A stretch of 64,000 nt of DNA from Leucobacter komagatae (GTDB taxonomy: Bacteria > Actinomycetota > Actinomycetes > Actinomycetales > Microbacteriaceae): the NCBI RefSeq assembly GCF_000834055.1, contig NZ_JXSQ01000011.1, positions 1 to 64,000 of the forward strand, written 5' to 3'. This document shows, piece after piece, positions 1 through 64,000 of this stretch. The notes beneath the pieces are model-generated. The model worked only from the letters and a program-made list of their open reading frames with translations, was not told where the DNA came from and made no database searches. The number at the start of each line of letters is the position of its first letter. Position 1 is the first letter of the stretch. A program made the translations under genes and the position numbers.

Positions 1-118
1 ATGAGTCTGTTATGTAACGATGTTCGCGTCTACTTTGTGGTTCTTGACGTACGGCCACAACCCCCCGAAAGTGCATCCGTGTGGTGCTTGTCTGGGTGGG
101 TTGTTGTTTGTCAATAGA
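1..118 (+). other. 23S-5S rRNA spacer (presumed)
   Basis: No gene is visible here. The stretch lies directly upstream of the 5S rRNA and does not look like the 3' end of 23S rRNA, so it is presumably the internal spacer of an rRNA operon whose 16S and 23S genes lie to the left of the window. Confidence 0.5.
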
Positions 119-237
119 GTTTCGGTGGTTATAGCGTCAGGGAAACGCCCGGTCACATTCCGAACCCGGAAGCTAAGGCTGACAGCGCCGATGGTACTGC
201 GAGGGGGACCTCGTGGGAGAGTAGGACACCGCCGAAC
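119..237 (+). rRNA. rrf: 5S ribosomal RNA
   Basis: This is the small RNA of the large ribosomal subunit. The sequence has the typical actinobacterial 5S layout: a 5' strand beginning GTTTCGGTGGTTATAGCG, the loop around CACATTCCGAACCCGGA at 154-170, the GCGCCGATGGTACTGC segment, the GTGGGAGAGTAGGACACCGC segment, and a 3' strand GCCGAAC that pairs with the 5' end. The length of about 119 nt is normal. A strong terminator follows after about 10 nt. Ends are estimated from the pairing of helix I and may be off by one or two bases. Confidence 0.95.
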
Positions 238-246
238 AATTATTGG

Positions 247-278
247 AAAGCCCCGGAGCAGTTATGCTCCGGGGCTTT
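247..278 (+). terminator. rRNA operon terminator
   Basis: A perfect 14-bp inverted repeat (AAAGCCCCGGAGCA, loop GTTA, and its complement ending GGGGCTTT) lies 9 nt after the 5S rRNA. The AT-rich outer base pairs give a short T-run on either strand, so it could work in both directions. Confidence 0.85.
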
Positions 279-280
279 CG

Positions 281-438
281 TCATTTCAGGACACATTCCG
301 AGCCCGGAGAGGCCCGGAATCACGGTGTTTTTTCTGCAACGCACAGCTTTATGAATTTGGCTCTAGCGCTGCACCCTGATGTTTGCCATTCTGTACCCAG
401 CATGTGTTCGCTATCAAACATCTAGGAGACTGGTTCGT
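281..438. other. Gene-free region between rRNA terminator and glsA, with a 5S-like fragment
   Basis: This stretch holds no convincing ORF. At 292-308 it carries CACATTCCGAGCCCGGA, which matches 16 of 17 bases of the 5S rRNA at 154-170. Bases 295-320 can fold (ATTCCG pairing with CGGAAT) and a run of six T follows a few bases later, so this may be a second, weaker terminator. The ribosome binding site of glsA (AGGAG, 424-428) ends the region. Confidence 0.5.
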
Positions 439-1479
439 ATGTTCGAAGCAGACGTACAAGACGTGGCCCAGTTGGTTGCCACGGGGTCCATCCCCTCCTC
501 CGCAGAGATCGACGCGCTGCTTGCCACGGCGCACGAGCGATACGCCGCAACGACTGACGGCCGCGTTGCCGATTACATTCCCGTTCTTGGCGCCGCCGAT
601 CCCTCGAAGTTCGGAATGAGTCTCGTCACGGCTGACGGCAGAACCCACTCGCTTGGCGACAGCGCACACACCTTCTCGATCCAATCGATTTCGAAGGCGT
701 TCGTCTACGCGCTTGTCTGCGATGCCCTCGGCCACGAGGTGGTTCACGACCGGGTCGGCGTGAACAATACCGGTCTGCCATTTAACTCGGTGGTCGCCCT
801 CGAACTCAACGGTGGCAGCCCGCTCAACCCGATGGTGAACGCCGGCGCAATCGCGACCACGGCGCTCGTCCACGCCGATCCGACGCTCCGCTGGGAGGCC
901 ATCCACGCGGGGCTGTCTGCGTTCGCCGGGCGTGAGCTCCAGCTCGACGAGGAGGTGTTCGCCTCGGAGATGCTCACGAACCACCGCAACCGGGCGATCG
1001 CACACCTCCTCACGAGCTACACGCGGTTGGACCCCGAGCCGCTCGGCGTGGTCGAGACGTACACGAAGCAGTGCTCGCTTTCCGTGACCGCTGCGGACTT
1101 GGCCGTGATGGGGGCGACCCTCGCTGACGGTGGTGTGAACCCGGTCACGGGTCAGCGCGTCGTTTCCGAGCAGGCCGCTCGTGACACCCTCGCCGTGCTT
1201 GCGTCGTGCGGGATGTACGAACGATCGGGGGAGTGGCTCTTCGAAATCGGGCTCCCAGCGAAGTCAGGGGTGTCGGGCGGCATCCTTGCCGTCGCACCCG
1301 GAAAGGGAGCGCTTGCGGTCTTCTCGCCTCCCCTCGACGAAGCGGGCAACAGTGTCAGGGGTCAGCGCGTCTGCGCGTACCTCTCGCGGGCGCTCGCGCT
1401 GAATCTCTTCGCGTCCGCACCACGTGTGAAGGAGCAGTCATCGCTGGTGGCTCCGGGTTCGCATCGAAAGGAACTGTAG
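439..1479 (+). CDS. glsA: Glutaminase
   Basis: Glutaminase converts L-glutamine to L-glutamate and ammonia; members of this serine-dependent family are cytoplasmic. The 346-residue protein has the beta-lactamase-like fold signature: Ser83-x-x-Lys86 inside FSIQSISKAF, and NAGAIATTAL further on. Length is slightly above the ~300-310 of E. coli enzymes, mostly from the C-terminal tail. The open frame begins at 379, but the ATG at 439 is preferred because AGGAG at 424-428 precedes it at good spacing. It stands alone after the rRNA operon, and the MFS gene starts 3 nt after its stop, so the two are probably cotranscribed. Confidence 0.9.
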   Translation: MFEADVQDVAQLVATGSIPSSAEIDALLATAHERYAATTDGRVADYIPVLGAADPSKFGMSLVTADGRTHSLGDSAHTFSIQSISKAFVYALVCDALGHEVVHDRVGVNNTGLPFNSVVALELNGGSPLNPMVNAGAIATTALVHADPTLRWEAIHAGLSAFAGRELQLDEEVFASEMLTNHRNRAIAHLLTSYTRLDPEPLGVVETYTKQCSLSVTAADLAVMGATLADGGVNPVTGQRVVSEQAARDTLAVLASCGMYERSGEWLFEIGLPAKSGVSGGILAVAPGKGALAVFSPPLDEAGNSVRGQRVCAYLSRALALNLFASAPRVKEQSSLVAPGSHRKEL

Positions 1480-1482
1480 ATC

Positions 1483-3132
1483 ATGGTCGCTCACAGTACG
1501 TCATCCATCGCAGGCGCGGCGAACGCGAACGGACCAGGCGCGAAGGGCGCAACCGAACGTCGCTCCTGGGCCCCAATGGTTGGGCTCTTCCTCGCGCAGG
1601 TGCTTATGTCGTTCAACGTCGCAGCACTCCCAATTTCGCTTGGCGGGATGGGGCAGGACTTTGGGGTTCCCCCCACCACGGCGAGCTCGACGATCGTCGT
1701 TTACGGCCTCGCAGTCGCCGCGCTCGTGATGACGGGCGCGAAGCTCGGCCAGCGCGTGGGCTGGGTGAAGATCTTCCGCGTTGTCACGGTTGTCTTCGCC
1801 GGGTCCTCGGTGATGATGATGCTGTCGCAAACGGTCGCTTGGGCAATTGCTGGGCAAGCACTCGCTGGCGCAGCAGCCGCGATCATCGTGCCCGCGCTCG
1901 TAGCTCTCATCGCTGAGAACTATAAGGGCGAGCAGCAGGCAACAGCGGTTGGCTCGCTCGGCTCCGCACGCGCCTTCTCCGGGATGAGCGCATTCCTCAT
2001 CGGCGGTACCCTCGGCACTTTTGTTGGGTGGCGGCCCGTGTTCGGGATCACGCTCGCACTCGCCATCGCGGTGTTCATTCTGAGTTTCACTCTGCGTTCC
2101 GATCGCGGTGACAAGAGTGTGCGGATCGACGTCGTAGCCTCGCTCCTCATCGGTGGCGCCATCGTGTTGCTCACGCTCGGGTTCAACAACCTCAATGGTT
2201 GGGGAATTGTGCATGCGAGCGAGTCGGCACCGTTTTCGCTGCTCGGCCTGTCGCCTGCGCCAGCGTTTGTGGTTGTCGGGATCGTGCTCGGTCAGCTGTT
2301 CTTTGTTCGCACGCGTGGAAGGAAACGGCAGGGCAAGGATCCGCTCGTTGACCTCGACGTGCTGCGCAACCCGACGGAGCGGGCAGCGGTCTACGCGATG
2401 TTCGTGATCGTGGCAATGGAAGCCGCAATCAACTTCACGGTGCCAACATATATTCAGGTGGTGCAGGGGCGCACCCCATTCGACACGTCGCTCGCGATGA
2501 TGCCGTTTAACCTCACCGTGTTCGTGACAGCCACACTCATCGTCCGTTTCTACAAGCGATTCCAGCCACGCACTATCGCACTGTTCGCTTTCGGCCTCAC
2601 AACGGTTGCACTGCTGTGGCTCGCACTCGTCGTCACGAACAACTGGGAGACCCTGCCGACAATTCTTGGGCTGATCGCGTTCGGGATCGGTCAGGGTGCG
2701 CTCGTCACCCTCGTCTTCAACGTGTTGGTTACGGCTGCGCCAAAGGAGCTTGCAGGCGACGTCGGATCGATCCGCGGTACGACGCAGAACCTCGCATCGG
2801 CCGTCGGTACCGCGGTCATGGGGGCCGTGTTGGTGACGACACTGAGCTTCGGGGTGACCCAGTCGGTTGAGAAGCACCCGGAGTTGCCCGCCGAGCTCGC
2901 GGCGCAGGTCGACCTTGGCAACGTGAACTTCATTAACAATGATGATTTGCGAGAGCTGCTCGCCGAGACCGACGCGACGCAAGCGCAGGTGGCTTCGGCC
3001 ATCGAGCTTAACGAGGGAGAGCGACTGCGTACGCTCAAGCTCGGCTTTCTACTGCTTGCCGGGGTAAGCGCGATCGCCGCACTGCCCGCATCACGGCTAC
3101 CCCGCTACCGCCCTGAGGAGATCCCAGAGTGA
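1483..3132 (+). CDS. MFS transporter, DHA2-like (about 14 helices)
   Basis: A 549-residue integral membrane protein of the major facilitator superfamily, probably a proton-driven exporter. About 14 hydrophobic segments, a Gly/Ala-rich helix near residues 120-145 and a loop resembling the MFS A-motif (KLGQRVGWVKIF, roughly residues 85-97) support the family. The size and helix number fit the DHA2 drug:H+ antiporter group rather than 12-helix families. A hydrophilic stretch of about 45 residues precedes the last helix. The start follows AAAGGA upstream of ATG. It lies 3 nt after glsA. The substrate cannot be read from the sequence; glutamate export is a guess from context only. Confidence 0.8.
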   Translation: MVAHSTSSIAGAANANGPGAKGATERRSWAPMVGLFLAQVLMSFNVAALPISLGGMGQDFGVPPTTASSTIVVYGLAVAALVMTGAKLGQRVGWVKIFRVVTVVFAGSSVMMMLSQTVAWAIAGQALAGAAAAIIVPALVALIAENYKGEQQATAVGSLGSARAFSGMSAFLIGGTLGTFVGWRPVFGITLALAIAVFILSFTLRSDRGDKSVRIDVVASLLIGGAIVLLTLGFNNLNGWGIVHASESAPFSLLGLSPAPAFVVVGIVLGQLFFVRTRGRKRQGKDPLVDLDVLRNPTERAAVYAMFVIVAMEAAINFTVPTYIQVVQGRTPFDTSLAMMPFNLTVFVTATLIVRFYKRFQPRTIALFAFGLTTVALLWLALVVTNNWETLPTILGLIAFGIGQGALVTLVFNVLVTAAPKELAGDVGSIRGTTQNLASAVGTAVMGAVLVTTLSFGVTQSVEKHPELPAELAAQVDLGNVNFINNDDLRELLAETDATQAQVASAIELNEGERLRTLKLGFLLLAGVSAIAALPASRLPRYRPEEIPE

Positions 3133-3305
3133 GGAGGGGGAGCCTTTTACCTGGCGCTGGAAGGCCGACTGGGGACGACGAGTGTCTCTGGTGTGACCGA
3201 CACGCAGTTCGGAGGGGATTCCTAGCTTCGGTATTTGGAACAGTCATATTCCGATAAACTGTAGGTTGGGACGACGGCAGCACAAGAAGCGAAGGTAGGG
3301 AGCCA
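3133..3305 (+). promoter_or_regulatory. Upstream region of the mrp operon
   Basis: These 173 bases separate the MFS gene from mrpA. A TAAACT hexamer at 3255-3260 fits an actinobacterial -10 element (TANNNT). TTGGAA at 3235-3240 could be a -35, although the 14-base spacing is short. GGAA and TTCC flank the spacer as a small inverted repeat (3237-3252). A similar TAAACTG-N-TAGG string occurs before the DUF3040 gene at 28189. The mrpA ribosome site lies just before 3306. Confidence 0.3.
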
Positions 3306-6197
3306 ATGGGCGCGATGATGGGTGTAATCCTTCTACTCGCGTTCATATCACTGGTTGCTCATCCCTTCGTTAAGCGCGTTGGACGACGCGGCTTCCTCGT
3401 GCTCGGCGCGCTCATGGCCGCAGCGTTCGCGGTCTTTGTTGCACTCGCGTTCCCCGTGTTCGCCGGCGACGTGCTTGTCGAGCACATCGAGTGGATCCCA
3501 CAGCTGGACGTTGGACTCACGCTCAGGCTCGACCCGCTCTCAGCGATGTTTGCCCTGCTCGTCACTGGAGCCGGCGCTCTCGTGCTGCTCTACTGCGCCT
3601 ACTACTTCGACGACACCGAGCTGGGTGTACCCAGGTTCGCCGCTGTTTTCATGGGCTTCGCCACGAGCATGCTCGGCCTCGTCGTGGCCGACAACGTCTA
3701 CCTCCTCTTTGTCTTCTGGGAAGCGACTACGGTCTTCTCGTTCCTCCTGATCGGTCACGTTGCCAGGCTGCGAACGGCGAACTCTGCCGCGCTGCAGGCC
3801 CTGATGATCACCACGCTCGGCGGATTGTCGATGCTGGTCGGATTCGTCCTCATCGTGCAGACAGGCGGCACGCCGCTGCTGTCTGAGATCATCGCAGATC
3901 CGCCACAGGGATCGCTCGTCACCGTTGCCGTGTACCTCGTGCTCCTCGGTGCGATCTCGAAGTCAGCGATCTTCCCCCTCCACTTCTGGTTGCCAGGCGC
4001 GATGGCGGCACCAACGCCGGTGAGCGCATACCTGCACGCCGCGGCGATGGTCAAGGCCGGTGTGTACCTCATCGCCCGCATGAGCGAGCCGTTTTCCGAT
4101 GTGCCAGGGTATCGCTGGACGCTCGTCATTCTCGGTGGCATCACAATGCTCATCGGTGGGTTCAGGGCGCTGCGGCAGTTCGACATCAAGCTCATCGTTG
4201 CCCACGGAACGGTCAGCCAGCTCGGTCTGCTCGTGATGGTGATTGGCGTGGGGGACCCGCGAGCGACGTTCGCCGGGCTCGTGCTTCTCTTCGCGCACGC
4301 GGTCGCCAAGGCGCCGCTGTTCCTCACCGTCGGAATCATTGACTTCTCCACCGGCGTTCGCGACCTCAGGCGGCTCAGCGGCGTTGGCAGGCGATTCAAG
4401 TTGCTGACAACCGTGGCTGTCATCGCCGGCGCGTCAATGGCCGGCGTCCCGCCGCTTTTCGGCTTCGTCGCTAAGGAGTCCGCGTTCGCGGAGCTCCTCG
4501 AGGTCGGGCACACCGAACCCGCGGCCTATGTCGCGCTCTGCGTAGCGGTCGTCGGTAGCGTCCTCACGGTCGCCTACATGGTGCGGTTCATTTGGGGTGC
4601 GTTCGCGCGCAAGCCAGGCGTCCCAGACACGCCACTCGTGACCCGCGTCTCGCCGAGCATCGTCATCGCGCCCGCGCTCTTCACCGCTGTAGCCGTGTTC
4701 TACGGGTTGGCGTCGCCGCTGCTCGATCCACTGCTTCGCGCCTCGGTGCCAGGCACCCCGCTCGGAGACCCGGAGAAGCTGAGCCTGTGGCACGGATTCA
4801 GCCTTCCGCTCCTGCTCTCCGCAGTGATCTTTGTGCTTGGTGCGCTCATCTTCTTCCCCGCCCGCAGGCTCGCGACAACCATGTCGCCGCCCTCCGAGCG
4901 GTTCTCCGGATCGCACGCCTACTGGTACGCGACCCACATGCTCGACACGATCGCGGTGCGGTTTACGTCGATCACGCAGCGCGGCTCGCTGCCGTTCTAC
5001 CTCGCGGTGATCCTCACCGTTGTCGTGATCACCCTCGGTGGCACCCTGCTCTCGGTCCAGCAGTGGCCAGACGAGATCGCACTCGTCTCGAGCCCGGTAG
5101 ACATTCCGATCGCCGTCGTGATGATCGTTGCGGCACTGTTCGCAATGCGGGCGAGGACGCGATTCCAGGGCGGCCTCCTCGTTGGTGTCACCGGTTACGG
5201 CATGGCGACGATCTTCGCACTGCACGGCGCACCCGACCTCGCCCTCACACAGCTTCTCGTCGAGACGGTTACGCTCATCGCGTTTGTCCTCGTGATTCGA
5301 CGGCTCCCAGCACACATGGCCGAGCGGCCGAAGCGTGCGACACGGTTCTTCAGGCTCGCACTCGGGCTCGGCGTCGGACTCGTGCTTGGCGCGGTCGCTG
5401 TCGTGTCGCTCGGCGCCCGCGTCGCCGACCCGATCTCGCTCGGCCTCCCGCAGCTCGCGGTCGAGGGTGGCCACGGCTACAACGTCGTGAACGTCATGCT
5501 CGTCGACATCAGGGCCTGGGACACGATGGGTGAGCTGTCCGTGATCCTTGCGGCGGCGACCGGCGTCGCCTCGCTCGTGTTCTTGAACACCCGCGTGGAT
5601 CAGAGCCCGCATCTCAGCCGACGTGAGGCACGAAACGCCACACGCGCGCACCTCTTGCGGGTCGCTGACCCAGAGGATCCGGCACGCCGCATGAACTGGC
5701 TGCTCGCCGGTTCGAACCTCCGACCGGAGCGACGCTCGATCATTCTCGAGGTCGTTGTTCGGCTGGTCTTCCACGGCCTCCTCATCCTCTCGGTATTCCT
5801 GCTGCTTTCCGGTCACAACGCGCCAGGCGGCGGCTTCGCCGCTGGCCTTGTTGCGGGGCTCGCACTTGTTGCCCGCTACCTCGCCGGTGGCAGGCACGAA
5901 CTGCGGGCGACGGTGTCGCTCGACGCTGGCCGGATCCTCGGCATCGGTCTCGCGCTCGCGGTGACCATGGCAATCATTCCGCTGTTCTTCGGCCAGCCGG
6001 CGCTGTCCTCGAGCTGGGTCGACGTTGACCTCGGCCCGTTCGGAACGCTGCCGCTTGTGACGTCAACGCTGTTCGACATTGGCGTGTACCTCGTCGTGTT
6101 CGGCCTCGTCCTCGATGTGCTCAGGAGCCTCGGCTCTGAGATCGACGAGCACGAGGAATCAGATAACGCTGAGTTCGCAGAGGAGGCAGCACAGTGA
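3306..6197 (+). CDS. mrpA: Mrp Na+/H+ antiporter subunit A with fused subunit B domain
   Basis: This is the largest subunit of the multi-subunit Mrp (Mnh/Sha) antiporter, which exports Na+ in exchange for H+ at the cell membrane and is related to complex I. The 963 residues contain an NuoL/ND5-like proton-channel region (roughly 1-500; FWEATTVFSFLLIGH carries the conserved Glu, and HFWLPGAMAAPTPVSAYLHA is typical). After this come the MrpA C-terminal helices and then a MnhB-like domain from about residue 820 (LLSGHNAPGGGFAAGLVAG). No separate mrpB follows, so subunit B is supplied by this fusion. The stop overlaps mrpC by 4 nt, which points to translational coupling. Confidence 0.95.
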   Translation: MGAMMGVILLLAFISLVAHPFVKRVGRRGFLVLGALMAAAFAVFVALAFPVFAGDVLVEHIEWIPQLDVGLTLRLDPLSAMFALLVTGAGALVLLYCAYYFDDTELGVPRFAAVFMGFATSMLGLVVADNVYLLFVFWEATTVFSFLLIGHVARLRTANSAALQALMITTLGGLSMLVGFVLIVQTGGTPLLSEIIADPPQGSLVTVAVYLVLLGAISKSAIFPLHFWLPGAMAAPTPVSAYLHAAAMVKAGVYLIARMSEPFSDVPGYRWTLVILGGITMLIGGFRALRQFDIKLIVAHGTVSQLGLLVMVIGVGDPRATFAGLVLLFAHAVAKAPLFLTVGIIDFSTGVRDLRRLSGVGRRFKLLTTVAVIAGASMAGVPPLFGFVAKESAFAELLEVGHTEPAAYVALCVAVVGSVLTVAYMVRFIWGAFARKPGVPDTPLVTRVSPSIVIAPALFTAVAVFYGLASPLLDPLLRASVPGTPLGDPEKLSLWHGFSLPLLLSAVIFVLGALIFFPARRLATTMSPPSERFSGSHAYWYATHMLDTIAVRFTSITQRGSLPFYLAVILTVVVITLGGTLLSVQQWPDEIALVSSPVDIPIAVVMIVAALFAMRARTRFQGGLLVGVTGYGMATIFALHGAPDLALTQLLVETVTLIAFVLVIRRLPAHMAERPKRATRFFRLALGLGVGLVLGAVAVVSLGARVADPISLGLPQLAVEGGHGYNVVNVMLVDIRAWDTMGELSVILAAATGVASLVFLNTRVDQSPHLSRREARNATRAHLLRVADPEDPARRMNWLLAGSNLRPERRSIILEVVVRLVFHGLLILSVFLLLSGHNAPGGGFAAGLVAGLALVARYLAGGRHELRATVSLDAGRILGIGLALAVTMAIIPLFFGQPALSSSWVDVDLGPFGTLPLVTSTLFDIGVYLVVFGLVLDVLRSLGSEIDEHEESDNAEFAEEAAQ

Positions 6198-6649
6198 CCA
6201 TGCCACTTGTCCTCGTAGCCGTGATGGTCGTCATGTACGTTGCGGGTGTGTACCTCCTGCTCGACCGCAGTTTGACGCGGATCATGCTCGGCTTCCTCCT
6301 GGTGGGGAACGCGACGAACCTCCTCATCTTCTTGATGTCAGGCGAGTTCGGTGCGGCACCACTCGCCGGCGGCGACGAAGCGATCAGTGATCCGCTGCCG
6401 CAGGCCTTCATCCTCACGGCGATCGTGATCACGTTCGGTGTGAGTGCGTTCCTGCTTGCCCTCATCTATCGCTCCTGGCGCCTTGCTCGCGTCAGCGACG
6501 ACCATGTCGAGGACGACGAGGACGATCTCGCTATCGGCAGCGCCGAGACTCTCACCGCCGGGCAGGTGACGGACGAGGATCTCGAGGTCGCCCCCGAATA
6601 CGACGAAGAAGATGTACTGCCAACTGACGCCGAGGAGACCCGCAAGTGA
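6194..6649 (+). CDS. mrpC: Mrp Na+/H+ antiporter subunit C
   Basis: A small NuoK-like membrane subunit of the Mrp antiporter, 151 residues. Three hydrophobic helices occupy about residues 1-100, with LDRSLTRIMLGFLLVGNATN and DPLPQAFILTAIVI as family hallmarks. The remaining ~45 residues form an acidic tail (runs of Asp and Glu), longer than in Bacillus MrpC. It starts at GTG 6194, overlapping the mrpA stop by 4 nt, and its own stop overlaps mrpD by 4 nt. Confidence 0.93.
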   Translation: MTMPLVLVAVMVVMYVAGVYLLLDRSLTRIMLGFLLVGNATNLLIFLMSGEFGAAPLAGGDEAISDPLPQAFILTAIVITFGVSAFLLALIYRSWRLARVSDDHVEDDEDDLAIGSAETLTAGQVTDEDLEVAPEYDEEDVLPTDAEETRK

Positions 6650-8304
6650 CATTCCTCGTGCCCCTCGTTGTCCTGATCCCGCTCGTCGCGGCCGCGCTTG
6701 CGCTCGCCATTCCCGGCCATCGGGAGGTGCAGCGCGGCATCACTCTCGTGGCGCTGACGGTGAGCTCGGTGCTCGGCGTGACGCTCATGTTCGTCGTGGA
6801 TCGCATGGGCCCGCTCGTCATGCAGGTCGGAGGCTGGGCTGCCCCGTACGGCATCTCGCTCGTGGTGGATCGCGTGTCCGCGCTTATGCTTGCGGTTTCC
6901 GCTGTCGTGCTGCTCGCCGTCTTCATCTTCTCGATCGGCCAGGGTCTCGCCGACGGGGATGAGGAGACGCCGGTCTCCATCTACTACCCGACCTATCTGG
7001 TGCTCGGCGCCGGCGTGTTCAACGCCTTTATCGCCGGTGACCTCTTCAACCTCTACGTCGGGTTCGAGATTCTGCTGGTGTCGAGCTACGTGCTCATCAC
7101 CCTCGGCGGCACCGCCCCGCGCATCCGCGCCGGCGTGACCTACGTCGTCGTCTCGCTCGTGTCCTCGATCCTGTTCCTCGCGGCGATCGGTCTCGTTTAC
7201 GGCGCGACTGGCACCGTGAACATGGCGCAGCTGCAGTTCAGGATCGCCGAGCTGCCGAGCGACCTGCAACTCATTTTGAATCTCGCGCTGCTCATTGCTT
7301 TTGGTATCAAGGCGGCGGTGTTCCCGTTAGCGTTCTGGCTACCGGACTCGTATCCGACCGCGCCGGCTCCGGTCACCGCCGTGTTTGCCGGGTTGCTCAC
7401 GAAGGTCGGCGTCTACGCGATTATTCGTACGCAGACGATGCTGTTTCCCGAGTCCAGCGTCGACCCGTTACTCATGGTCGTCGCCGCGCTCACGCTCATC
7501 GTCGGTATCCTCGGGGCGATATCGCAACTCGACGTCAAACGGATGCTCTCGTTCACCCTCATTAGCCATATTGGCTACATGATCTTTGGCATTGCCATCG
7601 CGAACGCGGCGGGGTTCTCCGCGACGATCTACTACATCGCGCACCACATCATCGTGCAAACGACGCTGTTCCTCGCGGTAGGACTCATGGAGCGCCAGGG
7701 GGGAACGACTTCGTTGTCGGGGCTCGGCGGGCTCATGCGAAGCGCGCCGGTCATAGCGGTGCTGTTCTTCGTGCCAATGCTGAACCTCGGCGGCATTCCG
7801 CCCTTCTCCGGCTTCCTCGGGAAACTCGGATTGTTTACCGCTGGCGCCGAGTTGCAGACGCCTGGGGCCTACTGGCTCATCGGCATCGGCGCGCTCGTTT
7901 CGCTGCTCACGCTGTACGCCCTTGCCAGGGCGTGGGTGCTCGCGTTCTGGCGGCCGAAGACGGTCACCGCACCCGCTGCTGGGCCGGCGAAGGCCCCCTC
8001 AACCGAGGCGCTCATGCTTCGTGAGCGTGAGGAGGCCATGATCGAGCGCTTGCACGACGCCCCCGACGCAGCACCGACGCAGGAGAAGCGCGGCATCCCG
8101 AAGCTGATGATTGCGGCGACTGCTGGCATGATCGGGGTGAGCCTGGTGCTCACGTTCGCTGCAGGCCCCCTGTTCGCCTACGCTGAGCGCGCGGGTGAGG
8201 AGCTCGCGTCTCCAGAGAAACTGGCATCGCTCGTGCTCGAGGGATCAACCCCGAACGGCGGAAGTGGCTCGACGGCAGCCCCTGAGGAGGCTTCAGATGG
8301 GTAA
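6646..8304 (+). CDS. mrpD: Mrp Na+/H+ antiporter subunit D
   Basis: The second NuoL/M/N-type channel subunit of the Mrp antiporter, 552 residues with about 14 helices. Signatures include FEILLVSSYVLITLGG (conserved Glu), KAAVFPLAFWLPDSYPTAP and HHIIVQTTLFLAVGL. A charged cytoplasmic loop of about 50 residues (around 450-500) precedes the last helix; the Gly/Ser-rich end reads into the start of mrpE, which begins 8 nt before this stop. The GTG start overlaps the mrpC stop. Confidence 0.94.
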   Translation: MTFLVPLVVLIPLVAAALALAIPGHREVQRGITLVALTVSSVLGVTLMFVVDRMGPLVMQVGGWAAPYGISLVVDRVSALMLAVSAVVLLAVFIFSIGQGLADGDEETPVSIYYPTYLVLGAGVFNAFIAGDLFNLYVGFEILLVSSYVLITLGGTAPRIRAGVTYVVVSLVSSILFLAAIGLVYGATGTVNMAQLQFRIAELPSDLQLILNLALLIAFGIKAAVFPLAFWLPDSYPTAPAPVTAVFAGLLTKVGVYAIIRTQTMLFPESSVDPLLMVVAALTLIVGILGAISQLDVKRMLSFTLISHIGYMIFGIAIANAAGFSATIYYIAHHIIVQTTLFLAVGLMERQGGTTSLSGLGGLMRSAPVIAVLFFVPMLNLGGIPPFSGFLGKLGLFTAGAELQTPGAYWLIGIGALVSLLTLYALARAWVLAFWRPKTVTAPAAGPAKAPSTEALMLREREEAMIERLHDAPDAAPTQEKRGIPKLMIAATAGMIGVSLVLTFAAGPLFAYAERAGEELASPEKLASLVLEGSTPNGGSGSTAAPEEASDG

Positions 8305-8857
8305 GCGCGCACCCCGTACGGCGACGGGTCTTGAGATCATCGTCCGCTTCCACGAGCTCCCGCTGCTCGTTGGCCTGGTGGTGCTGTGGATGATGCTCTG
8401 GCAGGAAGTGTCGCTGCTGTCGTTTGTGAGCGGGCTCATTGTCTCGATTGTGATGATGCGTGTGTTCTACCTTCCGCCAGTGTCGCTCGCGGGACGCTTC
8501 AACCCCTGGTACGCGCTGCGCTACCTCGGATACTTCCTCTGGAACCTCTCGTGGGCTTCATTCGAGGTCGCCTGGCTTGCCGTGCGTCCCGGGCCTGTGC
8601 CGAAGACGTCGATCATTGCGGTTCGGTTGCGCACCAGCTCCGATTTCATTCTCACGATCGTCGGTCTGACGATCTCGCTCATCCCTGGTTCCCTCGTCGC
8701 CGAGGTGGATCGATTTGGATCCACGCTCTACCTGCACGTGCTGAATACCCCGTCGCAGAAGGCGATCACGAAGATGCGGCACGACGTTGCGACGATCGAG
8801 CGGCTCCTCGTACTCACGCTCGGCTCGCGCGAAGAAGTGAAGGCGGTGCGCAAATGA
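8297..8857 (+). CDS. mrpE: Mrp Na+/H+ antiporter subunit E
   Basis: A small membrane subunit (186 residues) of the Mrp antiporter. Two or three N-terminal helices are followed by the typical cytoplasmic part with LRTSSDFILTIVGLTISLIPGS. The open frame extends upstream to 8195, but the ATG at 8297 is preferred: GGAGG at 8286-8290 precedes it, and MGKRAPRTATGLEIIVRF gives a normal MrpE N-terminus. It overlaps the mrpD end by 8 nt and mrpF by 4 nt. Confidence 0.9.
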   Translation: MGKRAPRTATGLEIIVRFHELPLLVGLVVLWMMLWQEVSLLSFVSGLIVSIVMMRVFYLPPVSLAGRFNPWYALRYLGYFLWNLSWASFEVAWLAVRPGPVPKTSIIAVRLRTSSDFILTIVGLTISLIPGSLVAEVDRFGSTLYLHVLNTPSQKAITKMRHDVATIERLLVLTLGSREEVKAVRK

Positions 8858-9162
8858 CACTCGAAGTGGTGCTATTCATCGTGGTTGGCGTCGGGCTGAC
8901 CTTTACGGCGCTCGCTGCGCTCGTGCTCATCGTCCGTGGCCCGACCATCCTCGACCGTATGGTCGCCTCTGATGTGCTGCTCACGACCGTGGTGCTGTCG
9001 CTCGGAGCAGACATGGTTGCGCGCAATCACACCGACTCGATTCCGATCATGGTTGCGATTGCGGCGACGGCAACGTTCGCGACGATCGTTGTGTCGCGGT
9101 ATGTGAAGCGCAGAACCGATTCGGATCTGCCGCAGGCAACGGAGGAGGCAGAACATGTTTGA
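8854..9162 (+). CDS. mrpF: Mrp Na+/H+ antiporter subunit F
   Basis: A 102-residue three-helix membrane protein, the smallest Mrp subunit. RGPTILDRMVASDVL in the loop after helix one is the family signature. The start is the ATG at 8854 overlapping the mrpE stop (ATGA). A longer open frame from 8386 runs antiparallel to no known family and is just mrpE read in another frame. The stop overlaps mrpG by 8 nt. Confidence 0.92.
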   Translation: MTLEVVLFIVVGVGLTFTALAALVLIVRGPTILDRMVASDVLLTTVVLSLGADMVARNHTDSIPIMVAIAATATFATIVVSRYVKRRTDSDLPQATEEAEHV

Positions 9163-9679
9163 TCAGATTCTCGACATTGCCGCGCTCGTCTGCCTCGTGC
9201 TTGCTGCCTTCCTTTCCGCTGCGGCGGGCATCGGACTGCTTCGCTTCACGGATTCGCTGAGCAGGCTGCACGCGGCGACGAAGCCACAGATCTTCGGCCT
9301 GCTGCTGGTGATCGCGGCCGTCGCCATTGACCAGCGCTCGCTCGGGGTGTTCCTCGCGCTTGTCCCAGTATTTGTCTTCCAGGCGCTGACCGCTCCGACC
9401 GCGGCCCACATGGTCGGGCGTGCCGCGTACCGTACCGGCGAACTCGACGACAACATTGTGCTGGTCGACGAGCTCGGTCCCGCCGTCGCCCGGGCGACGG
9501 CCAAGGCCGCCGAGCAGGACAGGCTGCAGGCGATTGCTGAGGAGGAGCGGGACCGCGAGCTTGAAGCTCTCGCCCTCGCTGAGCGTGAAGAGGAACAGCA
9601 GGCTCGCGCCGCGAAAGAGCTTGCCGCGCGCAAGCCGAGCGCCCCTGGCCTTGCAGAGTCGCGCGGCGACCGCGACTAG
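9155..9679 (+). CDS. mrpG: Mrp Na+/H+ antiporter subunit G
   Basis: The last subunit of the Mrp antiporter, 174 residues. The first ~110 residues contain three helices with the family motif GLLRFTDSLSRLHAATKPQ. A charged Glu/Ala/Arg-rich tail from about residue 115 is likely a cytoplasmic coiled coil and is longer than in Bacillus. It ends the operon; a long hairpin terminator follows at 9781. Confidence 0.92.
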   Translation: MFDQILDIAALVCLVLAAFLSAAAGIGLLRFTDSLSRLHAATKPQIFGLLLVIAAVAIDQRSLGVFLALVPVFVFQALTAPTAAHMVGRAAYRTGELDDNIVLVDELGPAVARATAKAAEQDRLQAIAEEERDRELEALALAEREEEQQARAAKELAARKPSAPGLAESRGDRD

Positions 9680-9699
9680 TTCGTGCCGTCTCGGCCGGT

Positions 9700-9780
9700 G
9701 ACGGTCCACGGCAGCAGCAGCTCGAGAGCGCAGCAGCAGCTCAACAGCACAGCAGCACACAACACAGCAACAGCACACAG
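9700..9780. repeat. CAG/CA-rich low-complexity stretch
   Basis: Between mrpG and the terminator lies a run of CAGCAGCAGCTC and CAGCACA-type units. It shows no start codon with a ribosome site and no coding pattern. It is simple-sequence DNA of unknown role. Confidence 0.6.
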
Positions 9781-9814
9781 CACTGTGGGCCCCTCCGAGG
9801 AGGGGCCCACAGTG
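9781..9814. terminator. Bidirectional terminator between mrpG and aceB
   Basis: A perfect 16-bp inverted repeat (CACTGTGGGCCCCTCC and complement) with a 2-base centre lies between two convergent genes, mrpG on the plus strand and malate synthase on the minus strand. No long T-run follows on either side. Confidence 0.75.
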
Positions 9815-9849
9815 CTGTTGCGGTCTACCCGAGCGTGCGTGCGTCTCGG

Positions 9850-11505
9850 CTAGCCTTCGACGAGGTACCGGCTGTAGGCCGGTACGGTGAGGAACGTCGG
9901 GAACGTGTCACCGAGCGCGACGTCTGCGAAGAGCTCCGCTGCGTCGTCGTACCGGTCGCCCTCGAAACGCTCGAAGCCCCGTACGGTCTCCGCGAGGATG
10001 CCCTCGACCCAGCTGCGCGTGATGGGCGTGCCGTCAGCGGTGCGCTGATCCTGGTGGATCCACTGCCAGATCTGCGAGCGGCTGATCTCGGCGGTCGCAG
10101 CGTCCTCCATGAGGTTGTCAATCGCGGCGGCGCCGATACCGCGAAGCCACGACTCGATGTAGCGCACGCCGATTGAGACGTTGTCGCGCACGCCCGCCTC
10201 GGTGATGTCGCGGCCGATGTGCACGTCGAGCAGCTGAGCTGCGGTCACCTCGACGTCGTCGCGCTGGCGGTCGACCTGGTTCGGGCGGTCGCCGAGCACT
10301 GCGTCGAACTCGGCCTTCGCAACGGGAATGAGGTCGGGGTGGGCGACCCAGGTGCCGTCGAAGCCGTCGCTTGCCTCGCGGTGCTTGTCGGCGCGGACCT
10401 TCTCCTCGGCCAGCTGTGTAACCTCCGGGTCGCGGCGGTTCGGGATGAAGGCGCTCATGCCTCCGATCGCGTGCGCACCGCGCTTGTGGCAGGTCTTCAC
10501 GAGCAGCTCGGTGTATGCGCGCATGAACGGCACCGTCATCGTCACTTCGCTGCGGTCGGGAAGCACGAAGCGTGCGCCGCGGCCGCGGTAGTTCTTGATG
10601 ATCGAGAAGATGTAGTCCCAGCGGCCGGCATTGAGCCCGGCCATGTGGTCGCGCAGCACGTAGAGGATCTCTTCCATCTCAAACGCGGCAGGCAGCGTCT
10701 CGATGAGGACCGTCGCGCGGATCGTGCCGTGGGCGAGCCCGAGACGTTCTTCGGTGTAGCTGAAGATGTCGTCCCAGAGCTTCGCCTCTTCGCTCGACTC
10801 GAGCTTCGCGATGTAGAAGTAGGGGCCCGCGCCGTTGGCGATGAGCTGCTGCGCGTTGTGGAACGCGTACAGGCCGAAGTCGACGAGGCTGCCGGAGGCT
10901 GCGCCCGACTGCCCCTGCGCGTCGGTGAAGCGGATGTGCTTTTCGACGAGGTGCCAGCCGCGTGGGCGCATCACGATCGTCGGTGTGCGCTCGGCAGTGA
11001 CGCGGTACTCCTTGCCCTCTGGGCTCGTGTACTCGAGCTGACCGCGGATCGCGTCGTAGAGCGAGAGCTGACCGCCGATGACGTTCTTCCACGTCGGGCT
11101 GGTCGCGTCCTCCTGGTCTGCGAGCCAGACTCGCGCACCAGAGTTCATGGCGTTGATGGTCATCTTGGGGTCGGTCGGGCCGGTGATCTCGACGCGCCGA
11201 TCCTCGAGGCCGGGGGCTGGGGCTGCGACCTGCCACGTCGCGTCCTCGCGAATGTGGCGGGTGTCCTCACGGAACTTTGGGTCGCGGCCATTGCCGATCT
11301 CGTAGCGCCTGCGTTGGCGGTCTGCGAGGCGCTCGTGGCGCGGGCTGGCAAAGCGCTCGTGCAGTTCGGTGAGGAAGGCGAGCGCTTCGGGGGTGAGGAT
11401 CTCGTCGCTGCGATCGAAGGGGCGGCCGTTGACTTCGAGGCGGGGCTCGTGGGCGGGGGAAGAGAAGGTGCGCTGCCGTTCGGCTGTCGCGGTTTGGGTG
11501 TTCAT
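9850..11505 (-). CDS. aceB: Malate synthase A
   Basis: Malate synthase condenses glyoxylate with acetyl-CoA to malate, the second step of the glyoxylate shunt used on acetate and fatty acids. At 551 residues it matches the A isoform (~530-550) and not the ~720-residue G isoform. Recognisable parts are DPKMTINAMNSGARVWLADQ near residue 115, RPRGWHLVEKH, the LIETLPAAFEMEEILYVLRDH region, and the C-terminal RSQIWQWIHQ. Isocitrate lyase is not adjacent. It is divergent from a RamB-type regulator, the family that controls glyoxylate genes in corynebacteria and mycobacteria, so it is probably the target of that neighbour. Confidence 0.95.
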   Translation of the reverse strand: MNTQTATAERQRTFSSPAHEPRLEVNGRPFDRSDEILTPEALAFLTELHERFASPRHERLADRQRRRYEIGNGRDPKFREDTRHIREDATWQVAAPAPGLEDRRVEITGPTDPKMTINAMNSGARVWLADQEDATSPTWKNVIGGQLSLYDAIRGQLEYTSPEGKEYRVTAERTPTIVMRPRGWHLVEKHIRFTDAQGQSGAASGSLVDFGLYAFHNAQQLIANGAGPYFYIAKLESSEEAKLWDDIFSYTEERLGLAHGTIRATVLIETLPAAFEMEEILYVLRDHMAGLNAGRWDYIFSIIKNYRGRGARFVLPDRSEVTMTVPFMRAYTELLVKTCHKRGAHAIGGMSAFIPNRRDPEVTQLAEEKVRADKHREASDGFDGTWVAHPDLIPVAKAEFDAVLGDRPNQVDRQRDDVEVTAAQLLDVHIGRDITEAGVRDNVSIGVRYIESWLRGIGAAAIDNLMEDAATAEISRSQIWQWIHQDQRTADGTPITRSWVEGILAETVRGFERFEGDRYDDAAELFADVALGDTFPTFLTVPAYSRYLVEG

Positions 11506-11732
11506 GATCGTGTCCTTCGAATGGGTGAAGCCGGTGTCGTGAAGCCGCTGGGTGTGCTGCTGGGGCTGCGGGGAGGCAGTGCGTCTGGGGACGCGGAGGC
11601 CGTGTTCCGCAGGTGAATCGGTTGTGTGCTTCTATCTTCGGCCCACCGAACGGGCTAATGCGGGCGTTTCTCGCGTGAAATTTCGCACTATTTCTGCTTG
11701 CCGAAAATTTGAAGGTCTGTCACGATGGGGGC
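11506..11732. promoter_or_regulatory. aceB / RamB-type regulator divergent promoter region
   Basis: Two AT-rich, partly symmetric strings stand out in this GC-rich intergenic region of 227 bases. GTGAAATTTCGCAC lies at 11675-11688 (core GAAATTTC is a palindrome) and CCGAAAATTTGAAG at 11701-11714. They are 26 bp apart start to start, close to the regulator's start. They are candidate operators for the RamB-like protein; the link is inferred from position and base composition only. Confidence 0.4.
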
Positions 11733-13202
11733 ATGACCATTGATGCACTCGACCTCGCGCCCGTCGAGACCGAATCGGAGGGCAGCGACGCGCTCACCCT
11801 TGGCCGGCGCATTCGTGAGCGCCGCATTGAGCTCGGGATGACGCTCGAGCAGCTCGCCTCCGCGGTGGATCGTGCGCCCTCGCAGCTGTCAGCACTCGAG
11901 AACGGGAAGCGGGAGCCGCGGCTGCCGCTGCTGCGATCGCTCGCGAGCGCGCTGCAATCGACCGTTGACGAGCTGCTCATCGACGAGGCGCCGAGTGAGC
12001 GAGCCGCTCTCGAGATCTCGGTAGAGCGGGCCCAGCGCGGATCGGTGTTTCGCTCGCTTGGGCTGCAGCCGATCCGCGTGTCGAAGACCGTGAACGACGA
12101 GACGCTCCGCGCCATCATCGGGCTGCATCAGGAGGTCGAGCGCCTGCACAGCGAGCGCGCCGCGACGCCGGAGGAGGCCCGCCGCGCGAACACCGAGCTG
12201 CGGGAGGGGATGCGTGTCGCGAACAACTATTACCCCGACCTCGAGCGGGCGGCGGCGCAGCTGCTCGACAGCGTCGGATACTCGGGCGGCCCAGTGCTCC
12301 AGCAGACCGTCGCGCGCGTTGCGGAGAAGCTTGGCTTCACGCTGCACTACGTGACGGACCTGCCGCACTCGACACGTTCGGTGATTGACAGGCGAAACGG
12401 CCGCATCTATCTCAGCGCGAACCTCCCGTCGCGTGACGCTCGCGCCCCGATCCTCCGCGCCCTCGGCAGTCTCGTGTGCGGTCACGAAGAACCGAGAAAC
12501 TACGGGGACTTCCTGAAGCAACGCGTCGAAGTGAACTATCTCGCTGGTGCGGTGCTCCTGCCGGAGGCCGCTGCCGTTGACTCGCTCAAAGACGCAAAGA
12601 AGCGCAGGGAGATCTCGATGGAGGACCTGCGCGACGCCTTCGCCGTGTCGTACGAGATGGCCGCGCATCGCTTCACCAACCTTGCGACCGAGTGGCTCGA
12701 CCTCAACGTCCACTTCATGAAAGCCCACGAATCGGGCACGCTCATCAAAGCCTACGAAAACGATGGCGTGAGGTTCCCCTCCGATGCGTTGGGGAACCTT
12801 GAGGGCGCTATGGTGTGCCGAAACTGGACGGCGCGCACCGTCTTCGCGCAGCCCGACTTCTTCAACCCCTGGTACCAGTACACGGACATGGCTTCTGGCG
12901 GAACGTACTGGTGCACCTCGCGTCTCGAGAACGCTAAGGAGGGGCAGTACTCCGTGAGCGTCGGGGTGCGGTTTGAAGACGTGAAGTGGTTCCGCGGGCG
13001 CGAAACTCAGCACCGCTCGCAGTCGTTCTGCCCCGACGAGCGCTGCTGCCGGCGTGCCTCGACCGAGCTCACGCAGAAGTGGCAGGCCTCCGCGTGGCCC
13101 GAGGCTGCGACCCCGACGAGTTTGCTCGCGGCGCTGCCGACGGGCACATTCCCCGGCGTTGACTCGCACGAGGTCTACGAATTCCTTGAATCCCACGAGT
13201 AG
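11733..13202 (+). CDS. ramB: RamB-type XRE-family regulator (short-chain fatty acid / glyoxylate control)
   Basis: A 489-residue DNA-binding regulator. An XRE helix-turn-helix occupies about residues 28-82 (RRIRERRIELGMTLEQLASA...APSQLSALENGKREPRLPLL). An ImmA/IrrE-like middle region follows (EVNYLAGAVLLPEAAAV), without an HExxH zinc protease motif. The C-terminal DUF2083-like domain is Cys-rich (GTYWCTSR; SFCPDERCCRR). This architecture is that of RamB, which senses acetate or acyl-CoA status and controls aceA/aceB in relatives. The ATG at 11733 is preferred over 11709 because GGGG lies just upstream and the extra residues are not family-like. Divergent placement with aceB supports the role. 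Confidence 0.8.
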   Translation: MTIDALDLAPVETESEGSDALTLGRRIRERRIELGMTLEQLASAVDRAPSQLSALENGKREPRLPLLRSLASALQSTVDELLIDEAPSERAALEISVERAQRGSVFRSLGLQPIRVSKTVNDETLRAIIGLHQEVERLHSERAATPEEARRANTELREGMRVANNYYPDLERAAAQLLDSVGYSGGPVLQQTVARVAEKLGFTLHYVTDLPHSTRSVIDRRNGRIYLSANLPSRDARAPILRALGSLVCGHEEPRNYGDFLKQRVEVNYLAGAVLLPEAAAVDSLKDAKKRREISMEDLRDAFAVSYEMAAHRFTNLATEWLDLNVHFMKAHESGTLIKAYENDGVRFPSDALGNLEGAMVCRNWTARTVFAQPDFFNPWYQYTDMASGGTYWCTSRLENAKEGQYSVSVGVRFEDVKWFRGRETQHRSQSFCPDERCCRRASTELTQKWQASAWPEAATPTSLLAALPTGTFPGVDSHEVYEFLESHE

Positions 13203-13336
13203 TGGCGGGGTGCGATGAGACCCGGCGCTTCCCTCCGCAGGTCGTGCCGGCGATGCGCGCGATCCCGCCACGCGCGGACGGAATTGCGCGGTCCGCGAAT
13301 AACCCCTGAGTATTACGATTTCGACGTGCGCTGGGG

Positions 13337-13382
13337 TACCGCACTGCGGTAGCGTAGGGGGACAGTATCGGGGCGTAGCCCC
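13337..13382 (+). promoter_or_regulatory. Dyad and hairpin upstream of garA
   Basis: TACCGCA-C-TGCGGTA at 13337-13351 is a perfect 15-bp dyad overlapping a possible -10 element TAGCGT (13350-13355). A second short hairpin, GGGGC-GTA-GCCCC, lies at 13370-13382 in what would be the leader. The first could be an operator for the garA-ftsR transcript. No regulator is assigned. Confidence 0.4.
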
Positions 13383-13406
13383 ATCGAGTATGAAACGGGT
13401 GATGCA

Positions 13407-13862
13407 GTGGTGAGCGAGAAGCGGAGCAAAGATACCGAGGTACGCGCCACGGAGCAGTTCCGTGAGGATCTCAACGCGATGATTCGTGCCCAGGTCACCG
13501 ACCTGAGTATCGACGAGCTTGAGGCAGTGCAGTCGCTGCCGTCTGGAGCGGCACTACTTGTTGTCCGCCGCGGGCCAGACCTTGGGGCACGTTTCCTGCT
13601 CGACCAGAACGTCACGGTTGCCGGGCGTCACCCGGCCGCTGACATCTTCCTCGATGACGTCACCGTCTCGCGCAAGCATGCCGAGTTCAAGCGCAACGGC
13701 ACAACGTTCTCCGTGCTCGACCGCGGGTCGCTCAACGGCACCTACTGCAACGGTGAGCGCATCGACGGTGAGGTTGTCCTCGAAGACGGGGTAGAGGTGC
13801 AGGTGGGCAAGTTCCGCTTCACGTTCTTCGCCTCGCGCTTTGATCTTCCAGGCTCGTTCTAA
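13407..13862 (+). CDS. garA: GarA/OdhI-type FHA domain protein
   Basis: GarA (OdhI in corynebacteria) is a phospho-switch protein that, unphosphorylated, inhibits 2-oxoglutarate dehydrogenase and adjusts glutamate metabolism. The 151-residue protein has an FHA domain from about residue 50 to 140 (AGRHPAADIFLDDVTVSRKH, then GSLNGTYCNGERID). The N-terminal phosphoswitch aligns as RATEQF where GarA has ETTSVF, keeping one Thr (residue 15) but with Ala at the other. The start is one of two adjacent GTG codons (13407/13410). Its stop overlaps the next gene, and the order garA-MerR-MerR matches Rv1827/1828/1830 without the Rv1829 nuclease. Confidence 0.9.
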   Translation: MVSEKRSKDTEVRATEQFREDLNAMIRAQVTDLSIDELEAVQSLPSGAALLVVRRGPDLGARFLLDQNVTVAGRHPAADIFLDDVTVSRKHAEFKRNGTTFSVLDRGSLNGTYCNGERIDGEVVLEDGVEVQVGKFRFTFFASRFDLPGSF

Positions 13863-14539
13863 TGGCGGCCGCGCCACTTCGTGCTGTTCCCGCAGGGCTG
13901 CTGAGTATTGGGCAGGTGCTTGCGACTCTCCAGGAGGAGTTTGCTGACCTCACGCCCTCGAAGCTGAGGTTCCTCGAGGACCAGGGTCTCGTTGCTCCTG
14001 AGCGAACGAAGTCCGGGTACCGGAAGTTTTCGCAGGAGCACGTGGAGCGGGTGCGGCTGGTGCTCACGCTGCAGCGCGATCACTACCTGCCGTTGAAGAA
14101 GATCGCTGAGGTGCTTGAGGAGCTCGATGCGGGGCGCGACCCCGTCATTCCCGGAGCCTCGCAGCGCAGCGCTTCGACGATCCTGTCGTCGAAGCAGGTG
14201 CTGTCAAGTGATGAGCTGTGCCGCGCAACGGCAACGAATAAGCGTTTCCTCGGCGAGGCAATCGCCGCCGGGCTGCTGCCAGCGACCGAGGTCTTTCCGT
14301 TTGACTCGATCGCCCAGCTCACAGCGCTGGTGAAGCTCGCGCAGGCCGGGCTCACACCGCGTCACCTTCGCTCGCTGCGGATCGCGGCGGAGCGCGAAGC
14401 TGAGATGCTCGCGCAGGCCGTGTCGTCGCGGGGGGAGAAGCAGGGTTCGCCGAGCGCTGTTGACGGCTCGCTCGAGCTCGTCGAATACCTTGAGACGGTG
14501 CGCTCCGGCGTGTTGCGGCGGAAGTTCGGCGTGCTCTGA
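13862..14539 (+). CDS. ftsR: MerR-family regulator, Rv1828/FtsR type
   Basis: A 225-residue transcription factor. The N-terminal winged helix (about residues 12-80) reads LSIGQVLATLQEEF, SKLRFLEDQGLVAPERT and SGYRKF, typical of the Rv1828/Cg1631 branch whose corynebacterial member (FtsR) activates ftsZ. The C-terminal half (about 100-195) is helical, LSSDELCRATATNKRFLGEAI, a pattern also typical of this branch. Its ATG overlaps the garA stop (TAATG), so the two are coupled. A motif shared with the ftsZ promoter lies 29 nt after its stop. The gene symbol is by family resemblance and gene order. Confidence 0.8.
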   Translation: MAAAPLRAVPAGLLSIGQVLATLQEEFADLTPSKLRFLEDQGLVAPERTKSGYRKFSQEHVERVRLVLTLQRDHYLPLKKIAEVLEELDAGRDPVIPGASQRSASTILSSKQVLSSDELCRATATNKRFLGEAIAAGLLPATEVFPFDSIAQLTALVKLAQAGLTPRHLRSLRIAAEREAEMLAQAVSSRGEKQGSPSAVDGSLELVEYLETVRSGVLRRKFGVL

Positions 14540-14563
14540 TTTGGCGTCATTCCGCTGATTTCT

Positions 14564-14588
14564 CACCTTCAACTAGAACCTTAAGGTG
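14564..14588 (+). promoter_or_regulatory. FtsR/ResR-type box upstream of the second merR gene
   Basis: TTCAACTAGAACCTTAA (14568-14584) matches TTCAACTAGAACTTTAA upstream of ftsZ (44826-44842) at 16 of 17 bases. The site here is bracketed by CACCTT (14564-14569) and its complement AAGGTG (14583-14588), giving an outer inverted repeat. It lies about 100 nt before the regulator's ATG. A MerR-family operator is the simplest reading. Confidence 0.55.
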
Positions 14589-14681
14589 GAAGAAGCGAAA
14601 TCGGTGTCCGCGGTCGTTGCCAGGGAGCCCCCTCGCCGATAGCGTTAGGTGAACTGAGCACAGCGCGAAGAGAGGGACGTC

Positions 14682-15272
14682 ATGGAGCACATCGAACCGC
14701 CATCCGGCGGTAGCGGCAACGGTACACACGAGTACCTGGATTCCGCAGAGATGCTGTTCAGTGACGGCCTGCCGCAGCCGAACATCGACGGCGGTTTCAA
14801 GGGTGCAGTAGCCGCGCGCGCAGCGGGCATCACCTACCGTCAGCTCGACTACTGGGCGCGAACTGGGCTCGTTGAGCCAACCGTTCGCGAAGCGAGCGGC
14901 TCGGGCTCACAGCGCCTCTACGGCTTCCGCGACATCCTCGTGCTGAAGCTCGTGAAGCGCCTGCTCGACACCGGAATCTCGCTGCAGCAGATCCGCACCG
15001 CGGTCGCGCAGCTCCACGCGGCCGGCGTACACGACCTCTCGCAGACCACGCTCATGAGCGACGGTGCGAGCGTCTACCTATGCACGTCCAACGATGAGGT
15101 CATTGACCTCGTGAGCCGCGGCCAAGGCGTCTTTGGTATTGCCGTCGGCAAGGTGCTCCGCGAGGTCGAAACCTCGCTCGTCGATCTCGACGACCACCGC
15201 GAAAAGGGCGCCGACGACGCTGGCGCAAGCGATGAGCTCGCGGCCCGCCGCGCGGCACGCAAGACCTCCTAG
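14682..15272 (+). CDS. MerR-family regulator, Rv1830/ResR (McdR) type
   Basis: A 196-residue MerR transcription factor. The DNA-binding part has the hallmark AGITYRQLDYWARTGLVEP (about residues 46-64), GSGSQRLYGFRDILVLK and RLLDTGISLQQIRTAV; the C-terminal part contains SRGQGVFGIAVGKVLREVE. These strings are characteristic of the mycobacterial Rv1830 (ResR/McdR) group, linked there to cell growth and division. The ATG follows AGAGAGGGA at proper spacing. It lies 142 nt after ftsR, with a box in the gap that also occurs before ftsZ. Confidence 0.8.
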   Translation: MEHIEPPSGGSGNGTHEYLDSAEMLFSDGLPQPNIDGGFKGAVAARAAGITYRQLDYWARTGLVEPTVREASGSGSQRLYGFRDILVLKLVKRLLDTGISLQQIRTAVAQLHAAGVHDLSQTTLMSDGASVYLCTSNDEVIDLVSRGQGVFGIAVGKVLREVETSLVDLDDHREKGADDAGASDELAARRAARKTS

Positions 15273-15428
15273 CGATCCCGGCTCGGCGGGGGAGCCTCAC
15301 CGAGCCTCCCCGCTGCGGTTGCGGCGCGACGCATCGCGTGCCACTGCTGGCACATTCGGAGCGGACATTGAGCGACATTCCAGTGTCTGCCCGCAGAATG
15401 GTTACCCGAACCAGAAAGCGGGTGAATC

Positions 15429-16100
15429 ATGTATGCAGCAGCGAGCATGGCGCGCATCTATCTCGATGGTGTCAGTTCTCTTGAATATCTCGTCAGCGCG
15501 ATGCGTCCTGGCGATGAAGAAGCCCGGGTTCCCGCGACGCCGCTCTGGAGCGTGCGCCAGCTCTTCAGCCACCTGGCAGGCGCCTCAACCGACACGCTCG
15601 AGTCCCGCCTCGACGGGTCTCCTGGGCGAGGCTGGACGCAGCGCCAGGTAGACGAGCGGGCGTCCTACTCGGTGGCGCAGAGCATGGCCGAGATCCGACG
15701 CAACGCAGACACCCTCGCCCCCATGCTCGATGACGTCCGCGGCCCCAATCCGGCGTGGGACGTGCGCGTCCACGAGTACGACCTACGTGAGGCGCTCAGA
15801 ATCGATGCGGAGCAACGCCACACCTGGCAAGACGTCGCGTTCGGTGCGATCGAGCTCTACAATCTCCGTGACGACGCACTGGGGGAGCTGCGGATCAGCG
15901 AAACCGGCGTCGTGCTCGAGGGCACAGAAGAGTCGATGTTGCGCGTCGACATGTACGAGCTATTTCGCGGAATGTTCTCCCGCAGGTCGCAGGCGCAAAT
16001 CCTTGCCTGGGACTGGTCACCGCGTGCGCCACGCGAACTCGCCGACGACATTCCGCTGTTCTTCGGACCGCGTCTGGACGCGCAGCCCACAATTCGCTGA
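15429..16100 (+). CDS. DinB-like / maleylpyruvate isomerase-family protein
   Basis: A 223-residue cytoplasmic protein resembling the mycothiol-dependent maleylpyruvate isomerase (DinB-like four-helix) family. Evidence is the N-terminal helix pattern with LWSVRQLFSHLAGAS (about residues 37-51), a histidine in each of the expected metal sites (FSHL; VRVHEYDLREAL near 115) and a C-terminal SCP-like part ending in DWSPRAPRELADDIPLF. Members usually act with mycothiol, the actinobacterial thiol. The substrate is unknown. The start at 15429 has a weak site (GCGGGTG); ATG 15447 is an alternative. It converges with the ParA gene. Confidence 0.65.
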   Translation: MYAAASMARIYLDGVSSLEYLVSAMRPGDEEARVPATPLWSVRQLFSHLAGASTDTLESRLDGSPGRGWTQRQVDERASYSVAQSMAEIRRNADTLAPMLDDVRGPNPAWDVRVHEYDLREALRIDAEQRHTWQDVAFGAIELYNLRDDALGELRISETGVVLEGTEESMLRVDMYELFRGMFSRRSQAQILAWDWSPRAPRELADDIPLFFGPRLDAQPTIR

Positions 16101-16143
16101 CACTCGAGCCACGCCGGTGTGGCGCTGGTGTGGCGCCGGCGGG

Positions 16144-16950
16144 TTACTTCGCCTGAGCGGCTGCCGCGCCCGCGGAACGCAGTACGCGGTCGAGTACGAG
16201 GTCGAAGTGGCCAGCCATCTCCTGTGCGGGCTCGCCTGGCCACAGGTGAACGGGCTTCGCCGCGCCCTGCGCCTGCTGCAGTGCCGGACGCTCGGGGAGC
16301 TGCGGGTTGAGTACCAGCGGGCCGAACATCTCGCGCAGCTCGCGGATGCGGAACTGGTGCTCCATCGACTGCGGCTGGGTGCGGTTGATGAGAATGCCGA
16401 GGGGCTGGAGACGCGGGCTCACGCCGCGGCGGATCTCCTCGATCGCGCGCAGCGCGCGGTCCGTGGCGGCAACCGCGAAGAGGCTGGGCTCGGTGACGAT
16501 GAGTACGCGGTCGCTCGCTGCCCACGCTGTGCGGGTCAGGGCGTTCAGCGACGGCGCGGAGTCGATGAGTACGAGGTCGTAGTCGGCTTCAACGGTTGCG
16601 AGGGCTTCCTCGAGCTTCCAGATGTCGCGCGCAGACGGGTGCGGTCCATCGAAGTTGATGGCCGAGGGGCTACCGACGAGCAGGTCGATCTTGCCGCCCT
16701 CGTGGAACTCGTTCCAACCGCTCGGGGCGATCGCTGACCGGACCACCTTTTCCTTGGGTGACTCGAGCACGTCCGCGATGTTTGCGTAGCCGTCCGGGTT
16801 CACCGCGAGGCCTGTCGAAACATCCGACTGCGGGTCGAGATCGACCACCAGGGTGCGGAGACCGCGTGAGAACGCCGCCGACGCGATGCCGAGGCTCACG
16901 GTTGTCTTTCCTACGCCACCTTTGAGGGAGCTGACACTCAATACATGCAC
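16144..16950 (-). CDS. Orphan ParA/Soj-family ATPase
   Basis: A 268-residue P-loop ATPase of the ParA/MinD family. The deviant Walker A is at residues 9-17 (LKGGVGKTT, with the signature Lys10), followed by VVDLDPQSD and the Walker B-type YDLVLIDSAPS. No parB or parS-like site lies nearby, so it is not the chromosomal parAB pair. Similar orphan ParA-like proteins (PldP in Corynebacterium, Rv1708 in M. tuberculosis) affect division and chromosome positioning; that role is inferred. It is divergent from peptide deformylase across 87 bases. Confidence 0.85.
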   Translation of the reverse strand: MHVLSVSSLKGGVGKTTVSLGIASAAFSRGLRTLVVDLDPQSDVSTGLAVNPDGYANIADVLESPKEKVVRSAIAPSGWNEFHEGGKIDLLVGSPSAINFDGPHPSARDIWKLEEALATVEADYDLVLIDSAPSLNALTRTAWAASDRVLIVTEPSLFAVAATDRALRAIEEIRRGVSPRLQPLGILINRTQPQSMEHQFRIRELREMFGPLVLNPQLPERPALQQAQGAAKPVHLWPGEPAQEMAGHFDLVLDRVLRSAGAAAAQAK

Positions 16951-17037
16951 GTTTCGAGCTTAGTGGATTCCACCTGGAAACTGGTGTTTGATCTCAGGGA
17001 AGCGTCAAAGAAGTGTGGCAGCCGATAGCATCGGTGC

Positions 17038-17529
17038 ATGGCAAAACGCGAGATTCGGCTGTTTGGGGACCCGGTACTGCGGACGGTGTGTGATGAAGTC
17101 ACAGACATCAATGCGGGCATACACGCACTGGTCACGGACCTGTGTGAAACGGTTGACGAACCCGGTCGCGCTGGCCTCGCCTCGACGCAGATTGGTTACA
17201 CGCAGCGCGCATTCAGCCTGCACATCGACGGCGTCATCGAATATGTCATCAACCCGCGGCTCGTTGCAGTCTCGGGCGATCCGGTGCTGACTGGGGAGGG
17301 TTGCCTGTCGGTGCCCAACCTCTGGTTCGAGGTGCTGCGGTACCCCTACGCGAAGGTCGTCGGCATCGACCTCGACGGTAACGAGATCACCATCGAGGGC
17401 GAGGGCCTCAAGGCCCAAGCGCTACAGCATGAGTGCGATCACCTCGACGGGAAGCTGTATATCTCCCGCCTGGACCGGGAGGCTCGCGGCGAAGCGATGC
17501 GCCAGATCCGCACCTCGGATTGGTTCTAG
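17038..17529 (+). CDS. def: Peptide deformylase
   Basis: Removes the formyl group from the N-terminal methionine of new proteins; a cytosolic metalloenzyme. All three motifs are present in the 163 residues: GRAGLASTQIG (residues 43-53; Ser-Thr replaces the usual Ala-Pro before Gln), EGCLSVP (metal-binding Cys) and QHECDHLDG (two metal-binding His and catalytic Glu). The protein is slightly short because its C-terminal tail is brief. Divergent from the ParA gene; a small membrane protein follows. Confidence 0.95.
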   Translation: MAKREIRLFGDPVLRTVCDEVTDINAGIHALVTDLCETVDEPGRAGLASTQIGYTQRAFSLHIDGVIEYVINPRLVAVSGDPVLTGEGCLSVPNLWFEVLRYPYAKVVGIDLDGNEITIEGEGLKAQALQHECDHLDGKLYISRLDREARGEAMRQIRTSDWF

Positions 17530-17548
17530 GGTGCGGCCACGGGCGCCC

Positions 17549-18124
17549 ATGAGCTGGGCAAGCTATTTCCCTGCCACGAGCGAGATTGAACTCCCTCCGG
17601 TGCTTGGGGATGTGCCTGACAACCGGCGAGCTGCCCGCAACGTGTGGATCGCGACGGCCGCAGCTGTAGCGGTCATCGTGCTTACGCTGGTGCTGCCGCG
17701 GCTGCTTGGGGGCAATAGCTGGCAGTTCGCGCTCGACCTCGCGGGGGCAACCGCGCTCGGCGTTTGGCTGCTCCTCGTCTTCCCGCAGATCATCGCCCAT
17801 CGGCGCGCTGCTCGGTGGCAGCGCGAGTTCGTGCGGCTCTGCGCCGACCCGCAGCGCTTCGATGGTGAGCTCAGCGACGTGAAGCTCAGCGTGCGCGGCG
17901 ACCGCGTCACCGTCACGGGTGGGGAGGTCACGTTTACTTCGACTGACGGCACGCGCGTGCGGGTGCCACTCGTCTCAGGGCTCGGGAAGATCCAGCCGAG
18001 CTTTCAGGTGCAGTTGCCGCTCGCGCTCGCGCCCTCTGCTGCGTCGCGTGCGGTTGTCTGGTGTACCGCGGATGGATCGGTGATCCACACCCGCGTGCAC
18101 GCAGACGGCAGCGGCGCCGCCTGA
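17549..18124 (+). CDS. Small membrane protein, function unknown
   Basis: I do not recognise this family. Of 191 residues, two hydrophobic helices lie at about 34-52 and 63-82 and are followed by a soluble beta-rich domain of about 100 residues (RGDRVTVTGGEVTFTSTDGTRVRVPL). The start is uncertain: ATG 17549 lacks a clear ribosome site, and GTG 17531, immediately after the def stop, is equally possible. It follows def by at most 20 nt, so it is probably cotranscribed, and it ends in a strong hairpin. Confidence 0.6.
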   Translation: MSWASYFPATSEIELPPVLGDVPDNRRAARNVWIATAAAVAVIVLTLVLPRLLGGNSWQFALDLAGATALGVWLLLVFPQIIAHRRAARWQREFVRLCADPQRFDGELSDVKLSVRGDRVTVTGGEVTFTSTDGTRVRVPLVSGLGKIQPSFQVQLPLALAPSAASRAVVWCTADGSVIHTRVHADGSGAA

Positions 18125-18146
18125 ACCTGAGTTCAAGCGGCGCCGC
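18111..18146. terminator. Hairpin between convergent genes
   Basis: GCGGCGCCGC at 18111-18120 and again at 18137-18146 (self-complementary arms) enclose a second inverted repeat, TGAAC-CTGA-GTTCA. It overlaps the end of the small membrane protein gene and lies before the end of the convergent acyl-CoA ligase gene. There is no T-run. Confidence 0.55.
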
Positions 18147-18181
18147 GCGTGCCGGTGTGCCGTATCCGTGGCACAGGCAGC

Positions 18182-20011
<1,830 letters not shown>

Positions 20012-20101
20012 GGCAACTCCTTTGTACCTCGTGTCGGGCGCAATGCACGGCCGGAAGGCGGCATGCATGTATGCTCACAGCCTATCTCTATGCGCCTGTA
20101 G

Positions 20102-20821
20102 ATGCGCGGCTCCGATATCCTGAAGGCCTACGAAGGGAACCAGCTCACTTTGCTCTACTGGATCTTTAAACACCTGATCGTCGGCCCTTTTTTGAAGGCA
20201 GTCTATCGACCATGGGTGGAGGGAGCCGAGAATATTCCGGCCACGGGCCCCGTAATCCTTGTCGGGAACCACCTATCGGTTATTGATTCTTTCTTCCTTC
20301 CGATCATGATCGAACGCCGTGTCTACTTCCTCGCAAAGAGTGAATACTTCTCGGGCAAGGGCCTCAAGGGGTGGCTCGTGAAGACGTTCATGCTCGGTGT
20401 CGGGCAGCTCCCCATCGACCGCTCAGGCGGCAAGGCCTCGGAGGCGTCACTGAACACCGCACTGCAGGTGCTCGACCGCGGGGACGTGCTTGGCATCTAC
20501 CCCGAGGGCACCAGAAGCCCAGACGCGCGGCTCTACCGGGGGCGAACGGGCGTCGCTCGCATGGTGCTCGAATCCGGTGTGACCGTCGTGCCTGTCGTCA
20601 TGATCGATACCGAGAAGGCGATGCCCATCGGCGCGAAGTTCCCGCGAGTTCGCCGGATCGGCACGGTTATCGGTGCGCCGCTCGACTTCAGCAGGTTCGA
20701 GGGCATGAGCGCCGATCGCTTCGTGTTGCGGAGCGTTACGGACGAGATCACGCTCGCGATCCAGGAGCTCAGCGGCCAGGAATACGTCGACGTCTACGCA
20801 TCGAGCGTGCGCCAGCGCTAG
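20102..20821 (+). CDS. plsC: 1-acylglycerol-3-phosphate acyltransferase-like protein
   Basis: Transfers an acyl chain to lysophosphatidic acid or a similar acceptor at the inner membrane. The 239-residue protein has block I NHLSVIDSFFLP (H-x4-D), KSEYF, block III YPEGTRSPDARLYRGRTG and VVPVVM. It resembles the Rv2182c branch. ATG 20102 has no clear ribosome site; TTG 20150, preceded by a more distant GAAGGGAA, is an alternative that would remove 16 residues. Divergent from the acyl-CoA ligase. Confidence 0.82.
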   Translation: MRGSDILKAYEGNQLTLLYWIFKHLIVGPFLKAVYRPWVEGAENIPATGPVILVGNHLSVIDSFFLPIMIERRVYFLAKSEYFSGKGLKGWLVKTFMLGVGQLPIDRSGGKASEASLNTALQVLDRGDVLGIYPEGTRSPDARLYRGRTGVARMVLESGVTVVPVVMIDTEKAMPIGAKFPRVRRIGTVIGAPLDFSRFEGMSADRFVLRSVTDEITLAIQELSGQEYVDVYASSVRQR

Positions 20822-20990
20822 GCCCCGCATAGCGTTCGCATCCCACAGGTGCGGAACGCCCGCTGTTCCCCGCTGCGTTACCGCGCTCGTTCGCTACGGG
20901 CATGGCCATGGCATGCGCGCCGGTCCGAGCGCGTTCGGTAGGCTTATGTGGGGCCGTCACACCGGACGGCACGTTTGAGATACACACGGG

Positions 20991-22379
20991 ATGGCCATGA
21001 ACGCAGTAAGCGTAGAGACCCTGACGGCGCAGCAGACCTTCGAGCAGCTCGATACCTATCGTGCACTCGTTGCGAAGCAGCAGCCGAGCTGGCCCGACGC
21101 TGCCGCCCTTGAGTATGCCAAACAGGAGCTTTCGACGCAGCCGCCGCTCGTGTTTGCCGGCGAGGTTGACCAGCTGCGTGAGCGGCTCGCGAGCGCCGCG
21201 CGCGGCGAGGCCTTTCTGCTGCAGGGCGGCGACTGCGCTGAGACCTTCGAGGCTGCGACGGCCGACAAGATCCGCGACCGCGTGAAGACGCTGTTGCAGA
21301 TGGCTGTCGTACTCACCTACGGCGCTTCGATGCCGGTGATTAAGGTCGGTCGCATGGCTGGCCAGTTCGCCAAGCCGCGCTCGAGCAACGAGGAGACCCG
21401 TGAGGGTGTCACGCTGCCCGCGTACCGCGGCGACCTCGTCAACGGCTACGACTTCACTGAGGAGTCGCGCACCGCAGATCCGAGCCGCCTCGTTCGCGGT
21501 TACCACGTGTCGGCTTCGACGCTCAACCTCATCCGCGCGTTCACGCAAGGGGGGATGGCTGACCTGCGCCAGGTGAACTCCTGGAACCAGGGCTTCGTGT
21601 CGAACCCCGCGAATCAGCGGTACGAGGCACTCGCGACCGAAATAGACCGTGCGCTGCGGTTCATGGACGCGTGCGGTGTGGATCACACGGCGCTCACACA
21701 GACCGAGTTCTACGTGAGCCACGAGGCGTTGCTGCTCGACTACGAGCGGCCACTCGCGCGGATCGACTCGCGCACCGGCGAGCTCTACGGCACGTCGGGG
21801 CACATGCTCTGGATCGGGGAGCGCACGCGCGACCTTGACGGCGCGCACGTCGACTTCCTCTCGAAGCTCCGCAACCCGATCGGCGTGAAGCTCGGCCCGA
21901 CGGCGTCAACGGACGATGCGCTGCGACTGCTCGACAAGCTCGACCCCGAGCGCGAGCCCGGCCGGATCACCTTCATCACCCGCATGGGTGCTGAGAAGAT
22001 CCGCGACGTGCTTCCCGGCCTGCTTGAGGGCGTCCGCGACGCTGGCGCACAGCCGCTGTGGGTCACCGACCCGATGCACGGCAACGGAATCACAACCGCG
22101 AACGGCTTCAAGACGCGCCGCTTCAACGACGTGATGGACGAGCTGCTCGGCTTCTTCGAGGCGCACCGCGAGGTCGGAACGTACCCCGGCGGCATTCACG
22201 TTGAGCTCACCGGCGACGACGTCACCGAGTGCCTCGGCGGGTCCGAGAATATTGACGAGGAAGCGCTCGAGCAGCGCTACGAGTCGGTGTGCGATCCGCG
22301 CCTGAACCACATGCAGTCGCTCGAGCTGGCGTTCCAGGTCGCCGAGGAGCTCAAGCGCACAGTGGGCGGCGGCCGCTAG
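20991..22379 (+). CDS. aroG: 3-deoxy-7-phosphoheptulonate synthase, class II
   Basis: First enzyme of the shikimate pathway, joining phosphoenolpyruvate and erythrose 4-phosphate. The 462 residues and the strings LLQGGDCAETFEA, VGRMAGQFAKPRSS, VDFLSKLRNPIGVKLGP, ITRMGAEKIRD and DPMHGNG identify the plant/mycobacterial type II enzyme (Rv2178c-like). Start may be ATG 20991 or 20997. In mycobacteria aroG is also close to pknL, as here. A strong terminator follows 13 nt after the stop. Confidence 0.95.
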   Translation: MAMNAVSVETLTAQQTFEQLDTYRALVAKQQPSWPDAAALEYAKQELSTQPPLVFAGEVDQLRERLASAARGEAFLLQGGDCAETFEAATADKIRDRVKTLLQMAVVLTYGASMPVIKVGRMAGQFAKPRSSNEETREGVTLPAYRGDLVNGYDFTEESRTADPSRLVRGYHVSASTLNLIRAFTQGGMADLRQVNSWNQGFVSNPANQRYEALATEIDRALRFMDACGVDHTALTQTEFYVSHEALLLDYERPLARIDSRTGELYGTSGHMLWIGERTRDLDGAHVDFLSKLRNPIGVKLGPTASTDDALRLLDKLDPEREPGRITFITRMGAEKIRDVLPGLLEGVRDAGAQPLWVTDPMHGNGITTANGFKTRRFNDVMDELLGFFEAHREVGTYPGGIHVELTGDDVTECLGGSENIDEEALEQRYESVCDPRLNHMQSLELAFQVAEELKRTVGGGR

Positions 22380-22392
22380 GCCTCAGACACCG

Positions 22393-22432
22393 CGAGCCAG
22401 GGCAGAACGACCATAGTTTCTGCCCTGGCTCG
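22393..22432. terminator. Terminator between aroG and the convergent kinase gene
   Basis: A perfect 15-bp inverted repeat, CGAGCCAGGGCAGAA, encloses a 10-base loop. It separates aroG (plus strand) from the kinase gene (minus strand) and may serve both. Confidence 0.75.
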
Positions 22433-22451
22433 CTGCGTTTCACCCGCTGCG

Positions 22452-22478
22452 CTGCAGGGTGCTGCTCTGCAGGGTGCT
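22452..22478. repeat. 15-bp tandem pair
   Basis: CTGCAGGGTGCT occurs at 22452-22463 and again at 22467-22478 in the gap between aroG and the kinase gene. No function is visible. Confidence 0.6.
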
Positions 22479-22521
22479 TCGCTGCCACCGCGAGGGCAAT
22501 GCGCGGTGGTGCGTTCTGGTG

Positions 22522-24498
22522 CTAGAGCGAGAGCTGCGAGGTGACGCGGATCTCGGTGCCCGCCTCAACTCGTTCGCCGGCTGCCGGGTTCGTTCCCGTC
22601 GCCTTTGCGAGGCTGCGCAGCGCCTCCGGGACGAGTGTGGTCGGCGAGAACCCAGCGCTCTCGAGCGTGTCCATAGCTTCTTGGAGCCCCAGGCCGGCAA
22701 TGTCTGGGATTTCGAAGAGCTCCGGGCCAGACGAGATCTGCAATCCGACTGAGTCGCCAGGCCGAACCGGGTCGGTCAGCCAGACCACGCCGACGACCTT
22801 CCCTCGCGGCACGTCGTCACTGATGACCTCGGTGTTGCTCGCACTGTCGACCGTGAGCTGCCTGTCCGCGAGCGTCTGCGTTGCCTGCTCGACGCTCATG
22901 CCCGAGACGCCGGGCGCGGGCCCTGCTGAGACAACCAGGTTGATCGTGCTGCGCTCCGGGAAGGTGTCGCCGAGCTCGGCTTCGTCAGCGTCAAGAGCGG
23001 CGAGTACCTCGTCGGCTGGGGCGTCGGAGAATCGGGTGTCGGTGACCTCACCGAACGTGAACCGGCTTTCTTCGATGCGCGCGATTGCGTCGTCGAGGGA
23101 GAGGCCGACGAGAGTGGGCACTGCGAGCAACTCTGGTCCGGTGGACTGGCAGAGTGTGACTTCGCTGCCACGGTCGAGCCGTGTGCCAGGCTCAGGATCC
23201 ACACCGGCGGCGAGTCCGACTGCGACGTCAAGGCTCGCGCACTCGCCCGTGTTCACGACCAGGTCGAGTTCCTCGAGGGAAAGCTGCGCCTCTTCCATTG
23301 GCGTGCCGGAGACGTCGGGAACGGTGACCGCTGATCCGGGGCCCTGCCCAAACCAGAGCGCGACTCCGGCCGTTGCCGCCAGCAACAGTGTGACAACGCC
23401 TGCGGTGATTCGTCCGTTGCGTGAACGCCTCGCACCCTGCTCGCGCGCGCGGTCAGCGTCGCTGCCCGGCTGCTGAGGAGTTTCGGATCCGGTGCTTTGC
23501 AGCGTCGACTGCTCGGCGCGGTTGAGTACCGTCGTTGACGGGGTGAGGTGGGTGGTCGCCGCGTCGTCAGGCAGCGCGGAGGCGGGAAGCACCGTCGTTT
23601 CGCCCGGGACTGCGCCCGCCGGGATCACTGCGGTCGCGAGCGCCTCAGAGACGCGGTAGGGATCCTGCCTCAGCTCACGCATGTGCACGAGGGCTTCACC
23701 GGCATTCGCGGGGCGCAGCTCGGGGTTGCGCTGGGTGAGCCACACCACAAAGTGGTCGATCGCGGGGGTAGAGACGTCTGCGGCGTCTGACGGTGGCGGA
23801 ACATCGGAGTGAGCGTGCTGGTAGGCGATCTGCATCGGCTGTTCGCCGGTGAAGGGCTGCGCTCCAGTGAGCATCTCGTACAGCATGATGCCGAAGGCAT
23901 AGAGGTCGCTTCGCTCATCTGCAATGCCGCGGGTGACGAGCTCGGGGGACAGGTACGCGATCGTACCGAGGAGCGCCTGCCCGGTCGTGGTGTTTGCGCT
24001 CACGGCGCGGGCAAGCCCGAAGTCGCCGATCTTGATGCGGCCGTCGTCAACGAGCAGTACGTTTTCTGGCTTGAGGTCGCGATGGACGATGCCAGCGCTG
24101 TGTGCGGCTGCGAGGCCAGCGAGGATGGCGTCGCCGATTTCGAGGCTCTGGTCGAGTGTGAGTCGCTGCTGCTTCTTGAGGAGCTCGCGGAGGGTGATGC
24201 TCGGCAGGTACTCCATCACAAGGTAGACGCGGCCGAGGTCCTTGCCCTGATCGAACACGTTCACGAGGTTCGTGTGTGACAGCCGCGCTGCGCTGCGTGC
24301 TTCGCGGTCGAAACGGCGGGTGAAGTTTTCGTCTTCTGCGAGGTGCTCGTGCATGACCTTCACCGCGACTCTGCGCTCGAGCCTGAGGTCGTGAGCGAGG
24401 TACACCATCGCCATGCCGCCGCGGGCAATACGCGACCGGATCACGTATCGGGCGTCGAGCGTCTGCCCGATGAGCGGGTCGATGGGGGGAGCGGTCAC
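22522..24498 (-). CDS. pknL: Ser/Thr protein kinase with four PASTA domains (PknL-type)
   Basis: A transmembrane Hanks-type kinase of 658 residues. The kinase domain (about 18-285) has the Gly loop (RGGMAMVYLA), catalytic Lys47 in VAVKVM, HRDLKPEN, DFG, and a Thr-rich activation loop (SANTTTGQALLGT). A Pro/Thr juxtamembrane region and one helix near residues 365-385 follow. Outside the cell there are four PASTA repeats, which in this class bind peptidoglycan fragments or lipid II. Gene order (aroG, kinase, Rv2175c-like gene) matches mycobacterial pknL, whose product lacks PASTA domains, whereas the corynebacterial one has them. It probably senses the wall and may phosphorylate the divergent neighbour. 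Confidence 0.9.
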   Translation of the reverse strand: MTAPPIDPLIGQTLDARYVIRSRIARGGMAMVYLAHDLRLERRVAVKVMHEHLAEDENFTRRFDREARSAARLSHTNLVNVFDQGKDLGRVYLVMEYLPSITLRELLKKQQRLTLDQSLEIGDAILAGLAAAHSAGIVHRDLKPENVLLVDDGRIKIGDFGLARAVSANTTTGQALLGTIAYLSPELVTRGIADERSDLYAFGIMLYEMLTGAQPFTGEQPMQIAYQHAHSDVPPPSDAADVSTPAIDHFVVWLTQRNPELRPANAGEALVHMRELRQDPYRVSEALATAVIPAGAVPGETTVLPASALPDDAATTHLTPSTTVLNRAEQSTLQSTGSETPQQPGSDADRAREQGARRSRNGRITAGVVTLLLAATAGVALWFGQGPGSAVTVPDVSGTPMEEAQLSLEELDLVVNTGECASLDVAVGLAAGVDPEPGTRLDRGSEVTLCQSTGPELLAVPTLVGLSLDDAIARIEESRFTFGEVTDTRFSDAPADEVLAALDADEAELGDTFPERSTINLVVSAGPAPGVSGMSVEQATQTLADRQLTVDSASNTEVISDDVPRGKVVGVVWLTDPVRPGDSVGLQISSGPELFEIPDIAGLGLQEAMDTLESAGFSPTTLVPEALRSLAKATGTNPAAGERVEAGTEIRVTSQLSL

Positions 24499-24592
24499 GC
24501 CGAAAGTCTACGGAAGTTTGCGCCTGGGAGTCTTGGCGCGCGCCGGTATCGCACGGATTGCGCTTCTCGAAACACGCTGGCAGAGTTAGGGT

Positions 24593-24940
24593 GTGCCAGA
24601 AAACAGCGGAGCAGAACGCTCCTATTTCACCATCAACGAAGTCGCAGAGCGCTTGGAGCTTTCCCCGAGCAAGGTGCGCCGCCTTATCGAGGAACACTCC
24701 CTCGGCGCGGTGCGCATCGACGGTTCGCTGCGCGTGCCGACCGAATTCATTCAGGGCAACGAACCGCTGCCCTCGCTGCGCGGGACGCTGCTCGTGTTGC
24801 TCGACGCAGGGTTCTCGGACGATGAGGCAATGGATTGGCTGTTCAGCGTGAGCGAAGAGCTCGGCGAGTGCCCCATTGATTCGCTCGTCGACGGGCGAAA
24901 GAGCGCCGTGCGGCGCGCGACCCAGTCCCTCGCGTTCTAG
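24593..24940 (+). CDS. Rv2175c-like DNA-binding protein
   Basis: A 115-residue protein with an N-terminal winged-helix/excisionase-like domain (about residues 10-50: YFTINEVAERLELSPSKVRRLIEEHSLG split over two helices) and a helical C-terminal domain (LRGTLLVLLDAGFSDDEAMDWLF). This is the arrangement of Rv2175c, a nucleoid-type protein that PknL phosphorylates in mycobacteria. It starts at GTG 24593. It is divergent from the PASTA kinase, 94 bases apart, which supports a kinase-substrate pair. A Thr in SYFTI could be the phosphosite; this is a guess. Confidence 0.82.
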   Translation: MPENSGAERSYFTINEVAERLELSPSKVRRLIEEHSLGAVRIDGSLRVPTEFIQGNEPLPSLRGTLLVLLDAGFSDDEAMDWLFSVSEELGECPIDSLVDGRKSAVRRATQSLAF

Positions 24941-24972
24941 TGCTTACCCGCGCCGGTCGGCGCGGGTAAGCA
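24941..24972 (+). terminator. Terminator after the Rv2175c-like gene
   Basis: A perfect 14-bp stem TGCTTACCCGCGCC with a GGTC loop starts directly after the stop codon. The downstream T-content is modest (TTTCACATTGCTTTT). Confidence 0.75.
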
Positions 24973-25047
24973 TAGATTTCACATTGCTTTTCCTTGCCCT
25001 GCTGCCTGAACCTGCCTAACATGGCAGAAACTATGGTGGGGTCGGGG

Positions 25048-27018
25048 ATGACGAAGTCTACTTTGCGTGCTGCTCAAAGGTCTCGTGTTGCCCGGCGGGT
25101 GAGCGCGAAGGCGCTCAGCCTCCTGGCCGCGGGTTCGCTCGCCGGTTCGGCGCTCGTTGCCGTGCTCGGCGTTCCTGCGCAGGCACTGGACGGCGTCGTT
25201 CCCGATCCGGGATTCGCGCAGTGTCTGAACTATAGGATCGACAGCTCCCGCCCCGCCGACACTCCGATTACCGAGGCGGAGCTCGCCGGAATGTCGAATC
25301 CGCTCACCTGTAACGCGAACACGCAGGCTGGGGCGGAACCGATTCGGAGCCTCGAGGGGCTGCAGTTCGCAAGCAGGGTCTACACTGTCTCGATGGTGCA
25401 GGGCACGGCTCAGCTCGACACCGCCGAATCGGTCGCTCGCCTCGCCGATGTCACGAGGCTGAGTGGGCTGTCACTGCGGGATGCTGGAGTCACCGACGAC
25501 ACGTTGACGGGGCTCTCGACGTTGACTGGGTTGACCCGGCTCGAACTGCTGGAGAACCCGGGACTCACCACACTCGAGCCGTTGGCGCCACTCGTGAACC
25601 TCACCCACCTCGATGTGCAGCACGTTGGGACAATCACGTCGCTTCGTGGTGTCGAGAACATGGCAAACCTTGCGCTCCTGTTTGTGACAGGCAATCCTGT
25701 GAAAACGACAGCGCCGCTTGCGGGGCTGAAGAATCTCCAACAGATCGCGATGCAAGGAACCTCGCTGTCCGATCTCGATGGACTCGCGAATTCAAAGGGT
25801 CTCAAGAATGTCGTGTTGTCGGACAACCCGGATCTTGCCGGCAAATTTGAGAGCATCGCGGGGAACCCGGATCTGAGGATCTTCCGGGCCGATAACACGG
25901 GCCTGAAAGACGTCCGGTTCCTCGCTGGGGCCTCGAATCTCGAACTCGTCGAAGCGTCGGGCAACGCAATCTCGACGATCGAAGAGCTCCCAGATCACGA
26001 GGGGCTGCGTATGCGCCTCGCACTGCAAACGATTGAGTTGCCAGACACCTACTACTCGCCGGTAACGGCAGGCCGGCTCGTGCTTGACGCAGCCGGTCAG
26101 CTTTCGCTGCGCGACGGCACGACGTTCCCGGGCGTGAATGCGACCGTGGTTGACCCTGACGGGCCGACTCTGAGCGTGGACCTCCCTGCCGCGGGCAATC
26201 GAGCCTACTATGCGTTCGAATACCGTCCAGCCGAGCACGATATTTTCGGCGGCTCGGTATGGTTCACCCACGAACGCGTCGACCTTGACGCAGCAGGCTT
26301 CCCAGGGCTGGCGCTCGTTGGCGATAAATACGCGGGCGAAGCCTCAGTGATTAACGTCACGCAGGGTGGTGCACCCGAGCCCGGGTTTGTTGTTGAGAAG
26401 TACGAACTCGCAGACGGCGCACCTGCATGGCTCTCGATCGATCCGAAGACGGGCGCGGTGTCGGGGACTCCCACTGCGCGGGGCGAGGTCACGTTCACTG
26501 TCTACGCAAGCGATGCACTGGGAAACCGGATTGAGAAGACGGTAAGCCTGCGCGTCGCAGTCGCCCCGAAGATTACCCTCGAGGGCGGCCTCCCTGGTGG
26601 CACGGTGGGAACGGCATACCCAGAATCCGTTGTGACCGCGACGGGTGACCCTGAGCTCACCTGGTCGGCAACGGGGCTGCCAGCCGGTCTCTCCATTGAC
26701 CCGGCAACGGGCGCGATTAGCGGCACGCCGGAGCGCGCGGGGGACTTCACAGTGGTTGTGACCGTGACGAATGCCTTCGGCTCAGCGACAGCGAGCTACG
26801 CGGTGAAGATTGCTGCCGCGAAGGTGCCCGTCGTCCCGACTGAACCGGGAGGCGAAAAGCCCCTGAAGCCGGGCACCTCCGGTGGCGGGGAAGGCACAAT
26901 CGCGGCAACCGGTGCCACGGGGGAGCAGCTGACGCTGTTTGTGGCAGGAGCGCTCACGATGCTTCTCGGCGGTGCCGTGCTGCTTGTCCGGCGCAGGCGC
27001 ACCGGAGCCGCCCGGTAG
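25048..27018 (+). CDS. Internalin-like leucine-rich repeat surface protein with wall anchor
   Basis: A secreted protein of 656 residues. A long signal peptide (Arg-rich, then ALSLLAAGSLAGSALVAVLG, cleavage likely after AQA near 46) leads into a leucine-rich repeat block (about 135-330, ~22-residue units such as LTRLELLENPGLTTLEPLAP). After this come two putative Ig-like domains (about 420-590; GLPAGLSIDPATGAISGTP and a related SIDPKTGAVSGTP). The C-terminus has IAATG at 618-622, a helix and RRRR, resembling an LAxTG sorting signal of class E sortases. ATG 25048 is chosen because GGTGGGG precedes it; ATGs at 24994, 25021 and 25033 are in frame. Probably displayed on the wall; ligand unknown. 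Confidence 0.78.
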   Translation: MTKSTLRAAQRSRVARRVSAKALSLLAAGSLAGSALVAVLGVPAQALDGVVPDPGFAQCLNYRIDSSRPADTPITEAELAGMSNPLTCNANTQAGAEPIRSLEGLQFASRVYTVSMVQGTAQLDTAESVARLADVTRLSGLSLRDAGVTDDTLTGLSTLTGLTRLELLENPGLTTLEPLAPLVNLTHLDVQHVGTITSLRGVENMANLALLFVTGNPVKTTAPLAGLKNLQQIAMQGTSLSDLDGLANSKGLKNVVLSDNPDLAGKFESIAGNPDLRIFRADNTGLKDVRFLAGASNLELVEASGNAISTIEELPDHEGLRMRLALQTIELPDTYYSPVTAGRLVLDAAGQLSLRDGTTFPGVNATVVDPDGPTLSVDLPAAGNRAYYAFEYRPAEHDIFGGSVWFTHERVDLDAAGFPGLALVGDKYAGEASVINVTQGGAPEPGFVVEKYELADGAPAWLSIDPKTGAVSGTPTARGEVTFTVYASDALGNRIEKTVSLRVAVAPKITLEGGLPGGTVGTAYPESVVTATGDPELTWSATGLPAGLSIDPATGAISGTPERAGDFTVVVTVTNAFGSATASYAVKIAAAKVPVVPTEPGGEKPLKPGTSGGGEGTIAATGATGEQLTLFVAGALTMLLGGAVLLVRRRRTGAAR

Positions 27019-27058
27019 CGCCAGGGGCACCACGGGTTCAGGCTAAACGCGCCTACTG

Positions 27059-28159
27059 CTAGGCGTCGCGCCGGGCGGCACGCTCCGCGAGCCGCGACAG
27101 CGTGGCGATCGCGTCCGGGCTGAGATCCGAGTTCGTGAGTGCGCGCTCGGCGCGTTCGATGTTGCGGCTGATCATCGACTCGACCTGCTGCTCGGCGTCG
27201 CTGCCGCGGATCGTTCGCTGCAGCATTGCAACCTGCTCCTTATCGAGGGCGGTTCCGAGGAGGTCGTCGAAGATGCGGCGTTGCGTGCCGGGGAGTGCCT
27301 CACGAGCGAGCGTCACGAGCACGGTGCGCTTGCCCTCGATGAGGTCGTCGCCGCTTGGCTTACCCGTCACCTCTTCATCGCCGAACACCCCGAGCAGGTC
27401 GTCGCGCAGCTGGAACGCAACGCCGACGGGAAGCCCGAAGCCTGCGAGTGCGTGCTCCTGCTCGCTGCTCGCGCCAGCGAGCGCCGCGCCGATGAGCAGT
27501 GGTGCCTCCACACTGTACTTCGCTGATTTGTAGACGAGCACGCGCGTCGACCGGTCGAGCTGCTCGGCGTGCTCTGCGAAGCCGCCGCGCTGCTCCTCGA
27601 GCACGTCGAGGTACTGGCCGAGTGCGACCTCGCTGCGCATGCGGTTGAAGTGCGCGCGTGTCGCGCGTGCGGCCTCGCGGTCTGGGATGGTGTCGCAGGC
27701 GTTCGCCATGAGTTCGTCCGACCACGACTGGAGCAGGTCGCCCAGCAGGATCGCACTCGACGTGCCGAAGTGGTCGGGGGCGTTGCGGTAGCCATGCCGC
27801 TCGTGCAGGCCGGCGAAGGTGCGGTGAACGGAAGGCCGCCCCCTGCGCGTGTCGGAACGGTCGATCACGTCGTCGTGGATCAATGCCGCAGCGTGGAAGA
27901 GTTCGAGCGCGCATGCGACGTCAAGCAGCGCACCAAATTCTGCGTCGATGTCGCCGTCGATTGCGATCGGCTTCACCGAGCGATAGCCGTGCACGGCGAA
28001 CAGCGCACGGAATCGTTTGCCTCCGGTGAGAAAGCTCGTGGCCTCATCGAGCAGCGGTGCAGCATCGGGACCGAGGGGTTCAAGGTCAATGCGGTGCGCG
28101 TCGATGGTGTCGTTCAGTCGCTCCTGTATAAGGCCTGCGAGTCTCGTCGTTTCGTCCAC
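27059..28159 (-). CDS. idsA: Polyprenyl (geranylgeranyl-type) diphosphate synthase
   Basis: A trans-prenyltransferase of 366 residues that extends allylic diphosphates with isopentenyl diphosphate, supplying menaquinone, carotenoid or lipid-carrier precursors. The first Asp-rich motif is DDVIDRSDTRRG and the second is QLRDDLLGVFGDE; GKRT and TGKPSGDDLIEGK lie between and after them. Chain length cannot be fixed from sequence alone. In mycobacteria idsA2 sits in the same neighbourhood. It is divergent from the DUF3040 gene. Confidence 0.88.
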   Translation of the reverse strand: MDETTRLAGLIQERLNDTIDAHRIDLEPLGPDAAPLLDEATSFLTGGKRFRALFAVHGYRSVKPIAIDGDIDAEFGALLDVACALELFHAAALIHDDVIDRSDTRRGRPSVHRTFAGLHERHGYRNAPDHFGTSSAILLGDLLQSWSDELMANACDTIPDREAARATRAHFNRMRSEVALGQYLDVLEEQRGGFAEHAEQLDRSTRVLVYKSAKYSVEAPLLIGAALAGASSEQEHALAGFGLPVGVAFQLRDDLLGVFGDEEVTGKPSGDDLIEGKRTVLVTLAREALPGTQRRIFDDLLGTALDKEQVAMLQRTIRGSDAEQQVESMISRNIERAERALTNSDLSPDAIATLSRLAERAARRDA

Positions 28160-28231
28160 CCGACTAGCCTATCCGGGAGCAGTAGCCGTAAACTGGTAGG
28201 AAAGACTTTTCTTAAAGGTGAAGGGGGCATC

Positions 28232-28600
28232 ATGGCGCTGTCAGAACACGAACAGCGGCTGCTCGACGAGATGGAGCGAAGGCTTTATCAGAGCGAGGCC
28301 GATTTGCTTCCCGCGTCGACCGGAGTCCCACGGCGGTTTAACTACCGCTCGTTGGTGCTCGGAACGCTTCTCGCACTTGCCGGCATTGGGTTCCTCATTG
28401 GAGGGGCCGCCATGCAGCAGCTGTGGCTTGGGTTGCTCGGATTCGCGGCGATGCTCGGGGGTGTTCTCGTGATGTTCTCGAAGCGCACGGAGATCGAGCC
28501 CGAGCAGTTCACCTCGAACTCGCGGCAACAGCCCGAGTCGAAAGCGTCGCTTGCTGATCGCATGGAGCGTCGCTGGGACGAGCGAATGGGCGGGCAGTAG
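28232..28600 (+). CDS. DUF3040 membrane protein
   Basis: A 122-residue protein with the DUF3040 start MALSEHEQRLLDEMERRLY, then two hydrophobic helices (about 45-64 and 68-86) and a charged tail. It resembles Rv2169c, which lies near mraZ in mycobacteria too. ATG 28232 is preceded by AAGGGGG; the open frame reaches much further upstream only because it runs antisense through idsA. TAAACT at 28189-28194 may be its -10 element. Two terminators follow. Confidence 0.88.
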   Translation: MALSEHEQRLLDEMERRLYQSEADLLPASTGVPRRFNYRSLVLGTLLALAGIGFLIGGAAMQQLWLGLLGFAAMLGGVLVMFSKRTEIEPEQFTSNSRQQPESKASLADRMERRWDERMGGQ

Positions 28601-28647
28601 CCGCCTGGGGGTCGCACTCCACATTCCTCCACGCGGGGCAAATGTGA

Positions 28648-28685
28648 ACGGGTCGCAGCTTATGCTGCGGCCCGTTTTCGTTTTC
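28648..28685 (+). terminator. First terminator after the DUF3040 gene
   Basis: ACGGGTCGCAGC pairs with GCTGCGGCCCGT around a TTAT loop (one U-G pair in RNA), followed by TTTTCGTTTT. Confidence 0.85.
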
Positions 28686-28760
28686 CCGCGCGGGTGCGGG
28701 CTTCGATCAGGCTCCGGCGCACACACGCGCTGCACCTGAACTCGATCGCATTCGCCACAC

Positions 28761-28792
28761 AAGGGCCGCAGCATCTGCTGCGGCCCTTTTTT
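28761..28792 (+). terminator. Second, similar terminator
   Basis: AAGGGCCGCAGC, loop ATCT, GCTGCGGCCCTTTTTT. The arm GCTGCGGCCC is identical to that of the terminator about 115 bases upstream, so the two may be copies or may bracket a short transcript. Confidence 0.88.
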
Positions 28793-28900
28793 GTGCGCCC
28801 GAAGGGTCGGCCGCGGGCGAAGCAGTGACCCGAGTCGCGCACGCGCCACTGCCCGTCGGCCACTGCAAAGGCTCTCGTTTGCCACTGAGGCCTGGAATCA

Positions 28901-28917
28901 CTCCACTTTGCTCCACC
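28901..28917 (-). promoter_or_regulatory. MraZ-like boxes, minus-strand orientation
   Basis: Read on the minus strand this is GGTGGAG-CAA-AGTGGAG: two GTGGAG units with a 10-bp period. It has the same unit and period as the plus-strand boxes 60 bases closer to mraZ, but in the opposite direction. Confidence 0.5.
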
Positions 28918-28974
28918 ACTAAATAAAAGGGGTATCACTGCGGTTTACGTGATGTTGCCGCCGAATGTCGTGAA

Positions 28975-29003
28975 AAGTGGAGGAAAGTGGAGTACCGTGG
29001 GAG
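28975..29003 (+). promoter_or_regulatory. MraZ operator boxes
   Basis: Three direct repeats, AGTGGAG, AGTGGAG and CGTGGGA, have GTGG at 28977, 28987 and 28997, exactly 10 bp apart. MraZ proteins bind direct repeats of this kind (TGGGN with 10-bp period in E. coli) in front of their own operon, so this is the likely autoregulatory operator of the dcw cluster. Confidence 0.75.
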
Positions 29004-29033
29004 AAACGCAACGGTTGAGGAAAGGAGTGGACC

Positions 29034-29465
29034 ATGTTTCTCGGCACGTTCACTCCACGCCTCGACGAAAAAGGGCGGCTGATCCTCCCCGCAAAGTTTC
29101 GTGACGAGCTCGCAGACGGCCTGGTTATTACGCGCGGCCAGGAGCGCTGCCTCTACGTGTTCAGCGAGAGCGAGTTTGAGTCCATGCACGAGCGAGTGCG
29201 GCAAGCGCCACTCACCTCGAAGCAGGCACGCGACTACCTTCGAGTTTTTCTCTCCGGGGCTCACCCGGAAACACCAGACAAGCAGCATCGCGTCACCGTG
29301 CCGCAGAGCCTCCGCGACTACGCGGGGCTCGGGAGAGAGCTCGCCGTCATCGGCGCAGGCTCCCGCGCGGAGATCTGGGACGCAGCGGCGTGGGAGACGT
29401 ACCTCACTGAGCAGGAATCCGTCTTCTCCGACATTGAAGAGGAGGTGATTCCCGGCATGTTCTAG
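29034..29465 (+). CDS. mraZ: Transcriptional regulator MraZ
   Basis: A 143-residue AbrB-like DNA-binding protein that forms rings and regulates the dcw cluster. It contains the two tandem MraZ (SpoVT-AbrB) repeats, the first with [17 protein letters not shown] (residues 10-26), the second with [18 protein letters not shown]. The N-terminus [15 protein letters not shown] is canonical. AAAGGAG precedes the ATG. It is the first gene of the cluster, 13 nt before rsmH, and direct-repeat boxes lie upstream. Confidence 0.97.
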
Positions 29466-29478
29466 CCGGGAACACACT

Positions 29479-30450
29479 ATGAACGAACCCACGCCACGCA
29501 ACCCAGCCGAGCTGCACACTTCGGTGATGCTCGAACGCTGTGTTGAGCTACTCGCACCCGGGGCTGAGCGCCCCGGCGCGCACGTCATCGACGCGACGCT
29601 CGGCATGGGGGGCCACACCGAGGCCTTGCTCGAGCGGTTCCCCTCGCTCACCGTTATCGGGCTCGACCGCGACACTGAGGCGCTCGAACTCGCGAGTGCG
29701 CGCCTTGAGCGCTTTGGAGCGCGCTTCGTACCGGTGCACGCGGTCTACGACGAGATTGACTATGCGCTGCGCGAGGCCGGAGCACAGAGCCTCGACGGTG
29801 CGCTCTTCGACCTTGGCGTGTCTTCGTTGCAGCTCGACGACGCCGACCGCGGCTTCGCCTACGCCCAGGACGCTCCGCTTGACATGCGGATGGACCAGAC
29901 TCGCGGACGGACAGCTGCGGAGATCCTCGCGGAGGAGCCGGAGGGGCGCCTGCGCGAACTCTTCGAGCGCTACGGTGAGGAGCCGCTCGCTGGCCGCTAC
30001 GCGCGGGCGATCATCGCGGCACGCAAGCTCGCCCCGCTCGAACGCTCCGGCCAGCTCGTCGACGTGCTGCAGGCTGCAACACCGGCGGCGGTACTCGGCA
30101 AGCGCCACCCCGCGAAGCGCGTCTTCCAGGCGCTGCGGGTCGAGGTGAACGGGGAACTCGCGACGCTCGAACGGGCGATTCCCGCCGCCATCGACAGGCT
30201 AAACCTCGGCGGACGACTCGTCGTGATGTCGTACCAGTCGCTCGAGGACCGCATCGTGAAGCGCGCCATCCAGTCGCGCGCCAAGTCGACGGCCCCGCAG
30301 GGCCTGCCCATCGAACTCCCAGAGCATCGCCCGGAACTCAAGATCATCACCAAGGGTGCAGAGCTCGCAACCGAAGCAGAACGCGCAGTCAACCCGCGCG
30401 CCATCCCAGCACGGCTCCGTGCGGCAGAACGAGTAAGGGACGTGTCATGA
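29479..30450 (+). CDS. rsmH: 16S rRNA (cytosine1402-N4)-methyltransferase
   Basis: Methylates N4 of C1402 in the decoding centre of 16S rRNA (old name mraW). The 323-residue protein has HTSVMLERCVELL at the start, VIDATLGMGGHTEALL (SAM-binding loop), FDLGVSSLQLDDADRGFAY and VFQALRVEVNGEL. It lies between mraZ and ftsL and overlaps the next gene by 4 nt. Confidence 0.97.
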   Translation: MNEPTPRNPAELHTSVMLERCVELLAPGAERPGAHVIDATLGMGGHTEALLERFPSLTVIGLDRDTEALELASARLERFGARFVPVHAVYDEIDYALREAGAQSLDGALFDLGVSSLQLDDADRGFAYAQDAPLDMRMDQTRGRTAAEILAEEPEGRLRELFERYGEEPLAGRYARAIIAARKLAPLERSGQLVDVLQAATPAAVLGKRHPAKRVFQALRVEVNGELATLERAIPAAIDRLNLGGRLVVMSYQSLEDRIVKRAIQSRAKSTAPQGLPIELPEHRPELKIITKGAELATEAERAVNPRAIPARLRAAERVRDVS

Positions 30451-31034
30451 ACGCAACAGTTCCCGTCGAGGTGGATCAGAACCGCCTCTTTGGCGCACCC
30501 GCTCCAAGGCCGGAGCCAACGCGCGAGCGCGGTGACCGCCTGCGGCCGGTCACCGCACCAGCTGCCGCACCGCGCAAGAGCCCTGTGGTTGGCGCAATCG
30601 TTGCTGTGTGCGTCATCCTCGGCATCTTCGCGGCGCAGCTCGCCCTGAGCATCCTCGTCTCGCAGGGCGCGTACGAAAGCCGCGCGCTGTCGATCGAGGA
30701 GCGCGACCTTGGACGCGTTGAGCGGGTGCTCTCGCAAAACCTCGACAAGCTTGCCTCGCCACAGAACCTCGTTGAGAATGCAGGCGCGCTTGGGATGGTG
30801 CAGAACGTGTCGCCGGCAACGATGCGCCTGAGCGACGGCGCCATCAAGGGCTCCCTCGACTCAGCAACGCGCGACGCTGGCGAGAACCTCGTTCCGAACG
30901 CGCAACTCGATACCCTCCCAACGATCGACGCCAAGGGGCTCCTCGGCGCGCAGACGGCCGCGAAGGCCCCGGTCACCGACGCTGCGGCAGCAGTTGCCTG
31001 GAAGGGCAAGCTCCCAGCACCCGAAACCCGCTAG
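30447..31034 (+). CDS. ftsL: FtsL-like cell division membrane protein
   Basis: A 195-residue single-pass membrane protein in the ftsL position between rsmH and ftsI. A Pro/Arg-rich cytoplasmic tail of about 48 residues precedes one helix (VVGAIVAVCVILGIFAAQLA, about 51-70). An extracellular coiled-coil-like segment follows (about 80-125: SIEERDLGRVERVLSQNLDK). FtsL partners with FtsQ and FtsB to activate FtsW/FtsI; sequence conservation is poor, so the call rests on topology and position. The Ala/Asp-rich tail of about 70 residues is longer than in E. coli FtsL. Confidence 0.8.
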   Translation: MNATVPVEVDQNRLFGAPAPRPEPTRERGDRLRPVTAPAAAPRKSPVVGAIVAVCVILGIFAAQLALSILVSQGAYESRALSIEERDLGRVERVLSQNLDKLASPQNLVENAGALGMVQNVSPATMRLSDGAIKGSLDSATRDAGENLVPNAQLDTLPTIDAKGLLGAQTAAKAPVTDAAAAVAWKGKLPAPETR

Positions 31035-31067
31035 CTGCGCGTAGTGGCACGGAAAGGAGACGAACGA

Positions 31068-32888
31068 GTGCTGTGGCAAACCCTGCGCGGGCCGCGAGGC
31101 CGCAACCTCGTCGTTTTCGCAATCGTGCTCATCGCCGGGCTCGCCTTCATGGTGCGGCTGGTCGACCTGCAGATGATTTCGGCACCGCAGATGAACGAGG
31201 ACTCGCGCGAGAAACGCGCTGTCCCCATCACGCTGCCGAGCGTTCGCGGCGACATCGTTGACCGCAACGGCGATGTGCTTGCCACAACCGACGAGCGATA
31301 CGACGTGCAGCTGTCGCCAAAGAACGTTGACGCGAAAGGCACAAGGAAGTTCACGCGCCCCGACCTCGAGCGTGGAGCAGGCACGGTGGATGTCACCGCC
31401 GACGAAGCGTTCGCGGAGATCGGCGCAATCACCGGGCAGAGCGGTGCAGAGATTAAGAAGATCGTCGACGATGCGCTCGCGGAAAACGAGAAGTCGGACT
31501 TCGCCTATGTGAAGCGCGGCGTCGATCTGAGCCAGCTCCAGGCGCTCAAGGAGCTGTACATTCCGTGGCTCACGTTCGACAGCCAGCACAAGCGGGTGTA
31601 CCCGAACGGCGCGGTCGGCGGCAACATTGTTGGCTTCGCAGGCCAAGACGAGGTCGCACAGGCAGGCGTCGAACTCTCGCAGGACGAGTGCCTCGCCGGT
31701 GTTGACGGTGCTGAGACCTACGAGCGCGGTGCGGACGGCGTGCAGCTTCCAGGTAGCGTCGTGCAGACGAAAGCCGCCGAGAACGGCGGAACCGTTGAGC
31801 TCACGCTGGATCGCGACCTGCAGTGGGCGGCACAGCAGATCATCAACGAGCAGACGCAGAACGTGGGAGCGGAGTACGGCTACCTCGTGATTCAAGACGT
31901 GAAGACCGGCGAGTTGGTCGCCGTGGCCGAGGACGACTCGGTCGACCCGAATGATGTGAATGCGTCAGACTCAAGCCGGCACAATGCCCGTGCGTTTGTG
32001 CAGTCGTACGAGCCCGGGTCGACGTTCAAGGTGATCACTGCGGCCGCACTCATCGACCAGGGAAAGGCGACTCCCCAGAGCACGGTGTCTGCGCCTGGGA
32101 GCTGGCAGCCGCAGGATGGCGTGTCCTTCAGCGACTGGTTCCCGCACGGCACCCAGGACTGGACGCTCACCGGCACCCTCGTCTACTCATCAAACGTCGG
32201 CATTTCAATGCTCGGCAGCAGGCTCTCGCCCGAGGTGCGCTACGACTACCTCCAAAAGTTTGGCGTCGGACAACCGACCAATGCTGGGTTGCCGCTCGAA
32301 GACACGGGCCTGCTGGCCGACGTGGCGGACTGGGATGCGCAGACGAGCTACGTCACCATGTTTGGGCAGGGGCTATCGTCCACGATCGTGCAAACCGCAG
32401 GCGTGTTCCAGGCGATCGCGAACGACGGCGTGCGGATACCGCCGTCGATCGTGAAGAGTTGCACCTCTGCGAGTGGCAAGGTGACTGAGCCCGATCATGG
32501 CGACCCGGTGAAGGTGCTCTCGCCTGAGGCGGCCATCACCACGCAAGACATGCTCGAGACCACAGGAACCGATGGTCTCGTGAAAGACCTGGTTACGATC
32601 CCCGGCTACCGCATCGGCGGGAAGACGGGAACCGCGGAGCAGTCAGACGGGCAGGGCGGCTACCGCACCGACTTCGTTCACAGCTTCGCGGGCGTGTTCC
32701 CAATGGACGACCCACAGTACGTGATCGTCGCTACCATCGGCTTCCCGCACGGCGGTGACGGCACAACAGCAGCCGTGACAGCGTTCCACGATGCGGCAGA
32801 GTCCACGATCAGGAAGTTCCGCATTCCGCCGTCTGAGGGAACCTACGAGAAGCTCCCAATTGGCGACGAGACCGGCACGGCTGGGTAG
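31068..32888 (+). CDS. ftsI: Penicillin-binding protein, septal transpeptidase FtsI (PBP3)
   Basis: The septum-specific DD-transpeptidase. The 606-residue protein has an N-terminal helix, a PBP dimer domain (GDIVDRNGDVLATT) and a transpeptidase domain with all three motifs: Ser318-Thr-Phe-Lys, SSN (in YSSNVGIS) and KTGTAEQ. Start choice: GTG 31068 has AAAGGAGA seven bases upstream, whereas GTG 31044 lacks a site. It sits between ftsL and murE as in other actinobacteria. Confidence 0.95.
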   Translation: MLWQTLRGPRGRNLVVFAIVLIAGLAFMVRLVDLQMISAPQMNEDSREKRAVPITLPSVRGDIVDRNGDVLATTDERYDVQLSPKNVDAKGTRKFTRPDLERGAGTVDVTADEAFAEIGAITGQSGAEIKKIVDDALAENEKSDFAYVKRGVDLSQLQALKELYIPWLTFDSQHKRVYPNGAVGGNIVGFAGQDEVAQAGVELSQDECLAGVDGAETYERGADGVQLPGSVVQTKAAENGGTVELTLDRDLQWAAQQIINEQTQNVGAEYGYLVIQDVKTGELVAVAEDDSVDPNDVNASDSSRHNARAFVQSYEPGSTFKVITAAALIDQGKATPQSTVSAPGSWQPQDGVSFSDWFPHGTQDWTLTGTLVYSSNVGISMLGSRLSPEVRYDYLQKFGVGQPTNAGLPLEDTGLLADVADWDAQTSYVTMFGQGLSSTIVQTAGVFQAIANDGVRIPPSIVKSCTSASGKVTEPDHGDPVKVLSPEAAITTQDMLETTGTDGLVKDLVTIPGYRIGGKTGTAEQSDGQGGYRTDFVHSFAGVFPMDDPQYVIVATIGFPHGGDGTTAAVTAFHDAAESTIRKFRIPPSEGTYEKLPIGDETGTAG

Positions 32889-32899
32889 GATGGATTCAC

Positions 32900-34459
32900 G
32901 TGACCAGCTCTCATGAGGATCTCACGATCCGCCCTCAGCATCCACAGCGGGTAACGCTCGCAAACCTCGCGGAGCACATTCCGTTCGTCATCGCCGAAGG
33001 ATCGGGCGAGGTGATCGTGACGGGCGTCACGATCGACTCCCGTGACGTGCGGCAGGGGGACCTCTACGTTGGGCTCCCCGGAGCACGCCACCACGGTGCG
33101 AGTTTCGCGGCGTCAGCCGCTGAACGCGGCGCTGCTGCGATGCTCACGGACGCCGCTGGCAAAGACCTCGCGGCTGCCGCGGGCGTTGATGCGCTCCCCG
33201 TGCTCGTCGTCGACGGGCACCCGCGGGCGCTCCTCGGCGAGTTGTCAGCGCGCGTGTACGGCACTGATGCGCTGGCTGCCAAGACGTTCGGCATCACCGG
33301 CACTAACGGGAAAACCAGCGTGGTCTACTGCATCGCAGCGCTGCTCGAAGCGGCGGGGCTGCGGCCGGGACTCAGCTCGACCGCCGAGCGGCGGATCGGC
33401 GACGAGGTCATCGTGTCGAACCTCACGAGCCCGGAGGCCTCTGAGCTGCACGGCCTGCTCGCGAGAATGGTTGAGCGTGGCGTTACCGGCATCGCGATCG
33501 AGGTGTCTGCGCAGGCGATCGGCAGACACCGCATCGACGGTGTGCACTTTGACGTCGTCGCGTTCAATAACTTTTCGCAGGATCACCTCGAAGAGTACGG
33601 CGACATGGAGACGTACTTCCAGGCGAAGGCTGCGCTGTTCGCTCCCGAGCATGCCGCACGCGGTGTCGTGGTCGTCGACAGCCCCGCGGGGCAGCGGCTC
33701 GCGAAGCAGTCAGCGATCCCGGTGACAACGCTTGCGACGGAGTACGGCCGAAGCGCCGACTGGCATCTCGCAGTCACGGCGCAGACCCTCGATGGTGTCT
33801 CGTTTGTGTTGCAGGGCCCCGCCGGCGCACACTTTCGTGGACGGGTGCCAGTCTTTGGCCGGTTCATGGCAGAGAACGCAGCACTCGCGCTGATCATGCT
33901 CCACGAGGCTGGGATTCCGATTGAGCAGGTAGCGGATGGGCTCGAGAACGGGCTCATCCCGCTGCACATCCCAGGCAGGCTCGAGGAGATCACTGCAGGC
34001 GGGCCGGGGCCGCGCTTCTTCGTTGACTACGGTCACACCCCCGGAGCGTTTGAGGCGATGCTCGACGCGCTCGGTGAGGTGACCGACGGCAAGATCATCT
34101 TCATGTTCGGTGCAGACGGCGACCGGGACACCACGAAGCGCGCCGAGATGGGGCGAATCGCTGGTGCGGGGGCCGACACCGTGATCATCTGTGACTACCA
34201 CCCAAGGAGTGAGCCGCCCGAGCAGATCCGGGCGCAACTGCTCGACGGCGCGCGCGCTGCGCGGCACGCAGAGCTCATCGAGGAGGCGGATCCTCGCGCG
34301 GCCGTTCGGCTCGCAATTTCGCTCGCGGAGCCAGGGGACGTAATCTTGTATGCTGGCCCCGGTCATGAGGATTATCAGGAGGTTGCCGGTGCGTATCTGC
34401 CGTACTCGGCGCGGGATGAAGTACGCGGGGCTCTCCGCGAGGCAGGATTGCTTGCGTGA
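32900..34459 (+). CDS. murE: UDP-MurNAc-dipeptide ligase MurE (third residue not DAP?)
   Basis: Adds the third amino acid to UDP-MurNAc-L-Ala-D-Glu (or Gly/Ser-D-Glu). The 519 residues hold FGITGTNGKTSVVYCI (ATP loop), NLTSPEASEL, the carbamoylated Lys region YFQAKAALF and DYGHTPGAF. The position that reads DNPR in DAP-adding enzymes reads CDYHPRSEPP here. That differs from the DAP motif and fits the diaminobutyrate-, ornithine- or lysine-containing B-type walls of Microbacteriaceae; this specificity is inferred. GTG start; the stop overlaps murF by 4 nt. Confidence 0.92.
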   Translation: MTSSHEDLTIRPQHPQRVTLANLAEHIPFVIAEGSGEVIVTGVTIDSRDVRQGDLYVGLPGARHHGASFAASAAERGAAAMLTDAAGKDLAAAAGVDALPVLVVDGHPRALLGELSARVYGTDALAAKTFGITGTNGKTSVVYCIAALLEAAGLRPGLSSTAERRIGDEVIVSNLTSPEASELHGLLARMVERGVTGIAIEVSAQAIGRHRIDGVHFDVVAFNNFSQDHLEEYGDMETYFQAKAALFAPEHAARGVVVVDSPAGQRLAKQSAIPVTTLATEYGRSADWHLAVTAQTLDGVSFVLQGPAGAHFRGRVPVFGRFMAENAALALIMLHEAGIPIEQVADGLENGLIPLHIPGRLEEITAGGPGPRFFVDYGHTPGAFEAMLDALGEVTDGKIIFMFGADGDRDTTKRAEMGRIAGAGADTVIICDYHPRSEPPEQIRAQLLDGARAARHAELIEEADPRAAVRLAISLAEPGDVILYAGPGHEDYQEVAGAYLPYSARDEVRGALREAGLLA

Positions 34460-35892
34460 TTGAACTCTCATTGTCCGAGATCGCTGCGGCAACAGCCGGA
34501 ACGCTTCTCCTTGCCCCAGGCGACACCCCCGAGACCACGGTCTCGGGTGAATCGCAGACCGACTCACGTGAGGTGCGCGAGGGGCAGCTGTTCTTTGCTC
34601 GGCGCGGCGTCGACACCGACGGTCACCTGTTCGCAGGCAAGGCCGCTCGTTCTGGCGCCGCTGCGCTCGTGGTCGAGCGTGAACTCACGGCGGCAGAGCT
34701 TGGTTTCGATGACGGCGCTGTCCCCGTGACACAGATCGTCGTCAGTGACGCGACGGAGGCGCTCGGAGCGCTGGCGAGCGTCGCAGTGCGCAAGCTGCGC
34801 GAGCGCGAGACCCTCACGATCGTCGGCATCACCGGTTCCAACGGGAAGACCACGACGAAGAATCTTGTTGCGGCTATGGCAGCGAGGCTTGGCCCGACGG
34901 TTGCGAGCGAGAAGTCGTTCAACAACGAGGTTGGCGGGCCGATCACGATGCTTCGCGCGACCACGGAGACCGAGACCCTCGTCGCCGAGATGGGCGCGAG
35001 CGGAGCGGGCGAGATCGCGCGGCTCACCGCAATGGCGCAGCCGCACATTGGCGTGGTGCTCTCCGTCGGCCTCGCGCACGCTGGCGAGTTTGGCGGTATC
35101 GAGGCGACGTTCCGTGCAAAGAGCGAGATGGTGCAGAGCCTCGATGCCAGTGGCGTCGCTGTGCTCAACCGTGACGATCCGCGGGTTGCGAAGATGGCCG
35201 AGCTCACGAGCGCCAGAGTGCTCTGGTTTGGCCAGCACCCGGAGGCCGATGTCCGCGCGAGCGGGATCGAGCCGTCCGCTGCCGGGACGACGTTTACGCT
35301 CCACGCTGGCGGTGAGTCACGCGACGTGGCCTTCCGCGTGCTCGGTGAGCATCACGTCATGAACGCGCTAGCAGCGGCCGCGATCGCTTTGACGCTCGGG
35401 CTGAGCCTCGACGACGTCGTTGCAGAGCTTGAAGCGGCGACGCTCGCAGCTCCCGGGCGCATGCAGGTGCTCGGCGGGCGTGACGGCATCACGATCATCA
35501 ACGACGCGTACAACGCGAGCCCCGATTCAATGAGCGCAGCGATCCGCACGCTCGCCCAGATCGGGAAGCCCTCTGGCAGAACGGTCGCCGTGCTTGGCGC
35601 GATGACGGAGCTCGGCGAGTACGCGATCGAGGAGAACCGCCGGATCGGCCTGCAGGCCGTGCGGCTTGGAATCAGGCAGCTCGTCGTGGTTGGGCGCGAC
35701 GCGCGTGACCTGCATATCAGCGCAATCAACGAGGGATCGTGGGACGGCGAGAGCGAGTTTTTCGAAACTCAGGACGAGGCATACGCATACCTCGTTGGGA
35801 TGCTCAGCGCCGACGACACGGTACTCGTGAAATCATCGAATGACGCCGGGCTGCAGAAGCTCGGTGACCGCCTTGGGGAGGCCTACGCATGA
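34456..35892 (+). CDS. murF: UDP-MurNAc-tripeptide D-Ala-D-Ala ligase
   Basis: Adds D-Ala-D-Ala to complete the pentapeptide. The 478-residue protein has GITGSNGKTTTKNLVAAMA (P-loop, about 123-141), ASEKSFNNEVGGP, LVAEMGASGAGEIA and INDAYNASPDSM. The GTG start overlaps the murE stop, and the stop overlaps mraY (ATGA), so the three are coupled. Confidence 0.96.
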   Translation: MIELSLSEIAAATAGTLLLAPGDTPETTVSGESQTDSREVREGQLFFARRGVDTDGHLFAGKAARSGAAALVVERELTAAELGFDDGAVPVTQIVVSDATEALGALASVAVRKLRERETLTIVGITGSNGKTTTKNLVAAMAARLGPTVASEKSFNNEVGGPITMLRATTETETLVAEMGASGAGEIARLTAMAQPHIGVVLSVGLAHAGEFGGIEATFRAKSEMVQSLDASGVAVLNRDDPRVAKMAELTSARVLWFGQHPEADVRASGIEPSAAGTTFTLHAGGESRDVAFRVLGEHHVMNALAAAAIALTLGLSLDDVVAELEAATLAAPGRMQVLGGRDGITIINDAYNASPDSMSAAIRTLAQIGKPSGRTVAVLGAMTELGEYAIEENRRIGLQAVRLGIRQLVVVGRDARDLHISAINEGSWDGESEFFETQDEAYAYLVGMLSADDTVLVKSSNDAGLQKLGDRLGEAYA

Positions 35893-36974
35893 TCGCGATG
35901 CTCATCGCAGCAGGATTCTCGCTGCTCTACTCGCTGCTGTTGACGCCGCTGTTTGTGCGCGGCTTCAACAGCTTGCGCTGGGGGCAGCCGATCCGTGTTG
36001 ACGGCCCGAAAGAGCACGAGGTTAAGCGGGGAACGCCGACCATGGGCGGCCTCATCTTTATCTCAGGCTCCGTGCTCGCGTACTTCGTTGGCAAACTCGT
36101 CATGGGGGAGACGCCGACACCGTCAGCGCTGCTCGTGATCCTCATGGCCGTCGGTGCTGGCACGGTCGGGTTCATCGACGATCTCATGAAGACCCGCATG
36201 CAGAACTCCGCCGGCCTCGGGGGCTGGGCGAAGATCGTTGGCCAGGTGGTCATCGCCATCTCGTTCGCGCTCCTCGGCCTGCAGTTCGCCAACGAGGCTG
36301 GGCTCACGCCGGTCTCCACCCACGTCTCGATCTTCCGCGACCTGCCGTTCGACTTCATGAGTCTCGGCATCATCGCCGGCACAATTCTCGTCATCCTGTG
36401 GGTCATGGTCATCGTGACCGCCACGACGAATGCGGTCAACGTTACAGACGGCCTCGACGGCCTCGCCGCGGGGGCATCCATTTTCGCGTTCGGCTCCTAC
36501 CTCATCATCGGCTTCTGGCAGTCGGCGCAGAACTGCGCGACGACCGCTGGCGAGGCCGGTTGCTACGAAGTGCGCGACCCGATGGACCTCGCGGTCATCG
36601 CCGCGGCCTTCCTCGGCGGCGTCGCAGGCTTCCTCTGGTGGAACACGAACCCGGCTCAGATCTTTATGGGTGATACCGGCTCAATGGGCATTGGCGGCGC
36701 GATCGCCGCGCTCGCTATCCTCACCCGCACCGAGGTACTGCTCGTACTCATCGGCGGACTCTTCATCATCGAGACCGGCTCCGTGATCCTTCAGCGCATC
36801 TACTTCAAGGTGACGAAGGGCAAGCGAATCTTCCTCATGAGCCCGATTCACCACCACTTCGAGCTCAAGGGCTGGGCTGAAGTGACGATCGTCGTGCGGT
36901 TCTGGATTATCGCCGGGATCTTCGCGATCGTTGGCATCGGTGCGTTCTACGCCGAGTGGGTGTTGAGCCAGTGA
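35889..36974 (+). CDS. mraY: Phospho-MurNAc-pentapeptide transferase
   Basis: Makes lipid I by moving phospho-MurNAc-pentapeptide to undecaprenyl phosphate at the membrane. The 361 residues form about 10 helices with the motifs KRGTPTMGGLIF, the Asp pair in GFIDDLMK, NVTDGLDGLAAG, FMGDTGSMGIGG and IHHHFELKGW. It overlaps murF and murD by 4 nt each. Confidence 0.97.
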   Translation: MIAMLIAAGFSLLYSLLLTPLFVRGFNSLRWGQPIRVDGPKEHEVKRGTPTMGGLIFISGSVLAYFVGKLVMGETPTPSALLVILMAVGAGTVGFIDDLMKTRMQNSAGLGGWAKIVGQVVIAISFALLGLQFANEAGLTPVSTHVSIFRDLPFDFMSLGIIAGTILVILWVMVIVTATTNAVNVTDGLDGLAAGASIFAFGSYLIIGFWQSAQNCATTAGEAGCYEVRDPMDLAVIAAAFLGGVAGFLWWNTNPAQIFMGDTGSMGIGGAIAALAILTRTEVLLVLIGGLFIIETGSVILQRIYFKVTKGKRIFLMSPIHHHFELKGWAEVTIVVRFWIIAGIFAIVGIGAFYAEWVLSQ

Positions 36975-38452
36975 GCGCCGTTCAGGAGCGGCTCGACGCC
37001 CTCACGAGCTGGCACCACGACTGGTCGGGCCTGCGAGTTGCCGTGCTCGGGCTCGGCGCGACCGGCTTCTCCGTCGCCGACACGCTCGTTGAGCTTGGCT
37101 CGCGTGTGCGCGTCGTCTACGGCGCACAGGACGCCGATCGCGAGCGGCTACTCGACGTGATCGGGGCTGAGCGCGCCCTCGCGGCATCCGACGAGGAGCA
37201 GCTCGCTGAGCTTGCTGCGTTCGACCCGGAACTCATCGTGATCTCGCCTGGGTACCCGGCGCACCACCCCGTGAACGCGTGGGCTACGGAGCGCGGAACT
37301 GCGATCTGGGGCGACATCGAGCTCGGGTGGCGCTTGCGCGACAAGACCGACAGCATCGCGGACTGGATCTGCATCACCGGGACCAACGGCAAAACGACGA
37401 CGACGCAGCTCACCGCGCACATGCTCGTTGCGGGTGGCCTCAGGGCCGTACCCGTTGGGAACATCGGCACCCCACTCCTCGATGCGCTGCGCGACCCCGT
37501 CGGCTATGACGCGATCGTTGTCGAACTCTCAAGCTTTCAACTCGAGCGCGTGCAGACCGTGTCCCCATACGCGAGCGTCTGCCTGAACCTCGCAGACGAT
37601 CACCTGGACTGGCACGGCGGCGCGGACGGCTACCGCGATGCCAAGGCAAAGGTCTACGAGAACACGCAGGTCGCCTGCGTCTACAACCGCGGTGACCTGG
37701 CGACTGAGCGCATGGTCGAGGAAGCGGATGTCGTTGAGGGTGCCCGCGCCATCAGCTTCGGTCTCGACTCGCCGCCGCCGAGCGGCTTCGGCGTCATCGA
37801 CGGCATCCTCGTTGACCGTGGCTTCCACGCAGATCGGCGTGACGAAGCCTTCGAGCTCGTCACCGTGGAGGAACTCGAGTCGCGCGGGATCGGCCAACCG
37901 CACATGGGGTTGAACATTCTTGCCGCGGCAGCGCTTGCTCGCTCCCGCGGGGTTGCCCCGGCGGAGATTGCCAGCGCGGTGCTCAGCTTCACCCCCGATC
38001 CGCACCGCGCGCAGCAGCTTGGCGAGTGGGCTGGAGCGCGGTGGGTTGACGATTCGAAGGCGACCAACGTGCACGCCGCTGACGCATCGCTCCGAGCGAT
38101 GTCCGGCGTGGTGTGGGTGCTTGGCGGTCTGCTCAAGGGCGTCGACATTGCGCCGCTCGTCGCGCAGCACGCGGCGCGATTGCGTGGCGCCGTCGTTATC
38201 GGTGCCGATCGCACCGAGGTACTCCGGATTCTCGCGGACAACGCCCCGGGCGTGCCGGTGAGCGAGGTGCTCGCGGAGCGCGGCCTCGACGTGATGCGTG
38301 AGGCAGTGAACGCTGCCGCAACGCTCGCGCAGCCGGGCGATACCGTGCTGCTCTCCCCGGCAGCAGCATCGATGGACCAGTTTGACGACTACGCGGCGCG
38401 TGGGCGCGCGTTCCAGGACGCGTTCCGCGAGCTCTCTGCTGGCAAGGAGTAA
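36971..38452 (+). CDS. murD: UDP-MurNAc-L-alanine--D-glutamate ligase
   Basis: Adds D-Glu to UDP-MurNAc-L-Ala (or its Gly/Ser variant). The 493-residue protein has an N-terminal Rossmann-like part (VAVLGLGATGFSVADTL), ITGTNGKTTTTQLTAHML, NLADDHLDWHGG and WVDDSKATNVHA. GTG 36971 is preferred over 36956 since it overlaps the mraY stop as GTGA, the pattern used throughout this cluster. Confidence 0.96.
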   Translation: MSAVQERLDALTSWHHDWSGLRVAVLGLGATGFSVADTLVELGSRVRVVYGAQDADRERLLDVIGAERALAASDEEQLAELAAFDPELIVISPGYPAHHPVNAWATERGTAIWGDIELGWRLRDKTDSIADWICITGTNGKTTTTQLTAHMLVAGGLRAVPVGNIGTPLLDALRDPVGYDAIVVELSSFQLERVQTVSPYASVCLNLADDHLDWHGGADGYRDAKAKVYENTQVACVYNRGDLATERMVEEADVVEGARAISFGLDSPPPSGFGVIDGILVDRGFHADRRDEAFELVTVEELESRGIGQPHMGLNILAAAALARSRGVAPAEIASAVLSFTPDPHRAQQLGEWAGARWVDDSKATNVHAADASLRAMSGVVWVLGGLLKGVDIAPLVAQHAARLRGAVVIGADRTEVLRILADNAPGVPVSEVLAERGLDVMREAVNAAATLAQPGDTVLLSPAAASMDQFDDYAARGRAFQDAFRELSAGKE

Positions 38453-38456
38453 CCCG

Positions 38457-39683
38457 ATGGCCGGGCGAGCAGGGGGGCAGGGCGCGGGCGGCGGAACATC
38501 GCGGCCCCCCGTCTCAGGTACCCGGATATCGCTCGGCGCCAGTGTGAAGTCCGGCAACGACCGCACGGTGGCGTTGCTCTGGGGGATCACCCTGTTTCTC
38601 ACGGGGCTCGGCCTCATCATGGTGCTCTCGGCTTCGTCCATCACCTCCTACACGCAGGACAACGGGTTCCTCGGGGTGTTCTGGCGGCAGATGCTCTTCG
38701 CGGCGCTCGGTCTGCCCCTCATGGCGTTCGCCGCGACCCGCAAGCTCGACTTCTGGAAGCGTTGGGCGTGGTGGTTCTTCGGCGTTGCGCTCTTCCTGCA
38801 AGCCCTCGTGTTTACGCCGCTCGGCCTCGCCGTCGGCGGCAACCGCAACTGGATCCTCGTCGGCGGCATTCAGGCGCAGCCATCGGAGGCGCTGAAGCTT
38901 GCGCTCGTCGTGTGGATCGGCGCGGTGCTCCTCAAAAAGGAGAAACTGCTCGGTCAGGTCTCTCACGAACTCATTCCGATTGTCATTCCAGGTGCGCTGT
39001 TGGCGCTCGGTCTCGTGCTCGCGGGGCACGACCTCGGAACCGTGATCATCATGGCCGCGCTCGTCATCGGCGCAATGTTCTTCGGCGGGGTGAGCTGGAA
39101 GTCGCTCGGGCTCATCATCGTCAGCGGACTGCTCGCTGTGGTGTTCTTCGTCGTCACAAGCGAGAACCGTATGGACAGGCTGTTCGAGCACTCAGCTGGC
39201 GGGTCTGACTATTCGAACCTCGGGTGGCAGCCCCAGCACGGGCTGTGGGCGCTGGCAAACGGGGGAGTGTTCGGCGTCGGCCTCGGCGGGTCCAAAGCGA
39301 AGTGGAACTGGCTGCCGGCGGCCGACAACGACTACATTTTCGCGATCATCGGCGAGGAGCTTGGGTTCGTTGGTGCGATGCTCGTGATCGCACTGTTCAT
39401 CGGGCTTGCTGTGCTCATGCTCCGCGTCATTTCCCGTGCTCGCGACCGGTTTGGGCGCGCGGTTGTCGGCGGTGCACTCGTGTGGATCGTTGGTCAGGCA
39501 TTCGTGAACATCGGCGTTGTCATCCGGTTGTTCCCGGTACTTGGCGTGCCGCTCCCGCTCATCAGTTACGGCGGAACAGCGCTTGTTTCGTGTCTGGTCA
39601 CGATGGGCGTCGTGATATCGGTTGCGCGCGACGCGAAGGCGCACCAGGAGGAACTCGCGAGCTCCGCATCCGTGGCACGATAG
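38457..39683 (+). CDS. ftsW: Septal peptidoglycan polymerase FtsW
   Basis: SEDS-family glycosyltransferase that polymerises lipid II at the septum with FtsI. The 408 residues start with a Gly-rich cytoplasmic tail, then 10 helices. SEDS features are LGLAVGGNRNWI, QPSEALKLALV, the Asp in LAGHDLGT, FAIIGEELGFVG and LISYGGTALVS. ATG 38457 follows AAGGAG. It lies between murD and murG; 5 nt separate it from murG. Confidence 0.96.
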   Translation: MAGRAGGQGAGGGTSRPPVSGTRISLGASVKSGNDRTVALLWGITLFLTGLGLIMVLSASSITSYTQDNGFLGVFWRQMLFAALGLPLMAFAATRKLDFWKRWAWWFFGVALFLQALVFTPLGLAVGGNRNWILVGGIQAQPSEALKLALVVWIGAVLLKKEKLLGQVSHELIPIVIPGALLALGLVLAGHDLGTVIIMAALVIGAMFFGGVSWKSLGLIIVSGLLAVVFFVVTSENRMDRLFEHSAGGSDYSNLGWQPQHGLWALANGGVFGVGLGGSKAKWNWLPAADNDYIFAIIGEELGFVGAMLVIALFIGLAVLMLRVISRARDRFGRAVVGGALVWIVGQAFVNIGVVIRLFPVLGVPLPLISYGGTALVSCLVTMGVVISVARDAKAHQEELASSASVAR

Positions 39684-39688
39684 AGGGT

Positions 39689-40765
39689 ATGACGACCTAT
39701 CTCCTCGCTGGTGGCGGCACTGCTGGCCATGTGAACCCGCTGCTCGCCCTCGCCGACCGGATCAGGGCGCGGGAAGAGGACGCCGAGATCGTCGTGCTTG
39801 GCACGAAGGAGGGCCTCGAGGCCCGCCTCGTCCCCGAGCGCGGATACGAGCTGTCGACCATCGAGCGTGTCCCGTTCCCGCGCCGCCCGAACGCGTACGC
39901 GCTGCGGTTCCCCGCGAAGTACTTCGGCGCGATCCGCGACGTCCGCAAGCTCATCAGGGACCGTGGCGTCGACGTCGTCGTCGGTTTCGGTGGGTATGCC
40001 TCTGCGCCGGCGTACCGCGCGGCGGCGAAGGAGGGCGTGCCAGCCGTGATCCACGAGGCAAACGCGAAGCCTGGCATGGCGAACAAGCTGGGCGCCCGCT
40101 CGACCGCGTTCGTTGGGGTGACCTTCGCAGGCACGCCCATCGCGAACGCACGCGTGACGGGGATGCCGCTGCGCCCAGAGATCGAGACGCTCGACCTCGC
40201 TGCCCTCCGCGGTGAGGCGCGCGCGCACTTCGGGTTCGACGCGGATCGCCCGACGCTGCTCGTCACGGGCGGATCGCTCGGCGCGCGCGCGATCAACCGT
40301 GGCGTTTCGGGCTCCGCGCAGGCGATCGTCGATGCCGGTGTGCAGGTGCTGCACGTGTGGGGCGGACTCACCGAGATCGAGGATCCCGGTGTGCCTGGCT
40401 ACACAGTTATCGAGTACTGCGACCGGATGGACCTCGCGTTCGCCGCGTGCGACCTTGCGATTTCGCGCGCGGGATCGACGACAGTGAGCGAACTGTCAGG
40501 CCTCGGTGTGCCAGCCGTGTTCGTACCGTTGAGTCACGGAAACGGCGAGCAGCGAGCGAACGCCGCCGGCGTCGTCTCAGCTGGCGGTGCGCTGATGGTG
40601 GACGACTCTGAACTCACTCCCGAGTGGGTCACAGCGACGCTCTTGCCGCTGCTCGGCGACCGGGCGCGGCTGGCCGACATGGCCGAGCGCGCGCGCGGAG
40701 CCGGTTCACTCGACGGTACTGCCCGACTGTACGACCTCGTGCGCGAAGCACATGGAGACCGCTAG
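39689..40765 (+). CDS. murG: Lipid II synthase (GlcNAc transferase)
   Basis: Adds GlcNAc to lipid I on the inner face of the membrane. The 358-residue GT28 protein has LLAGGGTAGHVNPLLALA, VVGFGGYASAPAY, VIHEANAKPGMANKL, LLVTGGSLGARAIN and a C-terminal donor site with SRAGSTTVSELSGLG and HGNGEQRANA. ATG 39689 is chosen because the longer frame to 39224 reads through ftsW. The next ORF begins 14 nt before its stop. Confidence 0.96.
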   Translation: MTTYLLAGGGTAGHVNPLLALADRIRAREEDAEIVVLGTKEGLEARLVPERGYELSTIERVPFPRRPNAYALRFPAKYFGAIRDVRKLIRDRGVDVVVGFGGYASAPAYRAAAKEGVPAVIHEANAKPGMANKLGARSTAFVGVTFAGTPIANARVTGMPLRPEIETLDLAALRGEARAHFGFDADRPTLLVTGGSLGARAINRGVSGSAQAIVDAGVQVLHVWGGLTEIEDPGVPGYTVIEYCDRMDLAFAACDLAISRAGSTTVSELSGLGVPAVFVPLSHGNGEQRANAAGVVSAGGALMVDDSELTPEWVTATLLPLLGDRARLADMAERARGAGSLDGTARLYDLVREAHGDR

Positions 40766-41993
40766 CCGCGCGCCCATTGCGGCGCGATCGTGGGCAATGC
40801 TCGCGGTGATGGTGTTTGGCCAGGCCGCGACCACAGTCGTTACGGTCACCCCGGCCTTCCTCATCCCGTACCTCCACGCCGAACAGGGCATGAGTCTCGC
40901 CCGTGCTGGCGTGCTTGCCGGAGCACCAAGCCTCGGCCTGGTGCTCACACTGATCGCGTGGGGTGCCCTCACGGACCGCTTCGGTGAGCGGCGGGTGCTG
41001 CTCTCCGGGCTGACACTCACGGTGCTTGCCGTCATCGGCTCACTGCTCGCGCAGGGCTTCGTCTGGCTCGGGCTGGCGCTCGTCGCGAGCGGAGCGATGT
41101 CGGCGTGCATCAATAACGCGAGCGGCCGCCTGATATCCGGGTGGTTCCCCGCCGATCGGCGCGGGCTCGCGATGGGCATTCGGCAGACGTGCCAGCCGGT
41201 CGGCACCGCCGTAGCCGCGCTCGCCGTGCCGGCGCTCGCGAACGAGTTTGGGATCCACGGAGCGCTCGCATTCGGGGGCGTGCTCACCCTCATCAGCGTC
41301 ATCGCGTGCGCATTCGTCGTGATTGACCCGCAGATCACCGCGAAGCAGCTCGCAGCGGTCTCGAGTAACCCGTACCGGGAGTCCGGCACGCTCGCCCGCA
41401 TTCACGCGGTCTCCGTGCTGCTCGTGATCCCGCAGTTCGTGCTCTCATCGTTCGGGCTCGTCTGGTTCGTCATCGGCTTCGGGTGGAGCGAGCTCGCGGC
41501 GGGAACACTCGTCGCAGCCGCACAGCTCCTCGGCGCAGGCGGGCGCATCGCTGCCGGAATCTGGAGTGACGCAGCCGGGTCGAGGCTGCGCCCCATCAGG
41601 CTCATCGCCGTCGCCTGCGCTGCGCTACTGCTCATCTCTGCCGCTTTCGGGGCCGCAGACTGGGCCATCCCAGCCGCGATCGCCTATGTGCTCGTGAGCT
41701 GTGTGAGCGTCGCAGACAACGGACTCGCGTTCACCGCGGTTGCTGAGATCGCAGGCCCGCGCTGGTCTGGCAGGGCACTCGGCACGCAAAACACCGGCCA
41801 GTTCCTCGCCTCCGGGCTGCTGCCACCGCTCATTGGCGCAATGATTGCCGCCGTTGGCGTGCCCGTGACACTGGCGCTCGTCGCCGTCGCTCCGCTCCTC
41901 GCAGCACCCATCGTGCCGAGCGAACGCGACGCACACGCGACCGCGAACCGCACCGCGCGCACGCGGCGTGACGGTGGCGCACCCCGCAGCTGA
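40752..41993 (+). CDS. MFS transporter inserted in the dcw cluster
   Basis: A 413-residue, 12-helix major facilitator protein. The A-motif region GALTDRFGERRVLLSG follows helix 2 (about residues 76-91), and a second copy-like loop (GIWSDAAGSRLRPIRL) lies in the C-terminal half. It starts at ATG 40752 inside the murG end, so it is translated from the dcw message. MurG is normally followed directly by murC in this lineage. The substrate is unknown; a wall precursor, a wall amino acid or a drug are all possible. Its tail is Arg/Ala-rich and followed by a GC hairpin. Confidence 0.82.
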   Translation: METASRAPIAARSWAMLAVMVFGQAATTVVTVTPAFLIPYLHAEQGMSLARAGVLAGAPSLGLVLTLIAWGALTDRFGERRVLLSGLTLTVLAVIGSLLAQGFVWLGLALVASGAMSACINNASGRLISGWFPADRRGLAMGIRQTCQPVGTAVAALAVPALANEFGIHGALAFGGVLTLISVIACAFVVIDPQITAKQLAAVSSNPYRESGTLARIHAVSVLLVIPQFVLSSFGLVWFVIGFGWSELAAGTLVAAAQLLGAGGRIAAGIWSDAAGSRLRPIRLIAVACAALLLISAAFGAADWAIPAAIAYVLVSCVSVADNGLAFTAVAEIAGPRWSGRALGTQNTGQFLASGLLPPLIGAMIAAVGVPVTLALVAVAPLLAAPIVPSERDAHATANRTARTRRDGGAPRS

Positions 41994-42009
41994 GCCGGGT
42001 CTGCACCCC

Positions 42010-42026
42010 GCCCCGCCGCGCGGGGC
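42010..42026 (+). terminator. Short GC hairpin before murC
   Basis: GCCCCGC-CGC-GCGGGGC, a 7-bp perfect stem, lies in the 142-base gap between the MFS gene and murC. There is no T-run, so it may attenuate rather than stop transcription. A possible -10 element, TACGCT, lies near 42052. Confidence 0.35.
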
Positions 42027-42135
42027 GACCTGCTTCACGGCGTGCGCGCGGTACGCTACATGTGGCCCAAACGTACGGTTCGGCGAGGCCCGGCCGTGCG
42101 GCTGCGCCACCCCGACGCGCTGAGGAGGCACCCAG

Positions 42136-43551
42136 ATGATCTACCCCGATCTCGAACTTGAGATTCCCGCGAACCTTGGGCGCGTGCACTTCGTTGGCAT
42201 CGGCGGGGCTGGCATGAGCGCGATCGCGAGCATGATGCACGCGGCAGGCGTTACGGTCACCGGATCTGATCGCGGCGCGAACTACAGCACCCAGGCACTC
42301 GAGCAGGCCGGCGTGCGGGTCGCAATTGGTCACGCTGCGGAGAACGTTGGCGACGCGGACACGCTCGTCGTGACGGGCGCGCTCTCCCCAGACAACCCCG
42401 AATACCTCAGGGCCGTCGAGCGCGGTATCCCCGTGCTGCACCGCTCGCAGGCGCTCGCGTGGCTTGCTCGGTCGAAGCGGCTCGTCGCGGTCGCCGGAGC
42501 ACACGGCAAGACGACGTCGACAGGCATGCTCGCGACGGCGCTGCGCGGCCTCGGACAAGACCCCTCGTTTGTGAACGGCAGCGTCATTGCCGGCATCGGT
42601 GCGGCGTCTGCAGCCGGTTCCGACGACCTGTTCGTGATCGAGGCAGACGAGAGCGACAAGTCGTTTCTGATCTACGACACGCAGGTCGCGCTCATCACCA
42701 ACGTCGACCCTGAACACCTCGACTTCTTCGGGTCACGCGACAACTTCATGGCGGCCTTTGAGGAGTTCGCGCGCGGGGCGAGCGAACTGCTCGTAACCTC
42801 GGCCGATGACCCAGGCGCGCTCGAAGTGCTTGCGCGCCTGCGCGGCGACGGCGGGGTGCACGCGCCGGTCCGTACCTTCGGGTTCGATGCCGACGCCGAC
42901 GTGCGCATCGTGTCGGTCGATACTGCGGGGCACGCGATCCTCGAACTCGAGATCGCGGGGGAGCGCTTTGCCGAGCAGCTCGGCGTATTCGGGCGCTACA
43001 ACGCTGTGAACGCCGCCGGGGTCGTCGCGGTCCTCACCGGGCTTGGCTTCGACGCGGCCGACTCGCTCCGGGCGGTCGCTGCGTTCACCGGAACTCATCG
43101 CCGCTTTGAACCGCACGGCGAACCCGGCGGGGTTCGACTCTTCGACGATTACGCGCACCACCCGACCGAGGTGGCAGCGCTCCTCGAGTCAGCGCGCTCC
43201 GTTGCCGGAGCAGGGAAGCTCATTGTCGTGCACCAGCCCCACCTGTACAGCCGCACCAGGCTGTTTCACCGGGAGTTCGCTGCGGCGTTTGCGGCGGCCG
43301 ATCACACCATCGTGCTTGAGATTGACGGGGTGCGCGAGGCGCCTGACCCGACGACCACGGGGGAGATGGTGACCGCGGCGTTCGCCGACCCGAGCCGGGC
43401 GAGCTACATCGACAGCTGGGATCGCGCGACGCAGGCCGTTGTGGAGCTTACCGGCCCCGGGGACCTCGTGCTCGTCGTCGGAGCTGGCACCGTTTACAAG
43501 ATCGTCCCTCAGCTCGCCGAGGCGCTCGGCGGGGCATTCGGAGCGGCGTGA
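42136..43551 (+). CDS. murC: UDP-MurNAc--L-alanine ligase
   Basis: Adds the first amino acid to UDP-MurNAc; in B-type walls this can be Gly or Ser. The 471-residue protein has HFVGIGGAGMSAIASMMH (about 18-35), GAHGKTTSTGMLATAL, TNVDPEHLDFFGS and LFDDYAHHPTEV. GAGGAGG precedes the ATG. The stop overlaps the GTG that opens the ftsQ tail. Confidence 0.96.
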   Translation: MIYPDLELEIPANLGRVHFVGIGGAGMSAIASMMHAAGVTVTGSDRGANYSTQALEQAGVRVAIGHAAENVGDADTLVVTGALSPDNPEYLRAVERGIPVLHRSQALAWLARSKRLVAVAGAHGKTTSTGMLATALRGLGQDPSFVNGSVIAGIGAASAAGSDDLFVIEADESDKSFLIYDTQVALITNVDPEHLDFFGSRDNFMAAFEEFARGASELLVTSADDPGALEVLARLRGDGGVHAPVRTFGFDADADVRIVSVDTAGHAILELEIAGERFAEQLGVFGRYNAVNAAGVVAVLTGLGFDAADSLRAVAAFTGTHRRFEPHGEPGGVRLFDDYAHHPTEVAALLESARSVAGAGKLIVVHQPHLYSRTRLFHREFAAAFAAADHTIVLEIDGVREAPDPTTTGEMVTAAFADPSRASYIDSWDRATQAVVELTGPGDLVLVVGAGTVYKIVPQLAEALGGAFGAA

Positions 43552-43892
43552 AGCGGCCAGGGGGCTTCGACTCGGGGGCTGACCAGGAAGCCGATCCCGA
43601 GTCCACTGGCGCGCCAAAACGGCAGGGGAGGGTGCAGCGGCCCGCTCCGGCTCCGGAAGCACCGCCACACACGACCGAGCCAGAGCAGCCGGTCGACGCC
43701 GCTCAGGAGGACGAGCGTCCACCCGCACCAGCGCGGCGCGGAGTCCTCGACCGGCTGAGCCAATCCAGGGGCAGCGCGGGCGCTCGCGGGTCTGAGAACG
43801 TGCCAGCAGATGGCCACACCACGCAGGCTCAGAGCCCAGACCCTGTTGCCTCGCGCCGCGGCGTCTCCCGGCCCCGTCTCGACGCAGGATGA
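43548..43892 (+). other. Displaced reading frame for the FtsQ N-terminal tail
   Basis: A GTG at 43548 overlaps the murC stop (GTGA), exactly where ftsQ should start. The 114 codons encode a Pro/Arg/Glu-rich tail typical of actinobacterial FtsQ and then hit TGA at 43890. The rest of FtsQ lies one frame over (+1). That second frame is closed upstream by a TGA at 43756. A single surplus base between 43759 and 43889 would explain both frames; the GGCCCC or CTCCC runs at about 43866-43875 are candidates. Confidence 0.55.
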
Positions 43893-44742
43893 CCTCGCCG
43901 AGACGCAAGAGCTCGCCGCAGCCGGCCGCGGCGGCATGCTCCGGTTGCAGCGCGAGGCGAGAGAAGTCGACCCTGTGCGGGCAGCGCAGAAGCGCCTCAG
44001 GGCAGCAGAGCGGCAGAATAAGCGGCGATTGAAGCGCGAGACACGCCGCTTTACCGCTTCGTCGCGCCGCCGCCGTCGCCACACGCTGATCGTGCTGGGA
44101 ACCGTTGCAGGCTTGGTGCTCTTCGTGCTGGTCGGGACGTTGACACCAGTGATGGCGGTCCGTGAGGTGCGGGTCGAGGGCGCAACAAGCGTCAACGCTG
44201 AGGAGATCGAGAAGGCACTCGCCGAATTCAGTGGCGTGCCGCTCGCGTTGGTCGATGAAAACGACGTACTCAGGTCGCTCGAGGCATTCCCGCTGATCCA
44301 ACGTCTCGCCGTCGAGCGGGTGCCACCGAGCACCCTCGTCGTGCGGATTCAGGAGCGGATTCCGGTCATCGCGCTCGAGGCGGGTGACTCGGTGAAGCTC
44401 TACGACGCCGCAGGCGTGCTCGTCGGAGACGTTGCCGAGCGGCCTGAGGGTGTGCCACTTGGCGGCGAGGGGATGCGAACGACGTCGTCCAAGGGCTTTC
44501 TCGCCGCGTCGCAGGTGGTCCGCGACATGCCAGGGAGCCTGCGCGCGCAGCTGGTCTCTGTGAGCGCAACGAGCGGCCAAGACGTGACCTTTACGCTGGC
44601 GAACGGTGTGGAGGTGTTCTGGGGCAACCCGGAGGAGACGAAGCGGAAGTCGCTCGTGCTCGAGACGATGCTCGCCTCGCTCGAGGGTCGTGAGGTGAGT
44701 CACATCGACGTCTCGTCGACCGAGTCGCCTATCTTCAAGTAG
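43810..44742 (+). CDS. ftsQ: Cell division protein FtsQ (N-terminal tail in another frame)
   Basis: A bitopic protein that scaffolds the FtsQ-L-B complex at the septum. This frame gives 310 residues. A basic segment precedes one helix (TLIVLGTVAGLVLFVLVGTL, about 94-113), then a POTRA domain starting VREVRVEGATSVNAEEIEKAL, then the FtsQ beta domain. The first ATG in this frame, 43810, has no good ribosome site, and codons just after it look unnatural. The proper N-terminus is probably the 43548 frame. The gene is essential in relatives, so a sequence error or tolerated truncation is more likely than a dead gene. Confidence 0.85.
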   Translation: MATPRRLRAQTLLPRAAASPGPVSTQDDLAETQELAAAGRGGMLRLQREAREVDPVRAAQKRLRAAERQNKRRLKRETRRFTASSRRRRRHTLIVLGTVAGLVLFVLVGTLTPVMAVREVRVEGATSVNAEEIEKALAEFSGVPLALVDENDVLRSLEAFPLIQRLAVERVPPSTLVVRIQERIPVIALEAGDSVKLYDAAGVLVGDVAERPEGVPLGGEGMRTTSSKGFLAASQVVRDMPGSLRAQLVSVSATSGQDVTFTLANGVEVFWGNPEETKRKSLVLETMLASLEGREVSHIDVSSTESPIFK

Positions 44743-44815
44743 CTTCGCGGCGTGTCGGCGGCGCCTGGCGGGCTGTGCCCCATACCGTTATGACGAAAGC
44801 GTATACGGCGATACT

Positions 44816-44858
44816 AACTTTGAAGTTCAACTAGAACTTTAATGTTGCTAGTACTTTA
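44816..44858 (+). promoter_or_regulatory. ftsZ upstream element with FtsR/ResR-type box
   Basis: The region contains several overlapping symmetries: AACTT-TG-AAGTT (44816-44827), AAGTTC-AACTA-GAACTT (44823-44839, perfect), and a tandem pair CTAGAACTTTA / CTAGTACTTTA (44831-44841 and 44848-44858). Bases 44826-44842 match the site in front of the second MerR gene (14568-14584) at 16 of 17. It ends 18 bases before the ftsZ start, so it overlaps or flanks the core promoter. Confidence 0.6.
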
Positions 44859-44875
44859 GAGTTTGAGGGGACCAG

Positions 44876-46069
44876 GTGGCCATGAACCAGAACTACCTCG
44901 CGGTGATCAAGGTTGTGGGAGTCGGCGGAGGCGGAGTCAACGCCGTGAACCGCATGATCGAGCTCGGCCTTCGCGGAGTCGAATTTATCGCGGTGAATAC
45001 CGACGCACAGGCGCTGCTTCTCAGTGACGCCGACGTGAAGCTTGACGTTGGGCGCGAGCTGACTCGTGGACTCGGCGCAGGCGCGGATCCCGAAGTTGGC
45101 AGGCGCGCAGCCGAAGATCACGCCGAAGAGATCGAAGAGGCGCTCGCCGGCGCCGACATGGTCTTCGTGACCGCTGGCGAGGGTGGTGGCACCGGCACAG
45201 GAGCCGCGCCAGTCGTCGCCCGCATCGCGAAGTCGATCGGTGCGCTCACCATCGGTGTCGTGACGCGTCCGTTCAGCTTCGAGGGCAAGCGCCGCGCTGC
45301 GCAGGCAGACTCGGGCGTGAACACGCTCCGCGAGGCTGTCGACACCCTCATCGTCGTCCCCAACGACCGTCTGCTCGAGATCAGCGAGCCCGGAATCAGC
45401 ATGATCGACGCCTTCGCCGCCGCCGACCAGGTGCTCCTTGCCGGCGTTCAGGGCATCACCGACCTCATCACCACCCCCGGCCTCATCAACCTCGACTTCG
45501 CGGACGTGAAGTCCGTGATGCAGGGGGCAGGCTCGGCACTCATGGGTATCGGCTCGGCCCGCGGCGCCGATCGCGCGATCAAGGCAGCAGAGCTCGCCGT
45601 CGCGTCACCGCTGCTTGAAGCGTCCATTGAGGGCGCGCACGGCGTACTTTTCTCGATCCAGGGATCCTCGAACCTCGCGCTCAGCGAGATCACCGAGGCC
45701 TCCACGCTCGTGCAGGACGTCGTCCACCCAGAGGCCAACATCATCTTCGGAACCGTCATCGACGAGACGCTCGGCGACGAGGTCCGCGTGACCGTTATCG
45801 CAGCTGGCTTCGACGAAGAACCTAACGGTCAGAGCAAGGCGAACGCAGACCGCGGCCGCCGTGCTGGACACGTTGAGAGCATCGAAGAGGCAACCGCGGT
45901 CAGCGCTGCCGCGCTCGCGGGCGCTGGCGCGTCCGAGCAGGCGCGCACCGCCGAGGCCGTCGAGTTCGGTGGGGCGCTCGCGCACCCCCCGGTCGAGGAG
46001 CAGCTTCGCGATCCAGCGTTCGACGGCGATGACGACGACGATCTCGACATCCCAGCGTTCCTGAGGTAG
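44876..46069 (+). CDS. ftsZ: Cell division GTPase FtsZ
   Basis: The tubulin-like protein that forms the division ring. The 397-residue protein has [17 protein letters not shown], the tubulin signature [17 protein letters not shown] and the T7-loop region NLDFADVK. It ends with the conserved tail DLDIPAFLR that binds SepF and FtsW. GTG 44876, five bases after GAGGGG, gives MAMNQNYL, matching the length of relatives (MTSNQNYL); ATG 44882 is less likely. An unusual repeat-rich AT region precedes it. Confidence 0.98.
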
Positions 46070-46078
46070 GCGAGTCTC

Positions 46079-46777
46079 GTGAGCGCTACCGAGGCGTTAG
46101 TTGCGTATGAGGGGCTCGCGGATCGCCTGCACCTCGTACAGGCGGGAATTGCCGATGCGTGCAAGAGCGCTGGGCGGGACGTGTCTGAGACAACGCTGAT
46201 CGTTGTCACGAAGTTCCACCCAGCGAGCCTGGTGCGCGCTCTCGCTGAGCTCGGTGTGACCGATGTTGGCGAGAACCGGCACCAGGAGGCGCAGCAGAAG
46301 TCGGGCGAGCTCGCCGACCTCGACCTCAACTGGCATTACATCGGCCAGTTGCAGACGAAGAAGGCGCGCCAGGCGGCGCAGTATGCCTCGGCGATCCACT
46401 CCATCGACAGGGCGAGGCTCGTCGAGGCGCTCGCACCGATCGACAGCCGGCTCGACGTCTTCCTGCAGATCAACCTCACGGACGATCCGGGCCGAGGCGG
46501 TGCGGCGCCGACAGAGATCGAGCCACTCGCTGAGCAGATCCTCGCAACCGAGACGCTCACCCTGCGCGGAGTGATGGCAGTTGCGCCGCTCGAAGAAGCT
46601 CCAGAGGCGGCATTCGCGAGGCTCGCGGGCTACTCCGAGCGGGTGCGCGCGCTCGACCCTGCAGCGTCGGCTATTTCAGCCGGGATGACACACGACTACG
46701 CAGCAGCCATTGCAGCAGGTGCGACACACCTGCGAATCGGCAGCGCAATCACCGGAAACCGACCCGATGCCAGGTAG
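46079..46777 (+). CDS. YggS-family pyridoxal phosphate homeostasis protein
   Basis: A 232-residue alanine racemase-like TIM barrel without racemase activity, which binds PLP and buffers B6 (Rv2148c-like). Visible marks are VTKFHPASLVRAL (PLP Lys, about residue 41), GENRHQEAQQK, WHYIGQLQTKKA and SAGMTHDYAAAI near the end. The GTG start lies 9 nt after ftsZ. The ftsZ-yggS-sepF order is common in Gram-positive bacteria. Confidence 0.92.
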   Translation: MSATEALVAYEGLADRLHLVQAGIADACKSAGRDVSETTLIVVTKFHPASLVRALAELGVTDVGENRHQEAQQKSGELADLDLNWHYIGQLQTKKARQAAQYASAIHSIDRARLVEALAPIDSRLDVFLQINLTDDPGRGGAAPTEIEPLAEQILATETLTLRGVMAVAPLEEAPEAAFARLAGYSERVRALDPAASAISAGMTHDYAAAIAAGATHLRIGSAITGNRPDAR

Positions 46778-46807
46778 TCTCAAGGCAAACAACCGTTGGG
46801 AGAACAG

Positions 46808-47290
46808 ATGAGTAACCCGTTGAAGAAGACAATGGTGTTCCTCGGGCTGGCCGAGGAAGGCCTCGAGGAAGAGCCGGTCGTTCAGGCAGCGCCAGAGCGC
46901 GAGCCGGCGCCAGCCGCCCAGGCCACGAAGCCGGCCCAGGCAGCACGTCCCGCCGTCGCGCCGCTTCGACGGGTTACCCCTGTTCGCAACCAGGCACCAC
47001 AGGCAATGAACGAGATTTTTACCGTCCACCCGACCGCTTACCGTGATGCGCAGGTGATCGCTGAGAGCTTCCGCGATGGCATCCCTGTGATCATGAATCT
47101 CTCCCGCATGAGCGACGACGAGGCCAAGCGCCTCATCGATTTCTCGAGCGGCCTCACGCTCGGCCTCAACGGCCGCATCGAGCGGGTCACGAGCAAGGTC
47201 TTCTTGCTCACGCCCGAGCACATTGAGGTTGGGAGCGATGAACCGGTGAGCGAAGCCGACGGCTCGTTCTTCGTGGCACCCACCGCGTAG
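46808..47290 (+). CDS. sepF: Cell division protein SepF
   Basis: Membrane anchor of FtsZ, taking the place of FtsA. The 160-residue protein has an N-terminal amphipathic segment ([14 protein letters not shown]), an Ala/Pro-rich linker and the SepF core (about 70-150; [46 protein letters not shown]). ATG 46808 follows GGGAGAACAG. It binds the FtsZ tail. Confidence 0.96.
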
Positions 47291-47586
47291 TGGAACTCCT
47301 GTTTATCGTCGGAACCGTGGTGGTTATTGCACTGCGGTTGTTCGTGCTGCTCCTTTGGGCAAGATTCGTTCTTGACTGGGTGACGGTCCTCGCACGGGGA
47401 TTCCGCCCGAAAGGCGTGCTCGCAATCGCTGTGGAGGCCGTATACACGGTCACCGATCCACCGATCCGGATGTTCCGCAAGGTGCTCCCGCCCATTCGAC
47501 TCGGCCAGGTCGCACTCGATCTTGGCTGGTTTCTCACCATGTTCGCCTGCATTATCTTGATCCGGATTATCCCGGGCTACGTGTAA
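47290..47586 (+). CDS. YggT-family membrane protein
   Basis: A 98-residue protein with two hydrophobic segments (about 1-25 and 75-98) and the family pattern VTDPPIRMFRKVLPPIRLGQVALDLGW in the loop, given here as two parts: VTDPPIRMFRKV then LPPIRLG. GTG 47290 shares its first base with the sepF stop. This family always tracks with sepF and wag31; its exact role is unclear. Confidence 0.9.
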   Translation: MELLFIVGTVVVIALRLFVLLLWARFVLDWVTVLARGFRPKGVLAIAVEAVYTVTDPPIRMFRKVLPPIRLGQVALDLGWFLTMFACIILIRIIPGYV

Positions 47587-47667
47587 ACCCCGTAAGCTCA
47601 ATGAGAGTTTGCTAGCGTTGACGTGATGATCGCGCGAGCGATCCTTCCCACAGAAAGAGACTTAACG

Positions 47668-48321
47668 ATGGCCCTAACTCCTGAAGACGTTGTGAATCAG
47701 AAGTTCACGATCACAAAGTTCCGTGACGGCTACGATCTCGATCAGGTCGACGACTTCCTTGATACCGTCGTCGAAGAGATCCGCCAGCGTGATGCTGAGA
47801 AGCAGGAGCTTGAGGCGAAAATCGCCGAGCTCACCGCGCAGCTCGAAGAGCGCGGCTCGGTCAATCCCTCGGAGGAGACCATCGTCGTCGACGCTCCGGT
47901 GGCGGCTGTTGCCCCCGAGCCGCAGCCGGCTGCGCCGGTGGCCGACGACGAGGGCGCCCAGCGCCCCGACGCGATCAAGTCGAGCGCAATGCTCCAGATG
48001 GCGCTCGAACTGCACGACAAGTACGTGAGCGAGGGTGAGACCACCCGCGACGAGCTCATCACCGCTGCGAAGACCAAGAGCACGCAGATGGTCGACGACG
48101 CAGAGCGCACCGCTCGCGACCTCGTCGAGGAGGCGCAGAAGCGCCGCACCGATGAGCTCCGCGCACACAGCGACGAGATGGAGAAGCTCAACCAGGTCGT
48201 TGCCGAGCTTCGCGGCTTCGAGAGCGAGTACCGCTCGACGCTGCGCTCCTACATCCAGTCGCAGCTGCGCGAGCTCGACAGCTCACCCGAGCCGCTCGTG
48301 AGGCCTGAGGGCCTCGAGTAA
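47668..48321 (+). CDS. wag31: DivIVA/Wag31 polar growth protein
   Basis: A coiled-coil protein that marks the poles and directs wall growth in actinobacteria. The 217 residues have the DivIVA N-terminus ([30 protein letters not shown]), a first coiled coil, a Pro/Ala/Glu-rich linker (about 75-105) and a second coiled coil (about 110-205). ATG 47668 is the natural start; the frame upstream (47623) lacks a ribosome site. It closes the division cluster. Confidence 0.95.
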
Positions 48322-48331
48322 ATCGAGGGTG

Positions 48332-49894
48332 ATGACAGAAACTCCCGCAGCAGCGGCACCGAGTACCCGTCGCCGGGTGCTCGTGCCGCTGCTGCTGCTT
48401 GGTGTGGCGCTCACGGTGCTCGTGAGCGATCAGGTCGTCAAGAACTGGGTCGTCGCCAACCTCCCGGAGGGCGAGACGGTTCCCGTCCTTGGCAACTTCC
48501 TCCAGTGGCACTTCGTGCGCAATCCCGGCGCCGCGTTCTCGATCGCGAGCGGCCAGACCTGGATCTTCACGATCCTCTCCGTGATCGTCGTCGGGGTGAT
48601 CGTCTGGCAGATTCGCAGGCTTCGCTCGGTGCCGTGGGCACTGTTCCTCGGGCTCTTGCTCGGCGGCGTGCTCGGTAACCTCACGGACAGGCTCACCCGT
48701 GAGCCTGGGTTCCCTGAGGGCCACGTCGTCGACTACATCTTCACCCCGTGGATGATGCCAGCGATCTACAACATCGCAGACATCGGCATCGTGAGCGGCA
48801 TGATCCTCTTCGTGCTCATCACGATCTTCGGCTTCTCCATCGAGGGTGGCAGGGAAAAGCGCGTGCGCGACGCACCCGATGCAGCGTCTGCGACTCCCGA
48901 AGAAGACGCAACACCCGAGTCACCCGAACAGCCAACCGCGGGCGAGACCCCCGCCACCCCCGAAGAAAGGCTGATGGTGGAACACCGTAGCCTCCCCGTA
49001 CCCGAGGGGTTGGCCGGTGAGCGTGCAGACGCTGCCCTCGCCAAGCTGCTCGGCCTTTCTCGTAGCTACGCGCAGGAAGTGATCGCTGCCGGCGGCGTCG
49101 CGCTCGACGGTGAGCTTGTCTCGAAGTCGGAGCGGCTCACGCCAGGCGCACTGCTCGAGGTGAGCTGGGAAGAAAAGGCGGAACCAACCGTCGTTCCCGT
49201 GCACCTCCCAGAGCTTGGCATCGTCTACGACGATGACGACTTCGTGGTCATCGATAAGCCGGCAGGTGTCGCAGCACACCCCTCGCTCGGCTGGACGGGG
49301 CCAACGGTGCTCGGCGCGCTCGCCGGCGCTGGCTACCGCATCGCGACCTCGGGCCCCCCGGAGCGGCAGGGGATCGTCCACCGCCTTGACGCAGGAACCA
49401 GCGGCCTCATGGTCGTCGCGAAGAGCGAGCGCGCATACAGCCTCCTCAAACGCGCGTTCCGCGACCGCGAGGTGAAGAAGATCTACCACGCTGTCGTGCA
49501 GGGGCATCCCGACCCGTTCTCGGGAACGATCGAGGGTTCGATCGGGCGCCACCCGGGGCACGAGTGGAAGTTCGCCGTGACGAGCGACGGCAAGCCGTCG
49601 ATTACACACTACGAGACGCTCGAAGCGTTCCCGTTCGCAACACTGCTCGAAGTGGAGCTTGAGACCGGGCGTACGCACCAGATCCGCGTCCACATGTCGG
49701 CGCAACGCCATCCGTGCGTTGGCGACACCATGTACGGTGCCGACCCGACGCTGTCGGATCGATTGGGGCTGACACGCCAATGGCTCCACGCGATGCGACT
49801 CGGATTTCGGCACCCTGGTTCGGGGGACCCTGTCGAGTTCGAGTCCGTGTATCCCGCGGATTTGCAGCACGCAATCGACGTGCTCGACTCCTAG
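48332..49894 (+). CDS. lspA: LspA-RluD fusion: signal peptidase II plus pseudouridine synthase
   Basis: One 520-residue frame with two enzymes. Residues about 1-175 form LspA, the membrane aspartyl protease that trims prolipoproteins: four helices, [25 protein letters not shown] and YNIADIG with both catalytic Asp. An acidic Pro/Thr/Glu linker (about 176-212) leads to an S4 domain and an RluD-type synthase with [13 protein letters not shown] (catalytic Asp) and [12 protein letters not shown]. No stop separates them. An internal ATG at 48974 with AAGAAAGG upstream would give a normal 306-residue RluD. LspA's C-terminus is cytoplasmic, so a fused RluD would reach ribosomes. Start is ATG 48332 or GTG 48329. 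Confidence 0.85.
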
Positions 49895-49990
49895 TCTGCT
49901 GCCGCGTCGGCGCCCGTATTGCGCCGCACGCTGAGCGAGGCTTCGCCTACGAGGGGGTACCCTTGAGAAGTCTGCGAAAGGGGATCAGTA

Positions 49991-52900
49991 GTGTCAGATT
50001 CTGACGGTTTCGTTCATCTCCATGTGCACAGCGAGTACTCGATGCTCGACGGTGCTGCACGTGTGAAGCCACTCGTGCAAGCGGTCGCGGAGCAGGGAAT
50101 GCCGGCGGTGGCGATCACCGACCACGGCAACACCTTTGGCGCGTTCGACTTCTGGAGTTCGGCAAACGATGCTGGTGTGAAGCCAATCATCGGCATCGAG
50201 GCCTACGTGACGCCAGGCACGCACCGCAGCGAGCGGACGCGGGTGCGCTGGGGCGACGGCGGCGGCGACGATGTCTCCGGTTCGGGCGCCTACACCCACA
50301 TGACGATGCTCTCGGAGACGACAGAGGGCATGCACAACCTCTTCAGGCTGTCGAGCTACTCGTCGCTCGAGGGCTACTACTTCAAGCCGCGCATGGACCG
50401 CGAGCTGCTGCAGACCTACTCGAAGGGGCTCATCGCAACGACGGGCTGCCCGTCTGGTGAGATTCACACGCGCCTGCGACTCGGGCAGTACAACGAGGCC
50501 CGCGCGGCCGCGGCCGAGTTCCAAGACATCTTCGGCAAAGAGAACTACTTCGCCGAGATCATGGACCACGGCCTCGAAATTGAGCGGCGCGTGCAGAACG
50601 ACCTGCTGAAGATCGCCAAGGACCTGAGCATCCCGCTGCTCGCGACGAACGACCTCCACTACGTGCACGAGCACGACGCTGAGGCGCACTCCGCGCTGCT
50701 GTGCGTGCAGTCGGGGTCGCGGCTCGACGACCCGAACCGCTTCCAGTTCTCTGGCTCCGGCTACTACCTCAAGAGCGCCGCCGAGATGCGGCACATTTTC
50801 CGCGACCTGCCAGAGGCCTGCGACAGCACGCTCCGGATCGCAGAGCGCTGCGACGTCACCTTCAACACCTCGGCGAACTACATGCCGCGCTTCCCGGTGC
50901 CCGACGGCGAGACCGAGGACAGCTGGATGATCAAGGAGGTCGAGACCGGCCTCCACTACCGCTACCCGGGCGGGATCCCTGACGACGTCCGCAAGCAGGC
51001 CGAGTACGAGACCGGCGTCATCATTCAGATGGGCTTCCCCGGGTACTTCCTCGTTGTCGCCGACTTCATCAACTGGGCGAAAGACAACGGGATCCGCGTT
51101 GGCCCAGGGCGTGGCTCCGGCGCGGGCTCCATGGTCGCGTATGCGCTCCGCATCACCGACCTCGACCCGCTGCAGCACGGCCTCATCTTCGAGCGCTTCC
51201 TCAACCCAGACCGCGTCTCCATGCCCGACTTCGACGTCGACTTCGATGATCGTCGCCGCGGCGAGGTCATCCGGTATGTGACCGAGAAGTACGGCGACGA
51301 GCGCGTCGCTCAGATCGTGACCTACGGCACGATTAAGTCGAAGCAGGCGCTGAAGGATGCCTCGCGTGTGCTCGGCTTCCCCTTCGGCATGGGGGAGAAG
51401 CTCACCAAGGCGATGCCGCCCGCGGTGATGGCGAAGGACATTCCGCTCGCCGGAATCACCGACCCGAAGCACGAGCGCTACAAGGAGGCCGCCGAGTTCC
51501 GCGCGGTGCTCCAGGAGGATCTGGACGCGAAGAAGGTGTACGACACCGCGCTCGGCCTTGAGGGCCTGAAACGCCAGTGGGGTGTGCACGCGGCCGGCGT
51601 GATCATGTCGAGCGATCCGCTCATCGACATCATTCCGCTCCAGAAGCGCGAGCAAGACGGCCAGATCGTCACGCAGTTCGACTACCCGACCTGTGAGGGT
51701 CTCGGCCTCATCAAGATGGACTTCTTGGGCCTGCGAAACCTCACGATCATCTCGGACGCGCTCGAAAACATCCAGCTCAACCGCGGCGAAGAGCTCGACC
51801 TCGAGCGCCTTGAGCTCGACGACCAGCCCTCGTACGACCTGCTCGCCCGCGGTGACACACTCGGCGTCTTCCAGCTCGACGGCGGCCCGATGCGCGGGCT
51901 GCTGCGCCTCATGAAGCCGGACAACTTCGAAGATATCTCGGCGGTCCTCGCGCTGTACCGCCCCGGCCCCATGGGCGCGGACTCGCACACCAACTATGCG
52001 CTGCGTAAGAACAACCTGCAGCCGATCACGCCGATCCACCCCGAGCTCGAGGAGCCGCTGAAGGAGATCCTCGGGACAACGTACGGCCTCATCATCTACC
52101 AGGAGCAGGTGATGTCGATCGCGCAGAAGGTCGCCGGCTTCTCGCTCGGCCAGGCCGATATTCTGCGTCGCGCAATGGGCAAGAAGAAGAAGTCCGAGCT
52201 GGATAAGCAGTACGAGGGCTTCTCTGGCGGCATGCGCGAGCGCGGGTTCTCCGACGCGGCCATCAAGTCGCTGTGGGACATCCTGCTGCCGTTCTCCGAC
52301 TACGCGTTCAACAAGGCTCACTCCGCGGCATACGGCGTCGTGAGCTACTGGACCGCTTACCTCAAGGAGCACTACCCGGCCGAGTACATGGCCGCGCTGC
52401 TCACGAGCGTCGGCGATTCCAAGGACAAGCTCGCGATCTACCTCAACGAGTGCCGTCGCATGGGCATCAAGGTGCTGCCACCGGCGGTCAATGAATCGTT
52501 CGCGAACTTCTCGGCAGTTGGCAACGACATTCGCTTCGGCCTCGGGGCGATTCGAAACGTCGGCGGGCACGTCGTCGAGGCGGTTCGCGAGGCCCGCGAG
52601 AAGCTCGGAAACTTCGAGACGTTCCACGACTACCTCAAGAAGGTCGGGCTGCCAGCGCTGAACAAGCGCACCATTGAGTCGCTCATCAAGGCCGGCGCAT
52701 TTGATGGGCTCGGGGGCACCAGGCGTGCACTGCTCGAGATCCACGAGGGCGCCGTTGAGGGCGCGGTCAAGGAGAAGCGCGCGGAGGAGAAGGGCGATGT
52801 CGGGTTCGACTTCGACAGTCTCTTCGCCGAGGCAGCTGAGGACGCAGGATCGAGCGCCGAGGTGGTGTCGCTCGTGCCAGAGCGCCCCGAGTGGACGAAG

Positions 52901-53542
52901 AAAGACAAGCTCGCATTCGAACGCGAGATGCTCGGACTGTACGTTTCGGATCATCCCTTGCGCGGCCTGGAGACGACACTCGCAAAGGAAGCCTCTGCGA
53001 CGGTGGAGCAGGTGACGAACCCCGACGCAAACTTTGACGGCGAGACCGTGGTGATCGCTGGGCTGCTCACGAGCGTGCAGCACCGCACCGCGAAGTCGGG
53101 CAATCTCTACGGGATGGCGACCATCGAGGACTTCACGGGAGAGATCCAGGCGCTCTTCATGGGCAAGTCGTACCAGGAGTTCGGTCCGATGCTGCAGCCT
53201 GATTCGATAGTCGCGCTGCGGGGCAAGCTGAACTCGCGTGATGATGGCATGTCGATGCACGCCTACGGGGTGCGCGGCATCGATGCATCCGCCCAGGACG
53301 AGGTCGGCACGCTGTCACTCACACTGACAGAGGCTCGCACAACGCAGCCACTCATGGAAGAGTTGCAGACGACGCTAAAGCGTCACCCAGGGGATTCCGA
53401 TGTTCGCCTGAATCTCATTACGCCGCACGCCGTTCGGGTATTCGAACTGCGTGAGCGGGTGAGGATCTCGTCGGACCTGTTTGGTGAGCTCAAAGGATTG
53501 TTGGGGCCGCGATGCCTCATGGACGTAGAGGAGCTGGTGTAG
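49991..53542 (+). CDS. dnaE: DNA polymerase III alpha subunit DnaE1
   Basis: The replicative polymerase catalytic subunit. The 1183-residue protein has an N-terminal PHP domain ([17 protein letters not shown], first ~280 residues), the palm with catalytic Asp residues in [10 protein letters not shown] (about 410-420), [18 protein letters not shown], an HhH region and a C-terminal OB fold (about 1010-1085: [16 protein letters not shown]). PHP metal-binding residues look intact, so proofreading by PHP is likely, as in other actinobacteria. GTG start; the stop overlaps nadE. Confidence 0.97.
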
Positions 53543-54396
53543 TGAGCACAACTATCAACGCGTTGCAGGAGCGGATCATCCGCGAGCTCGGCGCGGTCCC
53601 GGAGATCGATGTCGCAGCGGAGATCGAACGCAGGGTCGCGTTTCTCGCGGACTATGCCGCGAGCATCCCCGGCGTTCGCGGCTTTGTGCTCGGGATCTCC
53701 GGCGGGCAGGACTCGTCGCTCGCCGGGCGACTCGCGCAGCTCGCAGTGGAGCGGCTGCGGGAGCGGGGGGAGCAGGCTGAGTTCTGGGCGATGCGCCTGC
53801 CGTACGGCGTGCAACGCGACGAGGACGATGCGCAGCTCGCGCTCTCGTTCATCCAGCCCGACCACGTTGCTACGGTAAACATTGCCCCCGCCGTTGACGG
53901 CATGGTTGCTGCCCTCGGCGAGGCAACGGGCGAGGCCGTGACCGACTTCAACAAGGGCAACGTGAAGGCGCGCGCCCGCATGGTGGCGCAGTACGGGCTC
54001 GCGGGGGATCGCGGCCTGCTCGTCATCGGATCCGACCACGCCGCGGAGGCGATCACCGGCTTTTTCACGAAGTTCGGTGACGGTGCGGCAGACGTTATCC
54101 CGCTCGCCGGTCTCACGAAGAGCCAGGGAGCGCAGCTGTTGGAGGCCCTCGGGGCACCACAGCGGCTGTGGGAGAAAGTGCCGACAGCGGACCTGCTCGA
54201 CGGCGCGCCCGGTGAGACGGACGAGTCGAGCCTCGGTGTCACCTATCAGGAGATCGACGCGTACCTCCGCGGGGAGGCCGTCTCGGACGCGACAAGGGCG
54301 AACCTCGAGCGCCGCTATCTCGCGACAGACCACAAGCGCCGGGTCCCCGTTGGCCCGAACGATGCCTGGTGGAACAACAAGGAGGAAACGCGATGA
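53542..54396 (+). CDS. nadE: NH3-dependent NAD+ synthetase
   Basis: Amidates nicotinate adenine dinucleotide to NAD+ using ammonia and ATP. The 284-residue protein lacks the glutaminase domain found in mycobacterial NadE, so it is the short form. Seen are [18 protein letters not shown] (ATP loop), [29 protein letters not shown] and [16 protein letters not shown] 53542 shares one base with the dnaE stop. Confidence 0.95.
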
Positions 54397-54917
54397 CTAC
54401 TACATTCGTACTTGGTGGGGGCTGCTACTGGTGCCTCGACGCCGCATACCGCGCACTGGGTGGAGTGAAGGCTGTGCGCTCAGGGTTCGCCGGTGGATCG
54501 ACGCCGAGCCCGACATACGAGGCGGTGTGCACGGGGATGACCGGACACGCCGAGGTTGTCGAGGTCGAGTTTGACGAATCCGAGTTGCCAGCCGAGGTGG
54601 TGCTTGATGCGTTCTTCACCATGCACGACCCCCGCCAGCTCAATCGCCAGGGCAACGACGTTGGCACGCAGTACCGTTCGGTGATGTTCTACGCCGACGA
54701 GGCGCAGCGCGAGCTGTTCGAGGCTGCCCGCGAGCGCGCAGACGAAGCATGGGGCGGCGGTGTCGTCACCGAGCTGTCGCCGCTCGGGGAGGTCTTCCCC
54801 GGCCCGGAGGAGCATCAGGACTTCTTCGCCAAGAACCCAACGCAGGGCTACTGCCTCGCCGTTGCGGTGCCAAAGGTGAACAAGATCCGCGCGGGGTTCG
54901 CTGCGTATCTCGTATGA
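54393..54917 (+). CDS. msrA: Peptide methionine (S)-S-oxide reductase
   Basis: Repairs oxidised methionine. The 174-residue protein has the catalytic [11 protein letters not shown] (Tyr in place of the usual Phe), [23 protein letters not shown] and [13 protein letters not shown] 54393 with GGAGGAAA upstream overlaps the nadE stop. Confidence 0.95.
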
Positions 54918-54924
54918 TTTCCTC

Positions 54925-55686
54925 ATGACAGAAACCTCCGCGGTCGCGGGCCACACGAACGATCAGGCCACGCCGGCAACGGACCACGCGCGGGGGAGCA
55001 GGTTGCTCCGCGCCGGTGCGTTGGCCTGGCGCCCGGGCGCGCTGGCGTTCCGGATTGTGTCGCTCGTGCTCATCGCGATGGGGATCATCCGGATCACGGG
55101 GATATTCAGCGCGAACCCGGGGTGGGCATCGTTCTCGTTCTACACGGTGCAGAGCAACGTGCTGTGCCTGGTGTGGATGGCACTGCTGGTGGTTGCAACC
55201 CTCCGCGACCTCCGGCGTGAGGGGACAAGCGGCTATTCGACGCCGTCACCGCGGTTCAGCGCTGCGGTCATGATGGCGATCACCGTCACCATGCTCGTGT
55301 ATCTCATTGTCCTCGTGCCAGCGACGTTTGTGCAGGACAGCGATTACGTTCCCTTCTCGCTCACCGACAACCTCATCCACATCATCACGCCCTGCCTGCT
55401 CATCGTGGATTGGCTGTTGTTCGTGCCGAAGGGGCGGCTGCGCCGACTCGACCCGTTCCTCTGGGCGATCATCCCGCTCGTGTATCTTGTCTTCGCGTTC
55501 ACCTATGGGGGCCTTGGCGGGGAATTCTCGCCCGGGCAGCACTACCCGTACCCGTTCTTGGATATCGACGCGCACGGGGTTGGCGGCGTCGCGGCTCGTG
55601 TTGCGGGGCTTGCGGTCGCGCTCATCGCTGTCGGCTACGTCTACTTCGGGCTTGACCGCCTGTTCTCGCGCCGTTCGCGGGCCTAG
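54925..55686 (+). CDS. Pr6Pr family membrane protein
   Basis: A 253-residue protein with about six helices after a 45-residue soluble N-terminus. The conserved strings FYTVQSNVLCLVWM, NLIHIITPCLLIVDWLLF and AFTYGGLGGEF belong to the FAR-17a/AIG1-like Pr6Pr group; some eukaryotic relatives are hydrolases of unusual lipids. The Thr and His typical of that group may be those in FYTVQSN and LIHIITP. Role in bacteria is unknown. It starts 7 nt after msrA. Confidence 0.75.
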   Translation: MTETSAVAGHTNDQATPATDHARGSRLLRAGALAWRPGALAFRIVSLVLIAMGIIRITGIFSANPGWASFSFYTVQSNVLCLVWMALLVVATLRDLRREGTSGYSTPSPRFSAAVMMAITVTMLVYLIVLVPATFVQDSDYVPFSLTDNLIHIITPCLLIVDWLLFVPKGRLRRLDPFLWAIIPLVYLVFAFTYGGLGGEFSPGQHYPYPFLDIDAHGVGGVAARVAGLAVALIAVGYVYFGLDRLFSRRSRA

Positions 55687-55759
55687 GCTTCGCGGCCGGC
55701 GCGATCGTTTGCCAGGAACGCGTTGGTGCTGGCAGGTCGCGTACCCGGGGTGAAGCGGC

Positions 55760-56371
55760 TCACGACGCTGACGCGAGTTTCGGCGTGAAGCCGTCGGCTG
55801 CCAGCCCGCTCCCGTCGTCGCTCCGGTCGTCGCCATTGCTTGCCGCGGGCGCCGCTGCGGCGCCGGGGCCAGCAGTCACCTGCGAGGGGGCCTGGGCGGG
55901 AGCGGTAGGCAAGCTGCCCGTGTCGGCCGTGTCGGCCGTGTCGGCCGCGTCGCCCGTGTCAGACGTGTCGCGCGAGCCGTTCGCCTCCGCTTTCTGGGTG
56001 GCGCCTGGCTCGACGCCGATCGTCTTCGTGAAGTAGGAGACGCCGAAGCGCATGTCGTGGCCGATCCCGTCGGCATCAATCTCAACCGACGTGCCCCGTT
56101 TCTCCTCGGTCTCCCACTGCCGCACGCGCAGCCTGCCAGCGACGACGACGCGGTCACCCTTGCGCAGCGACCGCTGCGCGTGCCTCGCGAGGCTGCGGAA
56201 GGTATTCACGGTAAACCAGTTCGGGTCTGCGTCGACCCATTCCTGCTTCTCGGCGTCGAAGCGCCGTTCGCCGCTCGCGAGTCTGAACGTGCAGAACTCG
56301 GCTCCTCCGGCCGGGGTGAAGAGCTTCGGGTCGGTCGCGACCTGGCCAATCGTGCTGAAGTGGTGTGACAT
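55760..56371 (-). CDS. ssb: Single-stranded DNA-binding protein paralogue
   Basis: A 203-residue protein with an OB fold (about 1-115: FCTFRLASGERRFDAEK, WFTVNTFRSLARHAQRSLRKGDRVVV, GRLRVRQWE). A low-complexity tail contains six D-T-A-like triplets. The acidic end typical of replicative SSB (DDIPF) is absent; it ends KLASAS. It is away from rpsF/rpsR, so this is probably a second SSB, perhaps for recombination or repair. Convergent with the Pr6Pr gene. Confidence 0.85.
   Translation of the reverse strand: MSHHFSTIGQVATDPKLFTPAGGAEFCTFRLASGERRFDAEKQEWVDADPNWFTVNTFRSLARHAQRSLRKGDRVVVAGRLRVRQWETEEKRGTSVEIDADGIGHDMRFGVSYFTKTIGVEPGATQKAEANGSRDTSDTGDAADTADTADTGSLPTAPAQAPSQVTAGPGAAAAPAASNGDDRSDDGSGLAADGFTPKLASAS
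55920..55973. repeat. 9-bp tandem repeat inside ssb
   Basis: Six 9-base units: three perfect copies of GTGTCGGCC followed by three degenerate ones. They encode Asp-Thr-Ala-type triplets in the tail of the SSB protein. Copy number may vary between strains without shifting the frame. Confidence 0.8.
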
Positions 56372-56609
56372 CTCTGCTCCTGTTCGCTTGGGGCCGCTTC
56401 GAGGCGGCGCCGCCGTCGCCGGGACCTGGGGATCCGCTGCGTGTGCTCAAGCTTGCGTCACGTCCCGCCTGGCGCCGGGCAACGACCGCGCAGTGTGGAC
56501 AAGATGGGGGCCGTCGCCTACGGCAGCGGCGTTGTGGAGAACATGCGCGCCAGCTGTGCCTCTGAGCTTCGGGTGCGCCAGGCAGCAGCCTGCCCATAGA
56601 CTTGGGGTC

Positions 56610-57092
56610 ATGGTTGTGAATCGAGCCCGCCGCGCAGGAGTAGCTGTAGCCGGATCCGTGCTTCTCGTTCTCGGGCTCGCCTCGTGCTCATTACTCGAGG
56701 GCCCAACACCCGCGACCCCTGACCGCCCACAGATCGAAACTCCCGCAGAACCCGCGGTCTTCGTCCCTGGCGGTTCAGCGCAGGAAAACCTGCCGTTCTT
56801 CCAAGAGCTCCTCCTCGGCTACGCCGCCGGCGAGCAGCCCATCCAGGGCCAGCCCATCGTTGAGGCGGTCGCGGCTGGCGGGTTCGACAAGGCCGACATG
56901 CAAGTGTCGTTTGACCAGTCGAAGACGAACCTCGAAGCCGATAGCATCTTCGTCGCCGTCCGCTCGGGGGAGACCTGCCTCATCGGGCAACTCATCCCCG
57001 AGACACGCGAGGTCGCAGCTCAGGCCGTCGACGCCGTCGGCCCAGAGCGCAACGTCTGCCTGATCGGGCAGACGCGCCCGATCGACTGGTAG
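56610..57092 (+). CDS. Lipoprotein, DUF6993-like
   Basis: A 160-residue exported protein. The signal peptide (NRARRAGVAVAGSVLLVLG) ends in the lipobox LASC, so Cys near residue 27 should be lipidated and cleaved by LspA. A Pro/Thr-rich spacer and a soluble domain of about 100 residues with two Cys (GETCLIGQ; NVCLIGQT) follow. The long frame upstream to 56052 is antisense to ssb; ATG 56610 follows TTGGGG. Family assignment is tentative. Confidence 0.8.
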   Translation: MVVNRARRAGVAVAGSVLLVLGLASCSLLEGPTPATPDRPQIETPAEPAVFVPGGSAQENLPFFQELLLGYAAGEQPIQGQPIVEAVAAGGFDKADMQVSFDQSKTNLEADSIFVAVRSGETCLIGQLIPETREVAAQAVDAVGPERNVCLIGQTRPIDW

Positions 57093-57147
57093 CCGCCCGG
57101 GGCTCCTCCGCCCAGCGTTTGGGCCGGCCGCCGGGGCAGAAGAGTCC

Positions 57148-57972
57148 CTAACCGAGGTCCCACAGCAGCCGGTAGTACGAGATGCGCTCCTGGTCGGGCT
57201 CGATGCCATACCCCTCGTAGACGAGGTGATCAAACCCTGGCCCGTGGTTCCAGTCAATGCTCCACGCGGCCACAGCGAGATCCGCCCAGCGATCCGCCAG
57301 ACCGAGCGAACCGAGATCGACGTGCGCCGCGAACTCGCCGTCAGCGCCGAGCAGCGTGTTCGGCGCGCAGGCATCGCCGTGGCAGACAACGAGGCGATCC
57401 ACCGCCGGCGGGTCGTGCAGCAGTGCACGCGCCGTAGCCACAGACAGCTCCCGGTAGTCATCGCTCCAGTCGGCCGGGCTCTCGCCCGAGGCGACGCGCT
57501 CCTCGAACCTGGCGATGCGTGCCGGGATGGCCCACTCAAACGGGCACTCCGCGACGGGGAGCAGTTCGTGGAGCGCACGGAGCCCAGCGCCGATCGCACG
57601 CGCAGCCGTTGCTGGCTCGGCGATCCACGTGGGCGCGACCGCAGACTCGCCGCTGAGCGCGCGGGTGATCAGCCAGGATCCACTGGCGTCTGCCCCGTGC
57701 GCGAGCACCTCGGGCACCGCGGCGCCGTGTCGGCGCGCCCAGGCGAGGCGCTCGGCCTCCGCGGCAAGATCGAGTTCGGGTGTGCCGGCAGCAACCCACT
57801 TGATGTAGCTCGCCGCAGCCCCGTCAGCGCCGCCGTCGCGAAAGGTTAACCCGCCGAGCCCGTTCACCCAGACGGGCACGAGCTCGCGCCCACCGGTGAG
57901 CGCGGCGACCCGCGGCGGAACGGCAACGGGGCCGGTGGGGATCTCAGCGACGGGTTCTGGGTACTCACTCAC
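57148..57972 (-). CDS. APH(3')-like aminoglycoside phosphotransferase
   Basis: A 274-residue kinase-like protein. LVVCHGDACAPNTLL (catalytic Asp and Asn), HVDLGSLGLADRWADLAVA (metal Asp) and the C-terminal YYRLLWDLG mirror the order in APH(3') enzymes, which phosphorylate kanamycin-type drugs. Other members of this fold act on other small molecules, so activity on drugs is not proven. GTG 57972 is chosen because the frame to 58068 crosses the ettA promoter region. Codon use matches its neighbours, so I see no sign of recent transfer. Confidence 0.78.
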   Translation of the reverse strand: MSEYPEPVAEIPTGPVAVPPRVAALTGGRELVPVWVNGLGGLTFRDGGADGAAASYIKWVAAGTPELDLAAEAERLAWARRHGAAVPEVLAHGADASGSWLITRALSGESAVAPTWIAEPATAARAIGAGLRALHELLPVAECPFEWAIPARIARFEERVASGESPADWSDDYRELSVATARALLHDPPAVDRLVVCHGDACAPNTLLGADGEFAAHVDLGSLGLADRWADLAVAAWSIDWNHGPGFDHLVYEGYGIEPDQERISYYRLLWDLG

Positions 57973-58112
57973 GCAGGCGAGCCTACGCCACAGACACCGA
58001 GCGGCAGGAAGATATCTCAGACACCGCCGAGCCACTGACCGGGTAGAGTAGTCCGCGATACATTCCACTTTTGTGAAACAGGGAGTTCGGGGCGCTCGCG
58101 CCCGGAAAACAT

Positions 58113-59792
58113 ATGGCTGAATACATTTACCAGATGAGCCGCGCGCGCAAGGCAGTCGGCGAAAAGCTGATCCTTGACGACGTATCGATGTCGTTCCTGC
58201 CGGGAGCGAAGATCGGCATGGTCGGCCCGAACGGCGCCGGCAAGTCGACGATCCTCAAGATCATGGCAGGCATGGACACACCGTCGAACGGCGAGGCGAT
58301 GCTGTCGCCCGGCTACACGGTTGGCATCCTCATGCAGGAGCCAGTGCTCGACGAGACAAAGACGGTACTCGAGAACATCGAAGACGGCATCGCGATCAAG
58401 GCGAAGCTCGACCGGTTCAACGAGATCTCCGCGCTGATGGCCGAGCCAGACGCAGACTTCGACACCCTGCTCGCCGAGATGGGCACGCTGCAGGAAGACA
58501 TCGACGCCGCTGACGGCTGGGATCTCGACAACCAGCTCGCACAGGCCATGGATGCGCTCCGCACGCCCCCAGGCGACGCCGAGGTTGGCCCGCTCTCCGG
58601 TGGTGAGAAGCGCCGCGTTGCCCTCACCAAGCTGCTGCTCCAGAAGCCAGACCTGCTGCTCCTCGACGAGCCAACTAACCACCTTGACGCCGAGAGCGTG
58701 CTCTGGCTCGAGCAGCACCTGCAGAAGTACCACGGCGCCGTCATCGCGATCACGCACGATAGGTACTTCCTCGACAACGTTGCTGAGTGGATCGCCGAGG
58801 TCGACCGCGGTCGCCTCATCGGCTACGAGGGCAACTACTCGACATACCTCGAGAAGAAGGCCGAGCGACTCGACGTCCAGGGTAAGAAGGACCAGAAGCT
58901 CGCTCGCCGTCTGAAGGACGAGCTCGAGTGGGTTCGCTCGAACACGAAGGGCCGCCAGGCGAAGTCGAAGGCGCGTCTTGCGCGCTACGAGGAAATGGCG
59001 ACGGAGGCCGAGCGCACGAAGAAGCTCGACTTCGAAGAGATCCAGATCCCCGCTGGCCCGCGCCTTGGCAACATCGTCATCGAGGCGAAGGATCTCAAGA
59101 AGGGCTTTGGCGACCGCGTGCTCATCGACGGTCTCTCGTTCAGCCTCCCGCCGAACGGCATCGTCGGCGTCATCGGCCCGAACGGCGTCGGTAAGACGAC
59201 CCTGTTCAAGACGATCGTCGGCCTCGAGCCGCTCGATTCCGGCGATCTGAAGATCGGCGAGACCGTGAAGATCAGCTACGTGGATCAGAACCGCGCGAAC
59301 ATCGACCCGAACAAGTCGCTGTGGGAGGTCGTGAGCGAGGGCCTCGACATCATCACGGTCGGCAAGACCGAGATCCCGTCGCGCGCGTACGTCTCGAAGT
59401 TCGGCTTCAAGGGACCTGACCAGCAGAAGAAGGCCGGCGTGCTGTCGGGCGGTGAGCGCAACCGGTTGAACCTCGCGCTCACGCTCAAGCAGGGCGGCAA
59501 CCTGCTGCTCCTCGATGAGCCCACCAACGACCTTGACGTTGAGACGCTGCAGTCGCTTGAGAACGCGCTGCTCGAGTTCCCCGGTTGCGCCGTGGTCATC
59601 ACCCACGATCGCTGGTTCCTCGACCGCATCGCGACCCACATCCTCGCCTACGAGGGCACGGATGAGAACCCGGCCGACTGGCACTGGTTCGAGGGCAACT
59701 TCGAATCCTACGAGGCCAACAAGGTTGAGCGCCTCGGTGCTGATGCGGCGAAGCCGTCGCGCAGCCACTACCGTAAGCTCACCCGCGACTAG
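58113..59792 (+). CDS. ettA: ABC-F translation factor EttA
   Basis: A soluble ABC-F ATPase that gates the ribosome E site in response to energy level. The 559-residue protein has two ATP-binding cassettes: Walker A GPNGAGKST (about 39-47) and GPNGVGKTT (about 356-364), signatures LSGGEKRRV and LSGGERNR, and Walker B DEPTNHLD and DEPTNDLD. The linker and arm regions (LEWVRSNTKGRQAKSKARL) match EttA rather than resistance ABC-Fs. It has no membrane domain. Confidence 0.95.
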   Translation: MAEYIYQMSRARKAVGEKLILDDVSMSFLPGAKIGMVGPNGAGKSTILKIMAGMDTPSNGEAMLSPGYTVGILMQEPVLDETKTVLENIEDGIAIKAKLDRFNEISALMAEPDADFDTLLAEMGTLQEDIDAADGWDLDNQLAQAMDALRTPPGDAEVGPLSGGEKRRVALTKLLLQKPDLLLLDEPTNHLDAESVLWLEQHLQKYHGAVIAITHDRYFLDNVAEWIAEVDRGRLIGYEGNYSTYLEKKAERLDVQGKKDQKLARRLKDELEWVRSNTKGRQAKSKARLARYEEMATEAERTKKLDFEEIQIPAGPRLGNIVIEAKDLKKGFGDRVLIDGLSFSLPPNGIVGVIGPNGVGKTTLFKTIVGLEPLDSGDLKIGETVKISYVDQNRANIDPNKSLWEVVSEGLDIITVGKTEIPSRAYVSKFGFKGPDQQKKAGVLSGGERNRLNLALTLKQGGNLLLLDEPTNDLDVETLQSLENALLEFPGCAVVITHDRWFLDRIATHILAYEGTDENPADWHWFEGNFESYEANKVERLGADAAKPSRSHYRKLTRD

Positions 59793-59893
59793 GTTGCGCT
59801 GCTGTGCCCGCGAGCTTCGGCCCGCGGGCACAGCTGTTTGTGCGCCGCGAAGGATCGGTGCGAACGGGTCGCTGGCCTGGAAGGATAGAGATC

Positions 59894-60361
59894 ATGGCAC
59901 GAGCACACGTTGAGCTGCAGCTGCGCTGGGGCGACCAGGATGCCTACGGGCACGTGAATAACGTCGCATACGCGCGCCTGCTCGAGGAGGCGCGCGTTCG
60001 CGCGCTGTGGATGGGTGCAGCGGTCGAGGAAACCGGCCTCGAACGGCACTTCAATGCTGGTGGGGCGGGTGACCAGAAGATGCTCGTTGCGAGCCAGCAC
60101 ATCGAGTACGTGCGCGTGCTCGACTACTCGGTGCGCCCGGTCGTCGTCGAGATGTGGATCGGGAAGCTCGGCGGAGCGAACCTCGAGATCCACTGCGAGA
60201 TCCTCGACGGTGCCGCAGCCGACCGCACGGTCGTCGCGCGCGCGATCACGGTGGCCGTCATGGTTGATTCGGTGACGATGCGCCCGTCGCGCATCACGGA
60301 TGCCGCCCGCGACGCCGTCGCGGCGTGGACGGATGAGCCGCTCAGGCTGCGCCGAGGTTAG
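59894..60361 (+). CDS. Acyl-CoA thioesterase, 4HBT hot-dog type
   Basis: A 155-residue hot-dog thioesterase. The N-terminus LRWGDQDAYGHVNNVAYARL carries the catalytic Asp (residue about 15) and HVNN of the 4-hydroxybenzoyl-CoA thioesterase family. ATG 59894 follows AAGGA. Its stop TAG overlaps the stop of the convergent tesB-like gene. Confidence 0.88.
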   Translation: MARAHVELQLRWGDQDAYGHVNNVAYARLLEEARVRALWMGAAVEETGLERHFNAGGAGDQKMLVASQHIEYVRVLDYSVRPVVVEMWIGKLGGANLEIHCEILDGAAADRTVVARAITVAVMVDSVTMRPSRITDAARDAVAAWTDEPLRLRRG

Positions 60362-61254
60362 CGGGGGAGCCGGATCATCGACTCCTGCGAGACGCTCGCA
60401 ACGAGGTCGCCTGCCCTGTTGTAGAAGCGACCGTGCGCGAGGCCGCGACCGCCCTGCGCGGTCGGGGATTCCAGCTCGTACAGCAGCCACTCGTCGACCC
60501 TGAACGAGCGGTGGAACCACATGCTGTGGTCAAGGCTCGCTGCACTCATGCCTGGTGTTGCCCACGGGATACCGTGTTGGCGTGCAACCGGCTCGAGCAG
60601 GAGGTAGTCGCTGGCAAAGGCAAGCGCTGCGGAGTGCAGCGGCTGACCGCCGTCGAGCGGCTCGCGGCTGCGCAGCCACACGCGCTGGGTGTTCGTGCGC
60701 TCACTCACCGCCATGATGAGGTCGGATTCTGCGTAGCGGAAGTCGAACGGCCGGTTGAGCACCCAGGAGTTGCGTGGATCGCCGGTGAGGTGCCCATACT
60801 TTTCCCACACGGTGGGGAGGTCTTCTGGCTGCGCAACGGTGGACATGTCGAAGGACTCTTGGTGTTCGATGCCCTCCTCGACGCCCTGATACGAGGCGAT
60901 GAGCGACATGAGTACGTTGCCGCCCTGGTATGCCTGCGCCCTGCGCGTTGAGAACGAGCGCCCATCGTGGAGCCGCGCGATCTCAAAGGTCATGGGAACG
61001 TTGCTGTCGCCGGGCCGGACGAAGTAGCCGTGCATGGAGTGGATCTCGCGCCCCTCTGGCGCGGTGAGGCCCGCGGCGACGAGCGCCTGACCGAGTACCT
61101 GGCCGCCGAACGCGCGGCCGTGCGGCGTCGGCATGGCCGGCCCGGTGAAAATGTCGTAGTGGGTGCGGGCCTCGGTGGAGGCCAGCGCGAGCATCTCAGC
61201 GAGGTTCGGCGCAGGAAAATCGAGCACAGGAGTGTTCTTCACCGTGTCAGTCAT
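60358..61254 (-). CDS. tesB: Acyl-CoA thioesterase II
   Basis: A 298-residue double hot-dog thioesterase hydrolysing acyl-CoA. Seen are RAFGGQVLGQALVAAG (first hot dog), HSMHGYFVRPGDSNVPM, ARLHDGRSFSTRRAQAYQGG and a C-terminal half with LDHSMWFHRSFRVDEWLLY. Catalytic residues of TesB (Asp, Thr/Ser, Gln) fit SLDHSMWFH and the region after it. It overlaps its convergent neighbour by 4 nt. Confidence 0.92.
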   Translation of the reverse strand: MTDTVKNTPVLDFPAPNLAEMLALASTEARTHYDIFTGPAMPTPHGRAFGGQVLGQALVAAGLTAPEGREIHSMHGYFVRPGDSNVPMTFEIARLHDGRSFSTRRAQAYQGGNVLMSLIASYQGVEEGIEHQESFDMSTVAQPEDLPTVWEKYGHLTGDPRNSWVLNRPFDFRYAESDLIMAVSERTNTQRVWLRSREPLDGGQPLHSAALAFASDYLLLEPVARQHGIPWATPGMSAASLDHSMWFHRSFRVDEWLLYELESPTAQGGRGLAHGRFYNRAGDLVASVSQESMIRLPR

Positions 61255-61316
61255 CCTGTCAGTCTAGGGCGCGTCAGTGGAGCCACTGCCAAACATGCGG
61301 GGCTAGGCTTAAAGCG

Positions 61317-61979
61317 ATGACTGCACACACCCTCACCCTAGGCCTCGCCGATCAGGCAACCCGAGACGACCTGCAGAACTATCTTGGTCGACTCGCCCGC
61401 TTCGGAGAGCCGGAGGTACGGCTCCAAACCCGTGGCAGCGTGCTTGCCGTGTATGGCTGCACGCAGGCGCCGCTCGGGATTATGGACGAGTCTCCCGTCG
61501 TGCTCGTGATGCGCGCATTCCCGCTGTCTGACACGCCCGAATCCCCTGTGGATACCGTCGTCGAGGTGCGCTCGCTCACCGACCGGCTCGCCAGAGCCGA
61601 GTCGGGGTTGGCGCTCGCCATGCCCGACGTGACCGTATCCGCTGCATGGAGCGGCGTGCTTCCGCCGCTTTCCGGCTGGGAGGCGCGCGGTGAAATCGAC
61701 GCTGGATCGCTCGCCGTTGTCGCGGCTGAGGGCATGGCCCGAGTCGCTGAGGGTGTCCCTGCCGACGCCGGCGATCCCGTCGTGCAGAAGGTGCGCAGAG
61801 CGGTGTGGGGCAGCGAGATTGCCCCAGGGATTCCCGCTGCTGCGGCCTTCGCCGCAGAGGGGCTAGGGTTCCTCGCCGGCGTTGACCGCCTGACGGTTTC
61901 GGGGAGCAGGGCGTGGACGCGGATGAGTAGCCGTAACGGTCATGTCATCTTGCGGCGGGGTGTTGGCCTCATGGGCTAG
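61317..61979 (+). CDS. Conserved hypothetical protein
   Basis: I do not recognise a family. It is a 220-residue soluble protein without signal peptide or long helices, Ala/Val/Gly-rich, with an N-terminal half LGLADQATRDDLQNYLGRL and a C-terminal half rich in Val/Gly (GVDRLTVSGSRAWTRM). No metal or nucleotide motif is seen. It lies 31 nt before rpoZ, where gmk usually is in actinobacteria, but it shows no kinase P-loop. Confidence 0.7.
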   Translation: MTAHTLTLGLADQATRDDLQNYLGRLARFGEPEVRLQTRGSVLAVYGCTQAPLGIMDESPVVLVMRAFPLSDTPESPVDTVVEVRSLTDRLARAESGLALAMPDVTVSAAWSGVLPPLSGWEARGEIDAGSLAVVAAEGMARVAEGVPADAGDPVVQKVRRAVWGSEIAPGIPAAAAFAAEGLGFLAGVDRLTVSGSRAWTRMSSRNGHVILRRGVGLMG

Positions 61980-62010
61980 ACTGAATGGGTCTATCTAGAG
62001 GAGTTATTTC

Positions 62011-62262
62011 ATGGCTAATGTCAACGGCATCATCGACCCACCGATCGACGATCTGCTCGCCAAGGTGGACTCGAAGTACGCCCTCGTGGTTTTCGCTGCT
62101 CAGCGCGCGCGCCAGATCAACGATTACTACACCGATCTGCACGACGGAAACCTCTTCGACAACGTCGGCCCGCTCGTTGACTCGTCTGTCGACGACAAGC
62201 CGCTGTCGATCGCTCTCCACGAGATCGTCGAGGGCAAGCTGCAGATGACGCCAAAGGCGTAA
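62011..62262 (+). CDS. rpoZ: RNA polymerase omega subunit
   Basis: Small subunit that helps assemble RNA polymerase. The 83-residue protein has [26 protein letters not shown] split as [19 protein letters not shown] and RARQINDYY, then [15 protein letters not shown], all typical of the actinobacterial omega. GAGGAG precedes the ATG at proper spacing. Followed by a hairpin and then metK. Confidence 0.95.
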
Positions 62263-62277
62263 CTGCGTTCAGTGTCG

Positions 62278-62312
62278 GTGGCGCCGGATACCCTTACTGG
62301 TACCGGCGCCAC
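62278..62312 (+). terminator. Hairpin between rpoZ and metK
   Basis: GTGGCGCCGG pairs perfectly with CCGGCGCCAC, and inside it TACC pairs with GGTA around a CTTACT loop, with one unpaired A. Seven T follow 20 bases later. It could end the rpoZ transcript partly, or be part of the metK leader. Confidence 0.5.
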
Positions 62313-62370
62313 AGCTATTCTTAGGCCAGCATTTTTTTGGCCGTACCGCTTAACTATTCGAGGAGCATCC

Positions 62371-63558
62371 GTGCTGCGACAGTTCACGTCCGAGTCCGTC
62401 ACCGAGGGTCACCCAGACAAGATCTGTGACCGCATATCTGACTCGATCCTTGACGCGATGCTCGAGCAGGATCCCGGAGCGCGCGTGGCCGTCGAAACCC
62501 TGGTGACGACGGGCCTTGTGCACGTCGCGGGCGAGGTGTCGACGAGCGGCTATGTTGAGATTCCGCAGCTCGTACGTGACACGATCCGCGAGATTGGTTA
62601 CACGAGCTCCGAGATGGGCTTCGACGCCTCTTCGTGCGGTGTTTCGGTGTCGATCGGGCAGCAGTCGCCCGAGATTGCCGACGGCGTTGGCGTCTCGCTC
62701 GAGGTGCGCGAGGGCAGCGACGATGATGCGCTCAGCGCGCAGGGCGCAGGCGACCAGGGCATAATGTTTGGCTTCGCAACCGACGAAACCCCCGAGCTGC
62801 AGCCGCTCCCGAGCTGGCTGTCGCACCGCTTTGCTGAGCGCCTCACCGAGGTGCGCAAGGCCGGGATCATCCCTGAGCTTCGGCCCGACGGCAAGACCCA
62901 GGTCACCATCGGCTACGACGGCGACCGCCCAGCCGCGATCGAGGCCGTCGTCGTTTCGACGCAGCACGCCGCGAGCCTGTCGGTGCCTGCGCTGCGCGAG
63001 GTCATCGCGCGCGAGGTCATCAAGCCGGTACTCGAGCTTGTCGATCTGCCGAGTGCTGATGCCGAGTTCTTCATCAACCCTGCAGGCCCGTTCGTCGTTG
63101 GCGGCCCGATGGGTGACGCTGGCCTCACCGGCCGCAAGATCATCATTGACACCTACGGCGGGGCGAGCCGTCACGGCGGTGGCGCGTTCAGCGGCAAGGA
63201 CCCGTCGAAGGTTGACCGCTCGGCCGCCTACGCGATGCGTTGGGTAGCGAAGCACGTCGTGCGTGCCGGTCTCGCTCGCCGCGCCGAGCTGCAGGTCGCC
63301 TACGCGATCGGACGCGCGCGTCCGGTTGGTCTGTACGTTGAAACGTTTGGCACGGAGACCGTTCCGACCGAGCGAATCGAAGCCGCGGTGCGTGAGGTAT
63401 TCGACCTGCGTCCCCTCGCCATCATTCGCGACCTGAACCTGCTCCGCCCAATCTACGCGCAGACAAGCGCATACGGCCACTTCGGCCGCGAGCTGCCAGA
63501 TTTCACCTGGGAAGCGACGCCACGGGTAGCGGAGCTCCGCGCAGCAGCCGGCCTGTAG
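62371..63558 (+). CDS. metK: S-adenosylmethionine synthetase
   Basis: Makes S-adenosylmethionine from methionine and ATP. The 395-residue protein has [20 protein letters not shown] (about 4-23), [38 protein letters not shown] and [22 protein letters not shown] 62371 with CGAGGAG upstream is chosen; the frame to 62272 includes the hairpin. Confidence 0.97.
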
Positions 63559-63580
63559 GCCGCGGGAGCCGAGGTGGGGA

Positions 63581-64000
63581 GTGATCGACGAGGCAACGCC
63601 TGGCGGGGACGCTACAGCGCAGTCGCACGCCGCTGATGCGGTGGGCGCGTCCGCCGCGCCCCCTGAGGCTGCCACCGAGCGATGCAGCTGCCTCGACGCT
63701 GAAGCGCCCAACGGCCGCCAGGTGGCTGAAGTGCTGCTTGACTCAGCGCTCCCACAACTCGACCATCTCTTTGACTACGCCGTACCCGAGGAACTCGCGG
63801 GGGAGCTGCGTGTCGGTCAACGGGTCCGCGTGCCGTTTCGAAATCAGCAGCGCAAAGCCTTCGGGTATGTCATTGGGTTTGCTGAGGCGAGCAGCTTCGG
63901 GGGCGAACTCTCTCCCATCGCCGACATCGTGAGCCCGGTGCCCCAGCTCGCGCCAGAGATTTGGCAGCTCGCCCGAGCGGTTGCCGACCGTGCTGGCGGA
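63581..64000 (+). CDS. priA: Primosomal protein PriA, N-terminal part (runs off the window)
   Basis: PriA restarts stalled replication forks. The first 140 codons are present. After a 45-residue Ala/Pro/Cys-containing extension comes the PriA DNA-binding start (VAEVLLDSALPQLDHLFDYA, VGQRVRVPFRNQQRKAFGYV). GTG 63581 follows GAGGTGGGGA. The gene is not terminated in the window, so helicase motifs cannot be checked. In actinobacteria priA often lacks helicase motifs. It lies 22 nt after metK, the usual order. Confidence 0.88.
   Translation, partial: MIDEATPGGDATAQSHAADAVGASAAPPEAATERCSCLDAEAPNGRQVAEVLLDSALPQLDHLFDYAVPEELAGELRVGQRVRVPFRNQQRKAFGYVIGFAEASSFGGELSPIADIVSPVPQLAPEIWQLARAVADRAGG

Follow-up and report, generated by a model that had tools for sequence, protein, structure and literature searches.

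An apparent lspA-rluD fusion in a draft genome of Leucobacter komagatae is most likely explained by one missing base

Does Leucobacter komagatae encode signal peptidase II (LspA) and an RluD-type pseudouridine synthase as one protein, or is their common reading frame the product of a single missing base? The question is raised by the window, as we call the whole 64,000-nucleotide stretch of DNA analyzed here, which sits on contig C11 (102,473 bases) of a 62-contig Leucobacter draft assembly with a size of 3.67 Mb and a completeness score of 99.97%. Positions 48332-49894 (+) form one open frame of 520 residues, with a TAG stop ending at 49894 and GTG 48329 as an alternative start, in which a complete LspA is followed by an acidic linker and a complete synthase. 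The first-pass annotation of this DNA had described a frame running continuously through the acidic linker, and this observation is correct: the joined frame is present in the sequence as given. Its parts are the following:

48332..48847, plus strand: LspA (signal peptidase II) part, residues 1-172 (Pfam PF01252, NCBIfam TIGR00077)
48848..48973, plus strand: acidic, proline-rich, variable C-terminal tail of lspA (the 'linker'), from alignment with the lspA tails of relatives
48977..49894, plus strand: predicted RluD-type pseudouridine synthase with its own TAG stop (PF01479, PF00849, TIGR00005)

Peptidase_A8 (PF01252) was detected at residues 25-166 (E 5.4e-33, above the Pfam cut-off) and is covered end to end (profile positions 1-142 of 142), and the NCBIfam lspA model TIGR00077 scored 85.8 bits against a cut-off of 73.95. 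In the second half of the protein, S4 (PF01479, residues 231-273) and PseudoU_synth_2 (PF00849, residues 303-457) both exceeded their Pfam cut-offs. The NCBIfam rluA_subfam model TIGR00005 reached 280 bits (cut-off 192.7), and the RluD equivalog NF008385 remained below its cut-off (204.8 bits vs 351). The synthase part appears from its sequence to be RluD-type, and the exact RluD target sites (1911/1915/1917) are unproven for it. The aspartates of the conserved NxxD and NxAD motifs of LspA and the HRLD motif of RluA/RluD enzymes have catalytic roles. These motifs are found here as GNLTDR at residue 115 and YNIADIG at 146 in the LspA part and as HRLDAGTSG at 350 in the synthase part, so that both active sites are complete, as had been proposed.

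The similarity extends to known structures. Residues 23-162 match the signal peptidase II structures PDB 5dir and 9emz, and residues 25-166 match 6ryo (best E 7.9e-16; PDB 6fms was a further signal peptidase II structure compared), while residues 221/222-518 match PDB 1v9f, 1qyu and 7bl5, which we take to be E. coli RluD, with E about 3e-50 and with the S4 and catalytic domains shared. Unlike known LspA, the protein as read from the given sequence continues into RluD, and unlike known RluD, it has an LspA part ahead. Searching the same genome with the 520-residue query revealed one LspA, the rluD of this locus and one further RluA-family gene. Several Leucobacter relatives possess a further LspA homologue, which has diverged to about 32-44% identity (e.g., G008:C16:41690-42178 and G049:C1:2657733-2658191) and for which no match was found in the L. 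komagatae genome.

A key question is how lspA and rluD are arranged in related genomes. The junction was readable in 51 of the 53 other Leucobacter genomes (G042 and G043, with weak or partial matches, were left out), and none of the 51 junctions is fused, in agreement with the earlier statement that these genes are neighbors but normally separate. The two genes overlap in different frames at 49 junctions: by 14 nt in 36 genomes, in which the lspA TAG ends 14 nt inside rluD (ATG/GTG GAA CAC CGT AGC and variants), and by 1 nt in 13 genomes; a short gap is present in the other two. The 14-nt and 1-nt types represent different relative frames of lspA and rluD. For G034, one of the 13 genomes with the 1-nt type, the start and the overlap length are uncertain because the aligned codon is ACT.

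DNA alignments located the difference between the window and these genomes. The three nearest relatives (G038, G030 and G018) read AGGG ahead of the rluD start where the window reads AGG, and G003 and G004 are likewise one base longer than the window at this place. The single frame across lspA and rluD exists because one base is missing in the lspA tail, a region whose length and sequence vary among relatives. The first-pass annotation had itself set a frameshift between 48840 and 48974 against its reading, and the comparison points to exactly this interval, with one G fewer at 48969-48970. The letters around the claimed internal start are GAAGAAAGGCTGATGGTGGAACACCGTAGC, and the features of the junction are listed below:

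48964..48970, plus strand: AGAAAGG, candidate ribosome-binding site of rluD (from the sequence)
48969..48970, plus strand: GG, compared with GGG in the nearest relatives (G038, G030, G018), the one-base difference that joins the frames (DNA alignment)
48974..48976, plus strand: ATG, the in-frame start named in the first-pass annotation, directly before the codon to which the rluD start of relatives aligns
48977..48979, plus strand: GTG, in alignment at the position of the rluD start in other Leucobacter genomes (43 ATG, 7 GTG and 1 ACT in 51)
48988..48990, plus strand: TAG, the lspA stop in 36 of 51 Leucobacter genomes, here outside the lspA frame (sequence and alignment)

An intact internal start at 48974 with a ribosome site had been placed exactly where a free RluD would begin. 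The ATG is indeed in frame and is preceded by AGAAAGG, which presumably pairs with the 3' end of 16S; the codon aligned across the genus, in turn, is the next one, GTG 48977, and not the ATG. The window still contains the old boundary codons of both genes, TAG 48988-48990 as the lspA stop and GTG 48977 as the rluD start.

LspA has four transmembrane helices and a cytoplasmic C-terminus. In an evolved, selected bifunctional enzyme, LspA would tether RluD to the membrane and link rRNA modification to membrane-bound ribosomes, and the anatomy alone, with two complete domains and a linker, might suggest such a protein. We consider it very improbable: the fusion is absent from the readable Leucobacter relatives, and the former stop of lspA and start of rluD persist without change, so that no adaptation can be seen. 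Membrane tethering of RluD had been raised as a possibility for this locus; no support was found for it as an evolved or conserved feature. A switch at the G run, by programmed frameshifting or phase variation, that toggles separate and fused products across the genus is the least probable of the explanations considered; a G run does lie at the junction in the nearest relatives, but it is composed of just two or three G and is lost in more distant Leucobacter, where the sequence before rluD varies.

Is the fusion present beyond the genus? The 520-residue protein was searched in 818 genomes, including that of the window, in overlapping sets of 54, 398 (family) and 394 (class) genomes, with no match at all in 2 of the family and 8 of the class genomes. 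Among the matches listed, the only stop-free match spanning both domains was the window's own, with none in the 817 other genomes; the search for the same fusion in relatives that had been advised for this locus therefore yielded no second case, either here or at the 51 junctions. A diverged linker could make a true fusion show up as a pair of separate matches; for this reason, 19 stretches with long rluD frames, a hand-picked part of those listed, were also examined: none is fused, and an LspA match was present in 15 and absent in 4 of them. In the survey behind the Leucobacter junctions, 6 of the 120 loci had no LspA match; both domains were present at 114 loci (a number that includes duplicates and the locus of the window), of which only the window's own is fused. 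No LspA-pseudouridine synthase fusion was named in the titles or abstract openings of the literature searched, which was mostly without subscription papers.

The arrangement as separate genes is not restricted to this group. In the accessible text of PMC2228790, Sp0928-Sp0929 of Streptococcus pneumoniae are lspA and rluD-type genes in an operon of overlapping frames, and in that of PMC12888878, lspA/rluD of Staphylococcus aureus is an apparent two-gene operon. As far as these texts go, the pair and its order are common to the window, Leucobacter, other Actinomycetes, S. pneumoniae and S. aureus, and the two genes are closely spaced or overlap slightly; they are separate elsewhere, whereas in the window a one-base shift puts the lspA stop out of frame.

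The question then becomes whether the missing base was lost in the cell or in the course of sequencing and assembly. A frame transition seen in one genome only resembles the 'singletons' of PMC3711429, for which the part of that paper available to us gives sequencing error, recent indel, adjacent genes or recoding as causes; unlike that work, which applied ab initio prediction to complete genomes, one draft genome is read here by comparison. A real, recent, strain-specific deletion would let ribosomes run from lspA into rluD and would yield an LspA-linker-RluD protein with RluD on the cytoplasmic side; some free RluD would still come from the ribosome site and the GTG/ATG starts, which are retained. 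Both domains are intact, and the indel lies in a variable tail; a real deletion would be nearly neutral because it changes no more of lspA than its stop and the few codons ahead of it. Joining the frames would also need little, since lspA and rluD stand in one frame, with 1-2 in-frame stops between them, in at least 17 family genomes and at least 12 class genomes. Nevertheless, no fused gene occurs at the 51 readable Leucobacter junctions, and no stop-free full-span match was listed for the 817 other genomes.

To compare the assembly with its relatives, contig C11 and the first 200 kb of C2 were aligned with the syntenic parts of G003, G004 and G018, and those were also compared with one another; a supported event was defined as a frame change inside a gene seen against at least two references. 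Initial ORF-based surveys were swamped by antisense and off-frame ORFs and missed the break in a trpB homologue, and DNA alignments with the four-genome comparison were used instead. Contig C1 (200 kb) was left out of the survey; relatives are mostly 74-79% identical over the piece mapped. Four supported events were found in 153,133 nt of the L. komagatae assembly versus three in 608,579 nt for the three relatives (G004 two, G003 none and G018 one; binomial p=0.034), and all four were seen against all three references: a trpB homologue (C11:69682), trpE (C11:89662), uvrB (C2:41966) and nadA (C2:186696). The nadA event, which adjoins a G run, is weak because the frame stays open and the variable N-terminal part alone changes, and p is 0.10 once it is dropped. 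The lspA/rluD difference is not among the four, since the test is blind to gene ends, where this difference is located.

The other three events interrupt genes. uvrB (C2:40189-42284) is read in two frames (residues 1-599, then 595-699) with the break beside a C run, and the loss of the last 100 residues of UvrB in a free-living actinobacterium seems unlikely. trpE (C11:89040-90646, outside the window) is also in two frames, broken around residues 200-214 in a variable stretch with no clear run. The second trpB homologue (C11:69085-70289, minus strand, outside the window), approximately 54% identical to the trpB homologue near 92.5 kb, is broken by a change of GGG to GG. On contig C6, outside the counted comparison, 3 candidates were found in 48 genes aligned with G004 and none in 35 genes aligned with G003; one of them splits a 3-isopropylmalate dehydrogenase-like gene (C6:163274-164399), with six C versus five in G004 (one reference), and the other two lie near 160.0 kb and 50 kb. 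Parts of G030 gave 1 event in 16 genes (vs G004) or 20 genes (vs G003). Candidate broken genes on C11 at 56052-57092, 71866-73530 and 94126-94965 were dropped as antisense, off-frame or unexplained, and those at about 9.8-11.7 kb and at about 38-39 kb were dropped because they were supported by G003 alone and G018 alone, respectively.

This apparent surplus of supported events in the same assembly favors an error as the cause of the fusion. In a draft whose other one-base frame breaks mostly adjoin runs of G or C, an indel error would probably have made the joined frame, and the locus differs by one base at a G run from its three nearest relatives, 36 of the 51 Leucobacter genomes sharing the same 14-nt overlap and TAG. 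The numbers are small, however; single-reference events are no commoner here (3 in 153 kb vs 19 in 609 kb), no further supported frame break was found inside the 64-kb window, GGG is a short run, and the completeness of the genome is high. A location as neutral as the lspA 3' end favors a real indel, since the accessible text of PMC3711429 deems indels near the 3' end of a gene likelier to be real than those elsewhere in the gene. By a rough estimate, the chance of an error making this fusion is ~0.002 (~26 supported events per Mb, a tail of ~126 nt and one of two indel directions), and real fusions (0 in 817 among the matches listed) have a frequency below about 0.004 as a rough bound; these figures are not decisive by themselves. 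With the unexpected frame breaks in uvrB and trpE also standing against it, we regard a real deletion as a serious but unlikely alternative, and its fuller form, in which a one-base deletion confined to this strain leads to both a membrane-bound fusion and, through the internal start, a free RluD, as somewhat more doubtful still. The missing G is most likely a sequencing or assembly error, a choice over real mutation that we infer from comparison of the sequences.

If the base was lost in this manner, lspA and rluD would be two separate overlapping genes, as elsewhere in Leucobacter, and the overlap suggests that they are probably translationally coupled. The loss of one G from GGG near the 3' end of lspA would shift lspA away from the frame of its TAG (48988-48990) and into that of rluD, giving the apparent 520-residue protein. 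In the living cell, a free LspA would end shortly past the linker, at the TAG inside rluD, and a free RluD would start at GTG 48977, aided by AGAAAGG at 48964-48970.

On the most likely reading, then, the fusion is not a real feature, and it calls for caution with similar cases: when a gene pair overlaps by a few bases, one base lost in a draft creates a tidy 'fusion' with intact domains and an internal start, and comparison of the junction DNA with that of relatives exposes such apparent fusions at once. If the deletion is real, the strain would offer a small natural experiment on RluD working while tied to the membrane. Among the near relatives, G030 has an rluD divided between two frames, with the break around query residues 391-410, which makes it a second draft in which this gene is broken.
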